From Bordetella parapertussis (GTDB lineage Bacteria; Pseudomonadota; Gammaproteobacteria; Burkholderiales; SG8-39): a DNA stretch of 64,000 nucleotides. The notes beneath the pieces were generated by a model. It made no database searches and was not told where the DNA came from. It saw only the letters and a list, made by a program, of their open reading frames with translations. The stretch spans positions 1 through 64,000 of the forward strand of contig CAMAXP010000001.1 of assembly GCA_945862265.1 (NCBI GenBank), written 5' to 3'. Positions 1 through 64,000 of the stretch are shown piece after piece. The first letter of the stretch is position 1; each line of letters opens with the position of its first letter. A program made the translations under genes and the position numbers.

Positions 1-550
1 CGCCCTTGATGAGGCCGGTGGCGGCCACGGTGATGTTCAATGCCGTCGCCCCGGCCCAGGAGCCCGTGACCGTTACGGTCTGGGTGGCGCTGCCGGTCGC
101 GAGGCTGCCCGTCGGCAGGAAGCGGATCGGCGCCGCCGGGCCGACCACGCTTGCGGTGCCCGTGGGGACCGGGTCGCTGATCATGATCGGGTTCGGGAGC
201 GCGGTGGTGGACGCATCGCAGAGGTTGTCGGCATCCAGGTCGTAGCACACCAGCCAGCCGTTGGTAGCCCAGTTGGTGATCGAAGTGGTGGCGCATCCGG
301 TGCGGGCAGCGTTGGCCGAGCAGACCAGCACCCCCTGGTTGGATTTGACGGCCTCGCTGCGCCCCTGTTGCAGGGCGGAGAGGACGGCGCCGCTGGCGGC
401 GTTGACCTTGACCTTGTTCAGGAAACTGGACAGGTTCGGCACGCCGTACGCGGCGATCACGGCGACGATCGCCACCGCCACCATGATTTCGACCATCGTG
501 AAGCCGAGTTGTGCGGCCGGACGGCGGGTTGGGAACGTATATTTACGCAT
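1..550 (-). CDS. GspH/FimT-like type IV pseudopilin, 3' end outside window
   Basis: Minor (pseudo)pilin of a type IV pilus or type II secretion system. The N-terminus has a short basic leader and a prepilin peptidase site, with G16 followed by F17-T-M-V-E, so the mature protein starts with Phe and has the conserved Glu at position 5. A hydrophobic helix (IMVAVAIVAVIAAYGV) follows. The rest is Ser/Thr/Ala rich and fits the GspH/FimT fold. Start taken at the ATG ending at 550. No Shine-Dalgarno is seen before it, and a possible -35/-10 pair (TTTACT at 579-584, TATTCT at 557-562, complement) would place transcription start almost at the ATG. An in-frame TTG nine codons upstream is the alternative. 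About 183 codons are visible; the C-terminus lies beyond base 1. FimT versus GspH cannot be decided here. Confidence 0.85.
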   Translation of the reverse strand, partial: MRKYTFPTRRPAAQLGFTMVEIMVAVAIVAVIAAYGVPNLSSFLNKVKVNAASGAVLSALQQGRSEAVKSNQGVLVCSANAARTGCATTSITNWATNGWLVCYDLDADNLCDASTTALPNPIMISDPVPTGTASVVGPAAPIRFLPTGSLATGSATQTVTVTGSWAGATALNITVAATGLIKG

Positions 551-689
551 GGGACGAGAATAGCGTCCCGGAGTCAAAAGTAAACTTACGTCGACGTGCG
601 GGGCCTGGCGGTGGATGTACGGTTTCCAGGCGGGGTGAATCCGTGAACCACTTCACGGAATGGGCTGTACGAGCCCCGTCCCGAGAAGG

Positions 690-1160
690 TCAGTTGCAGT
701 TCTCCCGTGCAATCTGCTCGGCTTTTGTCCTCTCGTCGGCTATGGCCGCCGCGTCAGGAAAGTAGCGCTCGCCTTTCGCATCGACCCGCGCGATTCGCTG
801 ACCACTCTCGAAGACACGCACTGCCTCCTGGGCACGCTGGCAATTGCCTGCCTTCGCCTCCGCGTCCTTGGCTTCGAGCGCCTGCTTCTCCGCCTTGGCC
901 TGGGCTTCGCGCTGCCGCTTGCGATATTCGATTTCGGCGTCCGCAGGCGTGGCCGGCGCTACCCCGGCTGCGGGGGCCGGGCCGGGGCCTGAGGGCGGCG
1001 GCGCGAGCCGGGTGGCCTTTACGCCAGGCGGGGCGACGTCGCCGTATCTCACCCCGCCGTCAGGGTCGGTCCACTTGAACTGCTGGGCAAATGCGACGTT
1101 CGCGCACCCCAGGACAAGGCCCAGGACAAGGCCCAGGGCGAGGGCGACCGGTGTTTTCAT
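690..1160 (-). CDS. DUF4124 domain-containing exported protein (156 aa)
   Basis: Small secreted protein of the DUF4124 family, common in beta- and gammaproteobacteria and of unknown function. It has a signal peptide (residues 1 to about 25, hydrophobic repeat VALALGLVLGLVLGC ending near AFA-QQ). Then comes the short DUF4124 motif, where FKWTDPDGGVRYGDVAPPG matches the family's K-W-x-D-x-x-G-x-x-x-Y-x-D-x-P pattern. A Pro/Ala-rich linker and a long charged, probably coiled-coil stretch (E-Y-R-K-R-Q-R-E-A-Q and on) complete it. The ATG at 1160 is chosen because AGGAGG lies just upstream and the signal peptide begins there; a longer frame reaching 1256 has neither. A Cys in GCANVAFA might suggest a lipobox, but the AFAQ cleavage site fits better. 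Confidence 0.8.
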   Translation of the reverse strand: MKTPVALALGLVLGLVLGCANVAFAQQFKWTDPDGGVRYGDVAPPGVKATRLAPPPSGPGPAPAAGVAPATPADAEIEYRKRQREAQAKAEKQALEAKDAEAKAGNCQRAQEAVRVFESGQRIARVDAKGERYFPDAAAIADERTKAEQIARENCN

Positions 1161-1242
1161 GGGAGTCCTCCTGCAGCACGGGACATATATTGGCCGGTAG
1201 TTTTGTCGAATTGTACTGTTCCGGGGCCTGCGGATACTTACG

Positions 1243-1272
1243 TTGGCGGGGAACACCGCGCCAGACTATAAT
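1243..1272 (+). promoter_or_regulatory. Putative sigma70 promoter of tRNA-Thr
   Basis: TTGGCG at 1243-1248 and a perfect TATAAT at 1267-1272 are separated by 18 bases. The predicted transcription start near 1279 lies about 14 bases before the mature tRNA 5' end, a normal arrangement for a tRNA leader. Confidence 0.6.
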
Positions 1273-1292
1273 CCCCGACTTGCTTCATCCGG

Positions 1293-1368
1293 GCCGGTGT
1301 AGCTCAGTTGGTAGAGCAGCGCATTCGTAATGCGAAGGTCGGAGGTTCGACTCCTCTCCCCGGCACCA
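1293..1368 (+). tRNA. thrW: tRNA-Thr (anticodon CGT)
   Basis: A 76-nt cloverleaf with encoded CCA (1366-1368). The anticodon loop TTCGTAA (1324-1330) carries CGT at 1326-1328, decoding ACG. The D-arm (AGCTCAGTTGGTAGAGC) and T-loop TTCGACT are canonical. The whole closely matches my memory of E. coli thrW. The acceptor stem GCCGGTG pairs with CCCCGGC except for one U6-C67 mismatch. It sits 30 bases upstream of the response-regulator start, so some readthrough is possible. Confidence 0.95.
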
Positions 1369-1398
1369 AATTCCCTTACCGGATATGCGACCCGTCTG

Positions 1399-1776
1399 AT
1401 GCCCAAGTCCATCCTGGTAGTCGACGACGACCAAAGCCTGCGCGAATTGCTGCGCCTGCATTTGTCGGCTGCAGGCTACGCCGTCAGCACTGCGTCCGAC
1501 GGGATCGAGGCAGGCTATGCCGTGCTGAAAAGCCTGCCGGACCTGATCATTACCGACGTCAACATGCCTCACATGGACGGCTACCAGTTCGTCGAGGCGC
1601 TGAAGGCCGACAAAAGCCTGCCGAAAATCCCGGTGATCTTCCTGACCTCGATGGACGAGTTCGACCGCGGGCAGCAACTGGGCGCAGTCGGCTACATCAC
1701 CAAGCCGGTACGCGCCGACAAGCTGCTTGCCGTCGTTGCCGAGCACCTGCCCGGCGGGACCTACCCCATCGGTTAA
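1399..1776 (+). CDS. Single-domain response regulator (CheY/Spo0F-like, 125 aa)
   Basis: A stand-alone receiver (REC) domain of usual length with no output domain, so it probably acts by protein-protein contact in a phosphorelay or motility/pilus system. The acidic pocket is D9-D10-D11, the phospho-acceptor is D53 in DLIITDVNMP, the switch Thr is T83 and the conserved Lys is K102 in the TKP motif. Start is the ATG at 1399; the frame runs back to 1330, but that part overlaps the tRNA 3' half and cannot be coding. Its stop overlaps the stop of the convergent SPOR gene (TTAA at 1773-1776). No histidine kinase is adjacent, so the partner is unknown. Confidence 0.9.
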   Translation: MPKSILVVDDDQSLRELLRLHLSAAGYAVSTASDGIEAGYAVLKSLPDLIITDVNMPHMDGYQFVEALKADKSLPKIPVIFLTSMDEFDRGQQLGAVGYITKPVRADKLLAVVAEHLPGGTYPIG

Positions 1777-2468
1777 GGCGTTCGGGCCGGCTTCAGGTCG
1801 GCTCCCGGGGCGCATTCGCGCACTTCGCTGCCGGCAAAACCCTGCGCGGTTTCACGCAGCTTGGCTGCCAGGGTGTCCTCGATGCCCCGCACCTGGTAGT
1901 AGGTCTTCTGCAGCTGGGTTTCGCGCTTGCCCACCTGCGCGGTCCGGACATCCTTGGCGCGCAGCGCTTCGAGACGGCTCTGCGCGGCCGCTTCGGTCTT
2001 GAACACGCCGAGGGACAGGGCGTACTGGAAAGGCCCCACGTCCGGGACGATGAAATACTCCTCCACCCCGCGGGACTTGAGTTCCTCGACCTTCTTCAGC
2101 GCATCGGCCCTGTTCGGGCGGGTCGGGATGTACACCCACCAGCCGGCGGAGTCGTCCACCTGGCGTTGCGACAGGCGGGCGCCCAGGGCCAATGGGGCAA
2201 GGGCTTCGCCGGCGCGCGCCGCATCCGCCGGCGCAAACCCGCCCCATTCCAGGCAGGCGATGCGGCCGGCGGTTTCAGGCGGCGGTTTGGTCGTAGCCAC
2301 TTCGGCGGCCTTGGTGGCCAGATCGGTGGGGAGGATGCGCAGCTTTTCCGGCGCCACCTGGCGGGCGATCGGGCGGGGGTCCGACTGCGTGTCCAGGTCG
2401 CCGATGAAATTCGCCCACGCAAAGAAGGCGAGGTTGGCGAGCACCACCAGGAGAAAGAGCGTTCTCAA
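1773..2468 (-). CDS. SPOR domain-containing inner-membrane protein (231 aa)
   Basis: Probable peptidoglycan-binding protein. It has an N-terminal membrane anchor (residues about 3-21, TLFLLVVLANLAFFAWANF), a low-complexity periplasmic linker, then a SPOR-like module. The module shows two half repeats, GWWVYIPTRPNRADALKKVEEL and YALSLGVFKTEAAAQSRLEAL. SPOR domains bind septal denuded glycan in characterised proteins; that role here is inferred. It is the third gene of a birA-coaX-SPOR set, overlapping the coaX stop by 4 bases, an order I know from many Burkholderiales. Confidence 0.8.
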   Translation of the reverse strand: MRTLFLLVVLANLAFFAWANFIGDLDTQSDPRPIARQVAPEKLRILPTDLATKAAEVATTKPPPETAGRIACLEWGGFAPADAARAGEALAPLALGARLSQRQVDDSAGWWVYIPTRPNRADALKKVEELKSRGVEEYFIVPDVGPFQYALSLGVFKTEAAAQSRLEALRAKDVRTAQVGKRETQLQKTYYQVRGIEDTLAAKLRETAQGFAGSEVRECAPGADLKPARTP

Positions 2469-3190
2469 GAGTTCGCTATCTGCGCGAGGCCTTCGAGCAC
2501 CAGGTTGTCGACGTAGCGGCAGTGGATGCCGGCGAGCTGGTCAACCAGCAGCCGCCCGGCGCCGCCGCTGACGATGACGAGACCGCCCGGGCCCAGCCGG
2601 CGCGCCATGCGCTCCACTGCGCCAGCCTGCGCCTGCCAGCAGCCGGTCGCTATGGCATCCACGGTATTGCGGGGGGCTTCGCGAAAGCGCCCCTCCTGGA
2701 GTGGCAGGCGGCCGGTGTGCTCATGCAGGACAAAGCGCATGAGGTCCACGCCGGGCAGGATCAGGCCACCCTCGAACATGCCCTGGGCCGACAGGGTGTC
2801 GATCGTCGTCGCAGTGCCTGAATTGACAACGAGGCACGGGCCGGGGTGCAGGGCCCGCGCTGCGACCAGCGCGGCCCAGCGGTCCGGGCCGAGCTGGTCG
2901 GGTGTTTCATAGCCGTTCTTCACGCCGCAGCGTTCGGCCTCGCCGTGGAGCCAGTGGGCCTCGGCTTCGAAGATGCTGGTCCAGTTGACGATCAGCTGGT
3001 GGGCCGCCTCGCCGGCGACGTTGGAGATGATGATCTTCTCCGGGTTGGCATGGGTTGCGGCGAACGGGTTGATGTCATGGTTCGCCGCGGCAAATTCGAT
3101 GATCGACACCGTGGCGAGGCTGGTCCACCCCTTGCCGTCGTGCCAGCCCCACTTCACGCGCGAATTGCCGGCGTCGATGGTGAGGATCAT
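2465..3190 (-). CDS. coaX: Type III pantothenate kinase
   Basis: Catalyses ATP-dependent phosphorylation of pantothenate, the first step of coenzyme A synthesis. It belongs to the ASKHA-fold CoaX class rather than the CoaA class. Visible motifs are the N-terminal phosphate loop DAGNSRVKWG (residues 6-15), the GPDRWAALVAA motif near residue 100, LVVNSGTATTID near residue 120 and FEGGLILPG near residue 138. Length 241 aa is normal for the family. Start and stop overlap the neighbouring birA and SPOR genes by 4 bases each, so the three are translationally coupled. The co-location of biotin ligase and CoaX is a known betaproteobacterial arrangement. Confidence 0.95.
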   Translation of the reverse strand: MILTIDAGNSRVKWGWHDGKGWTSLATVSIIEFAAANHDINPFAATHANPEKIIISNVAGEAAHQLIVNWTSIFEAEAHWLHGEAERCGVKNGYETPDQLGPDRWAALVAARALHPGPCLVVNSGTATTIDTLSAQGMFEGGLILPGVDLMRFVLHEHTGRLPLQEGRFREAPRNTVDAIATGCWQAQAGAVERMARRLGPGGLVIVSGGAGRLLVDQLAGIHCRYVDNLVLEGLAQIANS

Positions 3191-4002
3191 GCCGCCCGCC
3201 CGCGCACTACGCTGCCGCTGTGGATGGCGAGGACGCCACGCCGGGTGCGCAGCAGCAGCCCGCCGTCGGGCGCGAGCCCGTCGGCTACGCCGGAGACGAC
3301 GCGACCGTCCGACATGCGTACTTTCATCGTCTCACCCTGGTTGGCATGCATGGATTCCCATTCCGGCCGGAATGTCTCGAAGCCCGCATTCTCGAAAGAC
3401 TCGAGCGCGCCCGCAAGCCCGGCTGCGACATGGATCGCAATTTCGTTGCGCGCGGGCAGCGGATCCATGAGCTCATCCAGGGCTGCGACCCGTCGCCTGA
3501 GCCGCCCGTCGAGTCCTTCGGTCCGCCGGCAATTGAGGCCGACCCCGACCACGACCGAGACCTGCCCGCCTGACGCGCGCGTTTCGACCAGGATGCCCCC
3601 CAGTTTCCCGCCGCCCAGCCGGGCTGGTGCCAGCAGGTCGTTGGGCCATTTGAGTCCCACGCCGTTTGCGCCCAGCGCTTGCAGGGCTCGCGCGACGCCT
3701 ACACCTGCAGCAAGGGACAACCCGCCCAGCCGCCCGACGGTGCCGCTGAAGTGCCGGCGCAGCGAGAACATCAGCGCGGCGCCGCGCTCCGAGTGCCAGC
3801 GCCGGCCGCGCCGACCGCGTCCCGCTGTCTGTTCCTCGGCAAAGAGGAGCGCAGGCACGCCTTCAGCGCTGCGTTCAAGGAGGAGGGTATTCGTCGAGGT
3901 GCAGCGCTCGCATACTTCGACCGCAAGCTGAACGCCCAGGGACTCGAGGCCCCTGCGGATCGAAACGGCATCGAGCGCGTCCGGGGCGACAGCGCCTGGC
4001 AT
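3187..4002 (-). CDS. birA: Biotin--[acetyl-CoA-carboxylase] ligase
   Basis: Attaches biotin to the biotin carboxyl carrier protein of acetyl-CoA carboxylase through biotinyl-AMP. Catalytic motifs are present: GRGRRGRRWHS (biotin/AMP loop), KWPNDL and GKLGGILVE, then a C-terminal SH3-like domain. There is no N-terminal winged helix, so this is a monofunctional ligase (271 aa) unlikely to be a DNA-binding repressor. Start taken at the ATG ending at 4002, two bases after the stop of the upstream M81 gene (TGA-AA-ATG). A longer frame to 4059 would run 55 bases into that gene. Confidence 0.93.
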   Translation of the reverse strand: MPGAVAPDALDAVSIRRGLESLGVQLAVEVCERCTSTNTLLLERSAEGVPALLFAEEQTAGRGRRGRRWHSERGAALMFSLRRHFSGTVGRLGGLSLAAGVGVARALQALGANGVGLKWPNDLLAPARLGGGKLGGILVETRASGGQVSVVVGVGLNCRRTEGLDGRLRRRVAALDELMDPLPARNEIAIHVAAGLAGALESFENAGFETFRPEWESMHANQGETMKVRMSDGRVVSGVADGLAPDGGLLLRTRRGVLAIHSGSVVRGRAA

Positions 4003-4004
4003 TT

Positions 4005-5492
4005 TCAGAATGCCTTGCCGTTGGGCTTTAACCGGATCCCGCGCGCGAGGCGCTTCCATGGAAATTCGCTTGGGTCGGCGATCATCGGTCCCGGCGCCTT
4101 GGCGACGAGGATCTGCTCCGCGATCGGTGCGAAGTCGGCGCGAAAGTGCACCGAACTCTTGTTCACCAGGATGGCCTGCGCGGTCGGCTCGATGCCCACG
4201 AAGCGATACAGTTCCTGGTCGGCGAGCTGGGTTTTCTTGCTGGCGAGGACAATGCGCACGCCTTCGATCGACAGGCAGGCCGAAAGCCCGAGTTCCATCT
4301 TCGCGCCGCGATAGAACGGCCCCTTGCAGAGCAGCCGGCCGTCGGAGAGCGCGTCGACGCGGAACTGCGCGCGCAGGGGTGCGTCGCCGGGCACGCCGGA
4401 TTTCCCGCCGAGGGACAACTCGAGCGTGCTGCCGATCCCGGCGCGGTGCGCGGCTTGCGCGGCCGCCGGGTCGACCATCACGCCGAGCGCTGCGCGTTGC
4501 ACGTTGTTGGCAAGCAGCGCGCGCAGCATCCCGGTGGTGTCCGAATCGCCGCCCGCGCCGGGGTTGTCCTGCGTGTCGGCAATCACCACGGGCCGGGTCG
4601 CCTTTGCGGCAATCGCCATCGCAAGCTTCACGGCTTCATCTGCGGCATACACCGGCGCATCGAACTCGGCCTCGATCGATTCGATGTGGCGGGCAAGGGC
4701 GTCGGCCGCCTGCGCCGCCGCGCCGGGGCTGGTCCCGTAGGCGAGGACCACCGGGCCGCATTCGGGGAAGTCCGCGGCCGGGAACCCGGGCGTGAACGAC
4801 AGCGTCGGCACGTCGCGCGTCTCCATCCCGGCGAGGTCGGCAAAGAGCTTCTTCGAGGGTTCGAGGTCGGTGCACTGCGCCGAAAGCGGGATGAGGAACG
4901 GGATGCGCCGCAGCGCGGCGTGCGGGCGCGCCATGCCGTCCAGGCGCTGCGCGAGCAGAAAGGCCGTGCGCGCCCCGGTGTCGGCCATGTCGACGTGCGG
5001 ATAGGTGCGGTATCCGACCAGCGCATCCGCACAGTCGACCATCGTCCGGGTGACATTGGCATGCAGGTCGAGGCTGGCCATGATCGGCACGTCCTCGCCC
5101 ACCGCGCGTCGCACGCGCGCGAGGATCTCGCCTTCGCCGTCATCCAGGTGTTCGGTGACCATCGCGCCATGCAGGTCCAGGTAGACCGCATCGGGTTTCG
5201 CGTCCCGGATGCCGTCGACGATCATCGCCGCGATCCGCTCGAAGGCGTCTTCGGTGACATGCGCGGACGGCTCGGCCGCCGCCCAGGCCGTCGGCACCAG
5301 CGTGTGACGCGTGCCCTTCATCTGCTCGATGAACCCGGCGATGGGCAGGTTCCTCGCCACCATGGTTTCGAGCATTTCGCCGCCGCGCTGCAACCCGGGC
5401 CACCCCTTGGCGCGCTCGAAGTTCAAGTAAGTCGCTTTGCTGGGTGCGAAGGTGTTGGTCTCGTGTTGGAAGCCGCCGATGGCGATGCGCAT
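4005..5492 (-). CDS. M81 family metallopeptidase (MlrC-like)
   Basis: Zinc peptidase-like protein of the M81 / microcystinase C family, 495 aa. The N-terminus IGGFQHETNTF and the segments DLHGAMV, SLDLHANV and DTQDNPGAGGDSDT are the conserved metal-site and fold motifs, followed by the C-terminal MlrC domain. Known members cleave small peptides or amides; the substrate here is unknown. The ATG at 5492 overlaps the ABC ATPase stop as TGATG; a GTG one codon earlier (5495) is an alternative. Its place at the end of an oligopeptide ABC operon suggests it hydrolyses the imported compound. Confidence 0.88.
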   Translation of the reverse strand: MRIAIGGFQHETNTFAPSKATYLNFERAKGWPGLQRGGEMLETMVARNLPIAGFIEQMKGTRHTLVPTAWAAAEPSAHVTEDAFERIAAMIVDGIRDAKPDAVYLDLHGAMVTEHLDDGEGEILARVRRAVGEDVPIMASLDLHANVTRTMVDCADALVGYRTYPHVDMADTGARTAFLLAQRLDGMARPHAALRRIPFLIPLSAQCTDLEPSKKLFADLAGMETRDVPTLSFTPGFPAADFPECGPVVLAYGTSPGAAAQAADALARHIESIEAEFDAPVYAADEAVKLAMAIAAKATRPVVIADTQDNPGAGGDSDTTGMLRALLANNVQRAALGVMVDPAAAQAAHRAGIGSTLELSLGGKSGVPGDAPLRAQFRVDALSDGRLLCKGPFYRGAKMELGLSACLSIEGVRIVLASKKTQLADQELYRFVGIEPTAQAILVNKSSVHFRADFAPIAEQILVAKAPGPMIADPSEFPWKRLARGIRLKPNGKAF

Positions 5493-7126
5493 CACGCGTG
5501 TCCGCTGGAAAAGGCGAAGTTGCGGCCCGGGGCCGCGGCGAACAGCGCCCGCGTGTACTCATGCTGCGGGCGCAGGAACACCTCGGTGGCCGCGCCGTAT
5601 TCGACTACGCGCCCCTGCGACATCACCGCGACGTGGTCGCAGATCTGCGCCGCAACGCGCAGGTCGTGGGTGATGAACAGCATCGCGAGGTTGAGCCGGC
5701 CGCGGATCTCCTCCAGCAGCGCCAGCACCTGCGCCTGCACCGAGACGTCCAGCGCCGATACGGCTTCGTCCGCAATGAGCAGTTCGGGTTCCATGGCCAG
5801 CGCCCGCGCGATGCAGATGCGCTGCCGCTGTCCGCCGGAGAACTGGTGCGGGTAGCGTTCGAGCGAAGCGGGGTCCATGCGCACCAGGTCCATGAGCTTG
5901 CGCGCTCGCTCGATGGCTTCGCTGCGCCCTGTGCCGTAGTTGAGCGGGCCTTCGATGATCGCCTCGCCGACCTTGCGGCGCGGGTTGAGCGAACGGTACG
6001 GGTCCTGGAAGATGATCTGGACCTTGCGCCGCAGCGGCCGCAACTGGCCGGGCGACAAGGTGGCGATGTCCTCGCCCGAGAGAAGGACCTCGCCCGAGGT
6101 CGGGTCGATCAGGCGGACGACGCAGCGCGCGACGGTCGATTTCCCGGACCCGGATTCGCCGACGATGCCCAGGGTCTGCCCGCGCCGGATTTCGAGGTTC
6201 ACGTCGCTGGCGGCATGGACTTCGCGCTTTTTCGACAGCCAGCCGCGGTCGATGTAGGTCTTGGACAGGTGCTTGAGTTCAAGCACCACGGGAGCGCCTG
6301 CATCCGCGACACGGTCCACCGGTGCAAGGGTCGGCACCGCACGGATCAGCATCTTCGTGTACTCGTGCTGCGGGTTCTTCAGGACCTCGTCACGCGCGCC
6401 GAATTCGACCAGCTCGCCCAGGCGCAGCACCGCGACCCGCTGGGCAATCTCCGCCACGACGCCGAAGTCGTGCGTGATGAACAATACGCCGGTCCCGTGC
6501 CGTGCCTGCAGGTCGCGGATCAATTGCAGGATCTGCGCCTGCGTCGTGACGTCGAGCGCGGTGGTGGGCTCGTCCGCTATGATCAGCGCCGGGTCGAGGA
6601 TCAGCGCCATGGCGATCACGATGCGCTGGCGCTGGCCACCGGAGAGCTGGTGCGGGTAGGACGCGTAGATGCGCTCGGGCTCCGGCAGGCTGACTTCGCG
6701 GATGGTGGCGAGGATCTTCGCGCGGCGCTCGGTGGGGGACAGTTGCGTGTGTTCAGAGAGGACCTCGTCGATCTGCTCGCCGCAGGTCATGACCGGATTC
6801 AGCGCAGTCATCGGTTCCTGGAACACCATCGACATGCGCGTGGCGCGCAGTTCGCGCAGCCGGGAGACCGGCGCGTGGGTGATGTCTTCGCCCTGCAGCA
6901 GGATTGCCCCCCCCGCCACCTTCAGCGTTCGCGGCAGCAGCCCCATGATGCTTTGCGCGATGACCGATTTGCCGGAACCCGACTCGCCCACGAGGCAGAC
7001 GATTTCGCCGCGATTGACGGTAAACGAAACGTCGGAGACGGCGTTCGTGCGGTCGCCGCCTTCGGGCAGGGAGATTGACAGCCCGCGGACCTCGAGCACC
7101 GGGCCGGACGGGGCGGGTGCGGTCAC
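5492..7126 (-). CDS. Oligopeptide-type ABC transporter, fused double ATPase (DppD-DppF-like)
   Basis: Energises the importer encoded by the adjacent permeases. A single 544-aa chain holds two nucleotide-binding domains, as in GsiA/YejF. The first has Walker A GESGSGKS at residues 47-54, a QLSGGQRQR signature and a DEPTTALD Walker B. The second has a second GESGSGKS, FSGGQRQR and ADEAVSALD. Each half ends with the oligopeptide-transporter C-terminal region. Start is a GTG at 7126 whose last bases form the permease stop (GTGA overlap); the long open frame further upstream is a shadow of that permease. Confidence 0.93.
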   Translation of the reverse strand: MTAPAPSGPVLEVRGLSISLPEGGDRTNAVSDVSFTVNRGEIVCLVGESGSGKSVIAQSIMGLLPRTLKVAGGAILLQGEDITHAPVSRLRELRATRMSMVFQEPMTALNPVMTCGEQIDEVLSEHTQLSPTERRAKILATIREVSLPEPERIYASYPHQLSGGQRQRIVIAMALILDPALIIADEPTTALDVTTQAQILQLIRDLQARHGTGVLFITHDFGVVAEIAQRVAVLRLGELVEFGARDEVLKNPQHEYTKMLIRAVPTLAPVDRVADAGAPVVLELKHLSKTYIDRGWLSKKREVHAASDVNLEIRRGQTLGIVGESGSGKSTVARCVVRLIDPTSGEVLLSGEDIATLSPGQLRPLRRKVQIIFQDPYRSLNPRRKVGEAIIEGPLNYGTGRSEAIERARKLMDLVRMDPASLERYPHQFSGGQRQRICIARALAMEPELLIADEAVSALDVSVQAQVLALLEEIRGRLNLAMLFITHDLRVAAQICDHVAVMSQGRVVEYGAATEVFLRPQHEYTRALFAAAPGRNFAFSSGHA

Positions 7127-8055
7127 GAGCGTCGGGCCATCTTGGGGTCCAGCGTGTCGCGCAGGCCGTCGCCGAGGATGTTCACCGCCAGCACCGTGAG
7201 CGCGAGGAAGATCCCGGGGAAGAGCACGTTGTGCGGGAAGGTGACGAACTGCACGCGGCCTTCGGCCATGATGTTGCCCCAGGTCGGGATGTCCGGCGGC
7301 AGCCCGACGCCGAGGAAGGACAGGATCGCCTCGACGAGGATGCCGGCGGCGCAGATGTAGGTGCCCTGCACGAGCAGCGGTGCCACCGTATTGGGCAGGA
7401 TGTGGAACAGCATGATTTTCCAGGCGGGGGTGCCCAGCGAAATCGCAGCCTCGACGTAGGGCTCTTCGCGGATCGTGAGCACCAGGGAGCGTACCAGCCG
7501 CGTCACCCGCGGGATTTCGGGGATGGCGATCGCGATGATCACCGACAGCAGGCTCGCCCGCCACATCGCGACCAGTGCGATCGCGATCAGGATGGCAGGG
7601 ATCGCCATCACGCCGTCCATGACGCGCATCAGCGGGCCGTCCAGCCAGCGCAGGTAGCCCGACAGGAGGCCGAGCAGGATGCCGAAGACAAGCGCCACGA
7701 CCGCCGAGAACGCCCCGACCATCAGGGACACGCGCGTGCCGTAAAGCACCCGGCTGTAGATGTCGCGGCCGAAGCTGTCCGAGCCCATGATGAAGGTGTG
7801 CTTGATCGAGTCGCCGTCGAGCGTGATGATTTCGCCCGACTGTCCCGGGGTCAGGTCGCGGCTGCCGGCATCGAACAGGGTCGGGTCGACGGTCCCGAGC
7901 AGCGGCGCAGCCAAGGCGATGAAGATAAGCGCAAGCAGCACGACGCCGCCGATGCGCACCGACCAGTTGCGACGCAGGCGCTGCATCGCGCTTTCCTGCC
8001 GGACGACGGCGGCGGATTCCGTCGAGAGTGCCTCGGCTGCGCTGTCGGTCGCCAT
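7123..8055 (-). CDS. Oligopeptide ABC transporter permease (DppC/OppC-like)
   Basis: Second inner-membrane subunit of the peptide-type importer, 310 aa. It has an N-terminal OppC-type cytoplasmic extension, a first membrane helix (IGGVVLLALIFIALAAPLL), a periplasmic loop, then five further helices. The EAA loop lies around EAAISLGTPAWKIMLFHILP, where the ATPase docks. It overlaps the ATPase gene by 4 bases and abuts the DppB-like permease. Substrate unknown. Confidence 0.92.
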   Translation of the reverse strand: MATDSAAEALSTESAAVVRQESAMQRLRRNWSVRIGGVVLLALIFIALAAPLLGTVDPTLFDAGSRDLTPGQSGEIITLDGDSIKHTFIMGSDSFGRDIYSRVLYGTRVSLMVGAFSAVVALVFGILLGLLSGYLRWLDGPLMRVMDGVMAIPAILIAIALVAMWRASLLSVIIAIAIPEIPRVTRLVRSLVLTIREEPYVEAAISLGTPAWKIMLFHILPNTVAPLLVQGTYICAAGILVEAILSFLGVGLPPDIPTWGNIMAEGRVQFVTFPHNVLFPGIFLALTVLAVNILGDGLRDTLDPKMARRS

Positions 8056-8996
8056 CAGTAGCGGATCCGCGGATCGAAGAACACGTAGGACAAGTCCACC
8101 AGCAGGTTGATCATCACGTAGATCACCGAGAAGAACAGGATCACGCCCTGGATCGTGGGGAAGTCGCGCGCCAGCACGGCATCGACCGTCAGGCGGCCGA
8201 GGCCGGGGATCGCATAGACCGACTCGGTCACCACGACACCGCCGATCAGCAGCGCGATGCCGATGCCGATGACCGTGACGATAGGCACCGCTGCGTTGGT
8301 CAGCGCATGCCGGATCAGCACGCGCGATTCGGGCAGGCCCTTGGCGCGCGCGGTGCGGATGTAGTCCTCGCCGAGCGCTTCAAGCACGGAAGCGCGCGTC
8401 ACGCGAGCGATCAGCGCGATGTAGATCACCGACAGCGTGATCGCGGGGAGGATCAGGTGCCGGATGAAAGGCCCGAACCCTTCGGCGATCGGCTTGTATC
8501 CCTGCACCGGCAGCCAGCCGAGCTTGAGCGAGACTATCCAGATCAGGATGTAGGCGAGCACGAACACCGGCACCGAGAAGCCCATGACCGAAAATCCCAT
8601 CAGGATCCGGTCGAACCAGCCGCCGAAGCGCCAGGCCGCAAGGACGCCGAGCGGGACTGCGGTAAACACCGCGAAGATGATGGTCAGCGTGGCGAGTGAC
8701 AGAGTGGCTTCGAGCCGCTGGCCGATCAGGGCCGTCACCTTCATTTTGAAGTAGAACGACTCCCCGAGGTCGCCTGACAGGATGCTCTTCGCCCAGATCG
8801 CGAACTGCACCGGCAGGGGGCGATCGAGGCCGAGGCCCTCCCGGATCCGCGCGATCTGCTCCGTGTTCGCCGCGTCGCCCGCGAGGATCGCGGCCGGGTC
8901 GCCGGGCGTCAGCCGGAGCATCAGGAAGACGAGCACAGCCACGATCGCGAGTACCGGGATCGTGGACAGCAGCCTGCGGGCGAGGAATTTGTACAT
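8055..8996 (-). CDS. Oligopeptide ABC transporter permease (DppB/OppB-like)
   Basis: First permease subunit, 313 aa. The N-terminus (MYKFLARRLLSTIPVLAIVAVLVFLMLRL) is the standard DppB opening helix with R-R-L-L-x-x-I-P, followed by the family motif TPGDPA. There are six membrane helices and an EAA loop (LEALGEDYIRTARAKGLPE). It lies between the binding-protein genes and the DppC-like permease. A hairpin at 9010-9033 separates it from the preceding binding-protein gene. Confidence 0.92.
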   Translation of the reverse strand: MYKFLARRLLSTIPVLAIVAVLVFLMLRLTPGDPAAILAGDAANTEQIARIREGLGLDRPLPVQFAIWAKSILSGDLGESFYFKMKVTALIGQRLEATLSLATLTIIFAVFTAVPLGVLAAWRFGGWFDRILMGFSVMGFSVPVFVLAYILIWIVSLKLGWLPVQGYKPIAEGFGPFIRHLILPAITLSVIYIALIARVTRASVLEALGEDYIRTARAKGLPESRVLIRHALTNAAVPIVTVIGIGIALLIGGVVVTESVYAIPGLGRLTVDAVLARDFPTIQGVILFFSVIYVMINLLVDLSYVFFDPRIRY

Positions 8997-9009
8997 GTCT
9001 AGACGAAAA

Positions 9010-9033
9010 CGGCCCCGGCGCGTGCCGGAGCCG
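9010..9033 (-). terminator. Intercistronic hairpin after first binding-protein gene, terminator-like
   Basis: On the minus strand a 10-bp GC stem (one G-T pair) with a 4-nt loop is followed directly by TTTT. It lies in the 55-base gap between the binding-protein stop and the DppB-like start. A leaky terminator here would lower permease expression relative to binding protein, a known pattern in binding-protein-dependent importers. Confidence 0.6.
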
Positions 9034-9051
9034 TCGGCCGGTGCGCCGGGA

Positions 9052-10632
9052 TCAGTTCTTCTTCAGGTTCCAATAGAGGTTGCCATTGGTCGTGAAGAAG
9101 CCCGAGATGTTCTTGCGCGCCGCGACGGGCTGGACATACTCGCCCAGCGGTGCGTGCGTGCCGATCTCGAAGGCGCGGGCCTGCACGGCTTCGGCGAGCT
9201 GTTTCTTTTTCGCATCGTCCGTCTCGCGCATGAACTGGGCGCGCAGGTCGTTCAGCTTGTCGTCGCTGGCCCAGCCGAACCAGCCGGATTTTTCGCCCCG
9301 TGCGTCCAGCGCCGCATTGGCGATCGGATTCCAGATGTCGTGCGCCTGCCAGGCGGTCAGGAACATGTGCCAGCCCCCCTTGTCCGGGGCGTCCTTCTTC
9401 GAGCGTCGCCCGACCAGGGTCTGCCAGTCCATGGCCTGCAGGTCGACTTTGAAGCCCGCCTGGCGGAGCAGTTGTGCCGCGACGTCCGGGAGTTTCTGGA
9501 TCGACGCGAGGTCGGTGGGCTTCATGATCAGGACAGGGGTGCCGTCGTAGCCCGAGGACTTGAGCAGTTCCTGCGCCTTCTTCATGTTCGATTTCGACTG
9601 AATGTCGCTTCCTGCCGGGCTGCCGTAAGGCGTCCCGCAGGTGAACATCGACGCGCAGGGGCGGTAGTACTCCTTCAGGCCGACCTGGGCCTTGAGGAAC
9701 GGCTCCTGCGAGAACGCGGCCAGGGCGGCGCGTCGCACCGCGGGGTTGTCGAAAGGCTTGTGGAGGTGGTTGAACCGCGCCATGTACTGCAGGCCGGCCG
9801 GCGCGGGATTCAGGATCTGGACGTTGGCCGCCTTTTTCAGCCCTTCGACGCTTTCGAATGCCGGGGCTTCGAGGACGTCGACTTCGCCGTTGACCAGGGC
9901 GTTCGCCTGCGCTTGTGCGTCACGAAGCGCGAGGTTCCACTCGACGCGGTCGACGTAGACGTTCTTGCCGCCCGCGCTGCCGGACGGCCCTTCCTTGCGC
10001 GGCACGTACTTGGCATTGCGGAGGTACACGGCCTTGTCACCGGGCTTGAACTCGTCGCGCTTGAAAATGTAGGGACCCGAGCCTGTGTAGTCGTCGATCT
10101 GCTTGAAGGCGTCGGTATCGGCAACCCGTTTTGGCATGATGAAAAGCACGTTCGAGGACGGTTTGCCCAGCGCCTCGAGCAGGAACCCGCAGGCCTCCCG
10201 CAGGAAGATGCGGAAGGTGTCCGGCGCGGGCGTGTCCATCCGGTCCACGAAGGTCATCAGGGCCGTGCCCATCGCGTCGCGCTTGCCCCAGCGCGCGATC
10301 GACGCCACGACGTCCTCGCTGGTGACCGGTTTGCCGTCATGAAACTCGAGCCCCTTGCGCAGCTTGAAGGTCCACAGCCGCTTGTCCGGCGAGGCTGTCC
10401 ACTCCTCCACCATCTGCGGCTTGATCTGGTTCTTCTCGTCGGTGCCGAAGAGGGTGTCGTAGATCATGTAGCCGTGGTTGCGGCTCATGTAGGCGGTGGT
10501 CCAGATCGGGTCGAGGATCGCCAGGTTCGAGTGCGGCACGATGCGCAGCACCTTTTCCTGGGCGAGGGCGACGCTTGCCGCGGCAAGCGTCGCGAAGGCT
10601 GCAAATGCGGCCAGCTTCCTAGAGAACGCCAT
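9052..10632 (-). CDS. Oligopeptide-type ABC substrate-binding protein, copy 1
   Basis: Periplasmic binding protein of the SBP_bac_5 family (DppA/OppA/NikA group), 526 aa. The signal peptide covers residues 1 to about 24 (AFATLAAASVALA-QE). The mature region opens with VLRIVPHSNLAILDPIWTTAY, contains the family segment KLRKGLEFHDGKPVTSEDV, and ends in a W-x-x-Q-D-type region (WNPIANAALDARG). Start is the ATG at 10632; the frame extends upstream without a signal sequence. It is clearly paralogous to the next two binding proteins and closest to copy 2, sharing PHSNLA-LDPIWTTAYMSRN. Ligand unknown. Confidence 0.92.
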   Translation of the reverse strand: MAFSRKLAAFAAFATLAAASVALAQEKVLRIVPHSNLAILDPIWTTAYMSRNHGYMIYDTLFGTDEKNQIKPQMVEEWTASPDKRLWTFKLRKGLEFHDGKPVTSEDVVASIARWGKRDAMGTALMTFVDRMDTPAPDTFRIFLREACGFLLEALGKPSSNVLFIMPKRVADTDAFKQIDDYTGSGPYIFKRDEFKPGDKAVYLRNAKYVPRKEGPSGSAGGKNVYVDRVEWNLALRDAQAQANALVNGEVDVLEAPAFESVEGLKKAANVQILNPAPAGLQYMARFNHLHKPFDNPAVRRAALAAFSQEPFLKAQVGLKEYYRPCASMFTCGTPYGSPAGSDIQSKSNMKKAQELLKSSGYDGTPVLIMKPTDLASIQKLPDVAAQLLRQAGFKVDLQAMDWQTLVGRRSKKDAPDKGGWHMFLTAWQAHDIWNPIANAALDARGEKSGWFGWASDDKLNDLRAQFMRETDDAKKKQLAEAVQARAFEIGTHAPLGEYVQPVAARKNISGFFTTNGNLYWNLKKN

Positions 10633-10710
10633 GAACTGCCTCCGAATCGGTAAGGGCCGCGCCAAGATAGCCGAAGGGACGGGCCGCAGCAAGCGAGCGG
10701 TGCCCGTCGA

Positions 10711-12276
10711 TCAGTCCTTGCGGATGCCCCAGTAGAAGTCGCCCGGGCCGATCACCAGGCCCTTGATGCCCTTGCGGACGGCCGCAGGGGCGACGTACTC
10801 GCCGACCGGGGCGTGGGTGCCGATCTCGAAACCGCGCACCTGCAGGTTCTCGGCGATCTTCTTTTTCGCGCCCTCGTCCGTGGAGCGGGCGAATTCGTTC
10901 CGCAATTCCTCGAGTTTCGCGTCGCAGGGCCAGCCCTGCCAGGCCTTCTCGCAGGCGCCGTTGAGGCCGAAGTTGGCGATCGGGTTCCACATGTCGGGGG
11001 CGACAAACGCGGTGAAGAAAAGGTTCCAGCCGCCCTTCTCCGGCAGGTCCTTCTTCGTGCGACGCCCGACCATCGTCTGCCAGTCCATCGCCTGCACGTC
11101 GACCTTGAACCCGGCCTGGCGCAGCAGCTGCGCGCCTACGTCGGGGAGCTTGTTGATGGTGGCGATGTCGGTGGGCTTGAGGATCACCACGGTGGTCCCG
11201 TCGTAGCCGGACTCCTTCAGCAGGGCCTGGGCCTTTCTCATGTTCGACTTCGACTGGATCTCGGTGCCGACAGGCGTGGCGTACGTGGTACCGCAGGTGT
11301 ACATGGAGGGGCAGGTGCGGTACAGGTCCTTCACGCCGATCTGCGCCTTGAGGAAGGCTTCCTGGTCGAACGCGGCGATCGCCGCACGGCGCACCTTCAC
11401 GTTGTTGAACGGGGGGTGCAGGTGGTTGAAGCGCCCGATGTACTGGAACCCGGTCGGGTCCTTCTTGACCAGCTCGATGGTCTTGTCCGCGCGCAACGGA
11501 ATGATCTGCTCGAACGGCACGCGCTCGAGCATGTCGATCTCGCCTTTTTGCAGCGCGATCACCTGCGTTTGCGCGTCCCGCAGCGCAAGGATCCACTCGA
11601 CGCGATCGACGTAGACCTGCTTGCTGCCGGTGGTGCCCGAGGGCGGCTCCTTGCGGGCAACGTATTTGGCGTTGCGCGTGTAGACCGCGATCGCGCCCGG
11701 CTTGAACTCGTCCCGCTTGAAGACATAGGGGCCCGAGCCGATGTGCTCCTCGATCTGCTTGAACGCATCCGTTTCGGCGATGCGCTTGGGCATGATGAAA
11801 GGCACGTTGGCCGAGGGCTTGCCCAGGGCCTCGAGCACGAAGCCGCAGGGCTCGCGCAGGAAGAGGCGGAAGGAATCGGGCGCCGGGGCGTCCATGCGCT
11901 CGATGAAGGTGGCGAGGATCTGGCCCATGGAGTCGCGCTTCGACCAGCGGTTGATCGAGGCGACCACGTCCTCGCCGGTGACGGGCTTGCCGTCGTGGAA
12001 CTCGAGGCCTTTGCGCAGCTTGAATGTCCACAGGCGGTGGTCGGGCGACTCGGTCCAGGACTCGACCATCTGCGGCTTGATCTGGTTCTTCTCGTCGGTG
12101 CCGAACAGGGTGTCGTAGATCATGTAGCCGTGGTTGCGGCTCATGTACGCGGTGGTCCAGATCGGGTCGAGCACCGCGAGGTTGGAGTGCGGGACGGCGC
12201 GCAGGACCTTGTCCTGGGCACCCGCGGTCGATGCTAGAAGCGCGAGGAAGACGGCAACAATACGAAGACCGAGCAT
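10711..12276 (-). CDS. Oligopeptide-type ABC substrate-binding protein, copy 2
   Basis: SBP_bac_5 family, 521 aa, with a signal peptide ending near STAGA-QD. Very similar to copy 1 in the N-terminal 150 residues, including HSNLA-LDPIWTTAYMSRN, YDTLFGTDEKNQIKPQMVE and KGLEFHDGKPVTGEDV. Start is the ATG at 12276, preceded by a strong AAGGAGG; a longer frame to 12333 ignores this site. It has its own likely promoter (12322-12350), so copies 2 and 1 and the permeases could be expressed independently of copy 3, from which it is separated by a decayed toxin-antitoxin locus. Confidence 0.92.
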   Translation of the reverse strand: MLGLRIVAVFLALLASTAGAQDKVLRAVPHSNLAVLDPIWTTAYMSRNHGYMIYDTLFGTDEKNQIKPQMVESWTESPDHRLWTFKLRKGLEFHDGKPVTGEDVVASINRWSKRDSMGQILATFIERMDAPAPDSFRLFLREPCGFVLEALGKPSANVPFIMPKRIAETDAFKQIEEHIGSGPYVFKRDEFKPGAIAVYTRNAKYVARKEPPSGTTGSKQVYVDRVEWILALRDAQTQVIALQKGEIDMLERVPFEQIIPLRADKTIELVKKDPTGFQYIGRFNHLHPPFNNVKVRRAAIAAFDQEAFLKAQIGVKDLYRTCPSMYTCGTTYATPVGTEIQSKSNMRKAQALLKESGYDGTTVVILKPTDIATINKLPDVGAQLLRQAGFKVDVQAMDWQTMVGRRTKKDLPEKGGWNLFFTAFVAPDMWNPIANFGLNGACEKAWQGWPCDAKLEELRNEFARSTDEGAKKKIAENLQVRGFEIGTHAPVGEYVAPAAVRKGIKGLVIGPGDFYWGIRKD

Positions 12277-12321
12277 GGCAAAACCTCCTTGGAATACTTG
12301 AATACTTGTTGTTATGCAGCC

Positions 12322-12350
12322 AAGATAGTCCACGTTTTGCGGCGCGGCAA
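12322..12350 (-). promoter_or_regulatory. Putative sigma70 promoter upstream of binding-protein copy 2
   Basis: Read on the minus strand: TTGCCG (12345-12350), a 17-base spacer, TATCTT (12322-12327). Start would be near 12315, about 39 bases before the ATG. Between promoter and Shine-Dalgarno lies a perfect tandem octamer AATACTTG x2 (12293-12308 on plus), whose role is unknown. Confidence 0.5.
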
Positions 12351-12407
12351 GGGTCTTGTCCGCGACAGGCGTAGATTGTCGGAAACTGCACGGAGCCCCG
12401 GACCCTT

Positions 12408-12509
12408 ATGTCTTCCGAAGACGACAGCGGCAGCACCACTTCGCGCCCCGTGCGGCTGGCGACGCTCTACCTCATGCTCGCCGACGGGGAGGTGCACAGG
12501 GCCACGTAG
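12408..12509 (+). pseudogene. 5' fragment of an unknown gene (33 codons), truncated at a junction
   Basis: An ATG at 12408 opens a short frame whose peptide (TTSRPVRLATLYLMLADGEV) looks like the first helices of a winged-helix or HTH protein. The frame ends at a TAG that is actually the antisense of the ParE-like toxin's GYVAL codons. I read this as the 5' remnant of a gene lost when it was joined to the toxin gene at about 12493-12500. The family is not identified, and expression is doubtful. Confidence 0.35.
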
Positions 12510-12712
12510 CCTGTGCGTCCACGCGAAATGACCAGTTCGCGCATACCTTCCTCGGCCGGACGGCCGATCAGCGGATGCTGTTCCAATACGGTCATGCCGT
12601 GCACGATGACCCGAACCGCAGCTTCGGCCCATTCCGGATCGTGTTCGGCGAGAAAATCCTGTAATCGCTCCAGGTCGAGAGTCGCCCGGGGGGAATAGGT
12701 GAGGCGCGCCAC
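12467..12712 (-). pseudogene. ParE/RelE-like toxin, 3'-truncated
   Basis: Type II toxin of the ParE/RelE superfamily. RLTYSPRATLDLERLQDFL, the middle EQHPLIGRPAEEGMRELVI and RGRTGYVAL match ParE toxins closely. Intact family members continue for about 20-25 residues with a V-L-x-L-x-x-x-R-H-Q-R-E-x-x-Y tail. Here the frame instead runs into unrelated sequence (CTSPSASMR) and stops at 81 aa, so the C-terminal catalytic or gyrase-contact end is missing. The GTG start at 12712 is four bases after the antitoxin stop. Probably inactive, consistent with loss of the antitoxin. Confidence 0.75.
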
Positions 12713-12715
12713 GCG

Positions 12716-13017
12716 CTATTTGACGAGCTTTCTGGCCCGGGGGCGAACTGCCTTGCCGTTCGCTGCTCGCGCGAGCAGCCAACTGTGAACATCCGCGGCT
12801 TCCATGACCTCGCCGTATTTTGCGACTTCCTGGCGGGCTTCGAGGGCGGACGCGACGCAGGCGTTGCGGCTTTCCTCCCGGCCGATCTGCGTAGTGAGCG
12901 CATCGACCATGAACGCATGCGGCGATTTACCGCTCGCGGCGATTTACCGCTCGCGGCGGCGAGGTCGTTGATGCGCGCTTTGAGTTCTTCCGGGAGTTTC
13001 AGTGTGACGGCAGGCAT
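12716..13017 (-). pseudogene. ParD/RHH antitoxin gene frameshifted by a 17-bp tandem duplication
   Basis: The 5' part encodes MPAVTLKLPEELKARINDL, a ribbon-helix-helix N-terminus. Then ggcgatttaccgctcgc occurs twice in perfect tandem (plus strand 12921-12937 and 12938-12954). Seventeen bases shift the frame. Removing one copy restores a continuous reading ASGKSPHAFMVDALTTQIG through to the stop at 12716 (about 94 aa), the typical length and sequence of a ParD-like antitoxin. As it stands, translation leaves the frame after SGKSP. The 3' part alone keeps an internal ATG (12910). The stop lies 3 bases before the toxin start. Confidence 0.85.
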
Positions 13018-13170
13018 TGGCGTCGCTGTCGGACAAGAAGTAACACCATGGTAGTACCGTCGCGGAGAGGGGTCAACCGCAACCCTATTTCGGTATGCGC
13101 TTGGCAACAGTTTGGCTGAAAACCGGCTCCTGGTGCGGACTCCGACCAAAAAGTGGCAACAATTAAGTCT

Positions 13171-14724
13171 CTATTTCTTGTCCAGGTTCCAGTAGACGTA
13201 GACCGGTGCGTTGAGCAGCCCGGTGATGTTTTTCCGCGTGGCCACCGGCTGGAAATATTCGCCAAGGGCCGCATGCGTCCCGATCTCCAGCGCGCGCTGC
13301 TGCGCGGCGTCAGCGACCTTCTTGCGGTCCGCGTCCGTCGCGGCGTGCAGGAAGTCCTCGCGCAGTTTCTCCAGCGGCGGGTCGCACGGCCAGCCGGGCC
13401 ACGCCTTGTCGCAGGACGCGTTCATCGGCAGGCTCACCGCCGGGTTGGCCACGTCGAGGCCGTTCAGCGTGGTCATGAAGATGCTCCAGCCGCCTTGCGC
13501 TGGCGGGTCCCTCTTGGCGCGGCGCGAAAGCAGCGCGTTCCAGTCCATCGCCAGCAGGTCGACTTTGAAGCCGGCCTGGCGCAGTTGCTGGGCGGCGACG
13601 GTCGGCAGCTTGGCGATGGTGGCGAGATCGGTGGGCTGGAGGATCACGATGGGCGTGCCGTCGTAGCCTGCGTCCTTCAGTAGTTCGCGGGCGCGTTTGA
13701 TGTCGCCGCGCAGGAGCCCTTCCATGCCGGCCTTGGTCTCGTACGGCATGCCGCAGGTGTAGAGCGAGGGACACAACCGGTACAGGTCGGGCGAGACGTA
13801 CTGCGCCTTGAGGAAGGGCTCGGGCGACAGCGCGACCAGCGCTGCGCGGCGGATGCGCGCGTCGTTGAACGGCGGGTGCAGGTGGTTGAAGCGCAGCACC
13901 ACCTGGGCGCCGGATTTATTGTCGTGGACCGTGATGTCGGGGTTGGCGCGCAACGCCGGGTAGTGCTCGTGCGCCGGCTGCTCGACGAGGTCGATCTCGC
14001 CTGCGACGAGCGCATTCACCTGGGTCTGAGCGTCGCGCAGGATCTGCCACTCGACGCGATCGACGAATACGCGCTTGCCGCCCGCCGTGCCCGAGGGAGG
14101 CTCCGCGCGCGGCCGGTACTTGGCGTTCTTCACGTATACGGCGAGGCTGCCGGGCTTCCATTCGTCGCGTTTGAAGATGTAGGGGCCGCTGCCGGTGGGG
14201 TCCTCGATCTGCTTGTCGGCGGAGGTGGTGGCGATCCGCTTCGGCAGGATGAACGGCACGTTGGCGCCGGGCTTGCCCAGGGCTTCCAGCACCATGCCGA
14301 AAGGCTCTTTCAGCACCAGCCGGAAAGTGCGCGCGTCGACCATCTCCCAGCGTTCGGCCGCGGCCGCGAGGCGCTGGCCGAGGCTGTCCTTCTTCGCCCA
14401 GCGCTCGAGGGAGGCGATCACGTCCTCGCTCGTCACCGGCTGGCCGTCGTGGAACTCGAGACCGGTGCGCAGCGTAAACGTCCATGTCTTGCGATCCGCG
14501 CTGACCGTCCACTTGTCCACCATCTGCGGCTGCACGCGGCTCGACGCATCCGTGCCGAACAGGGTGTCGTAGACCATGTAGCCGTGGCTGCGCGTGACCG
14601 TCGCAGTGGTGAAGTGCGGGTCGAGCACCGTCAGGTTCGATTGGGGGGCGATGCGGATCACTTTTTGCGCGCATGCTCCGCCGGTCGCGAGCGCCAGCAC
14701 CAAGATCGCGACGACGCGCTTCAT
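13171..14724 (-). CDS. Oligopeptide-type ABC substrate-binding protein, copy 3
   Basis: SBP_bac_5 family, 517 aa, signal peptide ending near GGACA-QK. It shares the block order of copies 1 and 2 (VIRIAPQSNLTVLDPHFTTA, YDTLFGTDASSRVQPQMVDK, LEFHDGQPVTSEDVIASLERW) but is more divergent. The ATG overlaps the stop of the upstream amidase (ATGA at 14721-14724), so the two are co-translated. A decayed toxin-antitoxin locus separates it from copy 2 downstream. It probably feeds the same permeases with a different ligand, which is inference from position only. Confidence 0.92.
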   Translation of the reverse strand: MKRVVAILVLALATGGACAQKVIRIAPQSNLTVLDPHFTTATVTRSHGYMVYDTLFGTDASSRVQPQMVDKWTVSADRKTWTFTLRTGLEFHDGQPVTSEDVIASLERWAKKDSLGQRLAAAAERWEMVDARTFRLVLKEPFGMVLEALGKPGANVPFILPKRIATTSADKQIEDPTGSGPYIFKRDEWKPGSLAVYVKNAKYRPRAEPPSGTAGGKRVFVDRVEWQILRDAQTQVNALVAGEIDLVEQPAHEHYPALRANPDITVHDNKSGAQVVLRFNHLHPPFNDARIRRAALVALSPEPFLKAQYVSPDLYRLCPSLYTCGMPYETKAGMEGLLRGDIKRARELLKDAGYDGTPIVILQPTDLATIAKLPTVAAQQLRQAGFKVDLLAMDWNALLSRRAKRDPPAQGGWSIFMTTLNGLDVANPAVSLPMNASCDKAWPGWPCDPPLEKLREDFLHAATDADRKKVADAAQQRALEIGTHAALGEYFQPVATRKNITGLLNAPVYVYWNLDKK

Positions 14725-16124
14725 TGCGGCGTGGGCCAGTCAGGTTGCGGGGGGCGGAGCTTTTCGATGAGGCGCGCGAGTCGCAGCACGCCCGCATCGT
14801 CGAAGCGCCGGCCGATCACCTGGACGCCGATCGGCAGCCCGTCCCGGCTCTGTGCCCAGTTGACTGAGGCGGCCGGTTGCTCGGACATGTTGTACGGCAC
14901 CGTAAAGGCGATATGCGGCAGGGCATTGCGCGGGTCGTTTCCCGGGCACGCCAGGGTGGCCTCATACGGCAGGATGGGAGAGGTCGGCGAAATCACGAAG
15001 TCGTAGGGCTGGCAGGCGTTTACTGCCGCCTCGCGCATGGCCATGTACTGGCCGAAGGCGGCCATGACGTCGCTCCCGGAAAAGTTCGCGGCGCGCCAGG
15101 TGCACCATTCGGCGATGAAGGGCAGCACTTTCGCCTGCCGGTCGGGCGGGAGTTGGACGAAGTCGTTGTGCGAGCGGGCCTCGAAGAATCGCGACATGCC
15201 CTCGAGCATGGCCTCGTTCATGAACGACCCCATCTCCTCCACGATCGCCCCCGCATCCGCGAGGGCCTTGGCGGCTGCTGTGGCCGCCGCCAGGACTTCG
15301 GGGTGGACTGCCAGGCCGGCCTTCATGTCGGCGAGAAAGCCGATCCGCAGGCCGCGCGGGTCGAGGCTCTCGAGGCCCGCGCTGTAGTCCCTCGCCTCGT
15401 AGGGCAGGTTCATGTAGTCGCGCGCATCCGGGCGGCTGAGGGCGTTCATCAGCAGCGCTGCGTCGCGGACCGTGCGGGTCATCGGGCCGGTGACGCGGCC
15501 TAGATACGGCGGGCTCACCGGCACGCGCCCGAGGCTGGGCTTGAGCGCAAAGATCCCGCAGTGGGTCGCGGGCAGGCGCACCGAGCCGCCGATATCGGTG
15601 CCCAGGTTCAGCGGCGCATACCCGGCAGCCGTCGCGGCCCCGGCCCCGGAACTCGAACCGGAGGTGTTTCGATCGAGGCGCCACGGATTGCGAGTGATGC
15701 CGTGAATGGAAGACAGGCCCGAGGAGAGCATTCCGTAATCGGGCATCGTCGATTTGCCCAGGATCACGCAGCCCGCCTCGCGCACGCGCGCCGCAGGAGG
15801 GGCGTCGGCTATAGCCGGTGGTCCGCCCTCATTGGCCGCCGTGCCGATCGGCGCAAGGTCACCCTGGGTATGGATGTTTTCCTTGATGGTTACCGGGACA
15901 CCGTCAAGGGCTGACAGCGGCAGCCCGGCCTGCCAACGGGCCTCGGAGGCGCGCGCCTGCGCCATCGCCGCGTCGGCCTGCACCAGGTACATGGCATTCA
16001 GGTGCGGTTCCCAGAGGGCGATCCTTTTCAGGGCGGCCTCAGCCACCTCGACGGGCGACAGCCGGCGCGCCGCGAATGCGGCGCACAAGTCCGCGGCAGA
16101 CAGCAAGTGGAGTTCATTGTTCAT
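14721..16124 (-). CDS. Amidase signature family hydrolase
   Basis: Amidase signature enzyme (GatA/AmiE-like superfamily), 467 aa. The catalytic Ser-cisSer-Lys triad is visible: Lys in VPVTIKENI, and the two serines in the G/S-rich motif TSGSSSGAGAATAAGYAPLNLG followed by GTDIGGSVRLPA. The GatA family is normally paired with gatB and gatC; neither is present, so a catabolic amidase is more likely. Start is the ATG at 16124 (MNNELHLLSAADL); a longer frame to 16703 overlaps the divergent ugpB region. First gene of the peptide-type transporter series, so it may act on an imported amide. Confidence 0.9.
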   Translation of the reverse strand: MNNELHLLSAADLCAAFAARRLSPVEVAEAALKRIALWEPHLNAMYLVQADAAMAQARASEARWQAGLPLSALDGVPVTIKENIHTQGDLAPIGTAANEGGPPAIADAPPAARVREAGCVILGKSTMPDYGMLSSGLSSIHGITRNPWRLDRNTSGSSSGAGAATAAGYAPLNLGTDIGGSVRLPATHCGIFALKPSLGRVPVSPPYLGRVTGPMTRTVRDAALLMNALSRPDARDYMNLPYEARDYSAGLESLDPRGLRIGFLADMKAGLAVHPEVLAAATAAAKALADAGAIVEEMGSFMNEAMLEGMSRFFEARSHNDFVQLPPDRQAKVLPFIAEWCTWRAANFSGSDVMAAFGQYMAMREAAVNACQPYDFVISPTSPILPYEATLACPGNDPRNALPHIAFTVPYNMSEQPAASVNWAQSRDGLPIGVQVIGRRFDDAGVLRLARLIEKLRPPQPDWPTPQ

Positions 16125-16238
16125 GGGGCCAATGATAGCGCCATCCCATCCGAGGCTTGCTTCGTCTGCCGCTTTGCGCGCGTACGAGGGGTGGCGGTGG
16201 GGGATATACTGGCCCGCGATCCGCCTGGAGGACTTCTT

Positions 16239-17630
16239 TTGCGCCCGATTTTTCTGACCCTTGCATTGCTCATCAGCGCAGCCGCCCAGGCGGCTCCCAC
16301 CGAAATCCAGTTCTGGCATGCCATGGGCGGCCCCCTCGGCGACCAGGTCGAGGCGATCGCAAAGCGCTTCAACGCGTCCCAGAAGGACTACGTCGTTGCC
16401 ACGGCCTACAAGGGCAATTACGACGAGACCATGTCGGCTGCCTTCATCGCGCATCGCGCCGGGTCTGCGCCCCACATCGTGCAGGTGTATGAGTTGGGCA
16501 CCGCCGACATGATGGTCGCCCACCATGCCGTGCGGCACGTGTGGGAGGTAATGGCCGAAGCCGGCGTGCGCCTGGATGCGAAGGCGTTTGTCCCTGCAGT
16601 GGCGAGCTATTTCTCCGATGCGCAGGGCCGGCTCGAGGGATTGCCGTTCAATACTTCGACGCCGGTGATGTTCTATAACAAGGATGCATTTCGCGCGGCG
16701 CAACTCGACCCCGAAAAGCCCCCGAAGACCTGGTATGAAATGGTGCCCATCCTGGGCGAGCTGAAGGACAAGGGCAACATGCCCTGCGGCTATGTGACGT
16801 CCTGGCCCTCATGGGTGCTGCTGGAGAACACCAGCGCCTGGCACAATCAGGAATTTGCGACCAAGGGCAACGGCATGGGCGGGCTGGACACGAAACTGGT
16901 GTTCAACACGCACCTGATGATGCGGCACGTTTCCACGCTGGCGTCCTGGGTCAAGGCGGAGTACTTCACCTACACCGGCCGGCGCGACGAGGCGGAGGTG
17001 CGTTTCACGCGCGGCGCGTGCTCGATCCTGACCGCGTCTTCGGCCACCTACGCTGAACTGCGCGAAGCGGCGAAGTTTGACTTCGGCGTTGCGCCGCTCC
17101 CGTATTACGACGACATAAAGGGCGCGCCGCAGAACACGCTGATCGGCGGAGGCGGGCTCTGGGTGATGAACGGGCACAAGAAGCCGGAATATGCAGGCGT
17201 GGCGAAATTCCTCGCTTACCTGTCGCAGCCGGAAGTGCAGGCCGAGTGGCACCAGAAGACCGGCTATGTGCCCACCACGATTGCTGCGTACGAACTGACG
17301 AAAAAGCAGGGCTTCTACGAGAAGAACCCCGGCCACGAAATCGCTATCCGGCAACTCCTTCTGAAGAACCCGAGCAGCGAAACGAAGGGCATCCGGCTGG
17401 GGTCCTTCCCGCAGATCCGGGCGATCATCGAAGAGGAACTGGAGCAGGTGTGGAACCTCTCGAAGACGCCCAAGCAGGCCCTCGACGAGGCCGCCGAGCG
17501 GGGCAACCAGGTCCTGCGAAAGTTCGAGGCGGCGAACAAGGCCGGTGTACGGACTCCAGGCCAGGCGCCGGCGGCGGCAAAGAAGGCCGCGAAGCCAGCC
17601 GCGACCGTCTCCGCACCGAAGAAGCAATAA
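16239..17630 (+). CDS. ugpB: Glycerol-3-phosphate-type ABC substrate-binding protein, copy 1
   Basis: Periplasmic binding protein (SBP_bac_1, UgpB group), 463 aa. Start is a TTG at 16239, eight bases after GGAGG; no ATG or GTG fits the signal peptide (FLTLALLISAAAQAA). The mature protein has UgpB hallmarks EIQFWHAMGG, FNASQKDY, TSWPSWVLLEN and GGGGLWVMNGHKKPEY. Compared with copy 2 it carries an extra Ala/Lys/Pro-rich C-terminal tail of about 30 residues (QAPAAAKKAAKPAATVSAPK), of unknown role. UgpB binds sn-glycerol-3-phosphate and glycerophosphodiesters in E. coli; the ligand here is inferred. Confidence 0.9.
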   Translation: MRPIFLTLALLISAAAQAAPTEIQFWHAMGGPLGDQVEAIAKRFNASQKDYVVATAYKGNYDETMSAAFIAHRAGSAPHIVQVYELGTADMMVAHHAVRHVWEVMAEAGVRLDAKAFVPAVASYFSDAQGRLEGLPFNTSTPVMFYNKDAFRAAQLDPEKPPKTWYEMVPILGELKDKGNMPCGYVTSWPSWVLLENTSAWHNQEFATKGNGMGGLDTKLVFNTHLMMRHVSTLASWVKAEYFTYTGRRDEAEVRFTRGACSILTASSATYAELREAAKFDFGVAPLPYYDDIKGAPQNTLIGGGGLWVMNGHKKPEYAGVAKFLAYLSQPEVQAEWHQKTGYVPTTIAAYELTKKQGFYEKNPGHEIAIRQLLLKNPSSETKGIRLGSFPQIRAIIEEELEQVWNLSKTPKQALDEAAERGNQVLRKFEAANKAGVRTPGQAPAAAKKAAKPAATVSAPKKQ

Positions 17631-17703
17631 TTCTGTAGTATTTCCGAAACGCGGCGGGCATAGACTCGCCCGGTTCCCGGATTGACCCAATGAGGAGGTT
17701 CCG

Positions 17704-19014
17704 ATGCGTATCAATACCTTAGCTGCCGCCCTGGCCGCTGCCAGCCTGTTTGCGACCAGCGCCCAGGCCCAGACCGAGATCCAGTGGTGGCATTCAATGG
17801 GCGGCGCCCTTGGCGAGAAGCTCAACGAAGTCGCCGGCAAGTTCAACGCCAGCCAGAAGGAATACAAGATCAACGCGGTGTTCAAAGGCTCCTATCCCGA
17901 GTCCATGACCGCGGCGATTGCAGCATTCCGCGCCGGTGGCGCGCCGCACATCCTGCAGGTGTTCGAGGTCGGCACAGCGACGATGATGGGTGCCAAAGGC
18001 GCCATCGTACCGATCACGAAAGTCATGGCCGATGCCAAGGAGCCGTTCGAGCCGAAGGCTTACCTGCCGGCGGTGGCGGGCTACTACACCGACAGCAAGG
18101 GCAACATGCTGTCGTTCCCGTTCAACAGTTCGACGGTGCTCTTCTACATCAACAAGGATGCGTTCAAGAAGGCCGGGCTTGATCCGGAGAAGGCGCCGAA
18201 GACCTGGAAGGAGTTCGGGATCGCGGCCGGCAAGCTGAAAGCGTCCGGGCAGTCGTGCGTTTACACGACCAGCTGGCCGTCGTGGATGCACATCGAGAAC
18301 TTCAGCGCCTGGCATGACGTGCCGATCGGCACCAAGCAGAACGGCATGGGCGGGATGGACGCGCAATTCACCATCAACTCGCCGCTCCATGTGCGTCATA
18401 TAAGCATGCTGGCCGACTTCGCCAAGAACGGCTGGTTCACCTACGCCGGGCGCACCAACCAGGGCGATGCCAAGTTCTCGAGCGGCGAGTGCGCGATGTT
18501 CACGGGAAGCTCCGGCGCCCAGGCGGGCATCAAGAAGGCAGCGAAGTTCGAATGGTCGGTGAATTTCATGCCGTACCACGACGACGTGAAGGGCGCGCCG
18601 CAGAACTCGATCATCGGCGGCGCCTCCCTTTGGGTGATGGGCGGCAAGAAGCCGGCCGAGTACAAGGGCGTGGCGAAATTCATGGCCTACCTGTCCCAGC
18701 CGGAGGTGCAGATGGAGTGGCATACCGCCACCGGTTACGTGCCCATCACGATGGTGTCGTACGACATGACACGAAAGTCCGGGTTCTACGACAAGAATCC
18801 CGGCGCGGACATGGCGGTCAAGCAGCTCAACAACAAGGCCCCGACAGCGAATTCCAAGGGCCTGCGTTTCGGTAATTTCGTGCAGGGGCGCGAAGTGATC
18901 GAAGAGGAACTTGAGGCGATCTTTGCCGGCAAGAAGGACGCCAAGGCGGGCCTCGACGAGGCGGTCAAACGCGGCAACGAGATCCTGCGCAAGTTCCAGG
19001 CGGCGAACAAGTAG
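17704..19014 (+). CDS. ugpB: Glycerol-3-phosphate-type ABC substrate-binding protein, copy 2
   Basis: UgpB family, 436 aa (usual length), signal peptide ending AQA-QT. It is close to copy 1 along its whole length: EIQWWHSMGG, FNASQKEY, TTSWPSWMHIEN, GGASLWVMGGKKPAEY, and the shared GFYDKNPG and REVIEEELEAIF segments. A strong GAGGAGG lies upstream of the ATG. It is followed by a 9-bp hairpin and then ugpA, so it is probably the main binding protein of the operon. Whether the two copies differ in ligand (for example G3P versus glycerophosphocholine) cannot be told from sequence. Confidence 0.93.
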   Translation: MRINTLAAALAAASLFATSAQAQTEIQWWHSMGGALGEKLNEVAGKFNASQKEYKINAVFKGSYPESMTAAIAAFRAGGAPHILQVFEVGTATMMGAKGAIVPITKVMADAKEPFEPKAYLPAVAGYYTDSKGNMLSFPFNSSTVLFYINKDAFKKAGLDPEKAPKTWKEFGIAAGKLKASGQSCVYTTSWPSWMHIENFSAWHDVPIGTKQNGMGGMDAQFTINSPLHVRHISMLADFAKNGWFTYAGRTNQGDAKFSSGECAMFTGSSGAQAGIKKAAKFEWSVNFMPYHDDVKGAPQNSIIGGASLWVMGGKKPAEYKGVAKFMAYLSQPEVQMEWHTATGYVPITMVSYDMTRKSGFYDKNPGADMAVKQLNNKAPTANSKGLRFGNFVQGREVIEEELEAIFAGKKDAKAGLDEAVKRGNEILRKFQAANK

Positions 19015-19024
19015 AGGCCTCGAA

Positions 19025-19047
19025 AGGAGGGGGCGCCGCCCCCTCCT
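19025..19047 (+). terminator. Intercistronic stem-loop between ugpB and ugpA
   Basis: A perfect 9-bp GC-rich stem (AGGAGGGGG / CCCCCTCCT) with loop CGCCG follows the ugpB stop by about 10 bases. There is no U-tract, so it is more likely an RNA-stabilising or attenuating element, as between malE and malF, than a full terminator. Confidence 0.55.
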
Positions 19048-19070
19048 GCAGATCCGCCCCCGACGATTAG

Positions 19071-19952
19071 ATGGAAAAGCGCGTCGTCTTCCGGTCTGCG
19101 TGGCTCCCCTACGCCCTGCTGGCGCCGCAGATCCTCGTAACGGTGGTGTTCTTCTTCCTGCCGGCGTTCCAGGCGGTGTGGTTTTCGTTCCAGTTACAGG
19201 ACGCCTTCGGGCTCAATACGGAATTCGTCGGGCTGCAGAATTTCGACGAATTATTCCGGGATTCGCGCTACCTGGAATCGTTCAAGGTCACTGCCTTGTT
19301 CAGCGTGCTGGTGGCCTTCTTCGGGCTCGTCATATCCCTGGTGCTTGCGACAATGGCCGACCGTGTGCTGCGCGGCGCGCTGGCCTACAAGACGCTGCTG
19401 ATCTGGCCTTACGCAGTGGCGCCCGCCATCGCCGGGGTGCTGTGGGCGTTCCTTTTCGCGCCTTCGATCGGCATCATCACCTACGTGCTGAAAGGCATGG
19501 GCATCGACTGGAACTGGATCATCCACGGCGACCAGGCGATGCTGCTCGTGGTCATCGCCTCGGTCTGGAAGCAGATCAGCTACAACTTCCTGTTCTTCCT
19601 CGCGGGCCTGCAGTCCATCCCGAAGTCGCTCATCGAGGCGGCGGCGATCGACGGCGCCGGCCCTGTGCGACGGTTCTGGACCATCGTGTTCCCCCTGCTT
19701 TCGCCGACGACGTTCTTCCTGCTGGTGGTGAACATCGTCTATGCCTTCTTCGACACCTTCGGCGTGATCGATGCGACGACCCAGGGCGGCCCCGCGCAGG
19801 CGACCCAGATCCTGGTGTACAAGGTCTATCACGATGGCGTGAAATCGGCGGACCTTGGCGGGTCCTCCGCGCAGTCGGTCGTGCTGATGCTGATCGTCAT
19901 CATGCTGACGGTGGTGCAGTTCCGATTCGTCGAACGCAAGGTCAACTACTGA
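19071..19952 (+). CDS. ugpA: Glycerol-3-phosphate ABC transporter permease
   Basis: MalF-type inner-membrane permease, 293 aa, with six predicted helices starting at [23 protein letters not shown]. The EAA loop that contacts the ATPase is [22 protein letters not shown]. Sequence features such as [16 protein letters not shown] and [15 protein letters not shown] are typical of UgpA. It pairs with UgpE, 10 bases downstream, and with UgpC. In E. coli ugp responds to phosphate starvation through PhoB; I did not find a convincing Pho box here. Confidence 0.95.
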
Positions 19953-19962
19953 CGGGCATGCC

Positions 19963-20811
19963 ATGGTAGAGAACCGGCCGCTCCTCACCTTCTTTTCGCA
20001 CGCGACGCTGATACTCGGCGTCGTGGCGGTGGCGTTCCCGTTGTACGTGACATTCGTCGCGTCCACCCTGACGTTGGAACAGATCCTCGCGGTGCCCATG
20101 CCGCTCCTGCCCGGCGACCAGTTCATCGCGAACTATTCACAGGTCCTGCTGGCCGGGTCGACGAAGGGATCGGCCGCCCCGGTGTCGACGATGATGATGA
20201 ACAGCCTGCTGATGGCGCTCATGATCTCGATCGGCAAGATTTCGATTTCGATCATCGCGTCCTTCGCGATCGTGTATTTCCGGTTCCCGCTGCGCAATTT
20301 CTTCTTCTGGATGATCTTCATCACTTTGATGCTGCCGGTCGAGGTGCGCATCATCCCGACCTTCAAGGTGGTGTCCGACCTGGGAATGCTCAACTCGTAC
20401 GCCGGGCTCACGATCCCGCTGATCGCCTCCGCAACCGCGACGTTCCTGTTCCGGCAGTTCTTCCTGACCATCCCCGATGAGTTGGCCGAGGCGGCGCGCA
20501 TCGACGGCGCAGGGCCCATGCGGTTTTTCTTCGACGTGGTGCTGCCTCTTTCGAAGACCAGCATTGCGGCGCTGTTCGTGATCCAGTTCATCTACGGGTG
20601 GAACCAGTACCTGTGGCCCCTGCTGATCACCAGCGACGAATCCATGTACACCACCGTGATCGGCATCAAGCGCATGATCGTGGGCAGCGATGCGGCGAAC
20701 GAATGGCACTTGGTGATGGCCACGGCGATCCTCGCGTTGCTGCCACCCGCGCTGGTCGTGGTGCTGATGCAGAAGTGGTTCGTCAAGGGCCTCGTGGAGA
20801 CCGAAAAATAA
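19963..20811 (+). CDS. ugpE: Glycerol-3-phosphate ABC transporter permease
   Basis: MalG-type permease partner of UgpA, 282 aa. It has six helices and the EAA loop [33 protein letters not shown] and the C-terminal KGLVETEK are typical of UgpE. The stop overlaps the ugpC ATG by one base (TAATG at 20809-20813), so the two are coupled. Confidence 0.95.
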
Positions 20812-21806
20812 TGGCAAAGGTGCTGCTGCGCGACGTGCGCAAATCCTATGGCGAACTGCAGGTCATCCATGGCGTGTCGATGGACGTTGCCGACGGCGAG
20901 TTCGTCGTCATCGTCGGCCCGTCCGGGTGCGGGAAGTCCACCCTGCTGCGGATGGTGGCCGGCCTCGAAATCATCACGGGGGGGGAGGTGGTGATCGGTG
21001 ACCGGGTGGTCAACCAGCTGGAGCCCAAGGATCGCGATATTGCGATGGTGTTCCAGAACTACGCGCTGTACCCGCACATGTCCGTGCGCGAGAACATGGC
21101 CTATGGCCTGAAGATCCGCGGGTTCGAGAAATCCGACATCGAGTCTCGTGTGCAGCGCGCGGCCGGCATTCTCGAACTCGGTGCATTGCTCGACCGTACG
21201 CCGCGCCAGCTCTCCGGCGGGCAGCGGCAGCGCGTGGCCATGGGGCGGGCAATCGTGCGCGAGCCCGCGGTGTTCCTGTTCGATGAACCGCTCTCGAACC
21301 TGGATGCCAAGCTGAGGGTGCAGATGCGTGCCGAGCTGCAGGCCCTGCACAAGCGCTTGTCCACCACCAGCCTGTACGTCACGCACGACCAGGTCGAGGC
21401 CATGACGCTTGCGAATCGCATGATCGTGATGAACGGCGGGCGCGCCGAGCAGATCGGTGCGCCGCTCGAGGTGTACGCGAAGCCGGCGAGCACGTTCGTG
21501 GCCTCGTTCATCGGGTCGCCGCCGATGAACCTGATTCCCGTGGAGCGCGCGGGTCGTTCCATGCTTCAAGGCGTACGCCCTGAGCACCTGGAACCCTGCG
21601 CCGAGAGCGAGGCGATGCTCCGGGCGCAGATCGACCTCGTGGAGCCGCTGGGGGCCGACACGCTGGCGCATGGCGTGGTGAATGGGGCGCGCATCATTGT
21701 CAGGTTGCCTGCCGCCACGACCGTTCGCGAGGGCAGCCTTGCGCTGCGGTTTGATCCCGCAAAAGAGCATTTTTTCGACGCTTCGACCGGCCAGCGGGTC
21801 GATTGA
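20811..21806 (+). CDS. ugpC: sn-glycerol-3-phosphate import ATP-binding protein
   Basis: ATPase of the ugp importer, MalK family, 331 aa. Walker [10 protein letters not shown] (residues 36-44), Q-loop [14 protein letters not shown], signature LSGGQRQR, Walker [16 protein letters not shown] and the H-loop VTHDQVEAM are intact. The C-terminal TOBE/OB regulatory domain is short (family usually about 355 aa): after [11 protein letters not shown] the region goes almost directly to QGVRPEHLE. Regulatory contacts described for MalK/UgpC may therefore be reduced. Confidence 0.95.
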
Positions 21807-21819
21807 GCCGGATGCCACG

Positions 21820-22569
21820 ATGACCTCGAGCCGCTGGCCTTATCCCAGGGTTGTGGCCCATCGAGGAGGGGGCACGCTCGCGCCGGAAAACACGCTGGGC
21901 GCATTGCGTCTCGGCGCCTCTATGGGATTTCGCGGCGTGGAATTCGACGTAATGCTTGCGGGCGACGCGACGCCCGTCCTGATCCACGACGAGACACTGG
22001 ATCGCACGACCTCGGGCCGGGGCCGAGTGCCGTCGCGGCCGTATGCAGAAATAGAAGCGCTGGATGCGGGCGCCTGGCACAGCGAGCGCTTCCGCGGTGA
22101 GAAGGTTCCGACCTTTGTTTCCGCTGCGATCGTGTGCCGGGAGTTGGGGTTGTGGCCGAACGTGGAGATCAAGCCGGCCAAGGGGTTCGAGGTCCAGACC
22201 GCCCGGGCGGTGGCCCAGCTGACGCTGGACCTCTGGCGTGGCGCTGCGCTGGCGCCCGTGCTTTCGTCGTTTTCCATCGAGGCCCTTGCGGCGGCGAAGG
22301 AAGTGGCGCCAAGCCTCCCGCGCGGGATGCTGGTCAGCCGCATCCCTTCAGACTGGCAGGCGCGCATGGAAAAGCTCGGCTGCGTGGCGCTGCATTGCAA
22401 TTACAAGGAACTGACGCAATCCCTGGCGTCGGACATCCACGCGGCCGGCTACGCGGTCCTGTGCTGGACCGTCAACGATCCGGGCGTGGCTGCACGGTTG
22501 TTCGGCTGGGGCGTGGATTGCGTTGTGACCGACCGCCTTGACCTGATCGGCCCGGAGTTCGGCGCCTGA
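21820..22569 (+). CDS. ugpQ: Glycerophosphodiester phosphodiesterase, cytosolic
   Basis: Hydrolyses glycerophosphodiesters to sn-glycerol-3-phosphate and an alcohol. GDPD-family TIM barrel, 249 aa, no signal peptide. Catalytic motifs are VVAHRGGGTLAPENTLGA (His and Glu), EFDVMLAGDATPVLIHDETLDRTT (metal ligands and second His) and NVEIKP. The last gene of the ugp operon, 13 bases after ugpC, which is the usual place for UgpQ. It completes a route from exogenous or recycled phospholipid headgroup diesters to G3P. Confidence 0.94.
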   Translation: MTSSRWPYPRVVAHRGGGTLAPENTLGALRLGASMGFRGVEFDVMLAGDATPVLIHDETLDRTTSGRGRVPSRPYAEIEALDAGAWHSERFRGEKVPTFVSAAIVCRELGLWPNVEIKPAKGFEVQTARAVAQLTLDLWRGAALAPVLSSFSIEALAAAKEVAPSLPRGMLVSRIPSDWQARMEKLGCVALHCNYKELTQSLASDIHAAGYAVLCWTVNDPGVAARLFGWGVDCVVTDRLDLIGPEFGA

Positions 22570-22620
22570 TACACGCCCACGATGACCCAACGGATCGCCC
22601 TGCACTCCCGCGAGGGTTGA

Positions 22621-23046
22621 TCAGCGCGTTGCCGAAAGGCGGCGCCTGAGCATCCGGAGCAAGGCCCCGAGTACGGGCACCTGCTCGTAGAGTTCTCCCG
22701 CGACATCCCAGTAGTCACAGTGAAAGCAGACCTTGCCTGTTTCGTCGAAGCGCAGGTGGCTGGAGCCGCGGACCGTGATCACCGGCGCGCCCGGCTTTGG
22801 GCGAAACGTGAAATCCCAGGCGAGGAACGCGCTGCCTCCGGCACGGAACCGATCGGTGACCTTGAAGCGCGGCTCGTGCACCTGCACGAACATGTGCTCG
22901 AAGACGCGTGTGATTCCCGCTATGCCGCGCACTTCGTTGAACGGGTCCCTGAAATACGCGTCCTCGGCGTAGTACTCACCGATGTGCTGCACGCTGTCCG
23001 GCGTGAGTGATTCGAAGAATGCGACCAGGCGTTCGAGGTCTTTCAC
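22621..23046 (-). CDS. NTF2-like/SnoaL-type protein, last gene of the light-associated operon
   Basis: A 141-aa single-domain alpha+beta barrel protein of the NTF2 superfamily (FFESLTPDSVQHIGEYYAEDAYFRDPFNEVRG). This NTF2-like type commonly ends clusters with an SDR, DUF3833, MFS, Cfa and DUF1365. The biochemical role is unknown; members of the superfamily bind small hydrophobic ligands or act as isomerases or cyclases. The C-terminus is basic (LLRMLRRRLSATR), which could favour membrane association. It starts 7 bases after the SDR stop. ugpQ converges from the other side. Confidence 0.8.
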   Translation of the reverse strand: MKDLERLVAFFESLTPDSVQHIGEYYAEDAYFRDPFNEVRGIAGITRVFEHMFVQVHEPRFKVTDRFRAGGSAFLAWDFTFRPKPGAPVITVRGSSHLRFDETGKVCFHCDYWDVAGELYEQVPVLGALLRMLRRRLSATR

Positions 23047-23053
23047 CGTGGAC

Positions 23054-23833
23054 TCACAATCCAGTGAACCTGTGCACGCACCAGAAGTACATGCGGTAGG
23101 GGAGGAGGTTGATTGCCTTCAGCAGGCGGGAGAACGTGCGCGGGAAATGGATTTCGAAGTCGCCCCGGGCGATGCCGGAAACGATCTCGGAAGCGGCCTT
23201 GTCTGCGCTGATCAGGAACGGCATGGGAAATTCATTCTTTGCCGTCAGGGGGGTCGCCACGAATCCCGGCGTGATCAGGTATACGGCAAGGCCCCGCTTG
23301 CGCAGGTCGAGGTAAAGGGACTCGGCAAGGTTGATGCACGCGGCCTTGGAGGCGCCATAGGCGAGGCTGTTGGGCAGGCCGCCGTAGCCCGCCACGCTGG
23401 CAACAATCCCGAACCCGCCGGCCCCCTGCTTCATCAGGGTGGGCCTTACTGCTGCGAAGAGGTTCATGACGCCGGTGAAATTGACATCGACGATCCGGCC
23501 GGCCTCGGGCAGGTCGATTTCCCATGCGCGCATGGCCTTGTAGGTGCCTGCAACCGAAAGTACAAGGTCGACGCCTCCCCACTCGGCGACAAGTTTCTCT
23601 GCCGCCCTGCGCGTGGCTTCGGCGTCGGTGACGTCAAGCGGCAGGACGACTGCGCCCGCACCGAACTGCGCTTCAAGCGAAGCGGCTGTGCGCGCGGAGA
23701 CCGCGACCTTCGCACCGAGCGCGAGCAACCGCCCTGCCGTCGCCGCGCCGATCCCGGTCGACGCGCCGACGACCCAGACGCGCAGCCCCTTGAAGGAGGA
23801 GATGGGCGGATTCAGCGGTTGGAACAGGGGCAT
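23054..23833 (-). CDS. Short-chain dehydrogenase/reductase
   Basis: NAD(P)-dependent SDR, 259 aa. The nucleotide motif is GASTGIGAATAG, with the NNAG-equivalent LSVAGT, and the catalytic Ser and Y-x-x-x-K lie in SVAGYGGLPNSLAYGASKAA. The C-terminus has a hydrophobic/basic patch (LLKAINLLPYRMYFWCVHRF) suggesting membrane contact, as in SDRs acting on lipids. Start is the ATG at 23833, overlapping the DUF3833 stop (TGATG). Substrate unknown; its operon partners point to an acyl-chain or membrane-lipid derived carbonyl or alcohol. Confidence 0.88.
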   Translation of the reverse strand: MPLFQPLNPPISSFKGLRVWVVGASTGIGAATAGRLLALGAKVAVSARTAASLEAQFGAGAVVLPLDVTDAEATRRAAEKLVAEWGGVDLVLSVAGTYKAMRAWEIDLPEAGRIVDVNFTGVMNLFAAVRPTLMKQGAGGFGIVASVAGYGGLPNSLAYGASKAACINLAESLYLDLRKRGLAVYLITPGFVATPLTAKNEFPMPFLISADKAASEIVSGIARGDFEIHFPRTFSRLLKAINLLPYRMYFWCVHRFTGL

Positions 23834-24360
23834 CAGGAACGCTTCCTGAACGAGAGGGTGAGATCGCCCAGCCGGATCCCGAACTTGCTCATCGTGGACC
23901 GGTTGAGCATCACCGATTCGTCCTGCAGGTACATCCAGTCGTCGAAGTCCACATGATAGGTCCGGCCGTCTACGTCCAGGGAGAGAACGTAGGTCCAGCG
24001 CAGTGCATTGCCACCGGTTTCGCCTAGGGCCGTGCCTATGACATCCGGCGCCGTGCCGGAGAAGCGCCCGCCCGGGGCCCGGACAATGGTCCAGGTTCGC
24101 TGCGAAGTGGTGCCGTCCGAATAGCGAAAATCCTCGTCGAGCGTGAGGGTCTCCCCTGTGACTGTGCCGCGGACCTCGACCACGAAGCGCTTCACCACCT
24201 TGTTGGAACGGTCGGTGAAGACGCCCCAGCCATCGACGGTGCCGGAAAAGTACCGGAACAGGTCGAGCGCAGGTTTTTCCGCGATATAGGCTTCCGGGCC
24301 AATCGAGGTACATCCGGCGAGCAGCAGGGCGCCGATCAGGGCAAACAGATTGCGTGTCAT
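23833..24360 (-). CDS. DUF3833 family lipoprotein
   Basis: A 175-aa lipoprotein: hydrophobic signal LFALIGALLLAGC with lipobox LAGC (Cys17). The mature part has a lipocalin-like beta pattern with DUF3833 markers (FRYFSGTVDGWGVFTDR, GETLTLDEDFRYSDG). DUF3833 has no established biochemical function. In Rhodobacter a homologue lies in the sigmaE/ChrR singlet-oxygen regulon, which is family knowledge from memory. Overlaps the MFS stop by 4 bases and the SDR start. Confidence 0.85.
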   Translation of the reverse strand: MTRNLFALIGALLLAGCTSIGPEAYIAEKPALDLFRYFSGTVDGWGVFTDRSNKVVKRFVVEVRGTVTGETLTLDEDFRYSDGTTSQRTWTIVRAPGGRFSGTAPDVIGTALGETGGNALRWTYVLSLDVDGRTYHVDFDDWMYLQDESVMLNRSTMSKFGIRLGDLTLSFRKRS

Positions 24361-25625
24361 GCGGGAGGTCCTTCCTGCGCTTTGCGCAGCGTGAAATGCG
24401 ACCGGAGCGTGAATGCCGCGCAGAGTTTCATCGCGCAAGGCAGCACGCAGTAGGCGACGTATAGCGGCCACACTGCCGCTGGCGCGCCGGGCGTGTAGCC
24501 GAAGAGCGCGAGCAGGGGCAAGGCAATGCCTGCGGCCAGCGCCAGGTTCAGTTTGGTGGCGAGTGTCCACAGGCCGAAATAGGCGCCGGCACGCGATTCA
24601 TGGCCGGCCGATCGCACCGTGTCTGCGAGCATTGCGGGCGGGAGCGCAAGATCGGCGCCCAGCGCAAGGCCGGACGCCACACAAATGGCGCCGAAGCCCA
24701 CTATGTTTCCTTCGCCGAGCAGCAGCGCCCCGCTGAACGCTGCGACGCTGAGCATCATTGCCGCGAACCAACCGGCCGGGTTGCCGATCCGCCTGCAGAG
24801 CGCCAGCCACGCCGGCAGGCTGGCTGCGCCCGCGACGAAATACAGCCCGAGGAACATTCCCGCCAGGTGCGGTGCACGGAGGATGTCGTCGACAAAGAAC
24901 AGAACCAGCGTCGCCGGCAACGCGCTGGCGATGCCATTCAGCATGAACACTGCGAAGAGCGGGCGGAACGCGGGGTTCGCCAGAGGTGCCAGCATCGCGT
25001 GCAGGCTGACCGAGCGTCCCCTTGGGAGGGGATCCGGACGGGGCGCGCACAGCAGCATGATGCTGGCGCACACGAAGGCCGCCGGCACGAGTACGAAACT
25101 GAAGCGCGAAAGTCCCTCCTCCAAGGTTGCGCCGAGGAACGCGGGCAGGACGCTTGCGAGAACCACACCTGCAATGCCGAACGCCTCCCGGAACGCGGCC
25201 ACTCGCGTCCGTTCCTCAGGGGTGTCGCCGAGCAGCGCACCCCATGCGAGGTAGCTCACCGAGACCAGGCTGTAGCCGAGATAGACCGGAACCAGTGCGC
25301 AGCCAAGCCAGAGCCACAACGGCAAGCCGTCCGCAGGGGGATTGAAGGCCATCAGCGTGCCGGCGGCAAGCATGGACATCCCGAGCACGATTGCCAGGCG
25401 CGGGAACTGCAGCCGGTCGTTCAGTGCGCCGAGCAACGGATCGACCATCGCATCGGCGAGCCTTGCGCAGAGCAAGACTGCGCCCAGCACGGCCAGGTTC
25501 AGGCCAAGCACACCGCCATAGAGGTTGGGCAGGTGAACGTAGACGGGCAGCGCCGCGATTGCCAGGGGCAGTGCCAGGATGCCGTAGCCGGCGAGGCCGC
25601 CTGTCCCAAGCCGGTGCGCGGACAT
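24357..25625 (-). CDS. MFS transporter (GPH/COG2211-like)
   Basis: A 422-aa, about 12-helix major facilitator of the sugar:cation symporter-like MFS_2 type. The family's D-x-x-x-D-P-x-x-G motif appears as ADAMVDPLLGALNDR near residue 60. It is part of the lipid/stress operon, not next to any sugar gene, so transport of a lipid or lipid precursor is more likely than sugar uptake; this is inference. Overlaps the DUF3833 gene by 4 bases. Confidence 0.85.
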   Translation of the reverse strand: MSAHRLGTGGLAGYGILALPLAIAALPVYVHLPNLYGGVLGLNLAVLGAVLLCARLADAMVDPLLGALNDRLQFPRLAIVLGMSMLAAGTLMAFNPPADGLPLWLWLGCALVPVYLGYSLVSVSYLAWGALLGDTPEERTRVAAFREAFGIAGVVLASVLPAFLGATLEEGLSRFSFVLVPAAFVCASIMLLCAPRPDPLPRGRSVSLHAMLAPLANPAFRPLFAVFMLNGIASALPATLVLFFVDDILRAPHLAGMFLGLYFVAGAASLPAWLALCRRIGNPAGWFAAMMLSVAAFSGALLLGEGNIVGFGAICVASGLALGADLALPPAMLADTVRSAGHESRAGAYFGLWTLATKLNLALAAGIALPLLALFGYTPGAPAAVWPLYVAYCVLPCAMKLCAAFTLRSHFTLRKAQEGPPA

Positions 25626-25636
25626 CGGGAAGCCTT

Positions 25637-26161
25637 TCAGCCTTCGCCTAGGAGCGCGGAGCGCAAGGCCGGGGCGCTGGATTGCGGATCGAGCCAGATC
25701 GAGAAGAATGCACGTGCGAACTCGGCGCTGGCAATCTCACCCAGCGGGCGGCCGTCGTGGAAGAACCTCGCACCCTTGCCGGGGACGTTCAGGCCGGTGA
25801 GGGTGGCGCCTTTCGACACTTCCGGGAACAGGCTGTTCATGGCCGCGCCCCAGGCGCGCAGTTGCTCTGGCGACGCAATGCCGAGCCTTTCAATCTCTTC
25901 CACCGAGCGTGCTGCGATGGCCGATCCCTTGATGGTTCGCGCGTAGCGCAGGGTCAGCGCAAACGGGCGGTCAAGGTCCGGCGGCGCGCCGCGTGTCCAG
26001 AGCGTGGCGGTATAGATTTCGAGCCCCAGCCAGCGAAAGGTTCCCGTGCCGCGGACCGTGAGCCCGGGGGCTTCTGCCGTGACGGCGGCCGGCAGCGACT
26101 CCTGCGCCTGCGCCGGGCAGGCCAGCGCCGCCGCCAGGAGCAGCGCGGCAGTCCGTATCAT
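25637..26161 (-). CDS. Chalcone isomerase-like exported protein
   Basis: A 174-aa protein of the bacterial chalcone-isomerase-like fold, with signal peptide ending CPAQA-QE. Family features include GTGTFRWLGLEIYTATLW near the start, the LRYARTIKG segment and FFSIWLDPQSSAPALRSALLG at the end. Bacterial members are not flavonoid enzymes; related eukaryotic folds bind fatty acids. A periplasmic acyl-chain binding role is inference. Its ATG overlaps the cfa stop (ATGA). Confidence 0.82.
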   Translation of the reverse strand: MIRTAALLLAAALACPAQAQESLPAAVTAEAPGLTVRGTGTFRWLGLEIYTATLWTRGAPPDLDRPFALTLRYARTIKGSAIAARSVEEIERLGIASPEQLRAWGAAMNSLFPEVSKGATLTGLNVPGKGARFFHDGRPLGEIASAEFARAFFSIWLDPQSSAPALRSALLGEG

Positions 26162-27381
26162 TTCTTCACCAGCGTGAATTGCATGACGTCGGTGGACCCG
26201 CTGGCAAATCCCGCCTCGCAGTAGGCAAAGTAGAACTCCCACATGCGCATGAATCGCTCGTCGAACCCAAGGGCGCGCACCGGGTCCGCCTTTTCGAGGA
26301 ACTGTTCGCGCCACAGGGCGAGCGTGCGACCGTAGTCCGGGCCGAAGCGAAACTCGTCCGTGATCTCGAGCCCGGCTTCCCGCGCCAGCGCCCGGAATCG
26401 CGTCGGGCTGGCGAGCATGCCGCCGGGGAAGATGTACTGCTGGATGAAATCGCTGCCTTTGCGGTAGCGCTCGAACAGTGTGTCGTCGATCACGATGGAC
26501 TGGATGACGGCTTGCCCGCCTGTCCGGAGGGCACCGGCGACCTTGCTGAAGTAAGCCGGCCACCAACGCTCGCCCACCGCCTCGAACATCTCGATGGACA
26601 CCACTGCGTCGTAAGTCCCGGGCTCGTCGCGGTAGTCGCGAAGTTCAATTGCCGTCTGGTCGGCGTAGCCCAGCGAAGCCAGGCGATTGCGCGCGTATTC
26701 GAGCTGCTCGCGCGAAAGCGTCAGGCCGGTCACGCGGCATTTCTCCGCGGCGGCCAGTTCAGCGAATCCGCCCCACCCGGCGCCGATTTCCAGGATGTGC
26801 GACCCGGGAGCAGGCGCAATTCGATCGAGGATGCGTTGGTACTTCGCGCGCTGTGCGGATTCAAGCGTCTGCCCGGGGTTCTCGAACAGGGCGCTCGAAT
26901 AAGTCATCCCGGGGTCGAGCCAGAGCGAGTAGAAATCGTTGCCGAGGTCGTAGTGCGCGGCGATGTTGCGGCGGCTGCCGGCCCGCGTGTTGGAGCGCAA
27001 AGCGTGGCTAATCCTGTGGATCAGCCGTCCCGCAAGGCTCCCGTACAACGGGGCGTCGAGCGCCTTGCGGTTCGCAGCGAGCAGGATGAGCAGCGCCGGA
27101 AGGTCGGGGGTGTGCCACTGCTGTTCGAGGAAGCCCTCGGCGAATCCGATATCGCCGTCGCGGAGGATCCGGCCGAATGCGCCCCAGTCGTGGAAGACGA
27201 TCTCCGCCTCGCTGCCGCCGGGCCCGAAGGCGAGGCGCGACCCCGAGGGCAATTCCACATGCAGGCGGCCGGTGTCCAAGCGCTCCAGGAATCGCAGTGC
27301 GAGCCGGGCGGCGAGAGGAATGCCTTTCCTGTGCGAAGGCGGAGCGCCTTTGGCGCCAATGCTCGAAGTCGTCGTGTTCAT
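26158..27381 (-). CDS. cfa: Cyclopropane-fatty-acyl-phospholipid synthase family methyltransferase
   Basis: SAM-dependent methyltransferase acting on unsaturated acyl chains of phospholipids, 407 aa. It has an N-terminal lipid-binding region, then the class I methyltransferase core: HYDLGNDFYSLWLD, MTYSSALF, the SAM motif LEIGAGWGGFAELAA and EMFEAVGERWWPAYF. Members either make cyclopropane rings or add a methyl group to a double bond (UfaM/BfaA type); I cannot separate these by eye. Start is the ATG at 27381, overlapping the DUF1365 stop. The surrounding flavoprotein and DUF1365 genes favour the methyl or furan fatty acid option. Confidence 0.9.
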   Translation of the reverse strand: MNTTTSSIGAKGAPPSHRKGIPLAARLALRFLERLDTGRLHVELPSGSRLAFGPGGSEAEIVFHDWGAFGRILRDGDIGFAEGFLEQQWHTPDLPALLILLAANRKALDAPLYGSLAGRLIHRISHALRSNTRAGSRRNIAAHYDLGNDFYSLWLDPGMTYSSALFENPGQTLESAQRAKYQRILDRIAPAPGSHILEIGAGWGGFAELAAAEKCRVTGLTLSREQLEYARNRLASLGYADQTAIELRDYRDEPGTYDAVVSIEMFEAVGERWWPAYFSKVAGALRTGGQAVIQSIVIDDTLFERYRKGSDFIQQYIFPGGMLASPTRFRALAREAGLEITDEFRFGPDYGRTLALWREQFLEKADPVRALGFDERFMRMWEFYFAYCEAGFASGSTDVMQFTLVKK

Positions 27382-28136
27382 CGGGATACGTCCTCCAAGG
27401 GAGGCACGGGTTTGGAAATGAAGGGAATGCGCTTGGCCCACAGCCGCAGCGCCTGCCAGTGGATGCGCGCCATGATGCCGAGCGTCATCAGGGGGTGCGC
27501 TGCGAAAGCTCTAAGCACGTGCCCCGCGGTGAGCGGCCTGCCCCGGCCTGAGATGCTGGTGAGGAGCAGCGGGCCGGCTTCATCGAGGTAGTCGATTCGC
27601 GCCATTCGGGTGTCGCCGGTGGTGACGAAACGGAAGGCATATCTCCCGGACACCGGAAAGAAAGGCGAGACGTGGAATGCCTTTCGGGCGGTAAGCGATT
27701 CGCCGTCGGCAATCGGCCGGCCATCCGTATGCGCAAGGAGGTAGGAGTGGTTCTCCCCGAAGGTATTGCTGACTTCGGCAAGGATGGCGCGCAGGCTGCC
27801 GTCGCTCGAGTGGCAGAACCAGAAACTCACGGGGTTGAACACATATCCGAGGATCCGGGGAAAGCACTGCAGCCAGACCTCGCCATCGGCCACCGCAAGC
27901 CCCTCCCGGTGCAGCAGTGCCCGGATCCACCCGAGCGGATGTGTCCCGTCGCGCGCGCCATGGTCGCGGTAATGGAAGCTCGCGACGTTGAACCGGTTGA
28001 CGGAGAACAGGGCGTTCTGTGTGGCTTCAAGTGCAGTGAGCGGCAGGCGCAGGAAGAACAGGCGGTAGGCGAAGCGATGCTCCACCGGGCGAAGCCGGTG
28101 ATGCGTTACGTTTCCAAGGAGCAGTTCGGCGGCCAT
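27378..28136 (-). CDS. DUF1365 domain-containing protein
   Basis: A 252-aa protein of DUF1365 (COG3496): the N-terminus VTHHRLRPVEHRFAYRLFFL and NPVSFWFCHSSDGSLRAILAEVSNTFGE are the conserved blocks. The family almost always sits next to a COG2907 flavoprotein and a Cfa-type methyltransferase, as here. In Rhodobacter this neighbourhood has been tied to furan fatty acid synthesis, where an oxygen-inserting protein (UfaO) is needed; I suggest DUF1365 as a candidate for such a role, not proven here. Confidence 0.88.
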   Translation of the reverse strand: MAAELLLGNVTHHRLRPVEHRFAYRLFFLRLPLTALEATQNALFSVNRFNVASFHYRDHGARDGTHPLGWIRALLHREGLAVADGEVWLQCFPRILGYVFNPVSFWFCHSSDGSLRAILAEVSNTFGENHSYLLAHTDGRPIADGESLTARKAFHVSPFFPVSGRYAFRFVTTGDTRMARIDYLDEAGPLLLTSISGRGRPLTAGHVLRAFAAHPLMTLGIMARIHWQALRLWAKRIPFISKPVPPLEDVSR

Positions 28137-28143
28137 CGCTCGG

Positions 28144-29463
28144 TCAGGCAGCCAGTTTCAGCGCGTCGGGCGCCGACGGACGAACCCAGGGCGCTTCAAT
28201 GCCCAGGCGGTGGGCCACGCTCACCGCGGATGCGAGACCGTCCTCATGGAAGCCGTACCGGGTCCATGCGCCGCAGTACCAGGTGTGATTGAGGCCCTGG
28301 ATCGAGGGCAGCCTCGCCTGGGCCGCATCGGCGCCTGCGCCGAATACCGGGTGCTCATAGTCGTACTCACCGATTACGGTCGACGGATCCGGCTCGCGGA
28401 AGGGGTTCAGCGTAACGATGACCGGTTGCCTGAACGGCAAGGGCTGCAGCCGGTTGATGAGGTAATGAACGCTGACCGGGCGGCCGTCGGGAGTGTCCCG
28501 GCCGGCAGCGTAATTCCACGCTGACCATACGCGGCGATTGGCCGGCAGCAGCGAAGTGTCGGTATGCAATAGCGCACGGTTGTGCTGGTACGGGATCGCT
28601 CCGAGGAGCGCGCTTTCCTCGGTCGTCGCCCCCTCTCCCAGGATGCGCAGCGCCTGGTCGCTGTGGCAGCCGAGGACCAGCGCATCGAAGCGCTCTGTCC
28701 GGTGTGTTCCGGACGAGAGGCTCACAACGTCGACGCCCTGAGCGTCTCGCCGTGCCGAGACCACGGGGGTGCGCAGGCGAATGTCATGCAGCGCAGACGC
28801 GAGCTTGTCCACATACTGGCGCGCGCCACCGGCCACCGTGTACCACTGCGGGCGGTCGACCAGTTTCAGCAGTCCGTGGTTGCGGAAGAAGCGAACAAAC
28901 GAAGCGTAGGGAAACTCCAGCATCGTGCGCGTCGGGCAGGACCAGATGGCGGCGGCCATCGGCATCAGGTACCAGTCGCGGAACTCGGCGCTGTAGCGGC
29001 CGGCGGACAGGAACTCGCCGATTGAAATTCCGGGCGCCGGGGTGCCGGCCTCCACTCGGGCGGCGCTCGCCGCAGCTTCGCGATTGAAGCGCAGCAGGTC
29101 CCTAAGCATGCGCAGGAATCCCGGGCGCACGAGGTTCGAGCGCTGCGCAAACAGGCTGCCGAGGCTGGTTCCCGCCCACTCGATGGCCGGGTCCTGGAGC
29201 GCAAGGCTGAAGGTCATTTCGCTCGGCGCGACGGGAATGCCGAGCCACTCCAGCATGGGCACGAGGTTGGGGTAGGTGGCGCGATTGAAGACGAGGAATC
29301 CCGTGTCCACGCCATGCGTTGCCCCATCGAGGGTTACATCGACGGTATGCGTGTGGCCGCCGAGGTAGTCGCCCGCCTCGTAGAGCGTGACGGCATGGTC
29401 GCGCGCCAGCAGCCACGCCGCAGCGAGACCCGAAATGCCTGAACCGACGACTGCAATTCGCAT
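28144..29463 (-). CDS. FAD-dependent oxidoreductase (COG2907, amine-oxidase-like)
   Basis: A 439-aa flavoprotein. The N-terminal dinucleotide-binding motif is VVGSGISGLAAAWLL, followed by LYEAGDYLGGHTHTVDV, typical of the amine oxidase/phytoene desaturase superfamily. The C-terminus has a second FAD contact (YCGAWTRYGFHEDGLASA). COG2907 members are paired with DUF1365 and Cfa. A related protein is the fatty-acyl desaturase UfaD in furan fatty acid synthesis according to my recollection, so desaturation of a methylated acyl chain is a reasonable inference. It starts 31 bases after folE2. Confidence 0.88.
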   Translation of the reverse strand: MRIAVVGSGISGLAAAWLLARDHAVTLYEAGDYLGGHTHTVDVTLDGATHGVDTGFLVFNRATYPNLVPMLEWLGIPVAPSEMTFSLALQDPAIEWAGTSLGSLFAQRSNLVRPGFLRMLRDLLRFNREAAASAARVEAGTPAPGISIGEFLSAGRYSAEFRDWYLMPMAAAIWSCPTRTMLEFPYASFVRFFRNHGLLKLVDRPQWYTVAGGARQYVDKLASALHDIRLRTPVVSARRDAQGVDVVSLSSGTHRTERFDALVLGCHSDQALRILGEGATTEESALLGAIPYQHNRALLHTDTSLLPANRRVWSAWNYAAGRDTPDGRPVSVHYLINRLQPLPFRQPVIVTLNPFREPDPSTVIGEYDYEHPVFGAGADAAQARLPSIQGLNHTWYCGAWTRYGFHEDGLASAVSVAHRLGIEAPWVRPSAPDALKLAA

Positions 29464-29494
29464 TGAGACCTTTTAAGCGGAGGGGTGCGGGCCG

Positions 29495-30295
29495 CTACTT
29501 TCGGCGTGCTATGCGCGCATACGCCGAATGGTTGTGGATGGACTCGAAGTTTTCGGCTTCGACAACATAGGCGAGGATGGACGGGTGCGCGGCAAGCGTC
29601 AGTGCGATATCGCGCACAAGGTCCTCGACAAACTTCGGGTTGTCGTAGGCTCGCTCGGTAACGTATTTCTCGTCGGGGCGCTTCAGCAGCCCGTAGATCT
29701 CGCAAGACGCTGCGCTTTCAGCGATGCGGGCCAGGTCTTCGAACCCGAATCCCGCCGCGTCCGGGCTGACCGTCCCCTCGATGGTGACGTGCGAGCGCTG
29801 GTTGTGGGCGCCGTATTCGGAGATTTCCTTGGAGCACGGGCACAGGCTCGTGACAGGGGCCGTGAGCGAAAGCTGGACCTGCGTGCCTTCCGGGCCGGTA
29901 CTGACGCGCGCGCGCGCCTGGTAATCGAGCAGGCTTTCGACGCCAGAGACCGGCGCCTGCTTGCGGATGAAGTAGGGAAAGCGCATGTCGATGGTCCCTC
30001 GCTCTGCGCCAAGGCGCGCGGTCATGGCGCTCGCCAGGGCCGCGAGGCTGGAGGCATCGAGCGGCGCTTTCCATGCGTCGATCAGCTCGACGAAGCGCGA
30101 CATGTGCGTTCCCTTGACCTCGGGTTCGAGTCCGACCATGAGGTCGATTTCAGCGACGGTATGCTGCAAGCCGTCCCGTCCGGCGACGCAAAGCGGGTAG
30201 CGCAGCCCCTTGATGCCAACGTCGTCGATGGCGACGTTGCGGGAGTCGGCACTGGCCTGTACGTCGGCCATGAATATCCTGTCTGGTGCGTTCAA
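29495..30295 (-). CDS. folE2: GTP cyclohydrolase I, FolE2 type
   Basis: Converts GTP to 7,8-dihydroneopterin triphosphate for folate/pterin synthesis, using the metal-flexible FolE2 fold. Markers are VGIKGLRYPL, KGTHMSRFVEL and the metal-binding Cys segment LCPCSKEISEYGAHNQRSH. 266 aa from a TTG at 30295, kept because the N-terminus MNAPDRIFMADVQ resembles beta-proteobacterial FolE2; an ATG at 30271 with AGGA upstream is an equally possible start. FolE2 recurs in LitR-controlled clusters, perhaps supplying pterin for photolyase-type or repair cofactors. Functions when Zn is limiting in other species. Confidence 0.93.
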   Translation of the reverse strand: MNAPDRIFMADVQASADSRNVAIDDVGIKGLRYPLCVAGRDGLQHTVAEIDLMVGLEPEVKGTHMSRFVELIDAWKAPLDASSLAALASAMTARLGAERGTIDMRFPYFIRKQAPVSGVESLLDYQARARVSTGPEGTQVQLSLTAPVTSLCPCSKEISEYGAHNQRSHVTIEGTVSPDAAGFGFEDLARIAESAASCEIYGLLKRPDEKYVTERAYDNPKFVEDLVRDIALTLAAHPSILAYVVEAENFESIHNHSAYARIARRK

Positions 30296-30340
30296 GGTGG
30301 GTTCCTCTGGAAGGTTCGGGTGGGGGGGGGCTGCAGGCAG

Positions 30341-30916
30341 CTATCGTGCCGTGAGCAGGGCTTCGATTGCGGTGATCAGGCGGGGGTCACCAGGTTCGAC
30401 AGCGGATTCGAAACTCCTCACGGATTTGCCGTCGCGGCCGACCAGGTATTTGTGGAAATTCCACTGCGGTGCCGAGCCGGAGGCTTTTGCGAGGTCCGCA
30501 TATAGAGGCGTGGTGCCCGAACCGCGAACCCTGACCTTGGCAAACATCGGGAATTCGATCGCATACTGGTTCACGCAGAATTCCGCGATTTGCTTGTTGT
30601 TGCCGGGCTCCTGGCCGCCGAAATCGTTCGACGGGAAGCCGAGCACAACCAACCCCTTGGAGCGGTACTTGCGGTGGAGGGCTTCGAGCCCTTCGTATTG
30701 CGGCGTGAAGCCGCACTGGCTCGCGGTATTGACGACCAGCACGACCTTGCCTGCGTATTCGCACAGGGAGCGCGGTTTGTCGTCTATGGTGGTCATGGTG
30801 CGGCCCAGAACCCCGCCGCAGGTTCCCGCTGCGTTTACCGAGGGCGCAAGGGCAAGCGCAAAGAGGCCACTCAAGGCCGTCGCGCTCACGATCAACAGCC
30901 TGCTCAGGATTTGCAT
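30341..30916 (-). CDS. Glutathione peroxidase (thiol-type, exported)
   Basis: Reduces hydroperoxides, including lipid peroxides. 191 aa with a signal peptide (SGLFALALAPSVNA-AG), so probably periplasmic. The catalytic Cys68 in NTASQCGFTPQYEGLE replaces selenocysteine. The Gln in GFPSNDFGGQEPG and Trp in WNFHKYLV complete the usual catalytic set. The start overlaps the 3' end of the 92-aa ORF by 13 bases. Its place in the light-associated operon fits protection of membrane lipids from photo-oxidation. Confidence 0.92.
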   Translation of the reverse strand: MQILSRLLIVSATALSGLFALALAPSVNAAGTCGGVLGRTMTTIDDKPRSLCEYAGKVVLVVNTASQCGFTPQYEGLEALHRKYRSKGLVVLGFPSNDFGGQEPGNNKQIAEFCVNQYAIEFPMFAKVRVRGSGTTPLYADLAKASGSAPQWNFHKYLVGRDGKSVRSFESAVEPGDPRLITAIEALLTAR

Positions 30917-31182
30917 CCGTCGGCGTCCTTGGCCTTCGAGCCGGTCGGCGTGGCGCTGCCGCCACCCTGGCGTGCCAACGAGAATGGATACAGGGCTGCA
31001 GAGGTCGCATGCGCCTCGAGCAGCGCTGCGCGCGATCCGGCGCTGCCCTCTTGCGCGCAGTGTGCTTGCCCGGCAGGCGCTTCCGAACGCTGTTCAGGGG
31101 CCGCCGGCTTGGCCGGGCTTGGGGCGGGAACGTTTGGCGCCAAAGCGACTATCATTCCTGCAACAAGGAGATCAGTCAGCAT
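30904..31182 (-). CDS. Hypothetical 92-aa protein, first gene of the operon
   Basis: Not recognised. It has a short hydrophobic N-terminus (DLLVAGMIVALAPNVPA), then a Pro/Ala-rich and low-complexity region and a C-terminal K-A-K-D-A-D-G-C-K-S. Two Cys residues lie at about 42 and 90. It may be exported or anchored. Support for being real: AGGA 5 bases before the ATG, a near-consensus promoter ending about 25 bases upstream (31214-31242), and a 13-base overlap with gpx. The next ATG (MIVALAPNV) is an alternative start. Confidence 0.55.
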   Translation of the reverse strand: MLTDLLVAGMIVALAPNVPAPSPAKPAAPEQRSEAPAGQAHCAQEGSAGSRAALLEAHATSAALYPFSLARQGGGSATPTGSKAKDADGCKS

Positions 31183-31260
31183 TTTGTCCTAGTCAAATAG
31201 TGAATTAATGTGGATAATCCTTGCTAATATGCGTCTTGTCAAATATTTGTCTTGGACAAA
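31183..31260. promoter_or_regulatory. Cluster of TTTGWC half-sites, candidate CarH/LitR operator
   Basis: Five copies of a TTTGTC/TTTGAC half-site occur in 78 bases: 31183-31188, 31192-31197 (inverted), 31238-31243 (inverted), 31246-31251 and 31255-31260 (inverted). The last two form a perfect palindrome, TTTGTC-TTG-GACAAA. They sit over the divergent promoters, the expected place for a MerR-family autoregulated operator. Assignment to this regulator is inference. Confidence 0.5.
31214..31242 (-). promoter_or_regulatory. Near-consensus promoter of the minus-strand operon
   Basis: On the minus strand: perfect TTGACA (31237-31242), 17-base spacer, GATTAT (31214-31219). Predicted start near 31207, about 25 bases before the 92-aa ORF. 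The -10 box overlaps a plus-strand GATAAT (31213-31218), which has TAGTCA at 31190-31195 as a weak -35 with 17-base spacing, so the divergent promoters may compete. Confidence 0.65.
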
Positions 31261-32174
31261 AACACTTCGATAATGGGGTCTTTCTGAACACACGAGCGCT
31301 GGGTATTGCCGAGGTCGAGCGGGAGACTGGGCTTTCGAAAGACCAGCTCCGGGTATGGGAACGCCGTTATGGGTTTCCGGTCCCGCAGCGCAACAGCTTC
31401 GGGGATCGCGAATATTCGGCCGTTGAGGTGGCAAAACTGAAGGTGGTGCGTCGCCTTCTCGACAAGGGGATGCGCCCGAGCCGGATCCTCGGGTTGCCGG
31501 TCGCAGAGCTTCAGGCCCTCTCTTACGCGGGGGAGGGGCCGCCGCTGACCGCATCCCAGGACCTTGCCCTATACCTCCTCCGTACCCACCAGACTATTGA
31601 ACTGCGCAAGGAACTTGCGCAGTCGCTGATGCGCGACGGCCTGTTCCGGTTCGTCACGGAAACCGCAGCCCCTCTCATGGCTCTGGTCGGAGAGACGTGG
31701 GTTCGGGGCGAGCTCAAGGTGTTCGAGGAGCATCTCTTCACGGAAATGCTCCAAGGGATTCTGCGCACCGCCATTGCGCAGGGCTCTGGAGCCGGCAGTA
31801 CCCCCAGGGTTTTGCTGACCACCCTGCCGTCCGAACCGCACGAGATGGGCATCCTGATGGCCGAGGCCGTCCTTACCCTTGAAGGGGCCGAATGCGTGTC
31901 GCTGGGTCCGCAGACGCCCGCGGCGGACGTGGTTGAGGCCGCGAAGGCCAAGGCTGTCGACATTGTCGCCCTGTCGTTCAGCGGGCAGTTCCCGGCGAAC
32001 CAGGCAGCGGAGGGGTTGAGCCAACTGCGCAGCGCGTTGCCTCCGGAAACGACCCTGTGGTGCGGTGGCGCCGGCGTGGCCCAAGTGCGGCGGGTGCCCG
32101 CAGGGGTGCTGCGACTTTCGGGGCTGCAAGAGATCGCCCCTGCATTGACCGAATGGCGCGCCCGCGGCGGGTAG
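31236..32174 (+). CDS. MerR-family B12-binding photoreceptor regulator (CarH/LitR-like)
   Basis: Transcriptional repressor that in characterised homologues binds adenosylcobalamin in the dark and releases DNA on light-induced Co-C cleavage. It has an N-terminal MerR winged helix (IAEVERETGLSKDQLRVWERRYGFP). A four-helix B12-cap domain carries the diagnostic W-x9-E-H motif (W in ETWVRGELKVFEEHLF). A Rossmann B12-binding domain has E-P-H-E-M-G, matching the D/E-x-H-x-x-G loop with the lower-ligand His, and later GGAGV. Start is uncertain: no ATG or GTG precedes the homology. TTG 31236 is used here; TTG 31221 or CTG 31284 (just after GGGG) are alternatives, and homology begins at about 31287. 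Confidence 0.9.
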   Translation: MSNICLGQKHFDNGVFLNTRALGIAEVERETGLSKDQLRVWERRYGFPVPQRNSFGDREYSAVEVAKLKVVRRLLDKGMRPSRILGLPVAELQALSYAGEGPPLTASQDLALYLLRTHQTIELRKELAQSLMRDGLFRFVTETAAPLMALVGETWVRGELKVFEEHLFTEMLQGILRTAIAQGSGAGSTPRVLLTTLPSEPHEMGILMAEAVLTLEGAECVSLGPQTPAADVVEAAKAKAVDIVALSFSGQFPANQAAEGLSQLRSALPPETTLWCGGAGVAQVRRVPAGVLRLSGLQEIAPALTEWRARGG

Positions 32175-32210
32175 AATGGAGAATCAGGCGGTTTGGACCC
32201 AGGAACGACC

Positions 32211-33065
32211 ATGGCAGTGAAGATGCTCTACCCCGAATTGTTCAAGGCACTCGAGCGCGTCCGGTGGAACCTGGACCACGATGTCCCCTGGGCGGATTTC
32301 GACACCGGGAAGCTCTCGGACGAGCAGGCCCTGACGATCAAGATGAACGCGATCACGGAATGGGCGGCGCTGCCGGCCACCGAGATGTTCCTGCGCGACA
32401 ACCGCGAGGACAGCGATTTCTCGGCGTTCATGTCGGTCTGGTTCTTCGAGGAGCAGAAGCACGCCCTGGTGCTGATCGAATACCTGCGCCGCTTCCGGCC
32501 GGACCTGGCGCCGACTGAAGAGGAACTCCACGCGGTGCGGTTTACGTTTGACCCGGCGCCGCCCCTGGAGACGCTGATGATGCATTTCTGCGGCGAGATC
32601 CGCCTGAACCACTGGTACCGCTGCGCCGGGGAGTGGCACACCGAACCCGTGATCAAGAAGATCTACGACCTCATCTCGAGGGACGAGGCGCGGCACGGGG
32701 GCGCATACCTGCGATACATGAAGAAGGCGCTTGAGGCGGGCGGAGACGACGTCAAGGCGGCATTCGCCAAGATCGGGCTGCTGATGGCATCGGCCGGGCG
32801 CTCGAGCAAGCCGCTGCACCCGACCAACCTGCACGTGAACCAGTCGCTGTATCCCGAAGACACGGTGCAGTCCAAGTTGCCCGACCCCGGCTGGCTCGAG
32901 CATTGGCTCGACGAACAGATCCGCTTCGACAAGACCTGGGAAACCAAGGTTGTCGACATGATCCTCGTCAACCTGTCGAAGCTCTTCGGCCGGCCGATCA
33001 AGACGCTGCAGGAGCTCAACCGCTTCCGGCGCGAACTCAGAACGGCAGCGGCGACCCCGGCTTGA
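32211..33065 (+). CDS. Ferritin-like diiron protein (acyl-ACP desaturase-like helical bundle)
   Basis: A 284-aa all-helical protein. Two E-x-x-H metal motifs are visible, FFEEQKH and SRDEARH, together with Glu in LPATEMF and CGEIRLNHW, giving the four-helix diiron ligand set of ferritin-like oxygenases. The spacing recalls acyl-ACP desaturases, AurF-like and related oxygenases, but I cannot assign a substrate. The ATG at 32211 has AGGA upstream. The gap to the CarH-like gene is only 36 bases, so co-transcription is likely, putting it under the same light control. Its 3' end overlaps the convergent phosphomannomutase by 29 bases. Confidence 0.75.
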   Translation: MAVKMLYPELFKALERVRWNLDHDVPWADFDTGKLSDEQALTIKMNAITEWAALPATEMFLRDNREDSDFSAFMSVWFFEEQKHALVLIEYLRRFRPDLAPTEEELHAVRFTFDPAPPLETLMMHFCGEIRLNHWYRCAGEWHTEPVIKKIYDLISRDEARHGGAYLRYMKKALEAGGDDVKAAFAKIGLLMASAGRSSKPLHPTNLHVNQSLYPEDTVQSKLPDPGWLEHWLDEQIRFDKTWETKVVDMILVNLSKLFGRPIKTLQELNRFRRELRTAAATPA

Positions 33066-34416
33066 GCTGCTGAAGGGCTGAGCGGAATTCGCCCTGGATC
33101 CTCTCCAGGGCTTGGGCGGTGTCCGCCTCGAAGCGCAGCACGATCACCGGCGTGGTGTTCGATGCACGCGCCAGGCCGAACCCGTCGGCATATTCGGCCC
33201 GCACCCCATCTATCGCAAGGATCCGCTCGGCGTTGGGGAACGGCGCGGAGGCCTGCAGCTTTTCGATCAGGGCGTGCGGCTCGCCCTCCGCCAGCTTCCA
33301 GTTCAACTCCGGCGTGGAGGGGGAGTCCGGCAGCGCATTCAGGAGCGCGCTCGGGTCGCGCTCGCGCGAAACGATCTCCAGCAGTCGTGCGCCGACATAG
33401 AGCGCATCGTCGAACCCGTACCAGCGCTCCTTGAAGAACGTGTGGCCGGACATCTCGCCTGCGAGCGGCGCACCGGTTTCCTTGAGCTTCGCCTTGACGA
33501 ACGAATGCCCCGTTTTCCAGATCAGCGGAACGCCGCCGTGCGACTCGATCCAGGGCTTGAGCAGGCGCGTGCACTTCACGTCGTAAATGATGGTCGCGCC
33601 TGGGTTGCGCGCGAGCACGTCCTTCGCGTAGAGCATCAGCTGCCGGTCCGGGTAGATGATCTTCCCGTCCTTGGTGACCACGCCGATGCGGTCGCCGTCG
33701 CCGTCGAAGGCCAGGCCCAGCTCCGCGTCCGAGTCTGCGAGCAGCGCAACGAGGTCCGCGAGGTTCTTCGGCTGGGAAGGGTCGGGGTGGTGGTTGGGAA
33801 AGCGCCCGTCGATTTCCGAATACAGCGCGGTGACTTCGCAGCCGAGTTGCCGGAAGAGCCGTGGCGCAATGTCGCCCGTCACGCCGTTGCCGCAATCGAT
33901 CGCGATCTTCATCGGCCGGGCGAGCTTCACGTCACCCACAACCCGCTCCAGGTAGGCGTCCGCGATCTCACGGTGTTCGATGCGCCCGGCGCCCTTCGCC
34001 ACGCGCCCGGATTCAATGCGCCGCCTGAGTTCCTGGATCGCCTCGCCGGCGAGCGTGCTGCCGGCGATCACCATCTTGATGCCGTTGTAATCCGGCGGAT
34101 TGTGGCTGCCGGTGAGCATGACCGCGCTGCCGCACCCGAGGTGGTAGGCCGCGAAGTAAGTGACCGGCGTGGGCACCATGCCGATATCGATAACGTTCGC
34201 GCCGCTTGCCGCGATGCCTTCGGCGAGCGCCGCCGACAGTTCCGGTCCGGACAGGCGACCGTCGCGGCCGATGGCAATCGTCGTGCCTCCGGCTTCGAGC
34301 GCGAGCGTACCCAGTGCCTGGCCTATCGCACGCACCACCTGCGCAGTGAGCGTGGCGCCGACGATGCCGCGAATGTCATAGGCGCGAAATATTTCTGCTG
34401 GGACTGAAGTCGTCAT
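33037..34416 (-). CDS. Phosphomannomutase/phosphoglucomutase (AlgC type)
   Basis: Interconverts mannose or glucose 1- and 6-phosphates for LPS and exopolysaccharide precursors. Alpha-D-phosphohexomutase family, 459 aa. The phosphoserine loop is MLTGSHNPPDYNG, the Mg loop FDGDGDRIGVV, the sugar-specificity loop GEMSGHTFF and the C-terminal phosphate-binding RFEADTAQALERIQG. N-terminus IFRAYDIRGIVG is typical of AlgC-like enzymes. It overlaps the upstream hydrolase gene by 4 bases and converges on the ferritin-like gene. Confidence 0.94.
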   Translation of the reverse strand: MTTSVPAEIFRAYDIRGIVGATLTAQVVRAIGQALGTLALEAGGTTIAIGRDGRLSGPELSAALAEGIAASGANVIDIGMVPTPVTYFAAYHLGCGSAVMLTGSHNPPDYNGIKMVIAGSTLAGEAIQELRRRIESGRVAKGAGRIEHREIADAYLERVVGDVKLARPMKIAIDCGNGVTGDIAPRLFRQLGCEVTALYSEIDGRFPNHHPDPSQPKNLADLVALLADSDAELGLAFDGDGDRIGVVTKDGKIIYPDRQLMLYAKDVLARNPGATIIYDVKCTRLLKPWIESHGGVPLIWKTGHSFVKAKLKETGAPLAGEMSGHTFFKERWYGFDDALYVGARLLEIVSRERDPSALLNALPDSPSTPELNWKLAEGEPHALIEKLQASAPFPNAERILAIDGVRAEYADGFGLARASNTTPVIVLRFEADTAQALERIQGEFRSALQQLKPGSPLPF

Positions 34417-35372
34417 GGAAAGGGCCTGTTGGCTGGGAAATCAAGGATGCGTGTGGCGAGCCATCCGTGCCGGCCGGGAAACGGGCCGGACAGGAACCCC
34501 ACGTGCCCGCCGGTCGCGGGGAACTCCAATGTTACGTGCTTTGCGGCGTTGCGAGTGCGCGCCAGCACTCCCTCCGGAAGGAAGGGATCGTTCCGCGCAT
34601 TGAGCACCAGCGTCGGCACGCGCACGCCCCCGAGGAGCGGCCAGCTGCTTGCTCGGGCCCAGTAGTCGTCCGTGTCGCGAAAGCCGTGCAGTGGGGCGGT
34701 CACGGCGTTGTCGAAGTCGTAAAGGGTCCTCGAGGCACGCATGGCCTTGCCGTCGAAGCTGCCGGGAAACTGGGCGAGCTTGGCCGCGGCCTTGCGCTTC
34801 AGGGTGTCGAGGAACATGCGCGTATAAACCATGTTGAAACCGCTGCCGAGGGCGCGTCCTGCGGCGGCCAGGTCGATCGGCGCAGAGACGGACGCGGCAT
34901 GCGCAACAACCTGCACCGCATCCTCCGCACGCTCCCCCAGCCACTTGAGCAGGGCGTTTCCACCCAGCGAGACGCCCACAGCATAGATTTCGGCGGATGG
35001 GCTGCCTGCCTTGAGGCGCCGCAGGATCCAGTCGATTTCCGCCGAATCGCCCGAATGGTAGGCCCGCGGCAGGCGGTTCAATTCGCCTGAACATCCACGG
35101 AAGTGGGGCACCACGCAGCGCCAACCCTCGGCGAGCGCGCTGCGGACGATGGCCCGCGCATAGTGGCTGTTCGAGCTTCCTTCGAGGCCGTGGAACAGCA
35201 CGAGGAGGCGCGTTGCGTCCGGCGGCCCCGCCCAGTCCAGGTCGATGAAGTCGCCGTCCGGCGTATCCCACCGTTCGCGCGTGAATTCGACAGCGGGCGG
35301 CGGGCTGAGGGCGGCGAAGATGGTTTGCGCATGGCCGCCGGGCAGCCAGCGCGGCGCGATGTAGGACCTCAA
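34413..35372 (-). CDS. Alpha/beta hydrolase, YheT family
   Basis: Hydrolase of the YheT/ABHD1-3 group, 319 aa. N-terminus PRWLPGGHAQTIFAAL is diagnostic. The oxyanion region is LVLFHGLEGSSNSHYA, the nucleophile elbow GVSLGGNALLKWLGE (Ser), the acid in VLNARNDPFLP and the His in GGHVGF. Physiological substrate unknown; homologues hydrolyse short-chain esters. Start uncertain: TTG 35372 (11 bases after the upstream stop) is used; a GTG at 35408 would overlap the upstream gene by 26 bases. Confidence 0.9.
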   Translation of the reverse strand: MRSYIAPRWLPGGHAQTIFAALSPPPAVEFTRERWDTPDGDFIDLDWAGPPDATRLLVLFHGLEGSSNSHYARAIVRSALAEGWRCVVPHFRGCSGELNRLPRAYHSGDSAEIDWILRRLKAGSPSAEIYAVGVSLGGNALLKWLGERAEDAVQVVAHAASVSAPIDLAAAGRALGSGFNMVYTRMFLDTLKRKAAAKLAQFPGSFDGKAMRASRTLYDFDNAVTAPLHGFRDTDDYWARASSWPLLGGVRVPTLVLNARNDPFLPEGVLARTRNAAKHVTLEFPATGGHVGFLSGPFPGRHGWLATRILDFPANRPFP

Positions 35373-35382
35373 CGCCGCGGGC

Positions 35383-35817
35383 TCAATGCAGGATCTTGGG
35401 GGCCGCACTTTCACGCACCGCCTCGGTTTGGCCGGGCACGTGCGAGGCATGATGCAGGATCATGCGCCAGCCTGCGGCGGTGCGCAGGTAGATGTTGGTC
35501 GCCGCGACGATCGCGCCGGGACGCTTTCCAGCGGGCGCTGGGGCGTTCTCATGGACGCTGTGGATGGCGACCATCACTGCCTCGGTCGCGACAACCTGTG
35601 TGACGTTGATCCGGACGCCGCCACCGCCAGCAAAGATCTGTCGCCAGCTTTCGCGCACCTGCTCATGCCCCGCCAATCGCGGGCCGGTCGGATGAACACA
35701 GACGATTTCCTCGTCCTCGGCCCATACCGCCATCATCGCCTCGAGGTCGGCGCGCTCGAGCGCATCGTAGAAGGCGTTCTCGGCGTCCTGCGGGGTGGGG
35801 AAGGCGGTCGTTCTCAT
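35383..35817 (-). CDS. NTF2-like/SnoaL (DUF4440-type) protein
   Basis: A 144-aa single-domain protein. The opening PTPQDAENAFYDALERADLEAMMAVWAEDEEIVCVHPTGPRLAG is the typical NTF2-like N-terminus, and ILHHASHVPG ends the barrel. Betaproteobacterial genomes often carry it next to YheT. No enzymatic activity can be inferred. ATG at 35817; a longer frame upstream overlaps the heptosyltransferase and lacks family similarity. Confidence 0.85.
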   Translation of the reverse strand: MRTTAFPTPQDAENAFYDALERADLEAMMAVWAEDEEIVCVHPTGPRLAGHEQVRESWRQIFAGGGGVRINVTQVVATEAVMVAIHSVHENAPAPAGKRPGAIVAATNIYLRTAAGWRMILHHASHVPGQTEAVRESAAPKILH

Positions 35818-35854
35818 CGGTGTGCGAGAGGCTGTGCGCGTCAGGGCGGCAATT

Positions 35855-36946
35855 CTAGCGATCCTTGCCTGCGGCAGCGAGCGCCTCGCCGAATACCCGG
35901 CCGGGCGACAGGTCGCGCATGCAGCGGAAGTGGCCGAGCGGGCACTCGCGGGCAAAGCACGGGCTGCATTCAAGCGACAGGGTCTGGATGCGCGCGAGCT
36001 TGGAGCGCGGCGGCGTGTGTACCGGGCTCGAAGACCCGAACAAGGCCACCAGGGGCCGCTGGAGCGAGGCCGCAATATGCATCAGGCCGGAATCGTTGCT
36101 GACGACAACGTGTGCCACGCCGATCAGGTCGATCGCGCTCGCGAGGTCTGTCAGGCCGCAAAGGTTGGTCGCGCAGCCGGGACGCGCGGACAGGATCGCC
36201 TCGCCGACCGGGCGGTCGGCGGCGGACCCCATGACCCACACCGAGAACCCGGCCGAACCGAGCATGGTCGCAAGTTCTGCGTAGTGTTCCGCGGGCCAGC
36301 GCTTGGCCGGTCCGTACTCGGCGCCGGGGCACAGCACTGCTACGGGATGCATGTCCGAAGGTGGCTGCAGCGAAAGGTGCGCCAGCGTTCGCGCGAGGTT
36401 CGCGCCGGACAGGGTCAGGCGGACTTCGGGCGGCTGCGCGATCGGTTCGCCGGGGGTGGCCGCAAGCGCGAGATATCTCTCCACCATCGCGGGAGGATCC
36501 TTCCGGTCGAGCCTGTGGCGGATGTTGAGCAGCCCGTAGCGCGACTCGCCGATGTAACCCGCGCGCAGGGGGATGTCGGCGAAGAACGGAACGAGTGCGC
36601 TCTTCAGGGTATTGGGCAGGACGATGGCCTGCGAGTAGCCGCGAGACGAGAGGCTGCGGCCGAGGCGCCATCTTTCGCGCAGGTTGAGTTCCCCGTGGAG
36701 GAACGGGCTTTCGATGGCCTCGCTGACTTCGGGCATCCGCTGCAGCAGCGGCAGCACCCACTTCGGTGCCAGGACATCGATCTTGAGGCCGGCCACCCGC
36801 TGCAGCAGCAGGGCGAGCATCGGCTGCGCCATCAGCGCGTCGCCGATCCAGTTGGGCGCGACGACGAGGGCGCGGGGCAGGTCAGTGCCCCTTCGGGGCC
36901 GCGCCTTTGAACACGTACTGCGTGCCGCAGTACGGGCACAGGGCAT
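35855..36946 (-). CDS. waaF: Lipopolysaccharide heptosyltransferase II (GT9 family)
   Basis: Adds the second heptose to the LPS inner core. It has GT9 markers: ALVVAPNWIGDALMAQPML at the start, LPNTLKSALVPFFADIPLRAGY, LCPGAEYGPAKRWPAEHYAEL (the WaaF P-G-A-E-F/Y-G-x-A-K-R-W-P motif) and VSNDSGLMHIAAS. The ATG at 36946 gives 363 aa but overlaps the upstream zf-CHCC gene by 65 bases and adds about 22 non-homologous residues. A CTG at 36880 fits homology better but is a rare start. The Cys-rich C-terminus (CSPCFARECPLGHFRCM) is characteristic of WaaF. Confidence 0.9.
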   Translation of the reverse strand: MPCARTAARSTCSKARPRRGTDLPRALVVAPNWIGDALMAQPMLALLLQRVAGLKIDVLAPKWVLPLLQRMPEVSEAIESPFLHGELNLRERWRLGRSLSSRGYSQAIVLPNTLKSALVPFFADIPLRAGYIGESRYGLLNIRHRLDRKDPPAMVERYLALAATPGEPIAQPPEVRLTLSGANLARTLAHLSLQPPSDMHPVAVLCPGAEYGPAKRWPAEHYAELATMLGSAGFSVWVMGSAADRPVGEAILSARPGCATNLCGLTDLASAIDLIGVAHVVVSNDSGLMHIAASLQRPLVALFGSSSPVHTPPRSKLARIQTLSLECSPCFARECPLGHFRCMRDLSPGRVFGEALAAAGKDR

Positions 36947-37067
36947 GGCCTGTCGCGGCCACGTCGAGGAAAACGCGCGGGTGGCGGCTCCACAGCGGTG
37001 CGCCTGCCGTGGGGCAGTGCAACGGCAGGTCCTGCGCCCCGACTTCGACTTCCCTCGGATCGGCCAT
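36882..37067 (-). CDS. zf-CHCC zinc-finger protein (61 aa)
   Basis: Small zinc-binding protein related to the mitochondrial complex I subunit NDUFS6. Metal ligands are Cys18, His29, Cys44 and Cys47 in the pattern HCP...RHPRVFLDV...ALCPYCGTQY. Usually found, as here, just downstream of ilvE in Betaproteobacteria. Function in bacteria is not established. Very short intergenic distance (5 bases) to ilvE. Confidence 0.9.
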   Translation of the reverse strand: MADPREVEVGAQDLPLHCPTAGAPLWSRHPRVFLDVAATGHALCPYCGTQYVFKGAAPKGH

Positions 37068-37072
37068 GGAGG

Positions 37073-38032
37073 TTACTTCTTCTTTGCAGGCTTCTTGGCC
37101 ACTTTCGACGCCTTCACCGGCGTGAGCCAGGACTGGTGCTTCTTGTCCTTGCCCTGTACCAGGTTGAAGAACGCCTTCTGCAGCTTGGTCGTCACCGGGC
37201 CGCGCTTGCCGGCGCCGATCTGGCGGCCGTCCACCTCGCGGATGGGCGTCACTTCGGCGGCGGTGCCGGTGAAGAACAGCTCATCGGCGATATAGAGGTC
37301 GTCGCGCGTGATGCGGCGCGCCGTCACCGTGTAGCCGCGCTCGGCTGCGAGCTGGATCACGCTGTCGCGGGTGATGCCCATCAGCGCGCTGGTGAGTTCC
37401 GGTTCGTAGATCTTGCCGTTCTTCACCATGAAGATGTTCTCGCCCGCGCCTTCGGCAACGAACCCGTCCACGTCGAGCAGCAGGCCCTCGTCGTAGCCGT
37501 GGTCGATCGCCTCCTGGTTGGCGAGGATCGAGTTGGCGTAGGTGCCCGAGTACTTCGCGCGGCACATCGAAACGTTGACGTGGTGGCGCGCAAAGGACGA
37601 AGTCTTCACGCGGATGCCCTTCTCCAGGCCGTCGGCGCCCAGATAGGCGCCCCAGGGCCAGGCGGCGATCGCCACATGGACGCTCGCGCCCTTGGGGGAT
37701 ACGCCCATCTTTTCAGAACCGTAGAACGCGATCGGGCGCAGGTAGCACGACTCGAGCTTGTTGGCGCGCACGACTTCCTTCTGCGCTTCCATCAGCTGCT
37801 CGGGGGTGTACGGGATCTTCATCATGTAGATGTGCGCCGAGTTGAAGAGGCGCTCGGTGTGTTCCTTCAGCCGGTAGATCGACGTGCCGCTGACCGTCTT
37901 GTACGCGCGCACGCCCTCGAATACGGCCAGCCCGTAATGCAGCGAGTGGGTGAGAACGTGCGTGGTGGCGGAACGCCATGGCACGAGCTTGCCGTCGTAC
38001 CAGATGTATCCGTCTCGGTCAGCCATCGACAT
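37073..38032 (-). CDS. ilvE: Branched-chain amino acid aminotransferase
   Basis: PLP enzyme catalysing the last step of Val, Leu and Ile synthesis. Fold type IV, 319 aa. The PLP lysine is K160 in [14 protein letters not shown]; other markers are [32 protein letters not shown] and [14 protein letters not shown]. The C-terminus carries an unusual basic tail ([14 protein letters not shown]) beyond the conserved fold, absent from most family members I know. Starts 15 bases after glnE and is probably co-transcribed with it. Confidence 0.95.
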
Positions 38033-38047
38033 GGTGCAACTCCGGTT

Positions 38048-40747
38048 TCAGCTTAAAGGAGGTATTTTAGCGGAGTCGGGGGCGAACACCAGTTCCCATA
38101 TCCGCCTCACCGTGCCGGCGTGGTCCGCGGCGAGTTCCGGCGCGACCCGCGCGTACTTGGCGCCATTCAGTCGCAGGGCATGCTGCAGCCGACGGAATTC
38201 CCGGTAGGCATCGCTCGCGCCGGTCGCCAGGTCCGGGGGCACCAGGCCGAGTCTGGCTGCCATGTCCAGCAGGGCGATATTGCCCAGGTTTTCCACCAGT
38301 TTCGGATGCTGGTGAGCATGCGCGAGCACCAGGAACTGCACCATGAACTCGATGTCGATCATGCCGCCGGCATCGTGCTTGATATCGAACAGCCCGCTGT
38401 CGTTCGGGTGCGCGGCATGCATTTTTACCCGCATCGAAAGCACTTCCGCGCCGAGGGCGGCCGCGTTGCGCTGGCGCCGCAGGATGCGTTCGCGCACTGC
38501 CTCGAATGCTTTGCCGACGCCGCTGTCGCCCGCGCAGAAGCGCGCCCGCGTCAGCGCCTGGTGTTCCCAAACCCAGGCGTCGCTGTCCTGGTAGCCGGTG
38601 AAGCTTTCGATCGAGGACACCAGCAGGCCGCTGGCGCCGCTCGGGCGCAGGCGGAGGTCGGTATCGAACAACTGCCCGGCCGAGGTACGGCTGGTCAGCC
38701 AGTTGTTCAGGCGTTGCGCGAGGCGGGCGTAAACCTCGGCCGCGGCCGGATCCGGGTCGTCGTAGACGAAGATGATGTCGAGGTCCGACGCATAGCCGAG
38801 TTCCTTGCCGCCAAGCTTGCCGTACGCGATCACCGCGAATTTCGGAGGGGTCTCGACATGCCTCCCGCGCAGCTGGCCCCAGCAGAGCGCGAGCGTCTGG
38901 TCGAGGAGCACGTCCGCGAGCGCGGAAAGGTGGTCGGCCAGCCGCTCCACGCTCAGCAGGCCGGCGAGATCCTTCGCGAGCAGGCGGAACACCTGCGACT
39001 GGTGGGCTTCGCGCAGCACATTCATCTGGCGCTCTACGTCGCCGTCGAAGACGGCAAGCTGCGCGGCCAGCTCCAGGCTGAACGCCGGCCAGTCGGGTTC
39101 GGCATACAGCATCCGGTCATCGAGCAGTTCGTCGAGCAGCAGCGGATGGAGGGTGATGAAGTCCGCGGCCCAACTCGCGGCGCCGATCAGGCGGGCGACG
39201 CGACCGAGAGCTTCACGGTGCTCCGCAAGCAGCGCGAGATAGGAGGCGCGCCGGGCAATCGCCTCGATGAGGGTCAGGCCGCGCACCAGGGTCGCATCCG
39301 GGTGCGGCGTGTTTACTGCCGCAGCGGCCAGCCGTGGCACCAGGGCGTCGACTCTCGATCGCGACTCATTCGGCAAGGTGCGGTATTTCTGGCTTGTGCG
39401 CATGGCGAGCAGGCGATCGGCGGTCGCCTGGGGGTCTTTGTAACCCTGCCCTGCGAGAATGCGTGCCGTGTCCTGAACGTCATCCTGCCAGACCGCGTCG
39501 AAGGCCGAGGGGGGTTCCGAGGACTGTGCAAAGACGGCGTTGAAGTGCGCGGCAACCGAGGCGCGCACCGCCTGGATTTTTTCGGCGCAGGCGTCCCAGT
39601 CTGCAAACCCGCAGAGGGACGCGACCAGGGCCCGGTCGGCATCGTCGCCGGGCAGTTTGTGGGTCTGTGCGTCATCCAGGTACTGAAGCCGGTGTTCGAG
39701 GTTGCGCAGGAACACATATGCGCTTGCCAGGTCCTTTGCGGCCTCGTCGGTCAGCAGGCGCTTTTCGGCCAGCAGCGGAAGGACTTCAAGGGTCGGTCGC
39801 ACGGCCAGCGCCTTGTCCCGTCCGCCGCGGATGAGTTGCAGCGCCTGGGCCACGAACTCGATTTCGCGGATCCCGCCGGGGCCGAGCTTGATGTTGTCGG
39901 CGAGGTCACGCCGCAGGACTTCGCGGCGCACTTCGGCATGCAGGGCGCGCATGGCCGCCAGCGTTGCGTAGTCGAGATACTTGCGAAACACGAAGGGACG
40001 GCGGATGGCTTCGAGTTCCGCGTGGCGGCTTCCGGTCAGCGCCCGCGCCTTGATCCAGGCGTAGCGCTCCCACTCGCGGCCGTGCGACACGAAATAACTC
40101 TCCAGGGCGTCGAAGCCGATGGCCAGGGCCCCTGCGTCGCCGTCCGGCCGAAGGCGCATGTCCACGCGGAACACAAACCCGTCGCCGGTCTGTTCGTTGA
40201 GCAGCGCAATGATCCTGCGGCCGAGGCGAATGAAATACTCGTGGGCGGAGAGCGGTCGCGGCCCGTCGGTCTGCCCCTCGTCGGGATAGACGAATACGAG
40301 GTCGATGTCCGAGGAAACATTCAGCTCCCGGCCGCCGAGCTTGCCCATGCCGACGACGACAAGCTCCAGTTCCCTGCCTGCGCCATCCCGCGGCGTGCCG
40401 AATTGCGCGTGCAGTTGTGTCGCAGCACAGCCCTGCGCGGCGGTGATCGTCGCCTCAGCGAGGTCGCTCATGGTCGCGCAGACCTCGGCCAGTGTCGCGA
40501 GCCCCGCGAGGTCACGCCCCATTACCCGCAACAGCACACGTTGCCGCAGCCTGCGCAGGTGGCGCTTGGCAGCCTCCTCGTCGGCTTCGGCGAGCGACAC
40601 CAGCGTGGCGTCCATCTCCGCCCGCGAGAACGGCTGCCCGCCCAGCGCATCCAGTTCCGCCGCGAGCGCAGGGTCCGCTTCAAGCAACCGGGCGGCGTAA
40701 CGCGACTTTCGCAGGTGCGCAGAAAGCGCGTCGGTGGCCGGGTTCAT
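38048..40747 (-). CDS. glnE: Bifunctional glutamine synthetase adenylyltransferase/deadenylylase
   Basis: Adds and removes AMP on glutamine synthetase according to PII state. 899 aa, slightly shorter than E. coli GlnE. Two nucleotidyltransferase domains show the motifs NVSSDIDLVFVY (N-terminal deadenylylase half) and YASDLDIIFVYDD (C-terminal adenylylase half), each followed by R-L-R-P-x-G (MRLRPDGDAG and LRLRPSGASG), plus the conserved IEFMVQFLVL near the end. Promoter lies in the 75-base gap shared with the divergent YhdP gene. Confidence 0.96.
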   Translation of the reverse strand: MNPATDALSAHLRKSRYAARLLEADPALAAELDALGGQPFSRAEMDATLVSLAEADEEAAKRHLRRLRQRVLLRVMGRDLAGLATLAEVCATMSDLAEATITAAQGCAATQLHAQFGTPRDGAGRELELVVVGMGKLGGRELNVSSDIDLVFVYPDEGQTDGPRPLSAHEYFIRLGRRIIALLNEQTGDGFVFRVDMRLRPDGDAGALAIGFDALESYFVSHGREWERYAWIKARALTGSRHAELEAIRRPFVFRKYLDYATLAAMRALHAEVRREVLRRDLADNIKLGPGGIREIEFVAQALQLIRGGRDKALAVRPTLEVLPLLAEKRLLTDEAAKDLASAYVFLRNLEHRLQYLDDAQTHKLPGDDADRALVASLCGFADWDACAEKIQAVRASVAAHFNAVFAQSSEPPSAFDAVWQDDVQDTARILAGQGYKDPQATADRLLAMRTSQKYRTLPNESRSRVDALVPRLAAAAVNTPHPDATLVRGLTLIEAIARRASYLALLAEHREALGRVARLIGAASWAADFITLHPLLLDELLDDRMLYAEPDWPAFSLELAAQLAVFDGDVERQMNVLREAHQSQVFRLLAKDLAGLLSVERLADHLSALADVLLDQTLALCWGQLRGRHVETPPKFAVIAYGKLGGKELGYASDLDIIFVYDDPDPAAAEVYARLAQRLNNWLTSRTSAGQLFDTDLRLRPSGASGLLVSSIESFTGYQDSDAWVWEHQALTRARFCAGDSGVGKAFEAVRERILRRQRNAAALGAEVLSMRVKMHAAHPNDSGLFDIKHDAGGMIDIEFMVQFLVLAHAHQHPKLVENLGNIALLDMAARLGLVPPDLATGASDAYREFRRLQHALRLNGAKYARVAPELAADHAGTVRRIWELVFAPDSAKIPPLS

Positions 40748-40775
40748 GGGAGGAAATTCCTAATCGGATCGGGTG

Positions 40776-40804
40776 TTTACAGTTAAAATGCTCTTGCAAC
40801 TATA
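40776..40804 (+). promoter_or_regulatory. Putative promoter of the YhdP-nitrilase-tldD operon
   Basis: TTTACA (40776-40781) and ACTATA (40799-40804) with 17-base spacing, ending 18 bases before the YhdP ATG. It lies in the short gap between divergent glnE and yhdP, so both promoters must overlap here. No clear minus-strand -10 was found. Confidence 0.4.
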
Positions 40805-40822
40805 GGGGCAACGCGCAGCACC

Positions 40823-43800
40823 ATGCAAACGCAGTCGGACACAGACGCGAACGGCAGCAAGGCTGGCAGCGCACTGGGAGGCGGCGAACCGGGCGGAGTT
40901 CCGGAGGGCGGCAAGCCATCGGGCTGGCCGCCGGGCATCCGGCGTGCCCTGCGCGCGGGCAGGATCCTCCTGCGTTCCGCGGAAGTGTTCCTCTGGTCGT
41001 TGTTCTTCCTCGCGGCATCGCTGTTCCTCGTCTTGCGCTACTGGGTCCTGCCCGATGTCGAGCAGTACCGCCCACAGATTGTCGCTGCGGTCTCGAAAGC
41101 CATCGGGTTGAAGGTAACGGTGGAGCGGGTCAGCGCCGACTGGCGGGGACTGCGCCCGCAACTGGAACTGGTCAACGTGCGGCTGTTCGATGCCGAGGGG
41201 CGCGAAGCGCTGGCGCTGCCAAGCGTCGTGAATGTCATCGCCTGGCGCTCGCTCCTTTTCCTCGATCTGCGCCTGCACTCGTTTGAAGTGGATGACCTCA
41301 AGCTCGTGATACGGCGCGACGCGCAGGGCCGGATCGCGATTGCCGGCATGCTGATCGACCCGGACAAGAAGAGCGACGGCAAGCTCTCCGACTGGGTCCT
41401 CGGCCAGCGCGAGATCGTCGTGCGCAACGCCGAAGTCGAGTGGCTCGACGACCTGCGCGGCGCCGCCCCGCTGAAGCTCACGCGCCTGAACTTCCGCCTC
41501 GAGAACGACGGCGATGAGCACGCCGCGGGATTTTCGGCCTCCCCGCCGCGCGAACTGGGTACGTCGGTGGAGGTGCGCGCTGAACTTGTGGGGCAGACGG
41601 TGGGGCAGCCGGGTGCATGGAACGGGCGCGTGTTTGCTGAAATAGGCAATACCGACCTGTCTGCCTGGCGTGCCTGGCTCGACTATCCGGTCGACGTGCG
41701 CCAGGGGGAGGGCGCGCTGCGTGTGTGGGCAACGCTTGCGGCCGGCAAGCTGCGCCGCGTGGCGGCCGATGTGGCGCTGTCGAATGTTGTAGCGCAGCTC
41801 GGCCCCGATCTGCCCCTGCTCCAGTTATCCAGCCTGCAGGGACGGCTGTCCGGGCGGAACACGCCGGACGGGTTCGAGATCGCGACGCGCGCGTTGCAGT
41901 TCCGGGAGCCGCAGGGGGCGCAAATGCAGCCGACGAGCCTGCGCCTGTCGATCGAGCGTCCGGCCGGGAAGCCGGCCCACGGCGTATTCACAGCCAATCT
42001 CCTGGAATTCGCGCCGCTGGCGCGCGTGGCCGGTGCGCTCCCACTCAACGAGGAGGTGCGCCATCTGCTCGGTGAGCTTGCGCCGCAGGGCAGCCTCTTC
42101 GACGCCCACCTCGACTGGACCGGTGACCTGCCGCGCCCCGCGGCGTTTACGGCGCGTACGCGCATAGCGGGACTGGGGATGAAGCCCTGGGGGCGCATTC
42201 CCGGCTTCGCGGGCATTTCCGGTTCTCTGGAGGCCAGCGAAACGAGAGGCGTCCTGCAGCTTGCGGCAAAAGGCGCGGAGGTTGACCTGCCGCGGCTGTT
42301 CAGCGATTCGCATACGTCCCTCGACACGCTGTCCGGCCAGGTGGCCTGGGAATCGGCGAAGCCCGGGGATGCGGCATCACCGCTGCTGCGGGTCAGCCTC
42401 GCCAACCTGGCGTTCTCGAACCGGGATCTTGCCGGGACTGCGTTTGGCAGTTACGCGTGGACAGGTAAGGGTCCCGGCACCATCGACCTTTCGGCGCTGC
42501 TCTCCAGGGCCGACGCAAAGCAGGTGCCGCGCTACATGCCGCTGATCCTGAGCGCCGGGTTGCGCCACTGGCTCGATGACGCGATCGTGGCGGGGACCTT
42601 GGACGATGTCCGGCTGCGCCTGCGCGGGGACTTGCGGGAGTTCCCGTTCCTGAACCCGGCCAAGGGACAGTTCCAGGTGACCGCCCGGGTGCGCAACGGC
42701 ACGTTCAATTACGAGCCGGGCTGGCCGCAGATCGAAGGCATCGACGCGGACTTGCTGTTCGAGCGGGGCCGAGCCGAATTCGTGGGCCGCAAAGGCACCA
42801 TTTTCGGGGCGTACCTGTCAGGCGTGCGCGTCGCCATCCCCAACCTCAATGCCGGCCAGGTGAGCATCGCCGGTCAGGCGGAGGGTCCCACGGCTGACTT
42901 CCTGCGCTATATCCAGCAGACCCCGGTGCGGCGCATGATTTCCGGGGCCACCGACGCGATGCAGGCGACCGGGCGGGGCCAGCTGAAGCTCAAGCTCGAC
43001 CTGCCGCTGGCCGACCCTGAGAAGACCAAGGTGGCGGGCCAGTATCAGTTCACCGCAAACAATCTCACTGTGGATGCGCGCCTGCCGCAAATTGAGCGTG
43101 CGACTGGCCGGGTCGAATTCTCGGACAGTGGCATTGCAATTCGTGACGTGCGGGGAGTCCTGTTCGGTGGCCCGGTCGCCGTGTCGGGTGCCACGCGTAC
43201 GGAGGGTGGTGTCCTTGTTACCGCCCGCGGGGACGCCACGGTCGCGGGCCTGCGCCCGGTGTTCGACCATCCGTGGCGGCGATTCCTGTCGGGTGGGTCA
43301 CCCTACACGGCCAACGTGCTTGTGAATAATGGCTCGGTGCGTGTTTCCTTCGAGACGCTGCTGAACGGGGTCGCAAGCGACCTGCCGCCGCCGCTTGCAA
43401 AGAGCGCGCAGGAGTCGATGCCGCTGCGTGTCGACATTGCTGCCGTCGAGGGTGGTGACAGGATCAGCGTATCGCTCGCGAAAATACTCAACGCCGAGTT
43501 CCAGCGGCGCAAGGAGGGCGACGCCATGGTCCTCCAACGCACCGGGGTCGGTCTCAACCAGGCGACCCGGTTGCCTGAACGTAACGGCCTGGTGCTTGCC
43601 GGGACACTGCCCGGCCTCAACCTGGACGCATGGTTGCCGTTGCTGTCCGCCGCGGACGGCGGGGCTCCTGCTCCCGCAAATGCGCCGCCGAGCTCGTCCA
43701 CCGTCGAGCTCAAGCTGGACACTCTGGACGCGTTCGGCAAGCGGCTGAACGCAGTCGCGCTGCGTGCCGGGGCAGATGCCTTCGGCTGGCAGGCCAACGT

Positions 43801-44752
43801 CGCCGCCAAGGAGATGACCGGGGACATTGCGTACCGCATGGAAGGGCGTGGAAAGTTGACCGCGCGGCTGTCCCATTTCACCCCGCCGGGAGACACCCCT
43901 GGCGCGCGGCCGGCCGGATCGGGAGACCTGCCTGCGGTGGACCTGATTGCAGAGCGCTTCAACTTCCGGGGCAGGCAATTGGGGCGGGTCGAGATCGTCG
44001 CGCAGCCGGACGGGCCGAACTGGCGGATCGAGAAGATTGCGAACGTGAACCCTGAGGCTGCGCTTGCAGGCAAAGGCCTGTGGATCACTGGGGCCAACTC
44101 GCGGACGTCGATCGATTTCACCCTCAGCATCAACGATGCGGGAAAGTACCTGGACCGCGTCGGGACGCCCAACAGCGTGAAGGGCGGCACCGCCAAAATG
44201 GTCGGCGCCCTGACCTGGGCAGGTGACCCGCTGAACATCCATTACCCCAGCCTTGCCGGGCAGATGTCGCTCGAGGCCGAGAACGGGCAGTTCCTCGAGA
44301 TCGAGCCCGGCATCGGCAAGCTCGTATCGCTGATGAGCCTGCAGATGCTGCCGAGGCGGATCGCGCTTGATTTTCGCGACGTGTTCTCAAAAGGATTCGC
44401 GTTCGACCGCATCACGAGCGCGCTGCACATCGAGAAGGGCGTGATCAACACCAGGGACTTCAAGATGCGAGGGCCCGCGGCCGAGGTCGATATCGACGGT
44501 GATGCAGATATCGCGGCCGAAACGCAGGACCTTAAAGTCCGCGTCGTGCCGGCGCTGGGCGACAGCGCTTCGACGCTGCTGGGCCTGGTCAACCCGCTCT
44601 ATGGCGTGGCCACGTTCATTGCGCAGAAGCTGCTGAAGAACCCGATCGGGAACATCTTCGCGTTCGAGTATTCGGTCACCGGCAAGTGGGCCGACCCGAA
44701 GGTGGAAAAGCTTGCGGTGACCCCGGTCGACCCTGGGGAGCCGCTCCGGTGA
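40823..44752 (+). CDS. yhdP: YhdP family protein (AsmA-like, inter-membrane lipid transport)
   Basis: A 1309-aa protein. A cytoplasmic Gly-rich N-terminus is followed by one membrane helix (VFLWSLFFLAASLFLVLRYWVL, about residues 53-74), a DUF3971 region and a long repeating beta-groove domain ending in the AsmA-like C-terminus (LGLVNPLYGVATFIAQKLLK). In E. coli YhdP acts with TamB and YdbH to move phospholipids to the outer membrane; that role is inferred here by family. Its stop overlaps the GTG of the next gene, and the operon YhdP-nitrilase-TldD is conserved in Betaproteobacteria. Confidence 0.92.
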   Translation: MQTQSDTDANGSKAGSALGGGEPGGVPEGGKPSGWPPGIRRALRAGRILLRSAEVFLWSLFFLAASLFLVLRYWVLPDVEQYRPQIVAAVSKAIGLKVTVERVSADWRGLRPQLELVNVRLFDAEGREALALPSVVNVIAWRSLLFLDLRLHSFEVDDLKLVIRRDAQGRIAIAGMLIDPDKKSDGKLSDWVLGQREIVVRNAEVEWLDDLRGAAPLKLTRLNFRLENDGDEHAAGFSASPPRELGTSVEVRAELVGQTVGQPGAWNGRVFAEIGNTDLSAWRAWLDYPVDVRQGEGALRVWATLAAGKLRRVAADVALSNVVAQLGPDLPLLQLSSLQGRLSGRNTPDGFEIATRALQFREPQGAQMQPTSLRLSIERPAGKPAHGVFTANLLEFAPLARVAGALPLNEEVRHLLGELAPQGSLFDAHLDWTGDLPRPAAFTARTRIAGLGMKPWGRIPGFAGISGSLEASETRGVLQLAAKGAEVDLPRLFSDSHTSLDTLSGQVAWESAKPGDAASPLLRVSLANLAFSNRDLAGTAFGSYAWTGKGPGTIDLSALLSRADAKQVPRYMPLILSAGLRHWLDDAIVAGTLDDVRLRLRGDLREFPFLNPAKGQFQVTARVRNGTFNYEPGWPQIEGIDADLLFERGRAEFVGRKGTIFGAYLSGVRVAIPNLNAGQVSIAGQAEGPTADFLRYIQQTPVRRMISGATDAMQATGRGQLKLKLDLPLADPEKTKVAGQYQFTANNLTVDARLPQIERATGRVEFSDSGIAIRDVRGVLFGGPVAVSGATRTEGGVLVTARGDATVAGLRPVFDHPWRRFLSGGSPYTANVLVNNGSVRVSFETLLNGVASDLPPPLAKSAQESMPLRVDIAAVEGGDRISVSLAKILNAEFQRRKEGDAMVLQRTGVGLNQATRLPERNGLVLAGTLPGLNLDAWLPLLSAADGGAPAPANAPPSSSTVELKLDTLDAFGKRLNAVALRAGADAFGWQANVAAKEMTGDIAYRMEGRGKLTARLSHFTPPGDTPGARPAGSGDLPAVDLIAERFNFRGRQLGRVEIVAQPDGPNWRIEKIANVNPEAALAGKGLWITGANSRTSIDFTLSINDAGKYLDRVGTPNSVKGGTAKMVGALTWAGDPLNIHYPSLAGQMSLEAENGQFLEIEPGIGKLVSLMSLQMLPRRIALDFRDVFSKGFAFDRITSALHIEKGVINTRDFKMRGPAAEVDIDGDADIAAETQDLKVRVVPALGDSASTLLGLVNPLYGVATFIAQKLLKNPIGNIFAFEYSVTGKWADPKVEKLAVTPVDPGEPLR

Positions 44753-45567
44753 AGGTGAGGGTCGCTGCAATCCAGATGGTTTCCGCGCCGGAGGTGGAAA
44801 CCAACCTGGCGGCCGCAGGCCGGTTGATCGCGCAGGCGGCGTCCGAGGGCGCGCAGTTGGTCGCATTGCCGGAGTACTTCTGCATCCTGGGTCGCCATGA
44901 AACCGACAAGGTCAAGGTGCGCGAGAAGGATGCTTCGACGCCCGGTGGCGGAGGGCCGATCCAGTCGTTCCTGTCCGAGGCGGCTGCCCGGAACAAGGTC
45001 TGGCTTGTCGGCGGCACGATCCCGGTCGAGTGCGACGACCCGGCGCGCGTGCGCAGCGCCTGCCTGGTGTTCGATGCCGGAGGGCGGCGGGTGGCCCGCT
45101 ACGACAAGATCCACCTGTTCGCGTTCACGAAGGGCAGCGAAAGCTACGACGAAACCCGCACGATGCAGCCGGGCGATACCCCGGTTGTCGTCGAGAGTCC
45201 CTTTGGGAGGTTGGGTCTTTCGGTTTGCTATGATGTCCGCTTCCCGGAGTTGTATCGCACCAAAGAGCACATAGATATGTGGCTGGTTCCTTCGGCGTTT
45301 ACCGCGACCACAGGGGCGGCGCACTGGGAACTCCTGCTGCGCGCCAGGGCTGTAGAGAACCTTTGCTATGTGGTTGCGCCCGCGCAGGGCGGCACCCACC
45401 CGAACGGCCGGCGCACCCATGGGCATACGATGATCGTGGGCCCCTGGGGGGACGTGCTGGCGGAGCAGCCTGAAGGGGAGGCGGTGGTGATCGCCGACCT
45501 GGACCATGAACGCATCGCCGAGGTCCGCGGATCCCTCCCGGCCCTCGATAACCGCAGGATCCCATGA
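44749..45567 (+). CDS. Nit1/NIT2-type carbon-nitrogen hydrolase (272 aa)
   Basis: Nitrilase superfamily amidohydrolase with the Glu-Lys-Cys triad: Glu in [10 protein letters not shown], Lys in YDKIHLFAF and Cys in [14 protein letters not shown]. The pattern and size match Nit1-type deaminated-glutathione amidase or omega-amidase. It probably clears a deaminated glutathione side-product. Start is a GTG at 44749 overlapping the YhdP stop (GTGA); its own stop overlaps tldD (ATGA). Confidence 0.92.
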
Positions 45568-47033
45568 CCAAGACCATTGAAGCACCCATGATGCAGGATT
45601 CGCACCTCGCTACCGCGCAGGCGGCGCTGCTGGCCCCCTACGACCTAGACCTCGCCAAGCTCGGCCCGGTCTTCGGCACGCTGGCCGAGCATCGCATCGA
45701 CTACGCGGACCTTTACTTCCAGTACACGCGCTCCGAGGGTTGGAGCCTCGAGGAAGGGATCGTCAAGTCGGGCAGCTTCAATATCGAGCAGGGCGTGGGC
45801 GTGCGCGCCATCGCGGGCGAAAAGACCGCGTTCGCGTATTCCGACGACATCAGCTTCACCGCCTTGCAGGACGCTGCGCGCGCGACCCGCGCCATCGGCC
45901 GCTCGGGCAGTGCAAAGTCCGCGAAGGTCGCCAAGCGCAGCGCGGCGCCCCGGCTCTACCAGCCGGTCGACCCGATCGGGTCGCTGTCCTCGCAAGCCAA
46001 GGTCGGCCTGCTCGAAAAGCTCGAGCAGCTGTGCAGGAAGGTCGATCCGCGCGTGACCCAGGTGATGGCCAGCCTGGGCGGCGAATACGAGGTCGTGCTG
46101 GTCGTTCGCTCCGATGGCGTCGTGGCCGCTGACGTTCGCCCGCTCGTTCGACTCTCGGTGCAGGTGATTGTCGAGGAGAACGGCAAGCGCGAGTCCGGCT
46201 CGGCGGGCGGCGGCGGGCGCACGGGCTATGAATACTTCAGCGACGAGCTGTTGCGCGACTACGCCGCCAAGGCGGTGCATCAGGCGGTCACCAACCTTGC
46301 CGCGAAAGCTGCACCCGCAGGGACGATGACCGTCGTGCTCGGACCCGGCTGGCCAGGGATCCTGCTGCATGAGGCGATCGGCCACGGGCTGGAAGGCGAC
46401 TTCAACCGCAAGGGCAGCTCGGCGTTCTCGGGCCGCATCGGGGAGCGTGTCGCTGCGCCCGGCGTGACGGTCGTCGACGACGGCACTATCGCGGACCGGC
46501 GGGGTTCCTTGTCGGTGGACGACGAAGGCAACCCCACCCAGCGCACCGTGCTGATCGAGGACGGGGTGCTGCGCGGCTATATCCAGGACAGCCTCAATGC
46601 GCGGCTGATGAAAATGCCCGTCACCGGCAACGGCCGGCGCGAGTCCTTCGCGCACGTGACGATGCCGAGGATGACCAACACCTACATGCTCGGCGGTTCG
46701 CACGATCCCGCGGAGATCGTGCGTTCGGTGAAGAAGGGCCTCTACGCGGTGAATTTCGGCGGCGGGCAGGTCGACATCACCAACGGCAAGTTCGTGTTCT
46801 CCGCCTCCGAGGCCTACATGATCGAGAACGGCAAGGTCACCTACCCGGTCAAGGGCGCGACACTGATCGGCAACGGGCCCGATGCGCTGACGCGCGTGAA
46901 GATGATCGGCAACGACATGCAACTCGACTCGGGCGTGGGCACCTGCGGCAAGGACGGCCAGAGCGTGCCGGTGGGCGTGGGCCAGCCGACCCTGCGCATC
47001 GACGGGCTTACCGTCGGGGGAACGGCGGGATAG
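45564..47033 (+). CDS. tldD: Metalloprotease TldD
   Basis: Large subunit of the TldD/TldE heterodimeric protease, which unfolds and cleaves peptides such as modified microcins and the CcdA antitoxin in E. coli. 489 aa. The zinc motif [11 protein letters not shown] is intact, with a glycine-rich nearby [12 protein letters not shown] and the C-terminal [19 protein letters not shown] signature. The TldE partner is not in this window. Third gene of the YhdP operon. Convergent with bamD, 9 bases away. Confidence 0.95.
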
Positions 47034-47042
47034 GGCTGTTGC

Positions 47043-47870
47043 TTACCAGTCCGGGTCCCAGAGGCGCCACCAGGCCACGTCCTTGGTGAGGCCCTTGCCG
47101 GTCAGGTACTTGCTCTGCGGGAAGTTCGTGCGCATCACCTTGTCTGCGCCGTCGCGAAGTTCGGTCATGCCGAGTGCGTCGTAAGCCTTGACCATGATGA
47201 ACACCGCTTCCTCGACCGCGGGCGCCTGCGGGTAGTTCACCACTACGAATTGCGCGCGGTTCGCCGCTGCGACAAAGCCGCTTCTCTTCATGTAGTACCG
47301 GGCGACGTGGACCTCGTTTTGCGCCAGCGCGTTGACGAGGTACTTCATGCGCGCCGCGCTGTCCGGCGCGTATTTCGATTCCGGGAAGCGCGTCACCAGG
47401 TCCTTGAAGCTGACGAACGCCTCGCGGGCCCCCTTGGGGTCGCGCTCGGTCATGTCCTGGCTCGAAAACCGGGCGAACAGCCCGCTGTCTTCGTTGAAGT
47501 TCACCAGGCCCTTGAGGTAGTAGACGTAGTCGACGTTCGGGTGGTTGGGGTGGAGCTTGATGAAGCGATCCGCCGCCGCGATCGCCGAGGCCCGTTCGTT
47601 TTCCTTGTAGTAGCAGTACGCGATCTCAAGCTGCGCCTGCTGCGCAAAACGCCCGTAGGGGTAGCGGGACTCGAGTTTTTCAAGGTACTTGACCGCCTTG
47701 GACCAGTCCTTGCTGCCCATGGCGCCCTTGGCTTCGCTGTACAGCTTGTTCGCCGACCAGCCGACGGTTTCGTCTTTCTTGTCGTCGAGGCCGCTGCAGC
47801 CGGCCGTAATCAGCGCGGCGGCGAGAAGTGCAGCGACTGCGAGCAGGCGGGGAAGTAAACTAAGGCGCAT
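47043..47870 (-). CDS. bamD: Outer membrane protein assembly factor BamD
   Basis: Essential TPR lipoprotein of the BAM complex that inserts beta-barrel proteins. 275 aa. Signal with lipobox ITAGC (Cys25). TPR-like repeats include LYSEAKGAMGSKDWSKAVKYLEKL, YPYGRFAQQAQLEIAYCYYK and RFPESKYAPDSAARMKYL. Start is the ATG at 47870; a TTG two codons earlier is possible. Its ATG and that of rluD share the same CATG. Confidence 0.95.
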   Translation of the reverse strand: MRLSLLPRLLAVAALLAAALITAGCSGLDDKKDETVGWSANKLYSEAKGAMGSKDWSKAVKYLEKLESRYPYGRFAQQAQLEIAYCYYKENERASAIAAADRFIKLHPNHPNVDYVYYLKGLVNFNEDSGLFARFSSQDMTERDPKGAREAFVSFKDLVTRFPESKYAPDSAARMKYLVNALAQNEVHVARYYMKRSGFVAAANRAQFVVVNYPQAPAVEEAVFIMVKAYDALGMTELRDGADKVMRTNFPQSKYLTGKGLTKDVAWWRLWDPDW

Positions 47871-48879
47871 GGCCAAGACCTCAACAGGAAGCGCGCGTCA
47901 TTATAACGGTTCGACTTCGGGCCCGGCACGCACGGCGCCCGTCGCAGCGGCTGCCTCCGGGGCGGAACTGCGCGCCGCAATCCCGCCTGAAAGCGCTGGG
48001 CTCCGGTTGGACCAGGCCCTCGCGCGCCTGTTCCCGCAATATTCCCGCAGCCGCCTGCAGGCCTGGCTCAAGGACGGCGCGCTCAAGGTGGAGGGTGCGT
48101 CCCCGGAAGGCAAGCGTGCGGTGGAAGGGGGCGAGGAGGTGGTACTCGTGCTTCCGGACACGGGCGGGACGTCCCCGCTGGCTCAGAAGATGCCGCTGTC
48201 GATCGTGCACGAGGATGCCGACATCCTCGTCATCGACAAGCCCGCCGGGCTGGTCGTGCATCCGGGTGCGGGCAACCCCGACCTCACGCTGATGAACGCC
48301 CTGCTGGCCCACGCCACGGCGCTCTCCGGCGTGCCGCGTGCGGGGATCGTGCATCGCCTCGACAAGGACACCAGCGGCCTGCTGGTCGTCGCCAAGACCC
48401 TGCCGGCGCAGACCAGCCTCGTACGCCAGCTGCAGGACCGCAGCATGGGACGCACCTACACGGCGCTCGTCTGGGGCGTGGTGCGCGGATCGCAGGGGGT
48501 GGTCGATGCCCCGATCGGGCGCGATGCGCGCAGCCGCACGCGCATGGCCGTCACCGAACGCGGCAAGCCCGCCCGGACGGCCTACGAGGTGCTCGAGCGG
48601 TTCCCTGCGGCGACGCTGGTCGCCTGCAAGCTGGAGAGCGGGCGCACCCACCAGATCCGCGTGCACCTGCAGTCGATCGGCCACCCGCTGGTGGGCGACC
48701 CTGTGTACCGGCGTGGCGCGAAATCGCTGCCCTTGGGCGGCTTCACGCGGCAGGCGCTGCATGCCGCCCGCCTGGAACTCGTCCACCCGCGCACGGGGCG
48801 CGTACGACACTGGGAGTCCCCAATACCGGAAGACTTCCGCGACCTGCTCGAAAGGTTCCGCAATGCAAAGCCTGCCTGA
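47869..48879 (+). CDS. rluD: 23S rRNA pseudouridine synthase (RluD family)
   Basis: Makes pseudouridines in helix 69 of 23S rRNA. It has an S4-like N-terminal domain (RLDQALARLFPQYSRSRLQAWLKDG) followed by the RluA/RluD core: ILVIDKPAGLVVHPGAGN, the catalytic Asp in GIVHRLDKDTSGLLVVAKT, and ESGRTHQIRVHL. 336 aa with an extended low-complexity N-terminus of about 35 residues. No other in-frame start lies before residue 40. The start codon overlaps bamD's on the other strand. Confidence 0.94.
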   Translation: MAKTSTGSARHYNGSTSGPARTAPVAAAASGAELRAAIPPESAGLRLDQALARLFPQYSRSRLQAWLKDGALKVEGASPEGKRAVEGGEEVVLVLPDTGGTSPLAQKMPLSIVHEDADILVIDKPAGLVVHPGAGNPDLTLMNALLAHATALSGVPRAGIVHRLDKDTSGLLVVAKTLPAQTSLVRQLQDRSMGRTYTALVWGVVRGSQGVVDAPIGRDARSRTRMAVTERGKPARTAYEVLERFPAATLVACKLESGRTHQIRVHLQSIGHPLVGDPVYRRGAKSLPLGGFTRQALHAARLELVHPRTGRVRHWESPIPEDFRDLLERFRNAKPA

Positions 48880-49549
48880 CACGATCGTTCCTTCGTGGCC
48901 CGGCACGACCGGCGTGGGCAGCCTGGTCACCACGCGGGTCTTCGGCGACGTCAAGGCGGCTTCGGTGAGAGGGCGCTTCGGGGCGGTGCTGCCCTCCGGT
49001 CCTGTGTGGCTGAGGCAGGTCCACGGCACCTGCGTGGTCGACGCCGCAGCGGTGTCCCCAGGCGTGACACCGGAGGCCGACGCCTCCTTTTCACGCGAGC
49101 CGGGCGTCGTCTGCGCGGTGATGGCGGGCGATTGCATGCCTGTGCTCCTGGCTGCACGGGACGGCAGCGTGGTTGCGGCTGCACATGCGGGCTGGCGCGG
49201 GCTGTGTGCCGGCGTGATCGAACGGGCCATCGAAGCGATGGGTGTCCCCGGCCCTGAAGTGCTCGCCTACCTGGGGCCGGCAATCGGTCCCCAGGCCTAT
49301 GAAGTCGGTGACGAGGTGCGTGCCGCGTTCCTCGCCGCGGACGGGACCGCGGCGGGCGCGTTCGTGCCGACCCGCCCGGGGCACTGGCGCCTCGACATGT
49401 ACGCGGTCGCGCGGCAGCGGCTGGCCGCGATGGGGGTCGGTGCGGTGCAGGGCGGCACGCATTGCACGTACTCCGAATCCGCCCTTTTCTTCTCCTATCG
49501 GCGCGACAAGGCCGCCGAGCGCATGGCCGGCTGCATCTGGCGCGTATAA
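48863..49549 (+). CDS. pgeF: Purine nucleoside phosphorylase-like multicopper/Cu-Zn laccase domain protein
   Basis: YfiH/PgeF (DUF152) family, 228 aa. The metal and active-site motifs are VMAGDCMPVLL, AAAHAGWRGL and GGTHCTYSES. Members have been described as peptidoglycan-editing factors preventing Ser incorporation in the stem peptide, as purine nucleoside phosphorylases and as polyphenol oxidases. Starts 17 bases inside the rluD 3' end, a common rluD-pgeF arrangement. Confidence 0.93.
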   Translation: MQSLPDTIVPSWPGTTGVGSLVTTRVFGDVKAASVRGRFGAVLPSGPVWLRQVHGTCVVDAAAVSPGVTPEADASFSREPGVVCAVMAGDCMPVLLAARDGSVVAAAHAGWRGLCAGVIERAIEAMGVPGPEVLAYLGPAIGPQAYEVGDEVRAAFLAADGTAAGAFVPTRPGHWRLDMYAVARQRLAAMGVGAVQGGTHCTYSESALFFSYRRDKAAERMAGCIWRV

Positions 49550-49578
49550 TCGCCCCCCTTTCAGAAGAGCCCTAGAGC

Positions 49579-50349
49579 ATGACGCTCGCATGGATTGTTG
49601 CCGCCTGCTTTGCCGGCGGACTGCTCTCGGTCGGCCTGGCGGCAGCGTTCGCGCTGACCGTGCGCACATCGTGGGTGCCGATGCTCGTCTCGTACGCGAT
49701 CGGTGCGCTGCTTGGCGCGGCCTTCCTCGAGGTCATCCCGCACGCCTTCGAGCGGGTCGATGCGCACACGGCCGCGCTCACCATCCTCGCCGGCATCTTC
49801 GTGTTCTTCATCCTCGAGAAGCTGGTGCTGTGGCGCCACTGCCACACGGAGGACTGCGAGGCGCACGACCATCACGCCGAAGCGCACGACCACGGGCGCT
49901 CCGGCATGCTGATCCTGGTCGGCGACACCGTGCACAATTTCATCGACGGCGTGCTGATTGCGGCCGCGTTCCTCGAAAGCACGCAACTCGGCGTGATCAC
50001 CGCGATCGCCATCTTCGCGCATGAGATCCCGCAGGAAGTCGGCGACTTCCTGATCCTCTTGCACTCCGGGTATTCGAAGGCGCGCGCGCTGGTGATGAAC
50101 ATGGTGTCGTCGCTGGCCTCGCTCGTCGGCGGCGTGCTCGGGTACTTCGCCCTGCAGTCCTTCACCGGAGCGGTGCCGATCCTGCTCGGCATCGTTGCGG
50201 CCAGCATGATCTACGTCGCCGTCGCCGACCTGATCCCGGGCCTGCACAAGCGCACGGAGCTTCGCTCGACGCTTTCCCAGGCCGTGCTGATCGCCCTCGG
50301 CGTAGGGTCGATCGCCCTTGCCCGATGGGCCATCGGCGGGGTTGCCTGA
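49579..50349 (+). CDS. ZIP family divalent metal transporter
   Basis: Metal (Zn/Fe/Mn) uptake or export protein with about eight helices, 256 aa. The His-rich cytoplasmic loop (residues about 87-105, HCHTEDCEAHDHHAEAHDH) and the metal-site helices HNFIDGVLIAAAF and HEIPQEVGDFLILL define the family. Likely a zinc transporter of the GufA-like or ZupT-like branch. No metalloregulator gene is adjacent. Confidence 0.9.
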   Translation: MTLAWIVAACFAGGLLSVGLAAAFALTVRTSWVPMLVSYAIGALLGAAFLEVIPHAFERVDAHTAALTILAGIFVFFILEKLVLWRHCHTEDCEAHDHHAEAHDHGRSGMLILVGDTVHNFIDGVLIAAAFLESTQLGVITAIAIFAHEIPQEVGDFLILLHSGYSKARALVMNMVSSLASLVGGVLGYFALQSFTGAVPILLGIVAASMIYVAVADLIPGLHKRTELRSTLSQAVLIALGVGSIALARWAIGGVA

Positions 50350-50367
50350 GCCTTCCGGCCAGCGGGG

Positions 50368-50396
50368 TTGACCGCGCCTATGCTGCGGCGCAGAAT
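50368..50396 (+). promoter_or_regulatory. Putative sigma70 promoter of phaC
   Basis: TTGACC (50368-50373), 17-base spacer, CAGAAT (50391-50396). Predicted start near 50403, about 68 bases before the phaC GTG. Confidence 0.45.
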
Positions 50397-50470
50397 CCTC
50401 GCCTCGGAAGTGGCGCCTGTCATCGACGCGCCTGGTTCCAAGGCGCGCACATACAAACAAGAGTGGGGAC

Positions 50471-52234
50471 GTGGAGAACCAGTTTGAGTCGCCGGACGCG
50501 CTGATCGCGTCGATTCTGAAGGCGGGCAGCGCCATGGGCCAGGGATGGATGGGCCTTGTCGCGAACGCGGCAGGACCTGCGCCGCTGTCCGCAAGCCCGC
50601 CAGTCTGGGCCGCGTCCCTGCCGGTCGATCCGGCGCATCTTGCCAGGATGCAGGCCGAGTATGCCGAACGCCAATCGCGGCTTTGGATGGCGATGATGTC
50701 GCGGGATGCCGGTGCTGCGCCACTGCCTGCCGTCGCTGCGGCCGCCAGCGGCGACAAGCGCTTTGCCGCGGCGGAGTGGCGGGATGTTCCCTATTACGAC
50801 TACCTGAAGCAGTCCTACCTGCTCGCCTCGGGCTACCTGAACGAACTGGTGGAGTCTGCGCAGGTCGAGGCGCATGCCAAGGACAAGCTGCGGTTCGCCG
50901 TTCGCCAGTGGATCGATGCAAGCTGCCCGGCGAATTTCGCCGCCACCAATCCCGAGGCGGTCAGGCTCGCGCTCGAGACGAATGGGGAGAGCATTTCGAG
51001 GGGCATTGCCAACCTCATCGCCGATGCCGGCAAGGGCCACATCAGCCAGACGGACGAATCGGCCTTTGAGGTCGGCCGCAATCTCGCGACCACGCCGGGT
51101 GCAGTGGTGTTTGAAAACGAACTCTTCCAGTTGATCCAGTACTCGGCGACCACGCCGAGCGTCGCGAAGCGCCCGCTGGTGATGGTGCCGCCGTGCATCA
51201 ACAAGTTTTACATCCTCGACCTGCAGCCGGAAAACTCCTATGTCGCGTACGCGGTGGCCGAGGGGCATACGGTCTTCATGGTTTCGTGGCGCAACGTCAA
51301 GGCCGACCTCGGTCACCTGACCTGGGACGATTATGTGGAGGCCGGGGTGATCAAGGCTTTGGGCGTCGCGCAGGACATCGCGGGAAGCGACAAGGTCAAC
51401 GCGCTCGGGTTCTGCGTAGGCGGCACCCTGCTCGGCACGGCGCTGGCGGTACTGAAAGCCCGGGGCGAGACGCCGGTGGAAAGCGTCACGTTCCTGACCT
51501 CGTTCCTCGACTTCTCGGACGCCGGCCAGATCGGCGCCTTCGTCGACGAGCAGGGCACGCAGGCCAAGGAGCAGTCGATCGGCAAGGGCGGGCTGCTGGC
51601 GGGCTCCGAGCTTGCGCTGGTGTTTTCCGCACTGCGCGCAAACGACCTGATCTGGCCGTATGTGGTGAACAACTACCTCAAGGGCGAAACGCCGGTGGCG
51701 TTCGACCTGCTTTACTGGAATTCGGACGGGACGAACCTGCCGGGGCCGATGTATTGCTGGTACCTGCGCAATACCTACCTCGAGAACCGCCTCAGCCGGC
51801 CGGGGGCCGCGACAGTGTGCGGGATTCCCGTGGACCTGGGCACGATCTCGCTGCCGGCCTTTGTCTACGGCTCGCGGGAAGACCACATCGTCCCGTGGAA
51901 GACGTCCTATCGATCCGTCCACCTGCTGGGGGGCGAGGCGATGTTCGTGCTCGGCGCGAGCGGACACATCGCCGGGGTGATCAACCCGCCCGCAAAAAAG
52001 AAGCGGAGCTACTGGACGGCCGCGCCTGCAGCCGGCGGCGGGCTGCCCGTCGAGGCCGATGCGTGGTTCGGGGAGGCGGTCGAACACCCCGGAAGCTGGT
52101 GGCCGGTCTGGTCGGAATGGCTCGCGGCCCACAAGGGCGGCGAGAAGAAGGCCCCGAAGTCATTGGGAAACAGGCGGCACACGGCGATCGAGCCCGCGCC
52201 CGGCCGCTACGTCAAAGAGAAATTCAACGAATAG
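50471..52234 (+). CDS. phaC: Class I polyhydroxyalkanoate synthase
   Basis: Polymerises 3-hydroxyacyl-CoA (mainly 3-hydroxybutyryl-CoA) into PHA granules. 587 aa, class I size, single-subunit. Catalytic Cys315 in the lipase-like box GFCVGGT, Asp in [10 protein letters not shown] and His in [12 protein letters not shown]. PhaC N-terminal domain includes RVP-like [19 protein letters not shown] start at 50471. First gene of the phaC-phaA-phaB-phaR locus. Confidence 0.96.
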
Positions 52235-52266
52235 CAGTTCAACTTGTGGCTCGCAGGAGGATCACC

Positions 52267-53445
52267 ATGGAAGAAGTCGTCATCGTCGGTGCGGCGCGCA
52301 CCGCCATCGGAAAGTTCAGCGGGGCGCTGGCCAGGGTCCCGGCCTCGGACCTGGGTGCGATCGTCATCCGCCAGCTGCTCGAGCGCAGCGGCGTCAAGGC
52401 CGACCTGATCTCGGAGGTCATCCTGGGCCAGGTGCTCACCGCCGGCGTGGGGCAGAACGCGGCGCGCCAGGCGGCCATCAAGGCGGGTCTGCCGCACATG
52501 GTCCCGGCGATGACCATCAACAAGGTGTGCGGCTCGGGCCTCAAGGCCGCGATGCTGGGCGCGCAGGCGATCCTGAACGGCGACTCTGACTTCGTGATCG
52601 CCGGCGGGCAGGAGTCGATGAGCATGTCGAACCACGTGCTGCCCGGCTCGCGCGACGGCTTGCGCATGGGCGACGCCAAGATGATCGACACCATGGTTGT
52701 CGACGGCCTGTGGGACGTCTACAACCAGTACCACATGGGGATCACCGCGGAGAACGTAGCCGAGGAGTACGCCGTGACGCGTGCCGAGCAGGACGAGTTT
52801 GCCGCGGCGAGCCAGCAGAAGGCTGAGGCGGCAATTAAAGCCGGCCGGTTCGCGGACGAGATTGTCACGGTCGAAGTCCCGGGACGCAAAGGGCCGACCC
52901 TGTTCAACGTCGACGAGTACCCGCGTGCCGGCACCACGGCCGAGTCGCTCGGCGGCCTGAAGCCGGCGTTCAAGAAAGACGGCACGGTCACCGCCGGCAA
53001 TGCGTCCGGCATCAATGACGGCGCGGCTGCGGTGCTGCTCACCTCGGCCCGCAAGGCAAAGGAACTGGGCCTGACGCCGCTGGCGAAGATCAAGGCGTTT
53101 TCTTCCGCTGGCGTGGATCCGAAGTACATGGGCATGGGGCCCGTCCCCGCGTCGAAGCGCTGCCTCGCGCGCGCGGGCTGGGAGCCGAAGGACCTGGACC
53201 TGATGGAGATCAACGAGGCCTTCGCCGCCCAGGCCATCGCCGTGAACCGGCAGATGGGCTGGGACACTTCCAAGGTCAACGTCAACGGCGGCGCCATCGC
53301 TCTGGGTCACCCGATCGGCGCCTCCGGCTGCCGCATCCTTGTCACGCTCCTGCACGAGATGCAGAAGCGCGACGCGAAGAAAGGGCTGGCATCGTTGTGC
53401 ATTGGCGGCGGCATGGGCGTCGCGCTGGCCGTGGAGAGGGCATGA
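52267..53445 (+). CDS. phaA: Acetyl-CoA acetyltransferase (beta-ketothiolase)
   Basis: Condenses two acetyl-CoA to acetoacetyl-CoA for PHB synthesis. Thiolase II, 392 aa. Nucleophilic Cys88 in [10 protein letters not shown], His in [11 protein letters not shown] and Cys in [17 protein letters not shown] lies just before the ATG. Its stop overlaps the start of a broken phaB copy (ATGA at 53442). Sits between phaC and the phaB genes as in Cupriavidus. Confidence 0.95.
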
Positions 53446-53666
53446 CCCGTCGAGTGGCGCTTGTCACTGGCGGAATGGGTGGGATCGAGACTGCAGTCTG
53501 CACGATCCAGAAGGATCTGCTGGACAAGCTGGTGGCCGGCATCCCGATCGGACGCCTGGCACAACCCGCGGAAATCGCAGCGCTGGTGGCCTTTCTGGCC
53601 TCCGAGGAAGCCGGGTATATTACGGGCGCGAACATCGCCATCAATGGCGGGATGTACATGACCTGA
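53442..53666 (+). pseudogene. Internally deleted acetoacetyl-CoA reductase (PhaB) remnant
   Basis: A 74-aa in-frame remnant. The N-terminal 15 residues ([15 protein letters not shown]) match the start of PhaB with the Rossmann glycine motif. They are joined directly to ETAVCTIQKDLLDKLVAGIP and the complete PhaB C-terminus through GANIAINGGMYMT. Compared with the intact phaB that follows, about 170 codons are missing, including the N-N-A-G motif and the Ser/Tyr/Lys catalytic residues. The joint lies where short GG-ATC sequences occur in both parts, consistent with deletion by microhomology. It cannot be an active reductase. Confidence 0.8.
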
Positions 53667-53696
53667 CCGGTCGGGCAAACACTTAGGAGACAAGAG

Positions 53697-54443
53697 ATGG
53701 CGCAGCAGAAGATTGCAGTGGTGACCGGCGGCATGGGCGGACTGGGGGAGTCGATCTCGAGCAAGATGGCCGATGCCGGCTACAAGGTGGTGGTGACGTA
53801 TTCGCCCTCGAACACCAAGTGGAAGGGCTGGATCGACGAGATGAAGGGCAAGGGCTACGCGTTCGGCGCCTACCCGGTGGATGTTGCGGACTTCGACGAC
53901 GCGGCGGCCAAGGTCGTGCAGATCCAGAAGGAAGTAGGCGCCATCGACATCCTGGTGAACAACGCCGGCATCACGCGCGACATGACCTTCAAGAAGATGT
54001 CCAAGGCCGACTGGGACGCGGTGATGCACACCAACCTGGACTCGTGCTTCAACATGACCAAGCAGGTCATGGACGGGATGGTCGAGCGCAATTGGGGCCG
54101 GGTGATCAATGTGTCGTCGGTCAACGGCCAGAAGGGCGCCTTCGGGCAGACGAACTACTCCGCCGCCAAGGCGGGCATCCACGGCTTCACGAAGGCCCTG
54201 GCGCTCGAGGTCGCACGCAAGGGCGTCACCATCAACACGATTTCCCCGGGCTACATCGGCACCAAGATGGTGACGGCGATCCCGAAGGAGATCCTCGACT
54301 CCAAGATCCTGCCGCAGATCCCGCTCGGGCGCCTGGGCAAGCCCGACGAAGTCGCGGGCCTCATCATCTACCTGTGCTCGGAAGAGGCGGCGTTCGTTAC
54401 CGGCGCCAACATTTCGATCAACGGCGGCCAACACATGTACTGA
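53697..54443 (+). CDS. phaB: Acetoacetyl-CoA reductase
   Basis: NADPH-dependent reduction of acetoacetyl-CoA to (R)-3-hydroxybutyryl-CoA. SDR family, 248 aa. Motifs GGMGGLGESI, NNAGITRDMTF, catalytic Ser-Tyr-Lys in VSSVNGQKGAFGQTNYSAAKAG, and C-terminus FVTGANISINGGQHMY. AGGAG upstream. Supplies monomer for PhaC. It follows a collapsed extra copy. Confidence 0.96.
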   Translation: MAQQKIAVVTGGMGGLGESISSKMADAGYKVVVTYSPSNTKWKGWIDEMKGKGYAFGAYPVDVADFDDAAAKVVQIQKEVGAIDILVNNAGITRDMTFKKMSKADWDAVMHTNLDSCFNMTKQVMDGMVERNWGRVINVSSVNGQKGAFGQTNYSAAKAGIHGFTKALALEVARKGVTINTISPGYIGTKMVTAIPKEILDSKILPQIPLGRLGKPDEVAGLIIYLCSEEAAFVTGANISINGGQHMY

Positions 54444-54463
54444 TGTAGTCCACGGGAGCGAGC

Positions 54464-55042
54464 ATGGAAAACCAGGTCCGACTGATCAAGAAATACCCGA
54501 ACCGCAGGCTGTACGACACAAAGACGTCGAGTTACATCACGCTGGTCGATGTGAAGCAGATGGTGCTGAAGCAGGAGGAGTTCCAGGCGGTCGATGCCAA
54601 GACCGGCGATGACCTGACGCGCCAGATCCTGCTGCAGATCATCCTCGAGGAGGAGTCCGGCGGCTCGCCCATGTTCACGTCCGAAGCGCTCTCGCAGATG
54701 ATCCGCACCTATGGCAATGCCATGCAGGGGATGATGGGCGGGTACCTGGAGAAGAACATCAATGCGTTCCAGGAGATGCAGAAATCGCTGCAGGAGCAGT
54801 CGACGAAGCTCTACGGCGACGGCGCCAAGGTGCCCTCCGAGATGTGGACCCAGTTCATGAACATGCAGGGCCCGGCGATGCAGGGCATGATGCAGACCTA
54901 CATGGACCAGAGCCAGAAGATGTTCGCGCAGATGCAGGAGCAGATGGACAGCCAGTCGCGCAACATGTTCACCGGCTTCACGTTCCCCGGATTCCCGCCC
55001 GGGGCCAAGCCCGACCAGGGATCCTCCGACAAGAAGTCCTGA
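54464..55042 (+). CDS. phaR: Polyhydroxyalkanoate synthesis repressor PhaR
   Basis: DNA- and PHB-binding repressor of phasin and pha genes. 192 aa. N-terminal PHB_acc_N domain ([20 protein letters not shown]), then a PHB_acc repeat ([15 protein letters not shown]), and a Met/Gln-rich C-terminus ([20 protein letters not shown]) for granule binding. Immediately after phaB, as in many Burkholderiales. The rimO ATG overlaps its stop (TGATG). Confidence 0.95.
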
Positions 55043-56385
55043 TGGCTGCAACCCGGGGAAAAGGGGCCGCAGTGAAGGCGGTCCCGAAGGTCGGATTCGT
55101 TTCCCTGGGCTGCCCCAAGGCGCTGGTCGACTCGGAACGCATCCTCACGCAGCTGCGGGCCGAGGGCTACGCGATCTCGCCGAGCTACGCCGGCGCCGAT
55201 ATCGTGGTGGTCAACACCTGCGGCTTCATCGATTCGGCCGTCGAGGAGTCGCTCGACGCGATCGGCGAGGCGCTGGCCGAGAACGGCAAGGTGATCGTGA
55301 CCGGCTGCCTCGGCGCCAAGGAAGGCGTGGTGCAAGCCGCGCACCCCTCGGTCCTCGCAGTGACCGGCCCGCACGATACCGAGGGCGTCATGAAGGCGGT
55401 GCACAAGCACCTGCCCAGGCTGCACGACCCTTACACCGACCTTGTGCCGCCGCAGGGCATCCGCCTCACGCCGAAGCACTACGCCTACCTCAAGATTTCC
55501 GAGGGCTGCAACCACCGCTGCACGTTCTGCATCATCCCGTCGATGCGCGGCGACCTCGTGTCGCGCCCGATCGGCGAGGTCATGCAGGAGGCGGAAAACC
55601 TCGTCAAGTCCGGCGTGAAGGAGTTGCTGGTCATCTCGCAGGACACCAGCGCCTATGGCGTGGACGTGAAGTACCGCACCGGCTTCTGGCAGGGGCGCCC
55701 GCTCAAGACGAAGATGACCGCGCTGTGCGAAGCGCTCGGCGAGCTCGGCGTCTGGGTGCGGCTCCATTACGTGTATCCGTATCCCAGCGTGGACGAGGTG
55801 ATCCCGCTGATGGCGGAGGGGAAGATCCTCCCCTACCTCGATGTCCCGTTCCAGCACGCATCGAAACGCATCCTCAAGCTGATGAAACGCCCGGCCAACG
55901 CCGAAAACACGCTCGAGCGCATCCGCGCCTGGCGGGCCATCTGCCCGGAGATCACGCTCCGCAGCACGTTCATTGCCGGTTTCCCGGGGGAGACCGAGGC
56001 CGAGTTCGAGGAGCTGCTGGCGTTCCTCGACGAGGCGCAACTCGATCGCGTCGGGTGCTTTGCCTATTCGCCCGTGGACGGTGCCAAGGCCAATGACCTG
56101 CCCGATCCCGTGCCGGACGAAGTGCGCGAGGAGCGTCGCGCGCGGTTCATGCGGAAGCAGGAAAAGATCAGCGCGCAGCGCCTCAAGGCGAAGGTCGGCA
56201 AGACGCTGCGCGTGCTGGTGGACAAAACCGATCGCAATGGCGCCCTGGCCCGCTCGGCGGCCGACGCCCCGGAAATCGACGGCGTCGTGCGCATTCGCGA
56301 CGGCGCAAAATTGAAACCCGGCGAATTCGCCGAGGTGCTCATCGAGAAATCCGATGCGCACGACCTTACAGGGAGACTGGCATGA
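55042..56385 (+). CDS. rimO: Ribosomal protein S12 methylthiotransferase
   Basis: Radical SAM enzyme adding a methylthio group to Asp89 of ribosomal protein S12. 447 aa. MTTase N-terminal domain with Cys in [21 protein letters not shown] and [10 protein letters not shown]; radical SAM cluster C-x3-C-x2-C in [13 protein letters not shown]; a C-terminal TRAM domain. It sits between phaR and a second thiolase, with coupled overlaps at both ends (TGATG, ATGA). Confidence 0.96.
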
Positions 56386-57566
56386 GCGTTCGTGAGGTGG
56401 TTATTGTTTCAGGCGCGAGGACCGGGATCGGTGACTACGGCGGCTCGTTGAAGGATTTCCCCGCGACGAAGCTGGGTTCGATTGCGATCAAGGAGGCCGT
56501 GGCGCGGGCGAAGATCGACCCGGCCTCGATCGGCCACGTCGTGCTCGGCGGCGTGATCCACGGCGAGGCGCGCGACATGTACCTGTCGCGCGTGGCCGCC
56601 ATCGATGCGGGCCTGCCGGTCGGCACGCCTTGCCTCACCGTCAACCGGTTGTGCGGCAGCGGGCTGCAGGCCATCGTCTCGGCCGCCCAGCACATCCTGC
56701 TGGGCGATACGGACGTGGTCCTTGGCGGCGGCGCCGAGAGCATGAGCCGCGCCGCCTACTTCCTGCCTGCGGGGCGCTGGGGCCAGCGCATGGGCGATGG
56801 CACCGTGGTCGACGCGATGACCGGCGCGCTGCACGACCCGTTCGGGCACGGCCACATGGGCGTCACGGCCGAGAACATCGCCGCGCGCTACGGCATCACG
56901 CGCGAGGCGCAGGATGCCTTTGCCATGGAAAGCCACAAGCGGGCCGCAAATGCGCATGCCAAGGGCTATTTCACCAGCCAGGTCGTCGGCATCGAGCTCA
57001 AATCGAAAAAGGGCCCCGTCCAATACACGACCGACGAGCACGTGCGCCCCGAACTGAAAATCGAGGACATGCAGAAGCTGAAGACCGTGTTCAAGAAAGA
57101 CGGCACCGTGACCGCGGGCAACGCCTCCGGCCTGAACGACGCCGGCGCAGCCATTGTCATGATGGAGGCCGGTGCCGCGAAGAAGGCCGGCGCGAAGCCG
57201 ATGGCGAGGCTGGTCGCGTATGCGCATGCCGGCGTGGACCCGGAGGTGATGGGCCTGGGGCCGATCCCGGCGGTCCGCCGCGTGTTCGAGAAGGCCGGCC
57301 TCAAGCCCGCCGACATGGATGTGATCGAGTCGAACGAGGCGTTCGCCGTGCAGGCCATGGCGGTGACGCGCGACCTCGAACTCGACCCCGCGAAAGTGAA
57401 CCCGAACGGCGGCGCGGTGGCGCTCGGCCACCCGATCGGCGCCACCGGCGCGATCCTCACGGTGAAGGCGCTCTACGAACTCGAGCGCGTGCAGGGCCGC
57501 TATGCTCTGGTCACCATGTGCATCGGCGGCGGGCAGGGCATCGCGGCGATCTTCGAGCGGCTCTGA
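56382..57566 (+). CDS. Second thiolase (acetyl-CoA acetyltransferase family, BktB-like)
   Basis: Thiolase of 394 aa. Cys in [11 protein letters not shown], His in [11 protein letters not shown] and Cys in [16 protein letters not shown]. It may act as beta-ketothiolase with a preference for longer substrates (BktB-like), giving hydroxyvalerate monomers, but chain-length preference cannot be read by eye. Overlaps rimO by 4 bases, so it belongs to the same transcript. Confidence 0.9.
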
Positions 57567-57601
57567 TTCTATTTGTTGTTAATAAAGGCACGGAATGTGC
57601 C

Positions 57602-57649
57602 CGGAGATTGGCTCCTGCTGGCGGTCTCCGTTTATAAAAGTTAAACTTT
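57602..57649. terminator. Bidirectional terminator region between convergent genes
   Basis: A stem CGGAGA/TCTCCG (57602-57607 with 57625-57630) followed by TTTATAAAAG, and a perfect palindrome AAAGTT-A-AACTTT (57637-57649) overlapping the EamA stop. It lies in the gap between convergent thiolase and EamA genes. Confidence 0.4.
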
Positions 57650-58544
57650 ATCGGCGAGCCGTGAGCCGCTGCCGGTTTACGAGATACAGGCCCGAAGCCA
57701 CGATGATCGCCATGCCGACGAGCGACCAGCCATCGGGGAAGTCGCCGAACAGGATCCAGCCCAGCAGCGTCACCCAGATCAGTTGGGTGTAGACCAGCGG
57801 CGCGAGCGTGGTCGCGCCGGCATAGTCGAATGCGCGGATCAGCGCCAGGTGCCCGATGGTGGCGAGCAATCCCATCATCAGCAGCAACGCCCAGTGCCAC
57901 GGGTTGTGCGGCATGACCCAGAAGAAGGGCGCGACCGCCGACATGACCAGCGTGCCGATCAGCGCGCCCCAGAAGAGCGTGGTCCACACGCTGTCCACGC
58001 CGGCCACCATGCGCGTCATGATCTGGTAGAACGCGTTGCAAAGCGCCATGCCCACCGGCAGCAGCGCGTACCAGGTGAACGCGCCGCTGCCGGGCCGCAC
58101 GATGATCAGCGCGCCGGCAAGCCCGACCAGGATCGCGATCAGCCGCGGCATCTCGAGCCGCTCCTTGAGGATAAGGACCGCGAGCGCGGCCACGAATAGC
58201 GGCAGCACGAAGCCGATGCCGGCGGCTTCGGCGATCGGCAGCACCGACAGCGAAGTGAAGTAGAGCAGCGTCGCGGAAACGAGCAGGAACCCGCGCACCA
58301 CCTGCAGGACGGGCCGTTTCGAGCGCCAGGCGCCGAAGCGCCCCTTGTACGCCAGGTAGGCCGAGATGATCGCGAAGTTGATCGCGTAGCGCGCCCAGAC
58401 GATGCCCGGCACCGGGTAGAACTGCGCGAGGTATTTCGCAGTCGTATCCATGACCGAGAACATGCCGATCGCGACGACGATCAGGATGATGCCCTTGAGG
58501 GGCGGGTTTTCGGCGAGGCGGGTCATGTTCGGCTCAGCCTGCAT
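57648..58544 (-). CDS. EamA/DMT family transporter
   Basis: Drug/metabolite transporter superfamily, 298 aa with two EamA repeats, ten helices. Repeats start near GIILIVVAIGMFSVMDTTAKYLAQFYP and near LPVGMALCNAFYQIMTRMVAG; each ends with conserved L-x-E/D-x-P-like turns (LKERLEMPR, LFGDFPDGW). Start at ATG 58544; a second ATG at 58526 also fits. Substrate unknown. Divergent from the Rieske operon, sharing a 171-base promoter region. Confidence 0.88.
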   Translation of the reverse strand: MQAEPNMTRLAENPPLKGIILIVVAIGMFSVMDTTAKYLAQFYPVPGIVWARYAINFAIISAYLAYKGRFGAWRSKRPVLQVVRGFLLVSATLLYFTSLSVLPIAEAAGIGFVLPLFVAALAVLILKERLEMPRLIAILVGLAGALIIVRPGSGAFTWYALLPVGMALCNAFYQIMTRMVAGVDSVWTTLFWGALIGTLVMSAVAPFFWVMPHNPWHWALLLMMGLLATIGHLALIRAFDYAGATTLAPLVYTQLIWVTLLGWILFGDFPDGWSLVGMAIIVASGLYLVNRQRLTARR

Positions 58545-58620
58545 TGTCTCGCGGTAAGCATCGCCCGGGCGATTCTTTGTGGTGCATTTTCTGGCCTCGA
58601 TGCACCGCAACGGCGCGCCC

Positions 58621-58670
58621 TTGACAGGGAAAGGAGGCGAGATACACTGCACAAATTGCGGGGTACACTG
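58621..58670 (+). promoter_or_regulatory. Promoter of the Rieske operon with TACACTG direct repeat
   Basis: Perfect TTGACA (58621-58626), 16-base spacer, TACACT (58643-58648). The heptamer TACACTG occurs at 58643-58649 and again at 58664-58670, exactly 21 bases apart, two helical turns, which suggests a dimeric regulator site. The factor is unknown; no regulator gene is in view. Confidence 0.5.
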
Positions 58671-58715
58671 AGTAATATTTCAGGCGCGCGTTCTGGTAAC
58701 CCAATGGGAGGTCGG

Positions 58716-59021
58716 ATGGGCTGGCATACGGTGGCGGAAGCCGACGCGATCGGCGACGACGAGGCGCTCGGCGTCAAGGTGGGCGAGGTGCCCATCGCAA
58801 TCGTGCGCGCGGGTGGCGCGCTCCACGCGGTGCACGACATCTGCACCCACCAGTATGCGCACCTGTCCGACGGCTACGTCGAGGACGGCTGCATCGAGTG
58901 CCCCCTGCACCAGGGCAAGTTCAACCTCCTCACGGGCGCAGCCGAGAGTGCGCCGTGCACCGAGCCGATCAAGGTCTACCCGCTGAAGGTCGAGGGCGGC
59001 AAGGTCCTGGTCGAGCTCTAG
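58716..59021 (+). CDS. Rieske [2Fe-2S] ferredoxin component of a dioxygenase
   Basis: A 101-aa Rieske ferredoxin carrying electrons from the reductase to the oxygenase. Cluster ligands are Cys-His in DICTHQYAHLS and Cys-His in IECPLHQGKFN. ATG at 58716 has GGGAGG upstream; residues before it in frame are not coding-like. First gene of the operon 58716-64000. Confidence 0.93.
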   Translation: MGWHTVAEADAIGDDEALGVKVGEVPIAIVRAGGALHAVHDICTHQYAHLSDGYVEDGCIECPLHQGKFNLLTGAAESAPCTEPIKVYPLKVEGGKVLVEL

Positions 59022-59039
59022 GCGCCGAGTTCCATCCCC

Positions 59040-60287
59040 GTGTCCGACTCCGAACGCATCCTCATCATCGGCGCAGGCCAGGCCGGCGGCCGCGCGGCCG
59101 AGGCGCTGCGCGGCGCGGGGTACGCCGGCCCGGTCACGCTGGTCGGCGATGAGCACGAACCCCCGTACGAGCGCCCGGCGCTCTCCAAGGGCGTGCTCCT
59201 CGGGGACGATGCGCCGGAATCCACCTTCATCCACGCCAGGGAAGCCTGGGGCGCGAAGGGTGTCGATCTCGTCACCGGCGTGCGTGCCGAGGCCATCGCG
59301 CCGGGCAGTCGCAGCGTGCTGTTCTCGGACGGGCGCCGCCTCGGCTACCGCCACCTGATCCTCGCCACCGGCAGCCGTGTGCGCCCGCTCATCGGGGTGG
59401 ACGATACGCTCGGCGGCGTCCACTACCTGCGCACGATTGCCGATGCCAAGCGCCTCGCCAGGGAGTTGGTGCCCGGCCGGCGCATGGTGGTGATCGGCGG
59501 CGGCTTCATCGGCCTCGAGGTCGCCTCGACGGCGGCCAAGCGGGGCCTCAGGGTGACAGTCGTCGAGCGGCAGCCTGCACTGCTGGAGCGGGCGCTACAC
59601 ACGGATATTGCGGCGGCAGTCGAGCAAATGCACCGCGTGCGCGGCGTGGATGTCCGCCTCGGCGCCGCAGTCGCGGGGCTGCACGGCACGGGACGCGTGT
59701 CCTCCGTGGGCCTCGCCGACGGGACGGAGCTTCCGGCCGACGTCGTGGTGATCGGGATAGGCATCATCCCCAACACGGAGTTGGCCGAGGCCGCCGGCGC
59801 GCAGTCGGCCGATGGCGTGGTGACCGACGAATTCGGCCGCACCAGCGTGGAAGGCCTGTGGGCCGCCGGGGACGTCACCAGCCACTACAACCCGGTGCTG
59901 GGACGGCGGCTCCGGCTCGAGTCCTGGCAGAACGCCCAGAACCAGGCGATTGCGGTCGCGAAGAACACGATAGGGGCCCCGGTGGCCTACGCGGAGGTGC
60001 CGTGGTTCTGGTCCGACCAGCACGGCGTCAATATCCAGGTGGCGGGCATGGCCGAACCGGGCGCACGCACCGTCTGGCGCGGCGATCCCGCGACGGGCAA
60101 GGCGGTGGCCTTCTCGCTCCTCGGGGAGCGTATTGTCTGTGCAACGGCTTTCAATGCGGGCGGCGAGATCCGGTTTGCTCGCAAGCTCATCGAATCGAGG
60201 CGGCCGGTGCAGGCCGCAGCGTTGGCCGATGCCGGCACGAAACTCAAGGACCTCGCCGCGCCAGCGCAAGTCGGCGCGGCGGCTTAA
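59040..60287 (+). CDS. NAD(P)H-ferredoxin reductase component (FAD, BphA4-type)
   Basis: A 415-aa flavoprotein. FAD motif IIGAGQAGGRAAEALRGAGY, the EPPYERPALSKG signature of ferredoxin reductases, NAD motif VIGGGFIGLEVASTAAKRG and the second FAD motif GLWAAGDVTSHYN. GTG start. Passes electrons from NADH to the Rieske ferredoxin 18 bases upstream. C-terminus KLKDLAAPAQVG is slightly extended. Confidence 0.93.
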   Translation: MSDSERILIIGAGQAGGRAAEALRGAGYAGPVTLVGDEHEPPYERPALSKGVLLGDDAPESTFIHAREAWGAKGVDLVTGVRAEAIAPGSRSVLFSDGRRLGYRHLILATGSRVRPLIGVDDTLGGVHYLRTIADAKRLARELVPGRRMVVIGGGFIGLEVASTAAKRGLRVTVVERQPALLERALHTDIAAAVEQMHRVRGVDVRLGAAVAGLHGTGRVSSVGLADGTELPADVVVIGIGIIPNTELAEAAGAQSADGVVTDEFGRTSVEGLWAAGDVTSHYNPVLGRRLRLESWQNAQNQAIAVAKNTIGAPVAYAEVPWFWSDQHGVNIQVAGMAEPGARTVWRGDPATGKAVAFSLLGERIVCATAFNAGGEIRFARKLIESRRPVQAAALADAGTKLKDLAAPAQVGAAA

Positions 60288-60313
60288 GGCTTAGACGGGA
60301 CACAGGAGCGACC

Positions 60314-61615
60314 ATGTTCAGCGCAAACACAGTCATCGGCCAGACGGGCGACTTCGCCAAGGAACAGCGGCACAAGGAAGGGTTCGAGTTCAAGTGGCCG
60401 GCCGAAGGCCTGACCACGATCCCCGACTGGATCTACACCAGCCCGGAGATCTACGAGCGCGAGATCGAGCGCATCTTCCACGGCCGCACGTGGAATTTCG
60501 TGGCGCTCGAGGCCGAAATCCCCAACCCGGGCGATTACAAGCGTTCCTTCGTCGGCCCGACGCCTGTGGTGGTGGCGCGCAATACAGACGGCACCGTGCA
60601 CGTCTTTGAAAACCGCTGCGCGCACCGCGGCGTGGAATTCTGCCGCCAGCATCTGGGCAACGCGAAGGAAATGGTCTGCCCGTACCACAACTGGTCGTAC
60701 GACCTCACCGGCGACCTTCAGGGGATCCCCTTCAAGCGCGGCGTGAAGGGCGAGGGTGGCGGCATGCCGAAGGACTTCCGCAACGCGGACCACAACCTGC
60801 GAAAGCTCAAGGTGACCACGCTGCACGGGGTGGTGTTCGCATCCTTCTCCACCGACGTGGAGCCGATCGAGGAGTACCTTGCCCCGGAGATCCTCAAGGA
60901 TTTCGAGGTGGTATTCAAGGGCAGGAAGCTGAAGATCCTCGGCTACTGCCGCAACGAGCTGCCCGGCAACTGGAAGCTCTACCACGAGAACCTCAAGGAC
61001 CCGTACCACGCCACGCTGCTGCACTCCTTCCTCGTGACGTTCGGCCTGATGGTCGCCGGCAGCAAGAACGGCATGATCGCCGACCCCAAGGGCCGGCACG
61101 GGACGCTCGCCTCCGCCAAGCCCGACAACGTGGCGACCGCGCTGGACGACGCGGTGAAAAAGGAGATGCGCGCCTACCGCGAGGACTTCAAGCTCGCCGA
61201 CGGCCGGTTTCTCGATTACGTGCGCGAGTTCGATTCGCCCTGGTCGGTCACGATGCAGACGATCTGGCCGAACTTGATCGTCCAGCGTGAGCTGAACACG
61301 CTCGGCATCCGCCACATCATCCCGAACGGCCCGCACAGCCAGATCATGATGTGGACGATGTTTGGTTTTGATTCCGACAGCGAGGAAATGACACGCCACC
61401 GCCTGCGCCAGGGCAACTTGATGGGGCCTTCGGGGTTCCTGGGTGTGGAAGACAACGAGGCGATCAAGTTCCTGCAGGAGGGCGTGCGCCGCTCGCCGTC
61501 GGACAAGGGTGTGCTCAAGCTCGGCGGCGACACCACGGGCAGTTCCAGTTCCGTGATCAACGAAGCCGGGATCCGTGGCATGTACAAATACTACAGAGAG
61601 GAGATGGGACTGTGA
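60314..61615 (+). CDS. Aromatic ring-hydroxylating dioxygenase, alpha subunit
   Basis: Catalytic large subunit of a three-component Rieske dioxygenase, 433 aa. Rieske centre C-x-H...C-x2-H in RCAHRGVEFCRQH and VCPYHNWSYD. Mononuclear iron motif LKDPYHATLLH (D-x2-H-x4-H). It resembles the anthranilate/benzoate-type (AndA, BenA) branch, but the substrate is not determined. Beta subunit is at the window edge, separated by two unrelated genes. Confidence 0.92.
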   Translation: MFSANTVIGQTGDFAKEQRHKEGFEFKWPAEGLTTIPDWIYTSPEIYEREIERIFHGRTWNFVALEAEIPNPGDYKRSFVGPTPVVVARNTDGTVHVFENRCAHRGVEFCRQHLGNAKEMVCPYHNWSYDLTGDLQGIPFKRGVKGEGGGMPKDFRNADHNLRKLKVTTLHGVVFASFSTDVEPIEEYLAPEILKDFEVVFKGRKLKILGYCRNELPGNWKLYHENLKDPYHATLLHSFLVTFGLMVAGSKNGMIADPKGRHGTLASAKPDNVATALDDAVKKEMRAYREDFKLADGRFLDYVREFDSPWSVTMQTIWPNLIVQRELNTLGIRHIIPNGPHSQIMMWTMFGFDSDSEEMTRHRLRQGNLMGPSGFLGVEDNEAIKFLQEGVRRSPSDKGVLKLGGDTTGSSSSVINEAGIRGMYKYYREEMGL

Positions 61616-62691
61616 GCAGCGCAAAAAGGCTGGCCGTCAGTGTAGGAAGCGTTGCCCTGAAGAACCCGGTGATCGCCGGGGCCGGCGAGGCCACCATGAC
61701 CGAGGAGGGCATTCGTGCCGCATTGAACGCTGGCGTCGGGATGGTTTTGGCCAAGTCCACCAATGAGGCGCCGGGCGCAAAGGCCCAGCTGGACCATACC
61801 GACTACATGTTGCTCGACTCGCGCTGGCGCCCGGTGGAGTGGACATCGACGCCGCCGGAGGATGCCCAGCTGTTCTGCCGCTCGGGACTCGTGCAGGAGG
61901 ATTTCGAGACTTGGCTCGGCAAGCTCGCCAAACTGGACGCCGAGGCCAAGGCAATGGGCAGCTATGTTGCCGGCCACCTGATCCTGAACGACCTGGCGCA
62001 GTGTGTGCGGATGGCCGAGCGCATGCAGGAGGCAGGGTTGCGGGTAATCACGGTCCTCTGCGCCGCGGTGCATGGCGAGCAGGCGGCCAAGGGCAACATT
62101 GCCACGGTGCGCGACCCGGCTGGCACCACAGAAGTGGTGAAGGCGCTGCGTGCCAAGGTCAAAGTCCCGCTCTGGATCAAACTCCCCGGCACCCACGAGG
62201 ACGTCTCGCTGCTGGCCAAGGCCGCGATGGATGGGGGCGCCGATGCAGTGAACTTCATCGACCGTACGCTGGCCATGGTTCCGGACCTGAAGACCCGTGC
62301 GCCCTTCCTTGGCACGATTGCCGCGATCGGCGGATCGTGGTCGCTGGCCGTGACGTGCCGCTGGCTGGCGCAGACCCGCAAGCGGCTTGGGCCCACATGC
62401 CCGATCATCGGCACCAACGGCGCGCGCGACGGTTACGACGTGGCGCGCATGATGCTGGCGGGGGCCAGCGCAGTCGAGATGACTTCCGCGGTGATGCTGG
62501 GCGGGGTGCGCGTGCTGAGCCGCGCCATCGAGGAACTCGACGGGTACCTTGTCGAACAAGGGGTCACGGCGACCAGCCTCATTGGCGAGGCTGCTGACAA
62601 ACTCACCGCCTACACGGACCAGCCTGCCCGGCCGGGGCGCTGGAAGCAGTTTGTGCATCCGGAGGCGCTGCCAGCGTCGGACAAGCCATGA
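61612..62691 (+). CDS. FMN-dependent dihydroorotate/dihydropyrimidine dehydrogenase-like protein
   Basis: A 359-aa TIM-barrel flavoprotein of the DHOD/PreA type. VGSVALKNPVIAGAGEATMT opens the barrel, followed by the phosphate and FMN-site segments IIGTNGARDGYDVARMMLAGASAVEM and VLSRAIEELDGYL. GTG start overlaps the alpha subunit stop (GTGA). It lacks the extra Fe-S domain of full PreA. In the operon it could act on the ring-hydroxylated product; this is inference. Function otherwise unknown. Confidence 0.75.
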   Translation: MSSAKRLAVSVGSVALKNPVIAGAGEATMTEEGIRAALNAGVGMVLAKSTNEAPGAKAQLDHTDYMLLDSRWRPVEWTSTPPEDAQLFCRSGLVQEDFETWLGKLAKLDAEAKAMGSYVAGHLILNDLAQCVRMAERMQEAGLRVITVLCAAVHGEQAAKGNIATVRDPAGTTEVVKALRAKVKVPLWIKLPGTHEDVSLLAKAAMDGGADAVNFIDRTLAMVPDLKTRAPFLGTIAAIGGSWSLAVTCRWLAQTRKRLGPTCPIIGTNGARDGYDVARMMLAGASAVEMTSAVMLGGVRVLSRAIEELDGYLVEQGVTATSLIGEAADKLTAYTDQPARPGRWKQFVHPEALPASDKP

Positions 62692-63659
62692 AGTCCCTGC
62701 GAATCGCCACCCTGGCCGGGCTGGTCTGCGTGGTCTCAGCGCCTGCGGCGCTTGCTCAGGGTTACCCCAACAAGCCGGTGCGCGTGCTGGTCCCGTTTGC
62801 TGCGGGAGGTGCGGTGGACATCCTGGGCCGTACCATGGCCCAGGCGTTGTCTGAATCGCTGGGCCAGTCCTTCGTGGTGGAAAATCGACCTGGCGTTGGC
62901 GGACTCATCACGCTGGAGGCGGTGGCGGCGGCGGCGCCGGACGGATATACGATCGCGGTGGCTTCGGCAGGGCCGATGTCGGTCAGCCCTTCATTGTTCG
63001 CGGCCCGAGCCTTCGATCCTATCAGGCAGTTGGAGTCCGTCATTCTTTTCGCCAATACACCTGGCGTGATCGTCGGCCGTCCGGACCTGCCCGCGGTGAA
63101 TGTGAGCGAACTCGTGGCGCTCTCGAAAACCAAGGCAGGTGGACTTACTATGGGATCCGCGGGCAGCGGAAGCGTCCTCCACCTCATGGGGGAGTATTTC
63201 CAGAACAGGCAGGGGATCAAGTGGACCCACGTCCCCTACAAAGGCAGCAACCCGGCGCTCCTCGATCTGGCTGCCTCAAGGGTGGATGTCATGGTCGATG
63301 TTGTGCCGACTGCGGCTCCCTATGTCAAGACCGGCAAGCTCAAGGGGTATGCAACCACGACACAGAAGCGCGCCAGCCAGCTGCCAGACCTTGCCACGCT
63401 CGAAGAGCAGGGTTTCCGGGGCTACGACATGGGTTCATGGATGGGAATCGTGGTGCCCAAGGGGACGAGCGCCGAGATCGTAGGAAAGTTAAACAGTGTG
63501 CTCAATGCAGCCCTCAGAACCCCGGAGATGCAGTCGCGGCTCGTGACCATGGGTGCGGAGCCCGAAGGCGGCGCGCCTTCGCACTTTGCACAGAGGCTCG
63601 CAACCGATCTTCCCCGCTGGGCGGAAGTCATCCGCAGTTCAGGCACCAAAGTGGAGTGA
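62688..63659 (+). CDS. Bug/TctC-family tripartite tricarboxylate transporter substrate-binding protein
   Basis: A 323-aa periplasmic binding protein. Signal peptide ends ALA-QG. Bug hallmarks are YPNKPVRVLVPFAAGGAVD, VENRPGVGG, ADGYT-like PDGYTIAV, and HVPYKGSNPALLDL. Bug proteins in Burkholderiales usually lack dedicated TctAB and bind carboxylates or aromatic acids. Its place between dioxygenase subunits suggests uptake or sensing of the substrate. Overlaps the DHOD-like gene by 4 bases. Confidence 0.9.
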   Translation: MKSLRIATLAGLVCVVSAPAALAQGYPNKPVRVLVPFAAGGAVDILGRTMAQALSESLGQSFVVENRPGVGGLITLEAVAAAAPDGYTIAVASAGPMSVSPSLFAARAFDPIRQLESVILFANTPGVIVGRPDLPAVNVSELVALSKTKAGGLTMGSAGSGSVLHLMGEYFQNRQGIKWTHVPYKGSNPALLDLAASRVDVMVDVVPTAAPYVKTGKLKGYATTTQKRASQLPDLATLEEQGFRGYDMGSWMGIVVPKGTSAEIVGKLNSVLNAALRTPEMQSRLVTMGAEPEGGAPSHFAQRLATDLPRWAEVIRSSGTKVE

Positions 63660-63661
63660 CC

Positions 63662-64000
63662 ATGTACGCTGGATACGATATGAAAGCCCCGGATCCCCGG
63701 TCCGTGCGCGAACTGCGCTTCGAGATCGAGGAATTCCATACCGAATACTGCAACGTGCTCGACCGCCTCGCCCTCGAGGAGTGGGTGGAGTTCTTCGCCG
63801 ATGACGCGCTGTACCGCATCACCGGGCGCGAAAATGCCGACGCCGGGTTGTTGGTGGGCCTCGTCTACGCCGAAGGCCGCGGCATGATCCGCGACCGGGC
63901 ATTCGCCGTCATGAACACGCAGATGTTCGCGCCGCGCTACATGCAGCATTTCACCAGCAACGTGAGGGTGGTTGCCGTGGAGGGCACCGGCGAGGGGCAA
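63662..64000 (+). CDS. Aromatic ring-hydroxylating dioxygenase, beta subunit (5' part)
   Basis: Small NTF2-fold subunit of the dioxygenase, cut at the window end after about 113 codons. EFHTEYCNVLDRLALEEWVEFFADDALYRIT is the family opening. ATG at 63662; MKAPD a few codons later is an alternative. It completes the oxygenase with the alpha subunit at 60314, two genes upstream. Confidence 0.88.
   Translation, partial: MYAGYDMKAPDPRSVRELRFEIEEFHTEYCNVLDRLALEEWVEFFADDALYRITGRENADAGLLVGLVYAEGRGMIRDRAFAVMNTQMFAPRYMQHFTSNVRVVAVEGTGEGQ

Follow-up and report, generated by a model that had tools for sequence, protein, structure and literature searches.

The window, by which we mean the whole 64000 nucleotides analysed (positions 1 to 64000 of contig C1, 178187 bases long, of genome G000), ends in an operon in which the alpha and beta subunit genes of a ring-hydroxylating oxygenase are separated by two other genes, encoding a DHOD-like flavoprotein and a periplasmic binding protein of the Bug family. 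The parts of this operon are ordinary, and it is their arrangement that is unusual, recent and precise: the split between alpha and beta is a recent and lineage-specific insertion, for which a gain in the lineage of the window is the simplest reading. On balance, we favour the view that the operon encodes a PicB-type hydroxylase acting on an acid of the pyridine-carboxylate kind and has acquired two further functions, an uptake receptor and a flavoenzyme for redox chemistry on the ring.

Operon anatomy and the insertion between alpha and beta

According to gene calls and Pfam, all six genes lie on the + strand in the order ferredoxin, reductase, alpha, DHOD-like, Bug and beta (Table 1). This order had been described in the initial annotation together with its GTGA and ATGA overlaps, and both are confirmed: alpha and the DHOD-like gene overlap by GTGA (61612-61615), the DHOD-like and Bug genes by ATGA (62688-62691), and the beta gene is complete on the contig, ending at 64183. 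Bug and beta also overlap by GTGA (63656-63659), provided that beta starts at the GTG at 63656; the alternative start, an ATG at 63662, is located 2 nt past the Bug stop codon. The spacers between ferredoxin and reductase and between reductase and alpha are 18 and 26 nt long, respectively. Alpha contains a DPYHATLLH segment, which we take to be typical of the iron site. The two inserted genes are real, as initially proposed, being intact, with coupled starts and dN/dS values of 0.13-0.25 against relatives (dS being near saturation); since their homologues are also paired elsewhere, a chance arrangement is ruled out. Their GC3 values are 0.830 (DHOD-like) and 0.740 (Bug), for a window mean of 0.851 (sd 0.048, n=52), and the low value of Bug is in line with import.

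Table 1. Coordinates of the operon, the inserted segment and the downstream genes on contig C1 (numbering as in the window).
Feature	Position	Strand	Evidence
Rieske ferredoxin, PicB component type	58716-59021	+	PF00355 77 bits; NCBIfam AndAb 132.7, below cut-off 150; Rieske motif CxH..CxxH
FAD ferredoxin reductase (Pyr_redox_2 + Reductase_C)	59040-60287	+	PF07992 226 bits, PF14759 92 bits; AndAa 393, below cut-off 650
Oxygenase alpha subunit, PicB-type by sequence	60314-61615	+	PF00355 and PF00848; PDB 7c8z 448 bits; Rieske motif; DPYHATLLH
DHOD-like FMN-type flavoprotein, inserted	61612-62691	+	PF01180 62 bits; under all PyrD/PreA cut-offs
Inserted segment, 2041 nt, from alpha stop to TGACCATG ahead of beta	61616-63656	+	29 nt at the corresponding site of G346
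Bug/TctC periplasmic binding protein, part of the inserted pair	62688-63659	+	PF03401 233 bits
Oxygenase beta subunit	63662-64183, past the window end (64000)	+	Ring_hydroxyl_B/SnoaL_4; AndAd 124 bits, below cut-off 230; 80% to G346 beta
PicR-like MarR gene	64193-64717		41% to Variovorax pic-type cluster
PicA-type molybdenum hydroxylase, three subunits	70517-74867		62/49/53% (large/medium/small) to Variovorax pic-type cluster

The limits of the insertion are given by a genome of the same genus, G346, whose cluster is collinear with that of the window gene by gene and in which alpha and beta are adjacent. The proteins of the two clusters are 76% (ferredoxin), 80% (reductase), 90% (alpha), 80% (beta), 94% (MarR), 82% (SDR), 84% (2OG-oxygenase-like), 97% (TRAP receptor), 90% (DUF1989), 93% (ABM-like), 89% (MaiA) and 93% (molybdenum-hydroxylase large subunit) identical, and no DHOD-like match was found in G346. 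In blastn comparisons, the homology to G346 breaks off exactly at the alpha stop codon (61615; L009:4616) and restarts at the TGACCATG ahead of beta (63657; L009:6658).

The initial annotation rightly stated that alpha and beta usually adjoin. Indeed, beta is found on the same strand within 138 nt of alpha in 28 of the 30 other alpha loci, a survey that measures distances between the ends of BLAST hits, includes three loci of other oxygenases of the same genome and is not a random sample, as its loci were collected by similarity searching and include near copies of one another. In the two exceptions, the genes are split by an annotated IS5 transposase gene (L070) or the locus stops at a contig end (L113). 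A DHOD-like match is present in seven of 98 genomes of the family, counting the window's own and one fragment. Because close relatives hold alpha and beta side by side, the DHOD-Bug pair is a recent addition, and its absence from G346 indicates that it is dispensable for the oxygenase. G346, the 28 loci and the trees rule out that the split order is an old, conserved arrangement.

The oxygenase and its genomic neighbourhood

For all four components of the oxygenase system, the best NCBIfam models are those of the anthranilate 1,2-dioxygenase AndA (NF041682-NF041685), with which they share the component types. In contrast to AndA, all four scores are under the curated cut-offs (403 bits for a cut-off of 750 in alpha; Table 1 for the others) and the window carries the DHOD-Bug insertion. 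The best match of alpha in the PDB, and thus its best solved relative, is NagG of the salicylate 5-hydroxylase NagGH (7c8z), likewise an alpha-beta hydroxylase. Nevertheless, NagG branches in a separate clade in the alpha tree, and the reductases differ: that of the window is of the Pyr_redox_2 FAD type, whereas NagAa in the annotated locus L068, located beside adjacent nagG and nagH genes, is annotated as a ferredoxin-NAD(P)+ reductase, presumably of the 2Fe-2S type.

The alpha of the window belongs to a clade of eight sequences, all from its own GTDB family, whose sister group consists of 11 alphas from PicC-carrying loci. A PicC-like gene was found in 12 of 12 loci (those of the 11 sister alphas and the Paracoccus row) and, at the same threshold and on the stretches examined, in none of the eight loci of the window's clade; these counts come from a separate locus survey, while the "pic" label in the tree was set on eight rows. 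The count of none is qualified by a PicC-like gene (38%) in G380, which lies on the adjoining stretch L106, outside the loci surveyed, at a distance of about 9 kb upstream from the ferredoxin gene. A PicA-type large subunit is present on the locus read in seven of the eight members of the clade, L061 being the one without. Loci with alphas 61-69% identical to that of the window are pic-type clusters by their gene content, which comprises ferredoxin, reductase, alpha, beta, a three-subunit molybdenum hydroxylase, an amidohydrolase (PicC), a 2,5-dihydroxypyridine dioxygenase (PicD), a hydrolase (PicE), an isochorismatase-family amidase (PicF), a MarR regulator and, in some, a maleate isomerase (PicG). 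The oxygenase appears to be PicB-type, in a clade sister to the alphas of pic clusters rather than inside them, where "pic cluster" is defined by gene content.

According to PMC10142695, which sets out what PicA to PicG do and describes the set picB1B2B3B4, the pic cluster of Alcaligenes faecalis JQ135 and Bordetella bronchiseptica RB50 encodes the 6-hydroxypicolinate monooxygenase PicB and the picolinate dehydrogenase PicA. As in this cluster, the four oxygenase-system genes, a PicA-type molybdenum hydroxylase and a MarR regulator are all present on contig C1, the alpha being compared through the pic-type loci to which it is sister rather than through the PicB of JQ135 or RB50. The N-heterocycles suggested in the initial annotation as candidate substrates fit this combination. 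In contrast to the pic cluster, the window has the DHOD-Bug pair between alpha and beta, its neighbourhood encodes SDR, 2OG-oxygenase-like, TRAP, DUF1989, ABM-like and MaiA proteins, and none of picC, picD, picE, picF and picG was found on the C1 stretch read. The MaiA-type isomerase scores 248 against a model cut-off of 171. In related clusters, there is additionally a gene for an amidase, a gentisate-dioxygenase-like protein or a nitrile hydratase alpha; the gentisate-dioxygenase-like gene of the G180 sister cluster reaches 395 bits, under the cut-off of 442.

A full picolinate pathway in the genome is unsupported, as PicC is matched at best with 31% identity across the genome; a PicD-like gene (41%) lies in a nicotinate-type cluster on C3. 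Following the proposal of the initial annotation, ring-cleavage genes were sought past position 64000, and no classical one was found in the 28 kb examined there (C1 to 92000, using a simple gene caller and Pfam on selected genes). Since picC to picG do not occur on this stretch and other genes are found there instead, we consider the pathway as a sister of pic. The earlier suggestion of a route not yet described agrees with our literature search, in which no paper, going by title or abstract, reported an operon of the pic or ring-hydroxylating kind that includes a DHOD-like gene, most subscription papers lying outside this search.

The flavoprotein and its paired binding protein

The inserted flavoprotein had been called PreA-like. 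It shares with PyrD and PreA/DPD the DHO_dh domain and aligned FMN-site residues, but differs from them in scoring under all model cut-offs (102 bits for pyrD_sub1, the best model, against 270; 60.2 for PreA against 335) and in its catalytic loop, where the NISCPN of DHOD is replaced by Leu149 at the first Asn, Ala152 at the Cys and His154 at the last Asn. A PreA/DPD identity is rejected on this score and loop, as is a PyrD identity, the true PyrD of the genome being encoded on C35 (398 bits, cut-off 366). Across 20 relatives, Lys48, Lys190, Gly240-Gly241, Asn269-Gly270 and Gly284-Ala285 are invariant, and by their alignment positions to DHOD B we take the later ones to fit the FMN site. The Cys of the NISCPN loop is the usual catalytic base of DHOD; therefore, given the Ala at this position, DHOD-type chemistry may not be the reaction of this protein. 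The structure predicted from a four-row alignment (mean pLDDT 51.8) was too poor for a fold search.

The nearest relatives of the flavoprotein are 68-75% identical, and three of the four full-length ones with genomic context lie beside PicA-type or pic genes: one next to a PicA-type large subunit and a PicF-like gene (L018), one next to a PicA-type three-gene set (L019), and one as a DHOD-Bug pair inside a pic-type cluster, 7 kb from an adjacent alpha-beta pair (L020). The fourth (L031, 71%) has no PicA-type or pic gene on its 7.7-kb contig, and L036 carries a DHOD-like fragment at a contig end. More distantly, 16 of the 21 other DHOD-like loci (41-56% identical) have no PicA-type or PicB-type match nearby at the thresholds used. 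Among operons of this kind, which lack a Rieske oxygenase, are Bug-cupin-aldolase-DUF6282-IclR-DHOD and TRAP-DHOD-DUF6282-aldolase-cupin; no paper on DUF6282 was found in the literature search.

The DHOD-like and Bug genes are a co-inherited pair. In eight of the 21 other DHOD-like loci, a Bug at least 53% identical to that of the window lies within 3.1 kb, and in seven of the 21 some Bug lies within 160 nt. A tree of 29 Bugs unites the window's Bug with seven DHOD-linked Bugs in a single clade (support 100/100) and places four further DHOD-linked Bugs in a second, and the DHOD-like tree has the same main split. Of the Bug-like genes in the genome, which number at least 150, the nearest paralog of the window's Bug is 45% identical to it, compared to 53-64% for the DHOD-linked Bugs of its type. 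A local duplication is thus unlikely, as the best-scoring eight of at least 149 own paralogs also fall outside the clade. The Bug itself scores far above the PF03401 cut-off of 27 and has a hydrophobic N-terminus ending in ALAQ, a signal peptide by eye. PMC11452294 reports that quinolinate, a pyridine dicarboxylate, is bound by the Bordetella proteins Bug27 and Bug69; the window's Bug resembles them as a member of the TctC/Bug family, a likeness at family level rather than from a sequence alignment.

Proposed function and alternatives

In the reading that we favour, electrons would pass from NADH through the FAD reductase and the Rieske ferredoxin to the oxygenase formed by alpha and beta. The acid hydroxylated there would be of the pyridine-carboxylate kind, most probably the pyridone formed by the PicA-type molybdenum hydroxylase, whose genes lie 9 kb downstream, and the PicR-like MarR protein would regulate the set. 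The DHOD-Bug pair was inserted precisely behind the stop codon of alpha and ahead of the start region of beta, and translational coupling was kept. The Bug may capture the acid in the periplasm, and the DHOD-like protein, with FMN, may carry out a redox reaction that acts either on the ring or on what the oxygenase produces. A bolder reading, which we consider unlikely, is that the DHOD-like family represents a so far unrecognised type of FMN enzyme for ring redox in the catabolism of pyridine carboxylates. In this reading, a protein of DHOD fold with other acid-base residues could act on 6-hydroxypicolinate by reducing it, or on the dihydro form by dehydrogenation, as the pyridone form is a deaza analogue of orotate; both molecules carry a carboxylate next to a ring NH and a ring carbonyl on the other side. 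With its own Bug receptor, the enzyme would form a two-gene module that moves between operons and was here built into the oxygenase operon.

The pair could instead be a passenger from another route, which landed in the operon and borrows its expression, with no function alongside the oxygenase. This is the more serious of the alternatives, although we consider it unlikely: DHOD-like genes at other loci occur mostly in operons without a Rieske oxygenase and the same cluster exists without the pair in G346, but the exact stop-to-start placement with coupled starts argues against it, as does the recurrence of the association with PicA-type or pic genes in the nearest relatives, at different positions. 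The DHOD-like loci away from pic-type genes, G346 and the Ala at the Cys position are points against the reading that we favour. It is improbable to a greater degree that the substrate is carbocyclic, with a salicylate- or anthranilate-type hydroxylase (a relative of NagG or AndAc), a gentisate-like cleavage and MaiA acting as maleylpyruvate isomerase. NagG as the best PDB match, the MaiA score above its cut-off and the gentisate-dioxygenase-like gene of the G180 sister cluster agree with such a pathway. Nevertheless, the alpha tree sets NagG apart and groups the window with the pic alphas, the clade is associated in seven of eight members with a PicA-type molybdenum hydroxylase, a type expected for N-heterocycles, and the reductase is unlike the annotated NagAa. 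For the pyridine-acid reading, the picC-picG genes missing from the stretch remain a counterpoint, and MaiA and the G180 gene would also suit a carbocyclic acid. Finally, a misjoin of the pair between alpha and beta during assembly is very improbable: the genome is a draft of 105 contigs and the GC3 of Bug departs from the window mean, but one junction coincides exactly with the stop codon of alpha and the other with the start region of beta, the start codons overlap and the homology to G346 reaches both edges.

The comparison within the genus offers a before-and-after view of operon extension, with the same cluster present with and without a two-gene module, which sits exactly between two subunits that must assemble together. 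It also draws attention to a conserved flavoprotein family that retains FMN-site residues and lacks the usual catalytic residue, and whose members recur in the vicinity of hydroxylases for pyridine acids, accompanied by a receptor of their own. In addition, it points to a sister of the picolinate pathway.

DHOD-like genes in other operons

Genes encoding DHOD-like flavoproteins are also found repeatedly in an operon together with a cupin, an HpcH-type aldolase and DUF6282 (loci L123-L126 and L041-L044), which occurs in beta- and alphaproteobacteria and whose transport genes are of the Bug or the TRAP type. A literature search, with most subscription papers outside its scope, found no publication on DUF6282. 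In another locus (L018), the PicA-type large subunit next to the DHOD-like gene has no adjoining medium and small subunits.

Nicotinate-type and oxygenase loci

The nicotinate-type cluster of G000, the B. parapertussis assembly, also holds FAD monooxygenase-like genes and includes PicE-, PicD- and PicF-like genes. In the Achromobacter locus L070, the beta-subunit gene appears to be interrupted by an IS5 transposase gene.

Coordinates of the loci discussed
Locus	Position	Content
Nicotinate-type cluster (L066)	G000:C3:78000-97999	Molybdenum hydroxylase genes
L018	6534-10068	Lone PicA-type large subunit, DHOD-like gene immediately after
L070, Achromobacter xylosoxidans A8 pA81	6230-8000	NagG-like alpha, then beta-subunit gene
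L105, relative genome G380	1180-4052	Nitrile hydratase alpha and thiamine-diphosphate enzyme, close to sister oxygenase cluster

Bug receptors and Rieske oxygenases in G000

The whole G000 genome contains at least 150 Bug/TctC-like genes in its 4.6 Mb. Three further Rieske alpha-beta pairs are located on contigs C16 and C36 (L011, L012), their alphas sharing 39-42% identity with the window's PicB-type alpha, and Bug genes lie close by each pair. The pairing of receptor with oxygenase seems to be a recurring theme in this genome.
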